Shown piece after piece: positions 1 through 28,157 of a DNA stretch of 28,157 nt (its first letter is position 1; every line of letters begins with the position of its first letter). The translations under genes and the position numbers were made by a program. The notes beneath the pieces are model-generated. The model saw nothing but the letters and a program-made list of their open reading frames with translations, made no database searches and was not told the DNA's origin. This stretch comes from Elusimicrobiota bacterium (lineage in GTDB: Bacteria > CG03 > SLGR01 > PWQF01), in NCBI GenBank assembly GCA_003557485.1, contig PWOI01000188.1:1-28157 (forward strand), written 5' to 3'.

Positions 1-17
1 AAAATTCAGCACTAAGC

Positions 18-95
18 GACCCCATCGTCTAGCCTGGCCCAGGACACTGGGTTTTCATCCCAGCAACAGGGGTTCAAATCCCCTTGGGGTCGCCA
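18..95 (+). tRNA. tRNA-Glu (anticodon TTC)
   Basis: The sequence folds as a complete cloverleaf. The acceptor stem GACCCCA (18-24) pairs with TGGGGTC (85-91), with discriminator G92 and an encoded CCA at 93-95. The anticodon stem CTGGG/CCCAG encloses the loop TTTTCAT, giving anticodon TTC. The T arm is AGGGG-TTCAAAT-CCCCT. The TCGTCTAG D-arm start is typical of bacterial tRNA-Glu. Its promoter would lie before the window. Confidence 0.96.
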
Positions 96-106
96 TATTT
101 TTAGCC

Positions 107-183
107 GGGCGGGTAGCTCAGATGGCTAGAGCGCTGCTCTTACACGGCAGAGGTCACAGGTTCGACTCCTGTTCCGCCCACCA
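107..183 (+). tRNA. tRNA-Val (anticodon TAC)
   Basis: The acceptor stem GGGCGGG (107-113) pairs with TCCGCCC (173-179), ending in one G-T pair, with discriminator A180 and an encoded CCA at 181-183. The D arm contains TAGCTCAGATGG. The anticodon stem CTGCT/GGCAG holds the loop CTTACAC, giving TAC (Val). The T arm is ACAGG-TTCGACT-CCTGT. It starts 11 bases after the preceding tRNA-Glu, so the two are probably processed from one transcript. Confidence 0.96.
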
Positions 184-198
184 CTAAACCTTCCGGCT

Positions 199-219
199 GC
201 AGCTTTACATTAAAGCTGC
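199..219. promoter_or_regulatory. Perfect inverted repeat over the -35 box, possible operator
   Basis: GCAGCTTTA (199-207) and TAAAGCTGC (211-219) are exact reverse complements separated by the three bases CAT. The repeat covers the -35 element and the start of the spacer of the promoter at 204-232. It is not followed by a T run, so an intrinsic terminator for the tRNAs is unlikely. A dimeric regulator binding here would occlude RNA polymerase. An RNA hairpin at the end of the tRNA transcript is the alternative. Confidence 0.5.
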
Positions 220-232
220 CATAAGCTAAAAT
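204..232 (+). promoter_or_regulatory. Sigma70-type promoter of the polyamine operon
   Basis: A -35 box TTTACA (204-209), a 17-base spacer and a -10 box TAAAAT (227-232) lie just upstream of the DHS-like gene. This would start transcription near 239-240, about 23 bases before the ATG at 263, leaving room for the AAGGAGG ribosome binding site at 248-254. The same TTTACA plus 17-base arrangement occurs upstream of bamA. Read by eye; not scored against a genome-specific matrix. Confidence 0.6.
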
Positions 233-262
233 CAAAAAAATTAATTGAAGGAGGAATTTATT

Positions 263-1294
263 ATGAGTAGAAAAGAAATTTTGGAAAAGGAAATAAAACA
301 TTTCGACATTAAAAAAATAAACTCAGTTCCGCTCATGGAAGAGTATGCCGGTATGTCGTTCCAGGCAAGAAACCTTGCCCGTGGTTCAAGGATTTATGAA
401 TCCATGCTTAAAGATAAAGACTGTTCGGTTATTCTATGTCTTGCAGGTTCTCTTTTCAGCGCCGGACTTAAAAAAGTTGTATATGATCTTGTTATGGAGG
501 GGATGGTTGACATAATTGTTTCAACCGGCGCGGTTATCGTAGATCAGGATTTTTTTGAAGCTCTTGGATTTAAGCATTACGCCGGGAATATATATGCCGA
601 TGACGGAGAGCTGATGGAAAAAAGAATTGATAGGATCTATGATACTTACATAGACGAAGATGAATTAAGAATATGTGACGAGACAGTCCGAGACGTAGCC
701 GATTCCATGGAGGAGGGAGTATATTCTTCCAGGGAATTCATTATGGCTATGGGAAAGTATCTCAGGCAAAAGAATATGGGCGAGGGTTCGGTTATCAGGG
801 CCGCCTGTGAAAAAGGCGTTCCGATTTTTGTTCCTGCTTTTTCTGACTGCAGCGCAGGGTTCGGACTTGTGGAACATCAGTATAAAAGAAAAAATAAGGG
901 CAAGGTGGCAATTGATTCTGTTAAGGATTTTCTTGAATTGACCAAAATTAAGTTGGCCTGTGCCCAGACAGGGCTTTTAATGATAGGAGGAGGGGTCCCC
1001 AAAAATTTTGCCCAGGATATAACGGTTTCTGCGGATATTCTGCAGCCGGGTTCGGATATGCATAAATATGCCGTTCAGATAACGGTTGCCGATGAGAGGG
1101 ACGGAGGCCTGTCCGGGTCCACGCTTAAGGAAGCTCATTCCTGGGGTAAAGTTGACGAAGGGATGGAACAGATGATTTATTCCGAGGCGACATTGACTTT
1201 TCCTCTTCTTGCAAGCTACGCCTATCACAGCGCCGCCGGCAAGGGAAGGAAACAGTGGGATTTTAATCATTACCTGGAGGAAAATAATGAATAA
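263..1294 (+). CDS. Deoxyhypusine-synthase-family protein, probable homospermidine synthase
   Basis: This 343-residue protein belongs to the deoxyhypusine synthase family, NAD-dependent enzymes that move an aminobutyl group. Bacteria lack the eIF5A substrate of true deoxyhypusine synthase, and bacterial members are generally linked to homospermidine formation. The catalytic lysine lies in the conserved Ser-Trp-Gly-Lys motif (Lys296), and the NAD-site glycine-rich segments (around AGSLFSAG and STGAV) are visible. The length matches the family. An ATG at 263 is preferred to the TTG at 245, because AAGGAGG (248-254) sits 8 bases before the ATG and would otherwise lie inside the gene. The stop overlaps the next gene by 8 bases. 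The downstream genes make agmatine and putrescine, so putrescine is the likely substrate. The product assignment (homospermidine rather than spermidine or a modified protein) is inference. Confidence 0.88.
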
Positions 1295-1841
1295 TTCAGT
1301 ACCTTCAAAGGTCTTTCTGACAAAAGGCGTAGGCGTCCATAAAGACAGGCTCGGCTCTTTTGAACTTGCTCTCAGGGCGGCAGGGATAGAAAAATGCAAT
1401 CTTGTCTACGTGTCAAGCATACTTCCCCCAGGATGCAAGATTATATCTAAACAGAAAGGCCTGGAGCATTTAAAAGCCGGGCAGATAACATTCTGTGTTA
1501 TGGCCCGCAATGATACCTGCGAGGCCAGCCGGCTCGTTTCTGCTGCAATAGGGGCTGCTCTTCCTAAAAAAGAAAAAAACTACGGATATCTTTCAGAACA
1601 CCATTCTTTCGGGCAGACTGCAAAAGCTTCAGGAGATTATGCTGAAGACCTTGCTGCAACAATGCTTGCAACGACGCTCGGAGTATCCTTTAATCCCGAG
1701 CAGGCCTGGGATGAGAGAAAACAGGTATATACTGCCAGCGGACACATATTCAAGACTCGCAGCATTTCCCAGTCTGCAGAAGGCAACAAGGATGGACTCT
1801 GGACCTCAGTCGTAGCCGCTGCCGTATTCTGCTGCATATAA
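1287..1841 (+). CDS. Pyruvoyl-dependent arginine decarboxylase
   Basis: A 184-residue PvlArgDC-family protein that should decarboxylate arginine to agmatine. These enzymes cut themselves at a Ser-Ser bond, turning the second serine into the pyruvoyl cofactor. Here the motif Val-Ser-Ser-Ile-Leu-Pro-Pro places the cleavage between Ser43 and Ser44, as in archaeal homologues. The downstream core has the typical ARNDT-type segment and the Tyr-Gly-Tyr-Leu-Ser-Glu-His stretch. The ATG at 1287 is chosen over an upstream in-frame start at 1209 because TGGAGG lies at 1275-1280 and the family begins close to this residue. The gene overlaps the end of the DHS-like gene by 8 bases and is followed by agmatinase, giving two consecutive steps. 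This family is better known from archaea, chlamydiae and some deep-branching bacteria. Confidence 0.93.
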
Positions 1842-1850
1842 TTTACTTAA

Positions 1851-2711
1851 ATGAGCGATTCAGTTCCTTTTAATTTTGGAGGTCTGGAAAAGAAATATAC
1901 CGATTACGAGAATTCCGGGATGGTAATCCTTCCGGTGCCTTTTGAGCAGACCAGCAGCTGGATTGAGGGTTCGGCCCGGGGTCCGGAATCAATAATAAAC
2001 GCTTCGCGCAACATGGAGCTGTATGATATAGAAACGGGCATTGAAGTTTATCGGGCTGGAATACATACGGCTGATTCGGTTGAAGAGGATAGTGCTGTTT
2101 CAATGATTGAAGAGGTCTATAGCCGGAACCTGAAATTTCACAAAGATTCTAAATTTCCGGTCACTGTAGGAGGAGAACACACAGTTTCAATAGGAGCCGT
2201 TAAGGCTGCTGTTGAATACTATGGAGACGTTTCTGTTCTTCACCTGGATGCCCATTCCGATTTTCGCCGGAGTTACGAGGGAAACCCTTACAGCCATGCC
2301 TGTGTAATGTCCAGGATAAGCGAGCTGGGAGCCGATGTTTTTTCTGTAGGCATAAGAAGTATGGATATCTCGGAAAGAGAAAGCCTTAAGGATTCAAAAA
2401 CAGTATTTGCTCATGAAATTCCCGGCAGCAATGATTGGGAAAAGAGAGCTTTAAAAGGACTGAAGGATAAGGTTTTTATAGATGTAGACCTTGATGTTTT
2501 CGACCCTTCCGTAATTCCCGCAACAGGTACACCCGAACCCGGTGGGATGCTCTGGCAGCAGGTTACCGGACTTATAAAAAAAATCACAGAAAAAAAACAT
2601 GTTGTGGGACTCGGAATAGTGGAGCTTTGCCCCTTTGAAAACAGCAGTATATCGGAGTTTGCGGCCGCGGTTCTTATTTATAAGACCCTGAGCTATGTGA
2701 ATACTGCATAA
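1851..2711 (+). CDS. speB: Agmatinase (agmatine ureohydrolase)
   Basis: A 286-residue ureohydrolase expected to split agmatine into putrescine and urea in the cytoplasm. All manganese-binding motifs of the arginase/agmatinase fold are present: Gly-Gly-Glu-His with His110, Asp-Ala-His-Ser-Asp with Asp133, His135 and Asp137, and Asp-Leu-Asp-Val-Phe-Asp-Pro with Asp213 and Asp215. The following Gly-Thr-Pro-Glu-Pro-Gly-Gly is also typical. The ATG at 1851 lies 9 bases after the decarboxylase stop and has no clear Shine-Dalgarno, so translation is probably coupled. Agmatinase rather than arginase is favoured because the preceding gene makes agmatine; formiminoglutamase or guanidinobutyrase activity cannot be excluded from sequence alone. 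Confidence 0.92.
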   Translation: MSDSVPFNFGGLEKKYTDYENSGMVILPVPFEQTSSWIEGSARGPESIINASRNMELYDIETGIEVYRAGIHTADSVEEDSAVSMIEEVYSRNLKFHKDSKFPVTVGGEHTVSIGAVKAAVEYYGDVSVLHLDAHSDFRRSYEGNPYSHACVMSRISELGADVFSVGIRSMDISERESLKDSKTVFAHEIPGSNDWEKRALKGLKDKVFIDVDLDVFDPSVIPATGTPEPGGMLWQQVTGLIKKITEKKHVVGLGIVELCPFENSSISEFAAAVLIYKTLSYVNTA

Positions 2712-2712
2712 C

Positions 2713-2744
2713 AAGGTCTTCCTCCGGGGACGGGACTTTTTTAG
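2713..2744 (+). terminator. Weak candidate terminator after the polyamine operon
   Basis: GTCTTC and GGGGAC can form a 6-bp stem with two G-T pairs around the loop CTCC, followed a few bases later by a run of six T. The stem is short and the T run does not abut it, so this is tentative. Its position, between agmatinase and a new promoter before bamA, is where a terminator would be expected. Confidence 0.3.
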
Positions 2745-2793
2745 ATTCTTTAAACAGTTATAATTTTCAATAGAAATCCCGCTGATCCTTTAT

Positions 2794-2822
2794 TTTACAA
2801 AGCAAATTTAATTTGATACAAT
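2794..2822 (+). promoter_or_regulatory. Promoter of the bamA-skp-lpx-msbA operon
   Basis: TTTACA (2794-2799), a 17-base spacer and TACAAT (2817-2822) form a good sigma70-type promoter. The -10 box ends only 13 bases before the bamA ATG at 2836, so the start point (about 2829-2830) would leave a leader of only 6-7 bases. No Shine-Dalgarno sequence is present there, so the mRNA may be leaderless. Confidence 0.6.
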
Positions 2823-2835
2823 TTCCCGAGTAATT

Positions 2836-5097
2836 ATGAAAAATATAATTAAAAAAATAATAATACTTTCAACCTTACTGGCGTTTACTCCTTATTTTTC
2901 TGCGCGTTTCGTCGCTGCGGAAGAAATGCCTGAATTCAGTCCTGTAATATCTGAAATAATTATTGAAGGGAACAGAAATGTTTCGGAAAGGTCAATTTTA
3001 AGAGCCCTTCCCTTTAAACCCGGTGACATTTTTGATGAGAGAAGGGCCGTTTCAGCCGTACAGGATATTTATGCAATCGATAAATTCAGTGATATATCGG
3101 TTTACGTTGAAGAGGATGAAACTGGCAACATAAATATTATTTACAGTGTAGTCGAAAAACCTGTCATAAAAAAAATAGAATTCAGAGGGAACGAAGATAT
3201 ACGTTCCCGCAGGTTGAACAGGGAGATAGATATCTCTTCCGGCGACTATTTTGAAAGCCCTATTCTTGCCGCACAGGCCGAAAAACTTAAGATATATTAC
3301 AGGGAAAACGGTTACGCGGCAGTAACTATAGACGCCTACACATCTGTTGATGAGGATACAAACGAGGTTTCAATAACTTTCCATATAACCGAAGGAAATA
3401 AGATAGAAGTAGAGTCACTTCAGATTATCGGAGTTCTTGAAAAAGAGTATAGAAGGGTAAGGGATCTGATTGAACTTAAAAGCGGAAAACCCTACAGAGA
3501 AAAACTTCTTACGGAAGGAATAGCGGCAGTAAGGGAATATTACCGCAATAACGGTTTCCTTCACGCAGAAATAACCGGCCCCATGCTTACTTTTGACCCT
3601 GAAGGAAGAAAAACATATATAACTATTTTTGTTAAAGAAGGATTTCAGTATACCTCAAGCTCTATTGAGATAACCGGTAATACGCTCATTCCAGAAGATC
3701 AGATTAAAAGGGCTATGCCTCTTAAGACAGGAAGGGTTTATTCGGAAGAAAACCTTAGGATGTCGATGGCCGCTATACAGGAGTTATATGCCGAAATAGG
3801 GCGTGTAAGCGCACGGGTATTTCCTTCCCACGACTACAGAACTGAAGACAGGGAAGTGGATATAAGGTTTGAGGTTTATGAGGGGCCCGAAGTCAAAGTA
3901 CGCAATATACATATAGCCGGAAACAGGAGAACCCGTGATTATGTAATAAGAAGGCATATAACCGTAGAAGAGGGCGAACCGTTTGATCTTACCCGGATAA
4001 GAAGATCGCAGGAAAGAATTTTCCGTTTAGGTTATTTCTATGACGTTATGCTTGATATGGCTCCCACGGACGCTGAGGATGAGATTGATATAATATTCCG
4101 GGTTGAGGAACAGCAGACAGGAATGGCAAGCATAGGGGCGGGTTATTCCAGCCAGGACGGGGTTATGGGCACGCTGCAGGTTTCCCAGGAAAATTTCATG
4201 GGTCGTGGCCAGAGAATAGGGGCAATGTGGGAGTTCGGCGGCAGAATCCAGAACTACCGCCTCAGTTTTTCCGAGCCCTATATGTTTGGCTACCCGATGC
4301 CTTTTAGTGCCAGTCTCTACAGCACCGACCGGAGGCGTCGTCATTTTACCGGCCGGGATTATAGCGAAAGGCGACGGGGGGGAAGCGTTTCTCTCGGGAG
4401 GCATTTCACCAATGTCTTTACCGGTAATTTAAGGTACGCCCTAGAAGAAGTTAAGATACACAGCGTATCTTCGGCTATACAGGACCTGATTCCTGAGGAG
4501 ACAAGAGTTACTTCGTCCGTGACACCGAGAATAACTTTTGATACCAGGGATTTTCCCTTTGATCCCAGGACCGGTTACTTCCTGAGGTTTCAGAACCAGA
4601 TTGCCGGCGGAATATTCGGTGGTGACGTCAACTTTTCAAAGTTTGAATCAAAAAAAACCTATTTTCATCCTATATATAAAAACATTGTGGGTGCTATTAA
4701 TCTTGAAACAGGTGCGGCCTGGCCATACAGCAGTACCGATAAACTACCTGAATACGAAAAGTTTTATATAGGAGGTTCCGAATCCATAAGAGGTTATGAA
4801 TATTATGAAATAGCCGGGAAGTATAAATCGGTATTAAACGCCGAGATTAAATTCCCGATAGTGCGTGACAGAAGGCAGACTATACTGCAGGGAGCTGTAT
4901 TTTATGATATAGGCGGCGCCTGGGACAGCCCTTACGATGCCGCTGTGAGGTTTGAAGAAGGACAGCTTAGGCGCGGCTACGGGGCAGGGATAAGGTTTAA
5001 AACTATGGCTTTCCCGATAAGAATTGACTGGGGCTATGGTATAGACAGGCCCGATCCCGGCGGAAGATGGTATTTTACCATGGGAGATGTGTTTTAA
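2836..5097 (+). CDS. bamA: Outer membrane protein assembly factor BamA
   Basis: This 753-residue protein is the central subunit of the beta-barrel assembly machinery, which inserts barrel proteins into the outer membrane. A basic start and hydrophobic core (residues 1-28) look like a Sec signal peptide. Five POTRA repeats follow, starting near residues 38, 110, 189, 274 and 356, each with the iGN-type turn at its beginning. From about residue 430 a 16-strand Omp85 barrel runs to a C-terminal phenylalanine. The Arg-Gly-Tyr-Glu motif at 652-655 corresponds to the conserved loop 6 (V)RGF motif that inserts into the barrel. It heads an operon with skp and lipid A genes, the classical arrangement in diderms. 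TamA is less likely, because five POTRA domains and this context point to BamA. Confidence 0.96.
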   Translation: MKNIIKKIIILSTLLAFTPYFSARFVAAEEMPEFSPVISEIIIEGNRNVSERSILRALPFKPGDIFDERRAVSAVQDIYAIDKFSDISVYVEEDETGNINIIYSVVEKPVIKKIEFRGNEDIRSRRLNREIDISSGDYFESPILAAQAEKLKIYYRENGYAAVTIDAYTSVDEDTNEVSITFHITEGNKIEVESLQIIGVLEKEYRRVRDLIELKSGKPYREKLLTEGIAAVREYYRNNGFLHAEITGPMLTFDPEGRKTYITIFVKEGFQYTSSSIEITGNTLIPEDQIKRAMPLKTGRVYSEENLRMSMAAIQELYAEIGRVSARVFPSHDYRTEDREVDIRFEVYEGPEVKVRNIHIAGNRRTRDYVIRRHITVEEGEPFDLTRIRRSQERIFRLGYFYDVMLDMAPTDAEDEIDIIFRVEEQQTGMASIGAGYSSQDGVMGTLQVSQENFMGRGQRIGAMWEFGGRIQNYRLSFSEPYMFGYPMPFSASLYSTDRRRRHFTGRDYSERRRGGSVSLGRHFTNVFTGNLRYALEEVKIHSVSSAIQDLIPEETRVTSSVTPRITFDTRDFPFDPRTGYFLRFQNQIAGGIFGGDVNFSKFESKKTYFHPIYKNIVGAINLETGAAWPYSSTDKLPEYEKFYIGGSESIRGYEYYEIAGKYKSVLNAEIKFPIVRDRRQTILQGAVFYDIGGAWDSPYDAAVRFEEGQLRRGYGAGIRFKTMAFPIRIDWGYGIDRPDPGGRWYFTMGDVF

Positions 5098-5667
5098 ATG
5101 AAATTAATAAAAACGCTTTTGGCGGCGTTTTTCCTTTTTGCTTTTTATTCTCCCGCAAAGACGCTGATAATAACGCCTTCCCAGCTGGCCTATGTAAATA
5201 TTGAACAGGTCTACGAGAATTTAATCATAGTTGAAAATGCCCGCGCTTCTCTTGAAAATTTAATAGAGGAGAAAAAAGCGGAAGTTGAAGAGCTTCAAAA
5301 TGATATTGACGAGCTCCGGGAGGCTATTAACCTCTACGATGAAAAAGAAATCCTTCCTGAAAATGAGGAAGAAGAACCCGGAGACTTACCTGATTCAAAG
5401 GAAGAACTTAATCAGGCACTGTCGGAAAAAGAAGCAAGGTTAAGTGACCTCAGGGAAGCTTCAGCCTTACAGATACAGCAGAAAAATGAAGCCCTCCGCA
5501 TCAGCATAATGAGCAAGATCTATGATGTTATTGAAGAACTGGCTGAACGGGAAGGATATACGGCAGTGCTTGACGGCAACATAGTTTTCTTTACAGGTGA
5601 AGCAGCGCCGGATATAACCGGAGAGGTTATACGAATACTCAATGAAAAAGCCAGGAAAAACAATTAA
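5098..5667 (+). CDS. skp: OmpH/Skp-family periplasmic chaperone
   Basis: A 189-residue protein with an N-terminal signal peptide (about 1-20) followed by a short strand (LAYVNIEQVYEN), a long charged coiled coil (about 45-130) and a C-terminal segment returning to beta structure (YTAVLDGNIVFF). This is the Skp/OmpH trimer architecture, in which helical tentacles hold unfolded outer membrane proteins on their way to BamA. The ATG directly abuts the bamA stop codon. The acidic insert around residues 80-105 (rich in Glu, with Asp-Leu-Pro-Asp) makes the coiled coil longer than in many Skp proteins. The C-terminus overlaps the lpxD start by 26 bases. Confidence 0.87.
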   Translation: MKLIKTLLAAFFLFAFYSPAKTLIITPSQLAYVNIEQVYENLIIVENARASLENLIEEKKAEVEELQNDIDELREAINLYDEKEILPENEEEEPGDLPDSKEELNQALSEKEARLSDLREASALQIQQKNEALRISIMSKIYDVIEELAEREGYTAVLDGNIVFFTGEAAPDITGEVIRILNEKARKNN

Positions 5668-6682
5668 GCTTAAAGATTTATGCAGTATTACTTCAGGAGA
5701 GCTGAAGGGGGACGGAGATACTGAAATCAAGGGTATAAATACTCTTGACAGGGCAGGAAAGGGAGATTTAAGTTTTTTTTCCGTTGCCAGGTATAAAGGC
5801 CTTCTTGGAAAAACAAAAGCCTCATGTGTTATTGTGCCCAAAGGCTTTAAAAAAAAAGTTCCCTGTGCAGTTCTTGAAGTAGATAATGTGCCGCTTGCTT
5901 TTACAGCCGCGGCAGACGCTATTTGCGGTAAAAGAAATCACTCCGTTAAGGGAATAAGCAGTAAAAGTTCGATATCCTCTTCCGCAAAACTTTCCTCGGG
6001 AGTAAAAGTAGGGGACTTTTCTGTAATAGAGTCCGGTGCTGTCATAGGTCCAGGTACTGTCATATATCCGCATGTTTATATAGGATGCGGCACATCAATA
6101 GGAAAAAACTGTATTATTTACCCCGGAGCAGTACTAGCTGATTCCGTAAAAGTAAAGGATGAAGTAATCATACATTCGGGGGCTGTTATCGGTTCCGACG
6201 GCTTCGGCTATGCCCGAATCTGAAAAGAAAATATAAAAGCCTCCCAGCACGGTGGAGTTACGATAGGCGACCGTGTTGAAATAGGAGCAAATACTACTAT
6301 AGACAGGGGCTCGGCCGCAGACACCGAGATAGGTGATGGGACAAAAATAGACAACCTCGTACAGATAGCCCATAACGTAAGAATAGGCAGAAACTGCATA
6401 ATAGTTTCCCAGGCCGGCATAGCAGGCTCTACTGTTGTGGAGGACGAAGCCGTTCTTGCAGGTCAGGCTGGAGTTGTGGGGCACATAAAAATAGGAAAAG
6501 GGGCCATGGTCGGAGCCCAGGCCGGTGTTACCAGGGATGTTAGGGAAGGATCGCTTGTTTCGGGCTACCCGGCCACCGAGCATAGGAAAGCAAGAAGGCT
6601 GAATGCATTGGTGAAAAAACTCCCCGAATTATACGACAGGGTAGAAAAACTGGCCAAGGAAATTGAGCAGGGAAAAAAATAA
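5642..6682 (+). CDS. lpxD: UDP-3-O-acylglucosamine N-acyltransferase LpxD, interrupted by an in-frame TGA
   Basis: The frame encodes LpxD, which N-acylates UDP-3-O-acyl-glucosamine in lipid A synthesis. The N-terminal uridine-binding domain (about 1-105) and a left-handed beta-helix of hexapeptide repeats are clear. Codon 194 (6221-6223) is TGA, but the same frame continues without a further stop to TAA at 6682. Counting TGA as one residue gives 346, the normal LpxD length. The stop falls in a variable loop between Gly-Phe-Gly-Tyr-Ala and Gln-His-Gly-Gly-Val, and the loop length is unchanged. The catalytic histidine in Gln-Ile-Ala-His-Asn (codon 244) lies after the stop, so the 193-residue product should be inactive. 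Other genes in the window end in TGA, so general recoding is unlikely. A recent nonsense change, a consensus error or readthrough are the options. The ATG at 5642 overlaps skp. Confidence 0.85.
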
Positions 6683-7958
6683 ATTTCAGCGTACGCTGGA
6701 AAAAGAAGTGCTGATAGAAGGTGCCGGACTGCATACGGGAGAAAAGGTTTCGGTTAATCTGCAACCGGCTCCCGAAAATACCGGAATAATTTTTATAAGA
6801 ACCGATATTGAAGGCCGGCCGGAAATTCCGGCTTCTGTTGAGTTTGTCTCTTCCTGCAGAAGGGGTACTACGCTAAGCCGTGAAGGTGCCGAAGTTATGA
6901 CCGTTGAGCATCTTATGGCTGCGCTATACGGAATGGAAATTGATAACTTATATGTTGAGGTGTCTGCAAAGGAACTGCCTGCATGTGACGGCAGCAGCAT
7001 GGTTTATGTTTCACGTATTATGGAGGCGGGTATCCGGCAGCAGAATGCAGAGAGAATTTACTTTACTCTTGACAGCCCGGTAGTTTATACGGAGAATGAC
7101 GCTGCGGTAATAGCGATCTCTTCCGACAGTCTTTCGGTTAATGCCGTTTTTGATTATAAAGAGGGACTACCAGGAGGGCAATATGCTTCAATTGCCATAA
7201 CCGAAGAAGGCTTCCTGAATGAACTCGCCGGCGCCCGTACCTTTTGTTTTGAAAAGGAGATCGAGCATATAAAAAGTCAGGGCCTGGGCCTTGGCGGCAA
7301 CAAAGAAAATACCCTTGTTATAAGCGAAAATTCTGTTAAAAACGCGTCCTTGAGGTTTGATAATGAATGTGTAAGACACAAGATTCTTGATTTTCTGGGT
7401 GATCTGAGCCTTCTGGGCGGTCAACTTAGAGCCAGAATTTTTGTTATAAAAACAGGACATAAGTCCAACATAAATTTCACAAAGAAATTAAGAAAGCATC
7501 TCATGGATAAAAATAATCTGCAGAAAAAAATAGATTCTGAAGGCATATTAAAGATACTTCCCCATAGGTATCCGTTTTTAATGGTAGATACGATTACTGT
7601 AGGAGGAGACGGGAAGACAGCCACCGGTTATAAGAATATTACCTCAAACGAACCTTTTTTCAAAGGGCATTTTCCTGATATGCCTGTTTTTCCCTCTTCG
7701 CTTATAATAGAATTTATGGCCCAGTCATCTGCTGTTCTGTTTCTTTCAGGCAAAAAAAATGATGATACTCTTGCCTACTTTATGATTATAGAAGATGCTG
7801 AGTTTTTCGGTAAAGTTGTTCCACCGGAAACTCTCAGGGCTGAAGTTGAACTTGTCCAGATGCGGGGCACCCGCGGCAAAGTTCGGGGTACAGCGTATAA
7901 AGAAAACGGAGAAATGGTGGCGCAGTCCCAGTTTATGTTTGCCATTGTGGAAAGGTAA
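6663..7958 (+). CDS. lpxC/fabZ: LpxC-FabZ fusion: UDP-3-O-acyl-GlcNAc deacetylase and 3-hydroxyacyl-ACP dehydratase
   Basis: A 431-residue fusion. Residues 8-280 are LpxC, the zinc deacetylase for the committed step of lipid A synthesis, with ligands His83 (Glu-His-Leu-Met), His239 and Asp243 (His-Lys-Ile-Leu-Asp) and the catalytic His266 (Gly-His), spaced as in E. coli LpxC. Residues 296-431 are FabZ, which dehydrates 3-hydroxyacyl-ACP, with His336 in Gly-His-Phe-Pro and Glu350, the usual 14 residues apart. The usual Met-Pro-Gly before the catalytic helix is Phe-Pro-Ser. Such fusions are known from Bacteroidetes and some other phyla. The only plausible start is TTG at 6663, because the conserved Gln-Arg-Thr start of LpxC follows 8 codons later; it overlaps lpxD by 20 bases. 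AAGGA at 6656-6660 is very close to it. Confidence 0.95.
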
Positions 7959-7966
7959 GAAATATT

Positions 7967-8740
7967 ATGAAAAATATACATAGAACTGCAATTGTGGAAG
8001 GAAATGTTAATATTTCCGGGGACGTTACAATAGGTCCTAATGCTGTTGTTCGGGGTGATATAACGATAGGTGAAGGCACAGTAATAGGCCCTAACGCGGT
8101 AATTGAAGGAAATGTAGAGATAGGTAAACACAACAATATCGGAATAGGCACCTGTATAGGAACCGAACCCCAGGCTTTCAGGTACGATGATGACACAAAG
8201 GTGGTTATAGGTGACAACAATATATTCAGAGAATACGTTACAGTTAACCGCTCTACTAAAAAAAACAGCGCTACCCGGATAGGAAACAGAACCATGCTGA
8301 TGGCTTATGTTCATGTAGCGCACGACTGCAGGATAGAAGATGAGGCTATACTGGCAAACTGTGTAACTCTTGGTGGGCACATAGAGGTGCAGGAAAAAGC
8401 CGTGATAGGGGGAGTAACCCCGGTGCATCAGTTTGTTAGGATAGGAAAAATGGCGATAGTAGGGGGAGGATCAAGAATTCCCAAAGATGTGGTTCCCTAC
8501 TGCCTTGTTGCCGGTAGCCCCGCGCATGTGTACGGGCTCAACAGGGTTGGGTTAAAAAGGCGCAACTATCCTGAACAAGTAAAGCGAAAACTTAAAGAAG
8601 CCTACAGTATCATATTCCGTTCGGGTCTCAATACTACTCATGCTGTTGAAGATATGCAGAAAAGAAAAGACCTCGATATACAGGAAGTCCGTGAAATTAT
8701 TGATTTCATAAATACATCCGATCGGGGCATTACAAAATAA
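7967..8740 (+). CDS. lpxA: Acyl-ACP--UDP-N-acetylglucosamine O-acyltransferase LpxA
   Basis: A 257-residue left-handed beta-helix acyltransferase catalysing the first step of lipid A synthesis, transfer of a 3-hydroxyacyl chain from ACP to UDP-GlcNAc. Hexapeptide repeats run from about residue 5 to 180, followed by a helical C-terminal domain (about 190-257). The catalytic histidine in His-Val-Ala-His-Asp is His119 (E. coli His125), and the Gly-Gly-Val-Thr-Pro-Val-His-Gln-Phe segment matches the acyl-chain site. The length is close to the 262 residues of E. coli LpxA. It follows lpxC-fabZ by 8 bases with a weak GGTAAG-type ribosome site. FabZ and LpxA compete for, or share, the hydroxyacyl-ACP pool, which explains their linkage. 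Confidence 0.96.
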   Translation: MKNIHRTAIVEGNVNISGDVTIGPNAVVRGDITIGEGTVIGPNAVIEGNVEIGKHNNIGIGTCIGTEPQAFRYDDDTKVVIGDNNIFREYVTVNRSTKKNSATRIGNRTMLMAYVHVAHDCRIEDEAILANCVTLGGHIEVQEKAVIGGVTPVHQFVRIGKMAIVGGGSRIPKDVVPYCLVAGSPAHVYGLNRVGLKRRNYPEQVKRKLKEAYSIIFRSGLNTTHAVEDMQKRKDLDIQEVREIIDFINTSDRGITK

Positions 8741-8741
8741 A

Positions 8742-10526
8742 ATGACTAACAGGGAAATAATAAAAAGGCTTTATCTAGCCCTTAAACCTTACCGTAAAAG
8801 GTTTATAATAGCGCTTTTCTGTATGATGGTGGTGGGATTTATGCAGCCTTCTCTTATAGCTATTATTAAGCCATTTTTTGATGTAATAATATACCCTAAT
8901 CAGGTTCATACTGTTCCGATAGTAGGTGTTGATATTCCGCCTGCAGACGCAATATCAAGGCTGACTCTTTTATATTATTTCGGGGCGGCTATTCTCGGGA
9001 TTGCTATATTGCGCGGCTTCTTTCATTTTGTTAAGAAATACTATATGGCCTATATAGGGCAGAGTATAGTCAAAGACCTACGTAACCGGCTTTTCAGGCA
9101 CCTTTCCTACCAGTCACTTGACTATTTTATACTTAACAAAACCGGCCAGCTTATGTCCCGGCTTACTAATGACGTCAAGTATATAGAGAAATCAATTGTA
9201 ACTATTCCCAACCAGCTGATACGTGACGGGGTAACTTTTATATTTACCGCTGCCCTTCTTTTTTATCTGAGCTGGCAGTGGGCTCTTTACTCTATGATAG
9301 GTTTTGTCCTTTTACTTGTGCCTTTTGTAGCTTTTGCGAAAGTATTGAGAAAACTTGCCAGGAAGGGTCATCAGAAGATGGCCGATATATACGAATTTCT
9401 TGCAGAAAAGATTTCAGGAATGCGTTTAATTAAAGCTTTTACTATGGAAAAAGAAGAACAGCGCAATATGAGAAAGGCCAATAAAAAATTCTTTAAACTA
9501 ATAATGAAGTCCGAAAAAATAGACGCAATAGAGTCCCCGATAAGCGAATTCCTAAGTACTCTGGGCATGGCTGCTTTGATAATTATAGGAGGTACAGCTC
9601 TTATAAACGAGACAGTCACAATGGGAACACTTCTTGCTTTTCTCGGGGCCCTTTCTGCTATGTATACGCCCGTTAAGCATCTTTCCGGTATGAACCAGCG
9701 TCTGCAGAGGGCTTTTGCCGCCTCCGAGCGTATTTACCAGATACTGGATGAAAAAAGCCATATTCTACAGATAAGAGAACCTGTTATCCTTGATTCCTTC
9801 AGGGATTCGATAGAATTTAAAAATGTGTCTTTTGCCTATGAAAAAGACGAATATGTTTTAAAAGATATAAATATTGAGATTAAGAAGGGAGAAATTGCGG
9901 CTTTTGTGGGCCCGTCCGGTGGGGGAAAAACTACGCTTATAAATCTTGTACCCCGTTTTTTTGATGTCCTCCGCGGCTCTATATGCATAGACGGAATTGA
10001 TATAAAAAATTATCTTATAAAGTCGCTGCGCGGTAAAATGTCAATGGTTATGCAGGACGTGATACTTTTCAATATGAGCGTCAGGGACAATATATGCTAT
10101 GGGCTGGGAGAGGTAGAGCAGGAGGAAGTTGAAAAATACGCGTCCGCTGCAAACGCCCATGAATTTATAATGCAGCTCCCTGAAGGTTATGATACGATTG
10201 TAGGTGAAAGGGGAGTTAGGCTTTCCGGAGGGCAGAAACAGCGGATTTCAATAGCCCGCGCATTAATAAAAGACCCCGAAATACTGATACTTGACGAAGC
10301 TACTGCCCATCTTGATACCGAATCAGAGCTTCTGGTACAGCAAGCTCTTGATACATTGATTTCCAGCAGGACCACGCTGGTGATAGCCCACCGCCTTTCA
10401 ACTGTGCGCAAGGCCGATAAAATATTTGTTATTGACTCCGGCAGGATAATTGAAAAAGGCAGGCATGATGAACTGCTGAAAATAGACGGCCTTTACCGGA
10501 AAATGTTTGAAATACAGTCAATATAG
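8742..10526 (+). CDS. msbA: ABC exporter, probable lipid A flippase MsbA
   Basis: A 594-residue half-size ABC exporter. Six transmembrane helices span about residues 20-315, with a larger than usual loop after the first helix containing Pro-rich sequence. The nucleotide-binding domain starts around residue 345. Walker A is Gly-Pro-Ser-Gly-Gly-Gly-Lys-Thr (from 390, Lys396), the signature Leu-Ser-Gly-Gly-Gln starts at 494, Walker B ends in Asp518-Glu519, and the switch histidine lies in Ile-Ala-His-Arg. It works as a homodimer in the inner membrane. Its place directly after lpxA supports flipping of lipid A core to the periplasmic leaflet. From sequence alone it could be another lipid or peptide exporter of the same family. 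Its 3' end contains the promoter of the following tRNA gene. Confidence 0.87.
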   Translation: MTNREIIKRLYLALKPYRKRFIIALFCMMVVGFMQPSLIAIIKPFFDVIIYPNQVHTVPIVGVDIPPADAISRLTLLYYFGAAILGIAILRGFFHFVKKYYMAYIGQSIVKDLRNRLFRHLSYQSLDYFILNKTGQLMSRLTNDVKYIEKSIVTIPNQLIRDGVTFIFTAALLFYLSWQWALYSMIGFVLLLVPFVAFAKVLRKLARKGHQKMADIYEFLAEKISGMRLIKAFTMEKEEQRNMRKANKKFFKLIMKSEKIDAIESPISEFLSTLGMAALIIIGGTALINETVTMGTLLAFLGALSAMYTPVKHLSGMNQRLQRAFAASERIYQILDEKSHILQIREPVILDSFRDSIEFKNVSFAYEKDEYVLKDINIEIKKGEIAAFVGPSGGGKTTLINLVPRFFDVLRGSICIDGIDIKNYLIKSLRGKMSMVMQDVILFNMSVRDNICYGLGEVEQEEVEKYASAANAHEFIMQLPEGYDTIVGERGVRLSGGQKQRISIARALIKDPEILILDEATAHLDTESELLVQQALDTLISSRTTLVIAHRLSTVRKADKIFVIDSGRIIEKGRHDELLKIDGLYRKMFEIQSI

Positions 10527-10535
10527 ATGTATAAT
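10507..10535 (+). promoter_or_regulatory. tRNA-Glu promoter inside the end of msbA
   Basis: TTGAAA (10507-10512), a 17-base spacer and a perfect TATAAT (10530-10535) place transcription start near 10541-10542, a few bases before the mature tRNA at 10547. The -35 box lies in the last codons of msbA, so the tRNA can be transcribed independently of the lipid A operon. Confidence 0.7.
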
Positions 10536-10546
10536 CATACCCCAGT

Positions 10547-10624
10547 GGCGGCATCGTCTAGTCAGGTCCAGGACACAGCCCTCTCAAGGCTGCGACACGG
10601 GTTCAAATCCCGTTGCCGCTACCA
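10547..10624 (+). tRNA. tRNA-Glu (anticodon CTC)
   Basis: The cloverleaf shows a D arm beginning TCGTCTAG as in the first tRNA-Glu, anticodon stem CAGCC/GGCTG with loop CTCTCAA (anticodon CTC, codon GAG) and T arm ACGGG-TTCAAAT-CCCGT. The acceptor GGCGGCA (10547-10553) pairs with TGCCGCT (10614-10620), leaving a G-T pair at position 1-72. The discriminator is A, unlike the G of tRNA-Glu(TTC). CCA is encoded at 10622-10624. Confidence 0.93.
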
Positions 10625-10629
10625 AGCGA

Positions 10630-10758
10630 GGCCGTCTTGGAAAACAACCCATATGTGGTTGTTTTCAGGCCGAGCTCCGAAGGCTAAAAGGCCGTCTTGG
10701 AAAACAATCCATACGCGATTGTTTTCAGGCCGAGCTCCGAAGGCTAAAAGGCCGTCTT
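10630..10758. repeat. Two 60-bp tandem repeats, each with a 10-bp hairpin, plus a partial third
   Basis: Units at 10630-10689 and 10690-10749 differ at only four positions. A third copy starts at 10750 and is lost after GGCCGTCTT. Each unit has a stem GAAAACAACC / GGTTGTTTTC (10640-10649 with 10657-10666) around a 7-base loop. Two of the four differences restore pairing: C10648-G10658 in unit one is T10708-A10718 in unit two. The other two lie in the loop. The palindrome GGCC recurs at the unit borders and after the hairpin. The last copy runs into seven T, so the array may also end the tRNA transcript. Confidence 0.85.
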
Positions 10759-10785
10759 TTTTTGGGGTCAGGCCCTACGTTTTAC
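10754..10785. repeat. Short motif resembling a REP/RAYT-associated repeat end
   Basis: A T run is followed by GGGGTCAGGCCC and then TACGTTTTACGT. From memory, very similar motifs (GGGGTCAGGCC followed by a TACxTTTTACx pair) flank REP-associated tyrosine transposase genes in several uncultivated and deltaproteobacterial genomes. No transposase gene is present here, so this would be a solitary repeat or a remnant. The link is inference and was not searched. Confidence 0.35.
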
Positions 10786-10837
10786 GTTCATACCGGGATT
10801 GGAGCATGCGGTTTGCTTTTTTGAGTTATCTCTTTGA

Positions 10838-12001
10838 ATGATGTTTGCTCACCTTCACTGCCACAGCAGGGGCTCTTTTTCTGATTCAATACTAAAAATA
10901 GAGGAAGCCGTAGAAAAAGCGGCATCAGACGGCCAGCCGGGGATAGCCCTTACAGATCATGGGACATTACACAGACCACTAAGTTTTATAAAAATCTGCA
11001 GGGAAAGAGGAATAGTTCCCGTGGTTGGATGCGAATGCTATTTTGTCGAGTCCGCAAAAAATACAATCAGAAAATCCGATAATAAAAGATATCACCTGGT
11101 CCTTCTGGCTAAGGACGGTCAAGGGATAAAAAATCTAATCACTATAATAAATAAGTCCTGGGAAGAAAACTGCTTTATGGAAAGAAGAGGTCTTGTTGAC
11201 TGGAAACTCCTTAAAAAATATTCTTCCGGCCTTATTTGCCTTACCGGCTGTTTCTGGAATATAATAGCACGTACGGGTGTTGATTGCGGTGAGGATGAAG
11301 CGGAAGAAAAATTCCGTGAATTTTACGATATATTCGGTCAGGATTTATATGCCGAACTGGGACGCCACGGGGTTAAAGAGGAAGAGAGATGCAACGAACT
11401 TCTCGTTAAACTGAGCAAAAAATACGGAGTCAAGCCGGTTGTAACAAATGACGTCCATTATCTGAACAAAAAAGATTCTTTACTGCACAGCTGTTTCATA
11501 AGAAGCAGATTCAACCGCCTTTCATCTTTTACTTACGAAGGAAGCGGGTTCCACCTTAAGACAATTTCCGAAATGAATGAGCTGGGCTTTAAAAAACAGT
11601 ATCTTGAAAACACCTTGGAAGTAGTTAATAAATGCAGCGTTGATGAAGACTGTTTTGAAAAAGGAGAAGACAGTCCGGAACTTGATCTTTCTAAACTTTT
11701 TGATTCCGGCTGCGCTGCATTTACTCCGGAAATATTAAAGGTAGGCCCCGAAAGAGCTGAATATATTTGCATGCGGCTCGATGCCGGAAAAGAGGAAGCC
11801 GAACGGCTTACGGGGCAGTGGAGAGAGGTTGCAGCAAACCTGTCACGGGTTGTTGTAAGTGTGAATCCTCCTCTTACGCAAATTACCCCTGTATTTAAAT
11901 GGAAAAGTTTACGTGTCTGCCAATTTTCCGAGGAAGAACTAAGAAGACAGGGGGTTTTTATTGTGGATACGCAGAGATGTCGGGAAAAAGCCCTGCTCTA
12001 A
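10838..12001 (+). CDS. Stand-alone DnaE-type PHP domain protein
   Basis: A 387-residue protein whose first 270 residues match the N-terminal PHP domain of the replicative polymerase DnaE, including the late segment Phe-His-Leu-Lys ... Leu-Glu-Asn-Thr-Leu-Glu. The polymerase palm, fingers and C-terminal domains are absent. The PHP metal ligands appear intact: His5, His7, Asp16, Asp40, His41, Glu66, His86, His177, Asp205 and His207. It could therefore be an active phosphoesterase or 3'-5' exonuclease. Residues 280-387 match nothing I recognise. It follows tRNA-Glu and a repeat array, and its end overlaps bioY by 25 bases. ATG codons at 10838 and 10841 are both possible starts. It may be a truncated and repurposed polymerase or a separate accessory nuclease. 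The exact function is unknown. Confidence 0.75.
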   Translation: MMFAHLHCHSRGSFSDSILKIEEAVEKAASDGQPGIALTDHGTLHRPLSFIKICRERGIVPVVGCECYFVESAKNTIRKSDNKRYHLVLLAKDGQGIKNLITIINKSWEENCFMERRGLVDWKLLKKYSSGLICLTGCFWNIIARTGVDCGEDEAEEKFREFYDIFGQDLYAELGRHGVKEEERCNELLVKLSKKYGVKPVVTNDVHYLNKKDSLLHSCFIRSRFNRLSSFTYEGSGFHLKTISEMNELGFKKQYLENTLEVVNKCSVDEDCFEKGEDSPELDLSKLFDSGCAAFTPEILKVGPERAEYICMRLDAGKEEAERLTGQWREVAANLSRVVVSVNPPLTQITPVFKWKSLRVCQFSEEELRRQGVFIVDTQRCREKALL

Positions 12002-12492
12002 TAGCGCTTTTTGCAGTTCTGACAGCAGCAGGGGGTTTGATTTCAATCCCCGCAGGGCCTGCCCCTTTGACTCTTCAGAATCTTTTTACAATTCTTTCAG
12101 GTGCATTGCTTGGCCCCGTAGGCGGAGCTCTGAGTCAGGCGGCCTACATAGTCATGGGAATAGCGGGACTTCCAGTTTTTTCCGGCGGCGGCAGCGGTAT
12201 GGCTCACCTGCTCGGACCAACCGGGGGTTACCTTATTGGGTTCATTGCTGCTGCTTATATAAGCGGTATTTTTTCGGGGAGAGGCAAGGTTCTTATCGGT
12301 TTCGCTGCCGGTGTGCTTACTATCTATGCAGTAGGTATTCCCTGGCTTAAATTATGGCTGGGTCTGGGTTGGACGGAAGCTATAATTGCAGGAGCTGCCA
12401 TATTTATTCCAGGAGATATAATTAAAATAATAGCATCTCTTGGAATATACCGGGGAGTTTTGGCCTCAGGAGTAATGCATAAATGGCGATAG
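11977..12492 (+). CDS. bioY: BioY-family biotin transporter, S component
   Basis: A 171-residue, six-helix membrane protein of the BioY family, the substrate-binding S component of energy-coupling-factor biotin transporters. Typical segments are visible: Ala-Leu-Phe-Ala-Val-Leu-Thr near the start, Ile-Ser-Ile-Pro-x-Gly-Pro followed by Leu-Thr-Leu-Gln, and the Gly-Gly-Ser-Gly ... Leu-Gly-Pro-Thr-Gly-Gly-Tyr block. The ATG at 11977 is chosen over an upstream in-frame ATG at 11899 because family members begin only a few residues before the first helix. It overlaps the PHP gene by 25 bases. No ECF ATPases (BioM) or T component (BioN) are in the window, so BioY either works alone or shares a module encoded elsewhere. 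Confidence 0.93.
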   Translation: MSGKSPALIALFAVLTAAGGLISIPAGPAPLTLQNLFTILSGALLGPVGGALSQAAYIVMGIAGLPVFSGGGSGMAHLLGPTGGYLIGFIAAAYISGIFSGRGKVLIGFAAGVLTIYAVGIPWLKLWLGLGWTEAIIAGAAIFIPGDIIKIIASLGIYRGVLASGVMHKWR

Positions 12493-12992
12493 TATATATA
12501 GCTTTAATATCCGCTGCCGCGTTAGTTTCTCTGGTTGTAGCTATGACGGGTATGCCCGGAGGATTCATATTGTTTTTGGTTATACTTGTCATATCTATTA
12601 TTGAAGGCTTTGATCCCTTGGGGTACGGCTGGATTTTAGTCTTTTTTTTCGTGGCGGCAGCAGCCGAGGTTTTTGAATATCTAAGCGGACTTATTGGAAC
12701 CAGGCGCTTGGGAGGGTCCCGTTCAGCTATGAAAGGGGCCCTTATAGGAGGCATGACGGGGGCTCTTCTGCTGTCGGCTGTTATTCCGGTCTGGGGTTTT
12801 CTTGTCGGGGTATTCCCGGGAACGTTTATAGGCGCATTTATAGGTGAATATAATAAGGGAAAAGATTTTTATAGATCTTCAAAAGCGGGAATGGGGGCTC
12901 TTGCCGGCAGGGTTGTCGCCTCTTCGCTTAAGGTTTTCGTAATACTTTTTATGGCTTCAATGGCCGTGGCCAGGTATTCGGGATTGTTCTGA
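12483..12992 (+). CDS. DUF456 family membrane protein
   Basis: A 169-residue hydrophobic protein of the DUF456 family, with about five membrane segments. The family landmarks are a Gly-x-Pro-Gly near residue 24, the Ala-Ala-Glu-Val-Phe-Glu-Tyr helix, an Arg-Arg-Leu-Gly-Gly-Ser-Arg-Ser loop near residue 75, and a glycine-rich helix with Gly-Thr-Phe-Ile-Gly-Ala-Phe-Ile-Gly-Glu. The biochemical role of the family is not known. The ATG lies in the end of bioY (10-base overlap). The gene ends in TGA four bases before the permease gene. TGA therefore acts as a true stop here, which bears on the TGA in lpxD. Confidence 0.85.
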   Translation: MAIVYIALISAAALVSLVVAMTGMPGGFILFLVILVISIIEGFDPLGYGWILVFFFVAAAAEVFEYLSGLIGTRRLGGSRSAMKGALIGGMTGALLLSAVIPVWGFLVGVFPGTFIGAFIGEYNKGKDFYRSSKAGMGALAGRVVASSLKVFVILFMASMAVARYSGLF

Positions 12993-12996
12993 TATA

Positions 12997-13965
12997 ATGA
13001 AAAGATTTATAATACGAAGAATTCTTATGATGATTCCCGTATTGTTCGGGATAACGGTCATAACTTTTTTTATTATGCATCTTACACCCGGAAGCCCGGT
13101 GGACGGACTGATGATGTCGCCGGATGTAGATGCCGGCGCTATAATCCGGCTTAGGGATGCTTACGGCCTTGACAGGCCCCTGCATATCCAGTATTTTAGT
13201 TGGATTTCAAGGGTGGCCACTCTCAATTTCGGCTCGTCTTTCAGGGACGGTAGAAAAGTGACGATGAAGATAGCTGAAAGGCTTCCTGCAACAATACTTC
13301 TTAACGTTGTGTCTCTTTTTCTTATATTTTCCCTTGCTGTACCCATAGGAATAATATCTGCCGTTAAGCACAATAAGGCAATCGACAAGATACTTGCGGT
13401 ATGCGTTTTTGCGGGGTATTCTGTCCCCTCTTTTGTTGTGGCGCTAATTTTAATGATGTATTTCGGGGTGGAACTGGGCTGGCTTCCCGTTTCGGGCATG
13501 GTCTCCATAAATTACGAGTTTCTTACCTTCTGGGGAAAAGTTTTCGATATCGCAAGCCATCTTATTCTTCCTGCCGTTTCAACCGCTATAGGAGGTCTTG
13601 CTTTTCTTTCCCGCTACTTGAGGTCTTCAATGCTGGAAGTTATAAAACAGGACTATATAAAGGCCGCCCGGGCCAGGGGAATCCCTGAAAAAAGCCTGGT
13701 TCTTTTTCACGCTTTGAGAAACGCCTTTATTCCAATGATTACAGTTTTCGGGCTTCTTCTGCCAGCGCTTATAGGGGGTTCTGTTGTATTCGAAACAATT
13801 TTTTCCTGGCCGGGAATGGGCCGCCTTGCATATGAGGCGATAATGGCCAGGGATTATCCGGTTGTAATGGGAGTAGGTGTAATAATGGCGGTTCTCACGC
13901 TTATAGGTAATTTTCTTGCGGATGTCGGCTATGCCGCGGCTGATCCCAGGATAAGGTACGAATAG
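12997..13965 (+). CDS. Oligopeptide/dipeptide ABC transporter permease (OppB/DppB type)
   Basis: A 322-residue inner-membrane permease. The start (Arg-Arg-Ile-Leu-Met-Met-Ile-Pro-Val-Leu-Phe-Gly-Ile) and the periplasmic Pro-Gly-Ser-Pro region are typical of OppB/DppB. Six transmembrane helices are apparent. The cytoplasmic EAA loop, which contacts the ATPases, reads Lys-Ala-Ala-Arg-Ala-Arg-Gly-Ile-Pro near residue 225. The stop codon TAG shares its last base with the GTG start of the second permease. Members of this family also carry nickel, opines or sugars, so the substrate is not fixed. Confidence 0.94.
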   Translation: MKRFIIRRILMMIPVLFGITVITFFIMHLTPGSPVDGLMMSPDVDAGAIIRLRDAYGLDRPLHIQYFSWISRVATLNFGSSFRDGRKVTMKIAERLPATILLNVVSLFLIFSLAVPIGIISAVKHNKAIDKILAVCVFAGYSVPSFVVALILMMYFGVELGWLPVSGMVSINYEFLTFWGKVFDIASHLILPAVSTAIGGLAFLSRYLRSSMLEVIKQDYIKAARARGIPEKSLVLFHALRNAFIPMITVFGLLLPALIGGSVVFETIFSWPGMGRLAYEAIMARDYPVVMGVGVIMAVLTLIGNFLADVGYAAADPRIRYE

Positions 13966-14792
13966 TGGAAAAACTTCTGAAAAACAAAATGGTGCTTTCT
14001 GGTCTTCTGATAGTTTTCTTTTTTATATTAGTTTCTGTTTTTGCTCCTTATGTTTACAGGCATTCTCCCTTGGAGCAGAATATCTCCCACAGGCTTAGGG
14101 CTCCCTGTTCACGGTATATTATGGGTACGGATGATCTTGGAAGAGATGTGATGGCGCGCGTTATTGCGGGTTCAAGAATATCTCTTTCCGTCGGGTTTGT
14201 CTCTGTGGGAATTGCCCTTCTTATAGGTGTACCGCTTGGACTTATAGCTGGTTTTTACGGGAAAGGAGCCGACAGAGTCATAATGAGAATAGTGGATATA
14301 ATGCTCTGTTTCCCGACTATATTCCTGATTCTTATGGTGATAGCCTTTCTGGGCCCCAGCATTTACAATGTAATGATGGTAATAGGCCTCACTTCCTGGC
14401 CCGGGTTGACCAGGTATGTACGGGCAGAGACCCTTTCTGTCAGGCGCAGGGAGTATATTCAGTCCGCTGAAATGATGGGTATAAAAAAACACAGAATTCT
14501 TTTTGTCCACATTCTTCCTAATACTATAGCTCCCGTAATCATATCTGCAGCCCTCGGGGTTGGATCGGCCATTCTTGCCGAATCAATTCTTTCTTTCCTG
14601 GGGCTGGGAGTACAGCCTCCCGCTCCTTCCTGGGGCAATATACTAACATTGGGCAAGGAGTATATATCACATAACACGTGGTGGCTCCTGGTTTTCCCGG
14701 GTACGGCTATACTTATGACTGTTGTAGCTTTTAACCTTATAGGCGAGGGACTAAGGGACGTGCTGGACCCCAGAAGGCGTAAAGAAAAATGA
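13965..14792 (+). CDS. Oligopeptide/dipeptide ABC transporter permease (OppC/DppC type)
   Basis: A 275-residue permease, the usual partner of the preceding OppB/DppB protein. It has the OppC landmark His-x-Leu/Met-Gly-Thr-Asp-x-x-Gly-Arg-Asp (here Tyr-Ile-Met-Gly-Thr-Asp-Asp-Leu-Gly-Arg-Asp, about residues 50-60), five to six transmembrane helices and the EAA loop around residue 170 (Gln-Ser-Ala-Glu-Met-Met-Gly). The C-terminus Gly-Glu-Gly-Leu-Arg-Asp-x-Leu-Asp-Pro-Arg is diagnostic. It starts with GTG overlapping the previous stop by one base, and ends with ATGA shared with the ATPase gene. Confidence 0.94.
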   Translation: MEKLLKNKMVLSGLLIVFFFILVSVFAPYVYRHSPLEQNISHRLRAPCSRYIMGTDDLGRDVMARVIAGSRISLSVGFVSVGIALLIGVPLGLIAGFYGKGADRVIMRIVDIMLCFPTIFLILMVIAFLGPSIYNVMMVIGLTSWPGLTRYVRAETLSVRRREYIQSAEMMGIKKHRILFVHILPNTIAPVIISAALGVGSAILAESILSFLGLGVQPPAPSWGNILTLGKEYISHNTWWLLVFPGTAILMTVVAFNLIGEGLRDVLDPRRRKEK

Positions 14793-15793
14793 GCGAAAAA
14801 CAATCTATGCCATCCGGCTGTATACTGGAAGGGGAAAAACTTAGCGCAGAGTATTTTTCTGCCGGGAAAAATATTCCCGTCCTGAAAGAAGTGGATATTT
14901 CATTAAAAGAAAGAGAATGTATCGGCATTGCCGGCGAATCCGGATGCGGAAAATCGACACTGGCTCTTTCTCTTTTAAGGCTGATAGATGAAGATGAAGG
15001 CCGGGTCTTCGGAGGAAACATATTTTTTCGCGAAAAAAAACATGAAGAAATAATAAATATTGCCGCCGTAGATAAACATCGTCTACTGAAAGTCAGGGGG
15101 AAAGAAATATCCCTCGTAACGCAGGACCCGTACACTTCCTTTAATCCCGTCATAAAACTTTACCGGCAGTTCCGGGAAGCATACAGTGTACATAACCCGG
15201 GTTTTGAAGAGAAAGATTTTTTCTTAAGAGTTTCATCTCTTCTTGAATCTGTCAACCTCTACCCGCCGGAAAAAATACTTCAATCCTATCCGCACCAGCT
15301 TTCCGGAGGGATGCTCCAGAGAGCTTCCCTGGCAATGGCTCTTTTAAACGAGCCCCGCATTCTTATTGCGGATGAACCGACAAGCAGCCTTGATGTAACA
15401 ATACAGAAAAAAATAATGGAAACTCTTAAAAATCTGAGGAGTCTGTATAATTTAAGCATAATTTTCATATCACACGATCTCAACCTTATTTCAGAGATAG
15501 CGGACAGGGTCTATGTGCTTTATGCGGGAAAAGTTGTGGAGACCGCTCCCTCAGCTGAATTTTTCAAAGATCCGTATCATCCTTATTCTGCGGTGCTTTT
15601 AAAATCTCTTCCGAAGCTGGGCGCCCGGGGAAGGATAGCTTCAATACCCGGCCGGGCTCCCCAGCCCGGAGCAATCAAGAAGGGATGTGCTTTTGCTCCG
15701 AGGTGCTCTTATGCAGATGGGGAATGTTTTAGGAATGAACCGCCGCTTACTCGTTCAGGTGAAAGGGAGTGGGCGTGTTTGAAGGGAAAATGA
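14789..15793 (+). CDS. Oligopeptide/dipeptide ABC transporter ATPase (OppD/DppD type)
   Basis: A 334-residue ATPase energising the permease pair. Walker A is Gly-Glu-Ser-Gly-Cys-Gly-Lys-Ser-Thr at 49-57, the signature Leu-Ser-Gly-Gly-Met starts at 171, and Walker B ends Ala-Asp-Glu-Pro-Thr-Ser. The C-terminal oligopeptide-transporter extension has the Cys-x-Phe-Ala-Pro-Arg-Cys pattern with two further cysteines, a cluster associated with iron-sulfur binding in some OppD/DppD proteins. The N-terminal 10 residues (Lys-Gln-Ser-Met-Pro-Ser-Gly) are longer than usual. It begins at an ATGA overlap with the permease and ends at an ATGA overlap with the second ATPase. Confidence 0.94.
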   Translation: MSEKQSMPSGCILEGEKLSAEYFSAGKNIPVLKEVDISLKERECIGIAGESGCGKSTLALSLLRLIDEDEGRVFGGNIFFREKKHEEIINIAAVDKHRLLKVRGKEISLVTQDPYTSFNPVIKLYRQFREAYSVHNPGFEEKDFFLRVSSLLESVNLYPPEKILQSYPHQLSGGMLQRASLAMALLNEPRILIADEPTSSLDVTIQKKIMETLKNLRSLYNLSIIFISHDLNLISEIADRVYVLYAGKVVETAPSAEFFKDPYHPYSAVLLKSLPKLGARGRIASIPGRAPQPGAIKKGCAFAPRCSYADGECFRNEPPLTRSGEREWACLKGK

Positions 15794-16566
15794 ATATTCT
15801 TGAAGGAAAAGATATAACCAAACTATTTATCCGGGAGGGTTTTCTCGGGAGCCGGTCCGGATGCGTTGAAGCTCTGAAGGGAGTTGACTTCAAGGTCGGC
15901 TCCGGAGAAATTTTGGGGATTGTAGGTGAGTCTGGAAGCGGGAAGTCCACCCTTGCAAGGATTATATGTTCTCTGGAGACTCCCACTTCCGGTTCTCTTA
16001 TATGGGACGAAAAAGTTTTTAAAGGAGAAAAGAGAAAGGCCCACCCGGCCCAGATGGTTTTTCAGAATCCTTACGGTTCCCTTAATCCCAAACTCACTGT
16101 GGGATATATGCTCCGTGAAGCAGTGAGCGCTGGTTCATTAAAACCGATAAGGAATATAAAAGAAGATGAAATAAGGAAAGTACTTGAAAATGTAGGGCTT
16201 GAAGAAATAAGTCTTGTTTCATATCCCCACCAGTTTTCCGGAGGACAGAAACAGCGTCTGGGAATAGCCCGGGCTCTTGCTCTCAATCCCCGGCTGCTCG
16301 TATGTGATGAGCCGGTGTCGGCACTGGATATATCCGTACAGGCGCAGATTCTTGAACTTATACGCCTTATAAATTCGGAAAAAGGGATTCCTGTTGTTTT
16401 CATAGCTCATGACATCGAAGTTGTTTCTATGATAAGCAGTTCAATTCTTGTTATGAAGGACGGCAGAGTGGTTGAATATGGGGATGCCGCCAATATAATA
16501 AACAGTCCTTCGGCAGCCTATACCAGAAAACTGATAGAAGCGGTTCCGGTAAACCCCTACATGTAA
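15790..16566 (+). CDS. Oligopeptide/dipeptide ABC transporter ATPase (OppF/DppF type)
   Basis: A 258-residue second ATPase. Walker A is Gly-Glu-Ser-Gly-Ser-Gly-Lys-Ser-Thr, the Q-loop is in Met-Val-Phe-Gln-Asn-Pro-Tyr, the signature is Phe-Ser-Gly-Gly-Gln-Lys-Gln-Arg, and Walker B ends Cys-Asp-Glu-Pro-Val-Ser. The ATG at 15790 is preferred to GTG at 15769 because it gives the ATGA overlap seen between the neighbouring genes and has GAAGGGA just upstream. The protein ends soon after the ATPase fold and lacks the cysteine-containing tail of OppD, so it is shorter than typical OppF (about 330 residues). With the three preceding genes it forms a BCDF set; a substrate-binding protein is not present nearby. 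Confidence 0.92.
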   Translation: MNILEGKDITKLFIREGFLGSRSGCVEALKGVDFKVGSGEILGIVGESGSGKSTLARIICSLETPTSGSLIWDEKVFKGEKRKAHPAQMVFQNPYGSLNPKLTVGYMLREAVSAGSLKPIRNIKEDEIRKVLENVGLEEISLVSYPHQFSGGQKQRLGIARALALNPRLLVCDEPVSALDISVQAQILELIRLINSEKGIPVVFIAHDIEVVSMISSSILVMKDGRVVEYGDAANIINSPSAAYTRKLIEAVPVNPYM

Positions 16567-16567
16567 A

Positions 16568-17686
16568 ATGAATGAAAAAACTCTTCTGGAAGGAATAGAA
16601 AAAATAAATGACTTGAAAACCGGCCCCTGCTACCTCGTGGGGGGGTATATAAGAAACCTTCTTACGGGGAGAAGAAATGCCGATGCCGATATTGTGACAA
16701 ACGATGAGACTCTTGCAGAAAAACTTGCTGTCGCGACAGGAGCGGATTATTTTACCCTTAAGGACGGTTTTTTCAGGAGGGTTCTTAAAGGAGGCGTAAG
16801 CTGGGATTTTACGCCTCTCGGTAAAGATATAAATGAAAATCTGCGTCGTCGCGATTTCCGTTGCGACGCTCTTGCTCTTGATATAAGATACGCCGGTGAA
16901 AAAGACCCGTCTTCTTTTATAATTGATCCTTTCTGGGGGCTTGATGACATAAGAACAAAAACGGTGTCTCCTGTAAGTGAAAGTGTTTTTAGGGATGATC
17001 CGGTGAGGGTGCTGAGAGCGTTTCGCATCGTATCGCAGGGTGGACTTTCAATGTCACGCTCGCTTAAAGAGCTTATAAAAAGGGATCGCCACCTGCTTGC
17101 TGATTCAAAAGGAGAAAGGCTCTGGGACGAAATTAAAAAAATAGCGCCTTCCGGTTCGGAAAATTCACTTCTTGAAATTTCCCGGTTCTACATTACAAAA
17201 GCTATACACAGCGGCGCAAGAGATCCCGAAGAGGTAAATGAAATAATGAAGAGAGCAAAGCTTTTTCGGGATGAAAAGCTGCATGCGGACCCGGTCTTTG
17301 CCGCATCCGCTTTATGGAGTTGTGCCGATATTCCCGGAAGGTTTAAATTCTCTTCGGAAGAAAAAAAACTGTTCAGGTCCTATACTGAAAAAAGCGCAGA
17401 TATCTTTTCCTGCTGGCTTTATGCAGGAGGTTCTGCAGAGAGAATTTTCCGGGTAAGATACTCCCTTACCGGGTACTTTGAATATATGAGGGCTCTTGAA
17501 AAGCACGGACATAAAGTAAGGACATGCCTTAACGAGCCGCTTTTAAGCGGTGAAGAAATAATGGAAATAAAAAAGATTGAAACTTCCCCTAAGGTGGGCG
17601 CGCTTAAAAAAAGGCTTCTTAAAGAACAGTTTTTCGGGAAAATTAAAACAAAAGACCGGGCGCGTGAGTTTGTAAAAAAGATTTAA
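16568..17686 (+). CDS. tRNA nucleotidyltransferase / poly(A) polymerase family protein
   Basis: A 372-residue class II nucleotidyltransferase. Motif A is visible as Gly-Gly-Tyr-Ile-Arg-Asn followed by the catalytic Asp-Ala-Asp (about residues 25-41). The other core motifs are Arg-Arg-Arg-Asp-Phe-Arg-Cys-Asp-Ala (about 98-106) and Asp-Asp-Pro-Val-Arg-Val-Leu-Arg-Ala-Phe-Arg. The C-terminal half is helical and poorly conserved, and no HD phosphohydrolase domain is seen. All three tRNA genes in the window encode CCA, so end repair or poly(A) addition is as likely as primary CCA synthesis. Sequence alone does not separate these activities. It starts one base after the ATPase stop and is directly followed by the DUF2723 gene. 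Confidence 0.88.
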   Translation: MNEKTLLEGIEKINDLKTGPCYLVGGYIRNLLTGRRNADADIVTNDETLAEKLAVATGADYFTLKDGFFRRVLKGGVSWDFTPLGKDINENLRRRDFRCDALALDIRYAGEKDPSSFIIDPFWGLDDIRTKTVSPVSESVFRDDPVRVLRAFRIVSQGGLSMSRSLKELIKRDRHLLADSKGERLWDEIKKIAPSGSENSLLEISRFYITKAIHSGARDPEEVNEIMKRAKLFRDEKLHADPVFAASALWSCADIPGRFKFSSEEKKLFRSYTEKSADIFSCWLYAGGSAERIFRVRYSLTGYFEYMRALEKHGHKVRTCLNEPLLSGEEIMEIKKIETSPKVGALKKRLLKEQFFGKIKTKDRAREFVKKI

Positions 17687-19873
17687 ATGAGAAAGTCAGT
17701 TTTCATTTTTTTTAAAAGTCCGGCAACTCTGGGCTGGGTTTGCTTTGCAGCGGTGCTTGTTCTTTATATCTTTACCGCTTCAAGGACGGTTCCCCCGTAC
17801 CGCGATAGCGGGGAGCTTATTACAGCCTCCGCTACTCTCTCAATAGCTCATTCTCCCGGGTACCCTGTATATATGATACTGGGTAAGGCTGCCGTTGAAA
17901 CCGGCCGTCTTGCCGGTCTCAATCCGGCTTTCAGTATGAACCTTCTCTCCGCGCTTTGCGGGGCCCTTGCGGTGCTTTTTCTCTTCTTCTTTATATATGA
18001 ATTAACCGAAAGCCGCGAGGGCGCCGTTTTCGGATCGCTCGCGGCAGGGCTTGCTTATATGAACTGGTATCTTTCGGTGGTAGCCGAAATGTATTCACTT
18101 AACCTTATGTTTATTACGGCGTTGCTGCTGCTGGCTGTTAAAAGAAAATATGCCGCTGCGGCTTTTACGGCAGGGCTTACTCTAGGTAACCATCTTACCG
18201 CGGTTTTTGCCATTATCCCTGTCGCATTCTGCGCCTGGGCCTCGGAGCGCAGAAAGATAGATATAGGCCGGCCGGCTGTTTTTTTTATGCTCGGACTTTC
18301 GGCCTACCTCTACCACCTTTTACGTTCTGCGTCCGGACCTTATATAAACTGGGGGGATCCTTCCAATCTTCAAAATCTCATAAGGGTAGTTACGCGCGCC
18401 GCCTACGGCCATACCCTTGATCTTGTTTCAAGAGAAGTGACCCTTGGCCAGGTTTTTCTTCCCCACCTGAAAAGGTTCTTTATTCATCTGTACAGGGATA
18501 TGTCTGCTTTTATACTTGCAATGTCGGTTGGAGGTATTATAGTCGCACTGATAAAAAAGGGTAAAGTGAAAAATTATTCTGTAGCGCTTTTATTTATGTT
18601 TGCCCTGACCGGACCTTACTTTCTTTATATGGCAAGAATGCCCATAAACCCACATGCTTCGGCAATAGTGGAGGTGGGGTATATGATCCCGGAAATGGTA
18701 CTGGCGGTTTTTGCGGGAATATTTATGGCTTTCCTTATTAAAAAAGTTTCCGGCAGGAAAGCTCACGCAGCTGCGCTCTATATCATCGTCTTATTTATGA
18801 TTTTCAATCTTTGGCGTATAAACTTCAATAAAGCCTGCCACAGATCAAACTTTTTTGCCAGGGATTATGCGGTAAATATACTTGAGAGCCTGGAAGAAAA
18901 CTCTTTTGTACTGATGAGGCGAGATCACCCCGTTTTCTCCCTCTGGTATATGAGGGATATGAAAAACGTAAGGCGGGATGTAAGGGTAATAGCCCTGGGG
19001 CTTGTATCGGCGCAGTGGTACCGGGATAAAATAAGGAAGGATTTTCCCAGCGCTTCCTTTCCCCGGCAGTATACGGGAGACACGCGGTATGTAACCGAGC
19101 TTATTGCACTTAATGAGGGCTCGTCCCGGGTCTATCTTACGGAAGCGGCCGCAGCGGAACTGGAGAGCGGATTTTACGACAGGTTCACTTTAAAGCCGTG
19201 GGGGCTTGTATACAGGATTTACAGGCGTGGCAGGGAAGATGAGTATGACCCGCGGCTGGCGCTGCATATTATGGAAGAAGAATATGTGTATAGCGGTGTT
19301 TTTGATCCCGATGCTCACTATGATTATTTCACAAAAGATTTCATAAGCCTTTATGCCGGAGCCTATGACCGCCTGGGAAGCGAGTTTTTCCAGGCCGGCA
19401 ATACGGAAGAAGCAATAGAGCTTCATTACAGGGCTGTGGAAATGTACCCGCTTCTTTGGAGAGGGTGGTCGAACCTGGCTTATACCTTATTTCATCAGGG
19501 GCAGCTGAAAAAAGCCTCTGAATATTACAGCGAAGCGGCAGAGCGTGCTGTAGAGTATATGAATATGTATACCCGGCGTGATTTCTTTAAGCCCCAAGTA
19601 GCCGGCATCTTTAACAGCCTGGGGGCTGTATACGAAAGAAAACATAGAAAAACCCGCAACAGGGAACATTTTGACCGGGCGCTTGACAGTTACGGCAGGG
19701 CGCTTGAATTAAAACCGGATTTTTCACAGGCATATTATAATTTTGGGGTTTTATACTGGTCTCGCGGGGACTGGGAGAAAGTAGTAAAAAATTTCCGTAC
19801 GGCCTTGAGATACGACCCCGGCAATGAGGAAATCCGGAGGTATCTTGATATTGCTGAAAGGAATTTGCAATAA
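17687..19873 (+). CDS. DUF2723 membrane protein with C-terminal TPR repeats
   Basis: A 728-residue protein. Residues 10-400 are a multi-helix membrane region with the DUF2723 hallmark Asp-Ser-Gly-Glu-Leu ... Ala-His-Ser-Pro-Gly-Tyr-Pro (about 39-60). This domain is related to GT-C glycosyltransferases that use lipid-linked sugars, with the early acidic pair in the catalytic position. A mixed region (400-560) follows, then about three to four TPR repeats (565-728), including Asn-Leu-Ala-Tyr-Thr-Leu-Phe and Ala-Tyr-Tyr-Asn-Phe-Gly-Val-Leu-Tyr. By analogy the TPR part is probably extracytoplasmic and may present a substrate protein. Transfer of sugar to proteins or lipids is inference. The ATG abuts the preceding stop codon. 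Confidence 0.84.
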   Translation: MRKSVFIFFKSPATLGWVCFAAVLVLYIFTASRTVPPYRDSGELITASATLSIAHSPGYPVYMILGKAAVETGRLAGLNPAFSMNLLSALCGALAVLFLFFFIYELTESREGAVFGSLAAGLAYMNWYLSVVAEMYSLNLMFITALLLLAVKRKYAAAAFTAGLTLGNHLTAVFAIIPVAFCAWASERRKIDIGRPAVFFMLGLSAYLYHLLRSASGPYINWGDPSNLQNLIRVVTRAAYGHTLDLVSREVTLGQVFLPHLKRFFIHLYRDMSAFILAMSVGGIIVALIKKGKVKNYSVALLFMFALTGPYFLYMARMPINPHASAIVEVGYMIPEMVLAVFAGIFMAFLIKKVSGRKAHAAALYIIVLFMIFNLWRINFNKACHRSNFFARDYAVNILESLEENSFVLMRRDHPVFSLWYMRDMKNVRRDVRVIALGLVSAQWYRDKIRKDFPSASFPRQYTGDTRYVTELIALNEGSSRVYLTEAAAAELESGFYDRFTLKPWGLVYRIYRRGREDEYDPRLALHIMEEEYVYSGVFDPDAHYDYFTKDFISLYAGAYDRLGSEFFQAGNTEEAIELHYRAVEMYPLLWRGWSNLAYTLFHQGQLKKASEYYSEAAERAVEYMNMYTRRDFFKPQVAGIFNSLGAVYERKHRKTRNREHFDRALDSYGRALELKPDFSQAYYNFGVLYWSRGDWEKVVKNFRTALRYDPGNEEIRRYLDIAERNLQ

Positions 19874-19894
19874 ATAAGTCAATTGTGCTAGTAT
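19865..19894 (+). promoter_or_regulatory. Extended -10 promoter directly before the phosphate transporter
   Basis: TTGCAA (19865-19870), an 18-base spacer ending in TGC, and TAGTAT (19889-19894) give an extended -10 promoter (TGCTAGTAT). Only six bases separate the -10 box from the ATG at 19901, so transcription should begin at or within a base or two of the start codon, giving a leaderless mRNA. The -35 box overlaps the end of the DUF2723 gene. Confidence 0.6.
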
Positions 19895-19900
19895 CTCTTT

Positions 19901-20899
19901 ATGTTTGTATATTTATCGCAGCTTAAATTTTTAGCCGGAGTATACCTCGGCTGGGGCATAGGGGCAAACGACAATGCCAATATTTTTGGGCCCGCAGTTG
20001 CGACAAATGCGATTAAATATAAAACAGCGGTTATATGCGCCGCAATATTTGTTCTTCTGGGATCTGTTGTAGAGGGACCGGCCCTTATGGGAGATGTTTC
20101 AGCCCTTGCCGGATCAGAATTTTCCGTTTCGGAAACCATAAGCCCTGTAAATCTTGCATTTACGGCTTCTCTCGCTGCAGCGATAACAATTACTTTTCTT
20201 ACATACCTTACTGTTCCGGCTTCTACTTCCCAGGCCTCAATAGGCAGCATAATGGGTATAGGAATCGTTCTTTCGGGCCTTGCAGGGGCCGAATGGGGTG
20301 GGTTTTTAAGAATGTTCATAGTTTGGATTGTTAATCCTCTTCTTACCGGAATTGTTGCCTTTCTTCTTTTTAAAGTACTTGCAAAACCGGTCAACTATTT
20401 CATAAAATCCAGTATCTGGTATAACAGGGTTTTTGCGTTTCTGCTGGTGGCAAGCGGATCCTACGGCGCCTATGCGTTGGGCGCTTCGCATGCGGCGGTT
20501 GCAACGGCACCGTTTTACGGCAGCGGTTTTTTTGGTGACCCCGGAACTGCGCGCGCCGCGCTGCTTGCGGCTGTTGCCGGAGGAGTAGGGATGTCTCTGG
20601 GAGTTCTGACATACTCCCGCAGGGTTATGGAAACGGTAGGCAAAAAGATAACGGTTCTTGACCCGTTTTCGGCATTTATTGCCGTGGTCTCCGGTTCTCT
20701 TACGGTGCATTTCTGTAAGATGATAGGAGTTCCTGTTTCTACCTCCCAGGCTATCGTCGGAGGAGTTATGGGCGTGGGTCTGGTAAAGGGAGCAAAGACG
20801 GTTAATTTTAAGTCATTAAGGTTTATCTTTGCGGGCTGGGTAATGACTCCCATTGTTTCGGCGTTGCTTACAATCGGCATAATAAAGGTGTTTTTTTAA
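19901..20899 (+). CDS. PiT-family inorganic phosphate transporter
   Basis: A 332-residue membrane protein of the PiT (PHO4) family, which couples phosphate uptake to protons or sodium. The inverted duplicate structure shows in two signature motifs: Gly-Ala-Asn-Asp-Asn-Ala-Asn-Ile-Phe-Gly near residue 24, and two copies of a Ser/Thr-Ser-Gln-Ala block (Val-Pro-Ala-Ser-Thr-Ser-Gln-Ala and Val-Pro-Val-Ser-Thr-Ser-Gln-Ala-Ile-Val-Gly). About ten helices are predicted. The length is in the shorter bacterial range and no large central cytoplasmic domain is present. There is no PhoU-like regulator gene beside it. Its own promoter lies immediately upstream, and a two-base gap (TAA then one base) leads to the next gene. 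Confidence 0.93.
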   Translation: MFVYLSQLKFLAGVYLGWGIGANDNANIFGPAVATNAIKYKTAVICAAIFVLLGSVVEGPALMGDVSALAGSEFSVSETISPVNLAFTASLAAAITITFLTYLTVPASTSQASIGSIMGIGIVLSGLAGAEWGGFLRMFIVWIVNPLLTGIVAFLLFKVLAKPVNYFIKSSIWYNRVFAFLLVASGSYGAYALGASHAAVATAPFYGSGFFGDPGTARAALLAAVAGGVGMSLGVLTYSRRVMETVGKKITVLDPFSAFIAVVSGSLTVHFCKMIGVPVSTSQAIVGGVMGVGLVKGAKTVNFKSLRFIFAGWVMTPIVSALLTIGIIKVFF

Positions 20900-20900
20900 T

Positions 20901-21401
20901 ATGATTAAAAAGTTCCAAGACTATACTCCTCAGCTTCCGCCCTCGGCTTACGTGGCCGGGGAGGCTCTCCTCATCGGCAGGGTAAAGTTGGGGGAAAAAT
21001 CTTCAATCTGGCCCGGCGCCGTTTTAAGGGGAGATGTCGAAGAGATAATTATCGGGGATAAAACAAATATTCAGGACGGTACGGTTATACATACCAATTA
21101 CGATCTTCCGTCCCTGATAGGGAGCAGCGTTACCGTGGGACACAATGTAGTTCTTCACGGATGCAGAGTAGGGGAGTTCTGCCTTGTAGGAATGGGAGCG
21201 GTTCTTCTGGACGGGAGTTCAATTGGAGAGTACGGTATTGTAGGCGCCGGATCAGTTGTTCCAGAGGGAAAGAACCTGGAGGGCGGCTTTGTTTATATGG
21301 GTATTCCGGCGGTAAAGAAGAGAAGAATAACAGACCCCGAGAAAGAACTTATAAAAAAACGCGCAGATGAATATGTAATGCTTGCCGGGAGTTATAAATG
21401 A
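20901..21401 (+). CDS. Gamma-carbonic-anhydrase-family hexapeptide-repeat protein
   Basis: A 166-residue left-handed beta-helix protein of the gamma-carbonic anhydrase / YrdA group. The three zinc ligands are in place: His64 (Thr-Val-Ile-His), His81 (Val-Gly-His) and His86 (Leu-His-Gly). The Arg-Gly-Asp and Asn-Ile-Gln-Asp-Gly motifs (about 43-60) are also typical. The family forms trimers with zinc at the subunit interface. The acidic loop with the proton-shuttle glutamate of Methanosarcina Cam is absent, so many such proteins show little carbonic anhydrase activity; the function is therefore left open. Its last four bases overlap the next start (ATGA). Confidence 0.9.
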   Translation: MIKKFQDYTPQLPPSAYVAGEALLIGRVKLGEKSSIWPGAVLRGDVEEIIIGDKTNIQDGTVIHTNYDLPSLIGSSVTVGHNVVLHGCRVGEFCLVGMGAVLLDGSSIGEYGIVGAGSVVPEGKNLEGGFVYMGIPAVKKRRITDPEKELIKKRADEYVMLAGSYK

Positions 21402-22714
21402 AGTATCTTAAGTCAGGTCTCTTTATTATGATTATTTTAGCTTCCGCAGCGGCTCCTGCGAAGCCCCGGCAGGGTTTTAATACCGCAAGGTCTCTGGCTC
21501 TGGGCGGCGCCGGTGTTGCCCTTGAAGACATATCTATGCCTATTTCCGTAAATCCAGGTTCAATATCAGGTTCTGATTACGGGAGAATGTCTTTTTTTTA
21601 CGGCAACCTTTCCGGTGACAGTCATACGGGGGTTTTTGAATATACGTACCCTTTTCTTGTCAGGGCAGCTCTAGGTGCGGGTGTAAGAGGAACTTACTCT
21701 GATAAAGAAAACTACAGTTTAAATTATCTTGCCGGTATCGGGGCCGAAATGTTCGGGGGTTTGGGTTTGGGTGTTGCGGGAAGGGCGGTGATTGATTACA
21801 CTGACGGTGAATATGCAGAGGGTTTTTTCGTTGATGCCGGAATTAACTGCTACCCTTTCAAGTGGTTTGGCTTTGGCATAACCGGTAGGAATATAGTGAA
21901 ACCTTCAGAAGACGCTTTTTCTCATATAACGACAGATCTGAGGGCGGGAGTAAGCATTATAAATACCCCTCACCTGCGTGTCTTATCGGATTTTTATTTC
22001 AATGATATTGCAGAGGAATACGGCTCTTCGGATATGGTTAACTCGATAGGGGTTGAAATTTCGGTGCACGAGTCGCTTAAGATAAGGACCGGTGTTGAGG
22101 AGGATACATGGGGAATGGGGCTCAGCGTTGGCTCAAGGCGTTTGTTTTTTGATTACACCTATATTCCCGGTGACGAAAAACTACATTTTGCGGAAGCCGG
22201 GATAAGACTGGGGATGTCTCCTTCAAGAAAAGAAAGACATCTGGAAGAACAGTCAAAACGGATTGAGAGAGACGAGCTTTACCTTGAGGCAGTGCGTGAA
22301 TTCGGAGCCGGCAGGGTGGCTTCGGCTGACAGAAAAGTCAGAGAGTATATTGAAAATTACGGCCGCGAAGAAAGAGTTATCAGACTGGAAAACGATATAA
22401 GAGACTGGCTTGAGAAAGTAAGGCAGGAAAAAATGGGCCGTGCCCGTGAACTTGAAAAAGAAATTCTTAAGGCATACTACCGGGAACAGATAGGCCGGGC
22501 TTTTATTCTTATGGACAACCTTAAACTTATAGCCCCGCATTATGAAGAAGCTCTATACCTTGAGCACCTTCTTAAAGCCAGGGTGTTGCTTGAGGACGGG
22601 AAATATGAACAGGCCGAGGACGAGCTGGTGCAGGCGTTGAAGATAAATCCGGATTCCCGGGATGTAAGAGATCTTCATCGCCGCCTGAGGGAGGTTTTAA
22701 GACTTGAAAGATAA
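21398..22714 (+). CDS. PorV/UPF0164-like outer-membrane barrel protein with C-terminal helical repeats
   Basis: A 438-residue secreted protein. A signal peptide (about 1-21, ending Ala-Ala-Pro-Ala) precedes Ala-Arg-Ser-Leu-Ala-Leu-Gly-Gly-Ala-Gly-Val-Ala, the typical N-terminal motif of PorV/UPF0164 barrels, with an Asn-Pro-Gly shortly after in the place of the usual Asn-Pro-Ala-Gly. Alternating hydrophobic and glycine-rich strands run to about residue 275. Residues 280-438 are charged and helical and end in a recognisable TPR (Leu-Glu-Asp-Gly-Lys-Tyr-Glu-Gln-Ala-Glu-Asp-Glu-Leu ... Ile-Asn-Pro-Asp). A barrel joined to a periplasmic TPR tail suggests a docking or scaffold role. It overlaps the next gene by 11 bases, which also starts with a TPR. 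The specific function is unknown; PorV proteins act in type IX secretion elsewhere, but no Por gene is seen here. Confidence 0.78.
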   Translation: MKYLKSGLFIMIILASAAAPAKPRQGFNTARSLALGGAGVALEDISMPISVNPGSISGSDYGRMSFFYGNLSGDSHTGVFEYTYPFLVRAALGAGVRGTYSDKENYSLNYLAGIGAEMFGGLGLGVAGRAVIDYTDGEYAEGFFVDAGINCYPFKWFGFGITGRNIVKPSEDAFSHITTDLRAGVSIINTPHLRVLSDFYFNDIAEEYGSSDMVNSIGVEISVHESLKIRTGVEEDTWGMGLSVGSRRLFFDYTYIPGDEKLHFAEAGIRLGMSPSRKERHLEEQSKRIERDELYLEAVREFGAGRVASADRKVREYIENYGREERVIRLENDIRDWLEKVRQEKMGRARELEKEILKAYYREQIGRAFILMDNLKLIAPHYEEALYLEHLLKARVLLEDGKYEQAEDELVQALKINPDSRDVRDLHRRLREVLRLER

Positions 22715-24128
22715 AAAATGGAAAAAAGTTCGGATTGCAGCGTCAATTATAATGTTTTCAATGACGGTGCAGGTTTTCGGCGCAGACGAGATAATGGACA
22801 GGGGTATCCGACGTTATCTAAGGGGTGACTACCAGGCTGCTATTGAAGACTTTACCCGTGTTCTTGAACTGGAAGAAAATGAAAGAGCAAGCCGGCTTCT
22901 TGTAAACTCTCTTACAGAAGAGGGGAAAAACTCTATGGGACGCGGTGACCATGAGAGAGCCCTGGTACTCTTTCGCAGTGCAAATGAAATAGAGCCTTCA
23001 AGAGAAATATCAGATTTAATAACTGAAGCAGAAGAAGCAGCCGGATTGGCTGAGCCTACACCGGCTCCGTCTACGCCTTCACCTGAACCATCACCCAGAA
23101 TTGCGGAGCTGGAGTCACAGTTAAGAAGAGAACGGCAGGCTGCTGCAACCCTGAGAAACAGGCTCAACACTATGGAAGCACAGCGAAATGAACTTAATCG
23201 CCAGCTGGAGAGAACTTCCGAAGAACTATCCGAAGCTTCCGGAAAAATAAGCAGGCTTGAAGACGAAACAAGGGGAGACAGGCGAAGCCTTTTTCTTATA
23301 GCCCTCGCCGGCGGGGGAGGCGCGCTTATTGTGGGTCTTATCCTTATAATCCTTCTTAAAAAAGTGTATTCTACGGCTTCAAGTGGAACTTACCAGATAG
23401 AAGAACTTGAAGAAAAAATAAGCGAGCGTTTAAAGGAAGCGGAAAAAGAATCGGAACAGCTAGAAGAAAAGGTCGCAAGAAGTATAAACCAAATGATAGA
23501 CGGGCAGAAGAATATGGTTAAGCAGATATCCTTATCTTCGGGAGGCAAAACGCAGCAGGATATAGAAGAGATAAAAGATAGCCTTCACCAGCAGTTTGAA
23601 AGCCAGCAGCAGCGTTTGCTTGACCTGCTCCAGCAGCAGAGTACAGCTCTTTCTAAAGAAAAAACCGAGAAAGTTGAGCTCCCTTCCGGTAGGGTGATAA
23701 CCGATGTCAATCCTCACGTAAGGGCCCGCGCCGACAGTGTGGAGCTTATACCTAAAACAGTTTCAGATCCGCAGGTAGCCGAAAAAATGCTCCGTCCTTA
23801 TCTTACCGATCCAAATAACAGGGTCAGGGCGAATGCCGCCCGGGAAATACACAGGTATAACCCCGGGATAGCCATAGATACCCTTGAGAAGATGGTCGGA
23901 AGCGGAGATAAATGGATGAGGCTTTCAGCTGCATGGGCAATAGGAGAGGTAGGGGCGCCTGAATCTGTCCATATATTGCGGAAACTTCTTGATGATGTTG
24001 ATGAAAAAGTCAGGGACAGGGCTGTGAAGGCATTTGAATCAATGGCCCAGGTTAAGAGCGATGTCGGCGACGAAATACGCAGAATGATAAAAAGACAGGA
24101 AAAAGAGGGAACACCCCCGGAGGAATGA
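22704..24128 (+). CDS. Membrane protein with periplasmic TPR, coiled coils, one TM helix and cytoplasmic HEAT repeats
   Basis: A 474-residue protein with an unusual domain order. It has a signal sequence (1-27), two TPR-like units (30-100), a Pro-rich linker (117-131), a coiled coil (132-188), a transmembrane helix (195-218), a second long Gln/Glu-rich coiled coil (228-320), and HEAT repeats (352-447) with Asn-Arg-Val-Arg-Ala-Asn-Ala-Ala-Arg and Met-Arg-Leu-Ser-Ala-Ala-Trp-Ala-Ile-Gly-Glu. The signal puts the N-terminal half in the periplasm and the HEAT part in the cytoplasm. The start is TTG at 22704, supported by GGGAGG about 10 bases upstream; the next Met codons fall inside the signal sequence. 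I do not recognise a named family. It overlaps the PorV-like gene by 11 bases and the PHP gene by ATGA. Confidence 0.75.
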   Translation: MKDKKWKKVRIAASIIMFSMTVQVFGADEIMDRGIRRYLRGDYQAAIEDFTRVLELEENERASRLLVNSLTEEGKNSMGRGDHERALVLFRSANEIEPSREISDLITEAEEAAGLAEPTPAPSTPSPEPSPRIAELESQLRRERQAAATLRNRLNTMEAQRNELNRQLERTSEELSEASGKISRLEDETRGDRRSLFLIALAGGGGALIVGLILIILLKKVYSTASSGTYQIEELEEKISERLKEAEKESEQLEEKVARSINQMIDGQKNMVKQISLSSGGKTQQDIEEIKDSLHQQFESQQQRLLDLLQQQSTALSKEKTEKVELPSGRVITDVNPHVRARADSVELIPKTVSDPQVAEKMLRPYLTDPNNRVRANAAREIHRYNPGIAIDTLEKMVGSGDKWMRLSAAWAIGEVGAPESVHILRKLLDDVDEKVRDRAVKAFESMAQVKSDVGDEIRRMIKRQEKEGTPPEE

Positions 24129-25000
24129 AAACAGCCGATCTGCATATACACACTACTTTTTCTGATGGGACCTATACGCCGGAGGAAGTGGTTAAAGAAG
24201 CCTCCCGCCAGGGCCTTTCCGCTATAGCAATTACCGACCATGACATAACTGACGGAATTCTGCCTGCGCTGAAGTACGCTGCAAAGATAGGAATAGAGAT
24301 TATTCCCGGCGTAGAACTTTCGTGTGAGTATAACTCAAAAGAAATACATGTTATGGGGTATTACATCAACTGGGAAAACAAATGGCTGCAGCATAAGCTG
24401 GAAGTTTTTCAAAAAGCAAGGGAAAGAAGGGCCTACCATATTTTAAACAAGCTCCGTGACATAAGGGTTGACATTGACGAACAAATGCTTTTTTCAATGA
24501 CAAGCATGGGATCAATCAGTAGGATGCATTTTGCAAGATGCCTGGTGCAGTCCGGGTATGCGAAAAACCATAAGGAAGCTTTTGACAGGTTTTTGGGTGA
24601 CGGATGCCCTGCTTTTGTAAGAAAACTGAGAATAACTCCTGAAGAGGCCCTGAGTATGATTCATCGCGTGGGCGGTGTATCCGTGATTGCTCATCCCGTT
24701 TTCGGAGGAGGGCACAAGAATTTCCTTAAAAAACTAAAAAATATGGGTCTTACGGGAATAGAAGCCCTCTATCCTCATCACAGTCCCGCCCAGACAAAAA
24801 AATATTTAAAGTTTGCGCGGGAACTCGACCTTACCGTAACGGGAGGTACCGATTCCCACGGCGGCAGTGAAAGCGAGAGTCCTATAGGAAGTTTGAAGGT
24901 TGACATAGAGGCGGTAGAGAGCCTTAAGAAAGCCAGAAAGATACAGGAGGAGAAGAATAAGGTGATTCTGGAACATTGCCCGGGTAAAGATGAAAGTTAA
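24125..25000 (+). CDS. PHP-family phosphoesterase (RNase AM / nucleoside bisphosphate phosphatase type)
   Basis: A 291-residue PHP protein of the YciV/TrpH group, which in characterised members removes phosphate from 3',5'-nucleoside bisphosphates or degrades short RNA from the 5' end. Metal ligands are visible: His7, His9 and Asp14 (HIH ... SDG), Asp38-His39 (Thr-Asp-His-Asp), Glu64 (Gly-Val-Glu-Leu-Ser), His75, the later Ile-Ala-His-Pro near residue 191, and Thr-Asp-Ser-His-Gly-Gly near 245. The central helical insertion (about 85-170) is typical of this group. It is distinct from the DnaE-type PHP protein at 10838. The ATG sits in an ATGA overlap with the preceding gene, and the last codons overlap the CBS gene by 11 bases. 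Confidence 0.9.
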   Translation: MKTADLHIHTTFSDGTYTPEEVVKEASRQGLSAIAITDHDITDGILPALKYAAKIGIEIIPGVELSCEYNSKEIHVMGYYINWENKWLQHKLEVFQKARERRAYHILNKLRDIRVDIDEQMLFSMTSMGSISRMHFARCLVQSGYAKNHKEAFDRFLGDGCPAFVRKLRITPEEALSMIHRVGGVSVIAHPVFGGGHKNFLKKLKNMGLTGIEALYPHHSPAQTKKYLKFARELDLTVTGGTDSHGGSESESPIGSLKVDIEAVESLKKARKIQEEKNKVILEHCPGKDES

Positions 25001-25469
25001 AGACTGTCTATCCAGGGCTGTAATTACCGTGGAGAGGGGCATGCCGCTGAGAAGGATAATAGAAACTTTTAAAAAGCATGTTTTCCATATACTGCCGGTT
25101 GTAGATTCAGAGGGCCGCATAGCGGGAGTCATAACGCTTAATGAGATAACTTCTGTTTTTCAGCCTGAGCCTGCACACATAGGAGAAATTTTAAAAACAG
25201 TGCCTTTACTTGATACCCTGCCGGAAACAGATATAAATATGGAATACCTTACGCCCGCGATGGGTGTCCTGGTAGTAGCCGACGAAATTATGACATCAAA
25301 CTATTTTACAATATCTGAAAACGACAGCATATCAAGAGCCTACTCTGTTATGAAGTCTAACGGAACAAAAGTTTTAATGGTTCTCGACGTGAAAGGCAAA
25401 TTCAGGGGAATTATAGGCATGTTTGATATAGTATACTCGATGTTCCGGGAGAAAGGCGTTGTGGAATGA
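24990..25469 (+). CDS. Two-CBS-domain protein
   Basis: A 159-residue protein made of a tandem CBS (Bateman) module, a fold that binds adenine nucleotides. The first CBS covers about residues 1-60 (Phe-His-Ile-Leu-Pro-Val-Val-Asp ... Ile-Ala-Gly-Val-Ile-Thr). The second covers about 93-150 (Ile-Met-Thr-Ser-Asn-Tyr-Phe-Thr-Ile ... Met-Val-Leu-Asp ... Gly-Ile-Ile-Gly). No other domain is attached. It is translationally coupled to the antiporter through ATGA (25466-25469), so a role as a nucleotide- or ion-sensing regulator of that transporter is plausible but not shown. Confidence 0.87.
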   Translation: MKVKDCLSRAVITVERGMPLRRIIETFKKHVFHILPVVDSEGRIAGVITLNEITSVFQPEPAHIGEILKTVPLLDTLPETDINMEYLTPAMGVLVVADEIMTSNYFTISENDSISRAYSVMKSNGTKVLMVLDVKGKFRGIIGMFDIVYSMFREKGVVE

Positions 25470-26641
25470 AATACGAGATTGTTCTGTCTTTAGGCCTTAT
25501 TTTCCTTATATCCCTTGTTATAAGCGGAATTCTAAGAAGATTTAAAGTACCATCCATTACTTCATATATAATACTGGGAATAATGCTGGGCCCGCTGGGT
25601 TTAAATATCATAGACCGGAGCCTGCTCTCAAACGCGGATATTATATCAACGGTTGTTTTAAGCATAATTGCCTTTATACTCGGACAGAATTTTTCTAAAG
25701 AAAATTTTTCAAAGATGGGCAGGGATCTGATATATGTCTCGTTTTTTGAAAGTCTTGGGGCTGTTGTTCTGGTGACTGCGGGTGTTTATATTCTTACAAG
25801 GGACATTTTCTTTTCACTTGCCCTTGCTTCAATTTCGGCTGCCACTTCTCCGACTTCGGTTATAATGACTGTCCGTGAGCTCAATGCAAAGGGGAAGTTT
25901 GCAGAGATGTTGATGGGTACCGTAGCCCTGGACGATTTATGGAGCCTTATTATTTTTGCCCTTATTCTTGCGTTGATAAGAAACGCTGCTTATCCCATAA
26001 GAATTATAGCATCATTAGGGGCAGGTTCTATAGAGATAGCAGGGTCTTTAATCCTGGGTGTTGTAATGGGGTGGGGCCTGTCAGTTGTATCCAAAATGAT
26101 TAAAAGCACTGCGGAGCTTTTAATACTTACTCTCGGATTTATATTTTTTAATGCCGGTGTTGCGCTTGTTCTAAACCTCTCGGCTATCTTGTCATCCCTT
26201 GCAATGTCTGCAGCTGTTATCAATATCTCACCGGAAAGTTTCAAGTTTTTCAATTCTGTAAGAACCGTAGACTCGCCGCTTTACCTTCTTTTCTTTGTCC
26301 TTGCAGGCGCAAAACTTGAACTGACAATGATTTCTACACTTGGTCTGGTAGGAGCGGTTTACATCATATCCAGGATGGCGGGAAAAATAGCCGGGGTTTA
26401 TGCCGGGGGGCTCTTTGTCCGTGTGCCTTCGAATATAAAGGCTAATCTGGGTATAGCCCTTGCCCCTCAGGCAGGGGTCAATATGGGGCTTGCAATAGTT
26501 ATGGCTTCTGCTTGCCCGGATGAAGCGACAGGAAGGGTAATACTGTCTATAATAGTTGGTACAACAATAATTTTTGAACTCTTCGGGCCGCTCCTGACCC
26601 GCCATGCTCTTATCCGAAGCATGGCTTCGGAGCATATTTGA
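25466..26641 (+). CDS. CPA2-type cation/proton antiporter (KefB/NapA-like)
   Basis: A 391-residue integral membrane protein with about 12 helices, of the monovalent cation:proton antiporter-2 family. It carries the conserved Ser-Ala-Ala-Thr-Ser-Pro-Thr-Ser discontinuous-helix motif (about 127-134) and the ion-binding Leu-Asp-Asp pair shortly after (about residues 153-155). The N-terminal Pro-Ser-Ile-Thr-Ser-Tyr-Ile-Ile-Leu-Gly-Ile-Met-Leu-Gly-Pro is also typical. The Kef-type C-terminal RCK/TrkA-N domain is absent; the separately encoded CBS protein just upstream may take a regulatory role. Whether sodium or potassium is moved cannot be told. It ends with TGA, and the -35 box of the next promoter overlaps its last codon. 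Confidence 0.9.
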   Translation: MKYEIVLSLGLIFLISLVISGILRRFKVPSITSYIILGIMLGPLGLNIIDRSLLSNADIISTVVLSIIAFILGQNFSKENFSKMGRDLIYVSFFESLGAVVLVTAGVYILTRDIFFSLALASISAATSPTSVIMTVRELNAKGKFAEMLMGTVALDDLWSLIIFALILALIRNAAYPIRIIASLGAGSIEIAGSLILGVVMGWGLSVVSKMIKSTAELLILTLGFIFFNAGVALVLNLSAILSSLAMSAAVINISPESFKFFNSVRTVDSPLYLLFFVLAGAKLELTMISTLGLVGAVYIISRMAGKIAGVYAGGLFVRVPSNIKANLGIALAPQAGVNMGLAIVMASACPDEATGRVILSIIVGTTIIFELFGPLLTRHALIRSMASEHI

Positions 26642-26667
26642 CAATAAAGGTTTTTCTTTAGTATAAT
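26638..26667 (+). promoter_or_regulatory. Consensus promoter of the B12 uptake operon
   Basis: A perfect TTGACA (26638-26643), an 18-base spacer and a perfect TATAAT (26662-26667) form the strongest promoter in the window. Transcription should start near 26674, just before the riboswitch. The -35 box overlaps the stop codon of the antiporter gene, so the two operons abut. Confidence 0.82.
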
Positions 26668-26681
26668 ACTAGTAAATAACA

Positions 26682-26798
26682 GGCCGGCAGGGGAAGTTCC
26701 GTAAAGACGGACGCTGCCCCGCAACGGTAAATCAGCCCGAATACCTGCCGGTATAAGGCCTTCGAGGGAAGGGTGGGTGTATAATAAATAAGCCCGTA
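26682..26798 (+). ncRNA. Cobalamin riboswitch
   Basis: The core features of an adenosylcobalamin/cobalamin riboswitch are present. A stem CCGGCAGG (26684-26691) pairs with CCTGCCGG (26744-26751). GGGGAAG follows the 5' strand, the B12-box segment GCTGCCCCGCAACGG lies at about 26713-26727, and AGCCCGAATACCTGCC closes the core. A G-rich stretch (GGGAAGGGTGGGT, 26765-26777) lies between the core and the terminator and could pair with the terminator's ACCC strand as antiterminator. The downstream genes import B12, so binding should switch them off. Confidence 0.93.
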
Positions 26799-26832
26799 AA
26801 CCCGCGACAGGTCTGTATTCGCGGGTTTTTTT
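26799..26832 (+). terminator. Riboswitch-controlled intrinsic terminator abutting the btuF start codon
   Basis: AACCCGCGA (26799-26807) pairs perfectly with TCGCGGGTT (26819-26827), and seven T (26826-26832) follow. The T run ends exactly at the btuF ATG (26833). It is the expression platform of the cobalamin riboswitch: premature termination when B12 is bound. There is no separate ribosome binding site between hairpin and gene. Confidence 0.92.
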
Positions 26833-27675
26833 ATGAACAAAACTCTTATTCTTTCAGTACTTCTGTTTTTTTCGGCTTCATCGTGCAGCCCCGTACCGGA
26901 TAACCCCTCCGGATTCGTATCCCTGTCTCCTTCGGCAACCGAAATAATTTACGAGCTTGGCGCAGAGAAAAACCTTAAGGCCGTTTCCGATTACTGCGAT
27001 TGGCCCCCCGGAGCAGAAAGCAGGCAGTCCGCCGGCGGACTTATAAATCCTTCACTTGAAATGATAGTTTATATTAACCCTGAAATAATTTTTACGCTTT
27101 CCGAAATGCCTCCGCAGATAACTGAAAGCCTTGCCCGCAGCGGGCTAACGGTTGTTTCTACTGGTTCGGGGGGGCTGGAAGGTATTTTTTCCGATATACG
27201 CGAAATTTCACGCATCTGCGGAAAAGAAAGCAGGGGGGAAGAGGTCATATCCCGTATACGGTCTGAAATCCGGCATATTTCCGGAATGCTTGAAGGATCT
27301 GCCGCAAAAAAGGTTTACCTGGAAATATCGGCAGACCCGGTAATGAGTCCCGCAGGGCGTTCTTATATAAATGAAATGATATCGTTGGCGGGAGGAGAGA
27401 ATGTGGCGTCTGAAGAAAAAAGGGATTACCTTCTTACATCCCTTGAATATATAGTAGAAAAACAGCCTGAAGTAATACTTATACTCTCCGAGTCCGGGCC
27501 CTCCAGGATAGAATACCTCCGTAGTATTCTAAAAGACAGCGTTCCGGCTTCAAGGGAGGGGAATATACATTATATAGAAAACAAGGATCCTGTACTGAGG
27601 CCCGGGCCCAGGGTAGCGGAAGGAATAAAACAGCTTGCCCTTCATATCCATCCGGGCAGATTCAATGAAAAGTAA
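26833..27675 (+). CDS. btuF: Cobalamin-binding lipoprotein BtuF (ABC transporter substrate-binding protein)
   Basis: A 280-residue periplasmic binding protein of the helical-backbone (TroA/BtuF) type. The signal peptide ends in Ser-Ala-Ser-Ser-Cys, with Cys18 as a probable lipidation site. Typical features are Ser-Leu-Ser-Pro-Ser-Ala-Thr-Glu (about 30-37), Gly-Gly-Leu-Ile-Asn-Pro-Ser-Leu-Glu (about 68-76), and Gly-Arg-Ser-Tyr-Ile-Asn-Glu-Met-Ile in the C-terminal lobe. The cobalamin riboswitch upstream and the FecCD permease downstream make vitamin B12 the likely ligand; corrinoid precursors or iron complexes are less likely. The ATG follows the terminator T run directly, so translation probably starts without a Shine-Dalgarno. 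The gene overlaps btuC by 11 bases. Confidence 0.92.
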   Translation: MNKTLILSVLLFFSASSCSPVPDNPSGFVSLSPSATEIIYELGAEKNLKAVSDYCDWPPGAESRQSAGGLINPSLEMIVYINPEIIFTLSEMPPQITESLARSGLTVVSTGSGGLEGIFSDIREISRICGKESRGEEVISRIRSEIRHISGMLEGSAAKKVYLEISADPVMSPAGRSYINEMISLAGGENVASEEKRDYLLTSLEYIVEKQPEVILILSESGPSRIEYLRSILKDSVPASREGNIHYIENKDPVLRPGPRVAEGIKQLALHIHPGRFNEK

Positions 27676-28157
27676 AACCCCCGCTTTAGTGTTTCTGGTT
27701 TTTACCGCCGGAGCTATTTTTTTGTCTCTCAATACGGGCGCTTCGGGTTGGGGAATGGCGGACCGGTTTATACTGTTTAACATAAGGGTTCCCAGGATAC
27801 TTGCGGCCATAACAGTAGGGGCGGGACTGGGGATATCCGGCGCTGTTTTCCAGTCTATTCTCAGAAACCCTCTTGCTGCGCCGTATGTTACGGGAACTTC
27901 CGCAGGAGCGGCTCTCGGGGCGGCAGGGGCCTCTCTGGTCGGCATAGGTTTTCTTTCTCCGGCAGCCGGTTTTGTTTCGGGTCTTGCCGTGAGCGCGGCT
28001 GTATATTCAATAGCCTCTTCATCCCGAAGGAACGCTCCGGAAGCGCTTCTTCTTGCCGGGGTAATAATGAGCGCCCTGGTTTCATCTGTAACATTTGTGA
28101 TAATGGTTCTTAACAGGGACACAATATATAGAGTGCTTTTTTTTCTTACCGGAAGCC
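27665..28157 (+). CDS. btuC: Cobalamin ABC transporter permease BtuC (FecCD family), 5' part only
   Basis: The frame opens with ATG at 27665 inside the end of btuF and runs to the window edge without a stop, giving 164 complete residues of an expected 320-340. The start (Met-Lys-Ser-Lys-Thr-Pro-Ala) leads into a transmembrane helix. Then comes the FecCD hallmark Arg-Val-Pro-Arg-Ile-Leu-Ala-Ala (about 43-50), Gly-Ala-Val-Phe-Gln-Ser-Ile-Leu-Arg-Asn-Pro-Leu-Ala-Ala-Pro and Gly-Thr-Ser-Ala-Gly-Ala-Ala-Leu-Gly. The helix before the cytoplasmic L-loop (Leu-Leu-Ala-Gly-Val) is also present. It should pair with BtuF and an ATPase (BtuD) expected just beyond the edge. Confidence 0.93.
   Translation, partial: MKSKTPALVFLVFTAGAIFLSLNTGASGWGMADRFILFNIRVPRILAAITVGAGLGISGAVFQSILRNPLAAPYVTGTSAGAALGAAGASLVGIGFLSPAAGFVSGLAVSAAVYSIASSSRRNAPEALLLAGVIMSALVSSVTFVIMVLNRDTIYRVLFFLTGS

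Follow-up and report, generated by a model that had tools for sequence, protein, structure and literature searches.

A TGA stands within the lpxD gene of an Elusimicrobiota bacterium represented by a draft metagenome-assembled genome (MAG), and the question that it raises is whether the stop belongs to the organism, by recoding or by loss of the gene, or to the assembly. The window analysed here (28,157 bp) is an entire contig (C94) of this draft, which comprises 2.07 Mb in 212 contigs and is 86.6% complete. Its lpxD frame has 346 codons followed by a terminal TAA, with a single internal stop (Table 1). Translation confirmed the claim of an earlier sequence-only reading that this TGA forms codon 194 of an lpxD frame with no other interruption and lies upstream of QIAHN, which we take to be the catalytic-histidine motif of LpxD. 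The TIGR01853 profile was matched at positions 1–182 before the TGA and at positions 187–324 after it, collinearly over both lpxD domains, so that no part of LpxD is missing; the gene thus has the full-length match expected of the family, with one TGA interrupting its frame as assembled. Since the stop sits within a strongly conserved open frame of such length, a chance reading is impossible. In a comparison with 80 LpxD homologues, the TGA fell in a loop that varies in both sequence and length and where, therefore, no particular residue is required. We rejected a split gene with re-initiation, as no ATG start lies close downstream of the TGA, the earliest one seen in frame (position 6506) being past QIAHN.

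Table 1 Features bearing on the lpxD stop and on isolated stops in other genes (positions refer to the window unless a locus is named).
Feature	Position	Strand	Basis or remark
lpxD (UDP-3-O-acylglucosamine N-acyltransferase)	5642..6682	+	Pfam LpxD and hexapeptide repeats; TIGR01853 and PRK00892 collinear, both halves
In-frame TGA, lpxD codon 194, in loop	6221..6223	+	Translation; aligned sister codon GAA
CTCC-N9-GGAG segment proposed as SECIS-like	6241..6257	+	Judged ordinary coding sequence; SelB and tRNA-Sec not found
QIAHN codons, presumed conserved catalytic-histidine motif of LpxD, 3' of TGA	6362..6376	+	Translation
gyrB TAA (sister GAA)	L152:14937, contig C121	+	Single copy, otherwise full length, exactly one stop (family models)
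rpoB TAA (sister GAA)	L150:1114, contig C108	-	Single copy, otherwise full length, exactly one stop (family models)
HU/IHF-family gene TAA (sister GAG)	L148:5720	-	Both halves match one family
Sugar epimerase TGA	L160:5237	+	Scan without sister; both halves match same family
Sister metF TGA (GGA in this genome)	L229:6676	-	Comparison of the two genomes

The gene lies in an envelope cluster that runs from a BamA-like gene at 2836 and an OmpH-like gene at 5098 through lpxD to an LpxC-FabZ fusion (6663–7958) and LpxA at 7967, the BamA and LpxA identities being our own reading of the translations. The fusion joins LpxC to a FabZ-like (FabA-domain) part in one frame of 431 residues and is also found in the sister genome. 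Elsewhere in the window, a gene of the Deoxyhypusine-synthase family adjoins a pyruvoyl-dependent arginine decarboxylase and what we read as an agmatinase-like ureohydrolase (245–2711), which suggests a bacterial polyamine cluster. A PHP domain resembling, in our reading, the N-terminus of the DNA polymerase III alpha subunit DnaE stands by itself in a frame of 387 residues (10838–12001); a 60-bp tandem repeat (10629–10758; 2.2 copies, 94% matches) directly follows a tRNA-Glu(CTC); and a cobalamin riboswitch (RF00174, barely above the cut-off; 26642–26823) directly precedes a gene for a periplasmic binding protein, beside which we read an open frame resembling a BtuC-type permease.

The same cluster is present in the only other genome of the genus, where its contig matches PWMP01000005.1 of the Elusimicrobia MAG CSSed10_282R1. 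Judging from its isolate name, this MAG appears to come from a study of soda lake sediments (PMC6146748), whose metagenomes were obtained from HiSeq 2000 reads assembled with MEGAHIT. The sister lpxD is collinear, full length and intact, with 81% DNA identity to that of the window, equal length and no gaps. Comparison with a relative had been proposed as a check, and it showed a sense codon, GAA, at position 194 of the sister gene. Around it the two loops have diverged (sister GCT GTA AGT GAA GGA GAA TAT versus window GCC CGA ATC TGA AAA GAA AAT), the amino acid differing at four of the six codons 191–196. Over the 152 codons 3' of the TGA, the first, second and third codon positions differed 10, 8 and 53 times, respectively. 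Judged by this pattern, purifying selection downstream of the stop is undiminished; the concentration of differences at third positions means that lpxD has been normally selected essentially since the two lineages split and that any real loss would have to be very recent.

We then compared ~149 kb of aligned coding DNA, after ~788 kb had been read from this genome and 382 kb from its sister, and counted stops over ~38% of the former. Besides lpxD, mid-gene stops in the aligned set affected three conserved genes, gyrB, rpoB and a member of the HU/IHF family, so that such interruptions are very rare (4 in ~45,000 aligned codons). According to our reading, the remaining stops in the comparison either precede the start of a gene or fall in an antisense frame. 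The scan carried out without the sister sequence added the sugar epimerase listed in Table 1 and, close to the end of a sodium/proton exchanger gene, a possible TAG. No cell can do without RNA polymerase and gyrase, yet rpoB and gyrB, both single copy, carry isolated stops in this same assembly; the draft must therefore be in error at these two stops at least. Given this demonstrated source of error, no biological cause has to be invoked for the lpxD stop.

Thus, we regard it as very likely that the lpxD TGA is a base-level error of the draft MAG and not a property of the organism's gene; the latter most likely specifies a normal LpxD of full length, its codon 194 being a sense codon. Consensus error was one of three options offered by the sequence-only reading, and the isolated stops in rpoB and gyrB clearly favour it. 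As for its origin, the pairs in which a stop differs from its precursor by one clean base (rpoB, gyrB and the sister metF) are all G to T, a change that makes up only ~27% of the single-base routes to a stop with this codon usage. Likewise, isolated amino acid changes from the sister to this genome include 65 G>T versus 34 T>G. Stops of this kind would fit oxidative damage or consensus error at low depth. However, a similar but weaker excess of G>T and C>A is also present at third positions, where it could reflect a mutational bias genuinely present in the lineage, so that the spectrum is suggestive of an oxidative artefact and by itself no proof of any artefact. In lpxD, moreover, the sister codon GAA is two changes away from TGA, and a single G>T would require an assumed, unseen precursor codon; given also the divergence of the nearby codons, the origin by a single substitution that had been put forward is plausible without being proven.

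A related possibility is that a pair of one-base indels, mutually compensating and either real or errors, put codons 192–195 out of register and created the TGA, which would be a variant of an error or of a mutation, exclusive of neither. When the block is moved by one base, TCTGAA indeed pairs with AGTGAA in the sister sequence and three more positions match over 21 bases, but an equal or larger gain resulted for 23 of 259 blocks of the same divergence. The slip thus has no statistical advantage over simple divergence in a loop that varies anyway, and we consider these indels rather improbable. Ranking after base error, a recent nonsense mutation in the sampled strain or in part of its population is unlikely but comes second; LpxD would then be lost or supplied by an unassembled copy. 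The TGA does stand in the assembled consensus, single-gene pseudogenes occur, and a genome that is only 87% complete may be missing a second lpxD. Such an intact second gene had been suggested earlier, but our search of the assembled part (2.07 Mb, ~87% complete) found none, nor were there copies of the lpxD loop elsewhere in the loci read. Against a real mutation speak the intact selection 3' of the TGA, the open lpxC-fabZ and lpxA that directly follow, and the similar stops in rpoB and gyrB, which cannot be real and already demonstrate a source of error.

Decoding of the TGA by selenocysteine insertion, a suppressor tRNA or general stop readthrough appears highly improbable. In its favour, the lpxD frame runs on cleanly past the TGA, a local stem lies 3' of it, and the assembly has stops in several essential genes, as would be expected if stops were read through. 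However, these stops comprise both TAA and TGA and are very rare, which fits neither a reassignment nor a single suppressor. We rejected a code change, given the presence of RF2 and the use of TGA as a regular stop: it terminates many genes in the window, including six neighbouring ones (those ending at 12992, 14792, 15793, 24128, 25469 and 26641, all with TGA as had been stated). Selenocysteine is not supported. Nothing exceeded the TIGR00475 cut-off for SelB in this genome (87% complete) or in seven relatives of the order, the best matches having the length of EF-Tu, and a tRNA-Sec with anticodon TCA was not found in any of these eight genomes, the RF01852 matches above the cut-off in this genome, G001 and G002 being tRNA-Leu(TAA). 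The CTCC..GGAG hairpin proposed earlier as a SECIS-like element exists as a segment, with a stem that begins 17 bases past the TGA (the loop named in that reading starts at ~23), but it is not the minimum-energy fold. The latter is a different, longer stem within the coding sequence (z = -3.0) that overlaps conserved codons. Even more improbable, to the point of being hardly credible, is that lpxD, rpoB, gyrB and the HU-family gene all contain real stops and that an unusually efficient readthrough lets this Elusimicrobiota lineage live with in-frame TAA and TGA in essential genes. Such a system operating in essential genes would be remarkable, but nothing supports these stops being real. The observation of the TGA is true, and in all probability the interruption of lpxD arose as an artefact of the draft rather than as new biology.

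Compared with known LpxD proteins, the gene of the window shares the N-terminal LpxD domain, the hexapeptide repeats, QIAHN and the gene order bamA-ompH-lpxD-lpxC/fabZ-lpxA, whereas its frame differs by the one in-frame TGA in the variable loop. Before recoding or gene loss is proposed from one stop in a MAG, the assembly concerned should be checked for stops in further genes that the cell cannot do without. MAGs are known to suffer from local errors that stay uncorrected and yield wrong gene sequences (PMC7111523), and the present assembly resembles drafts with uncorrected base errors in having isolated single-codon stops across conserved single-copy genes, including rpoB and gyrB.
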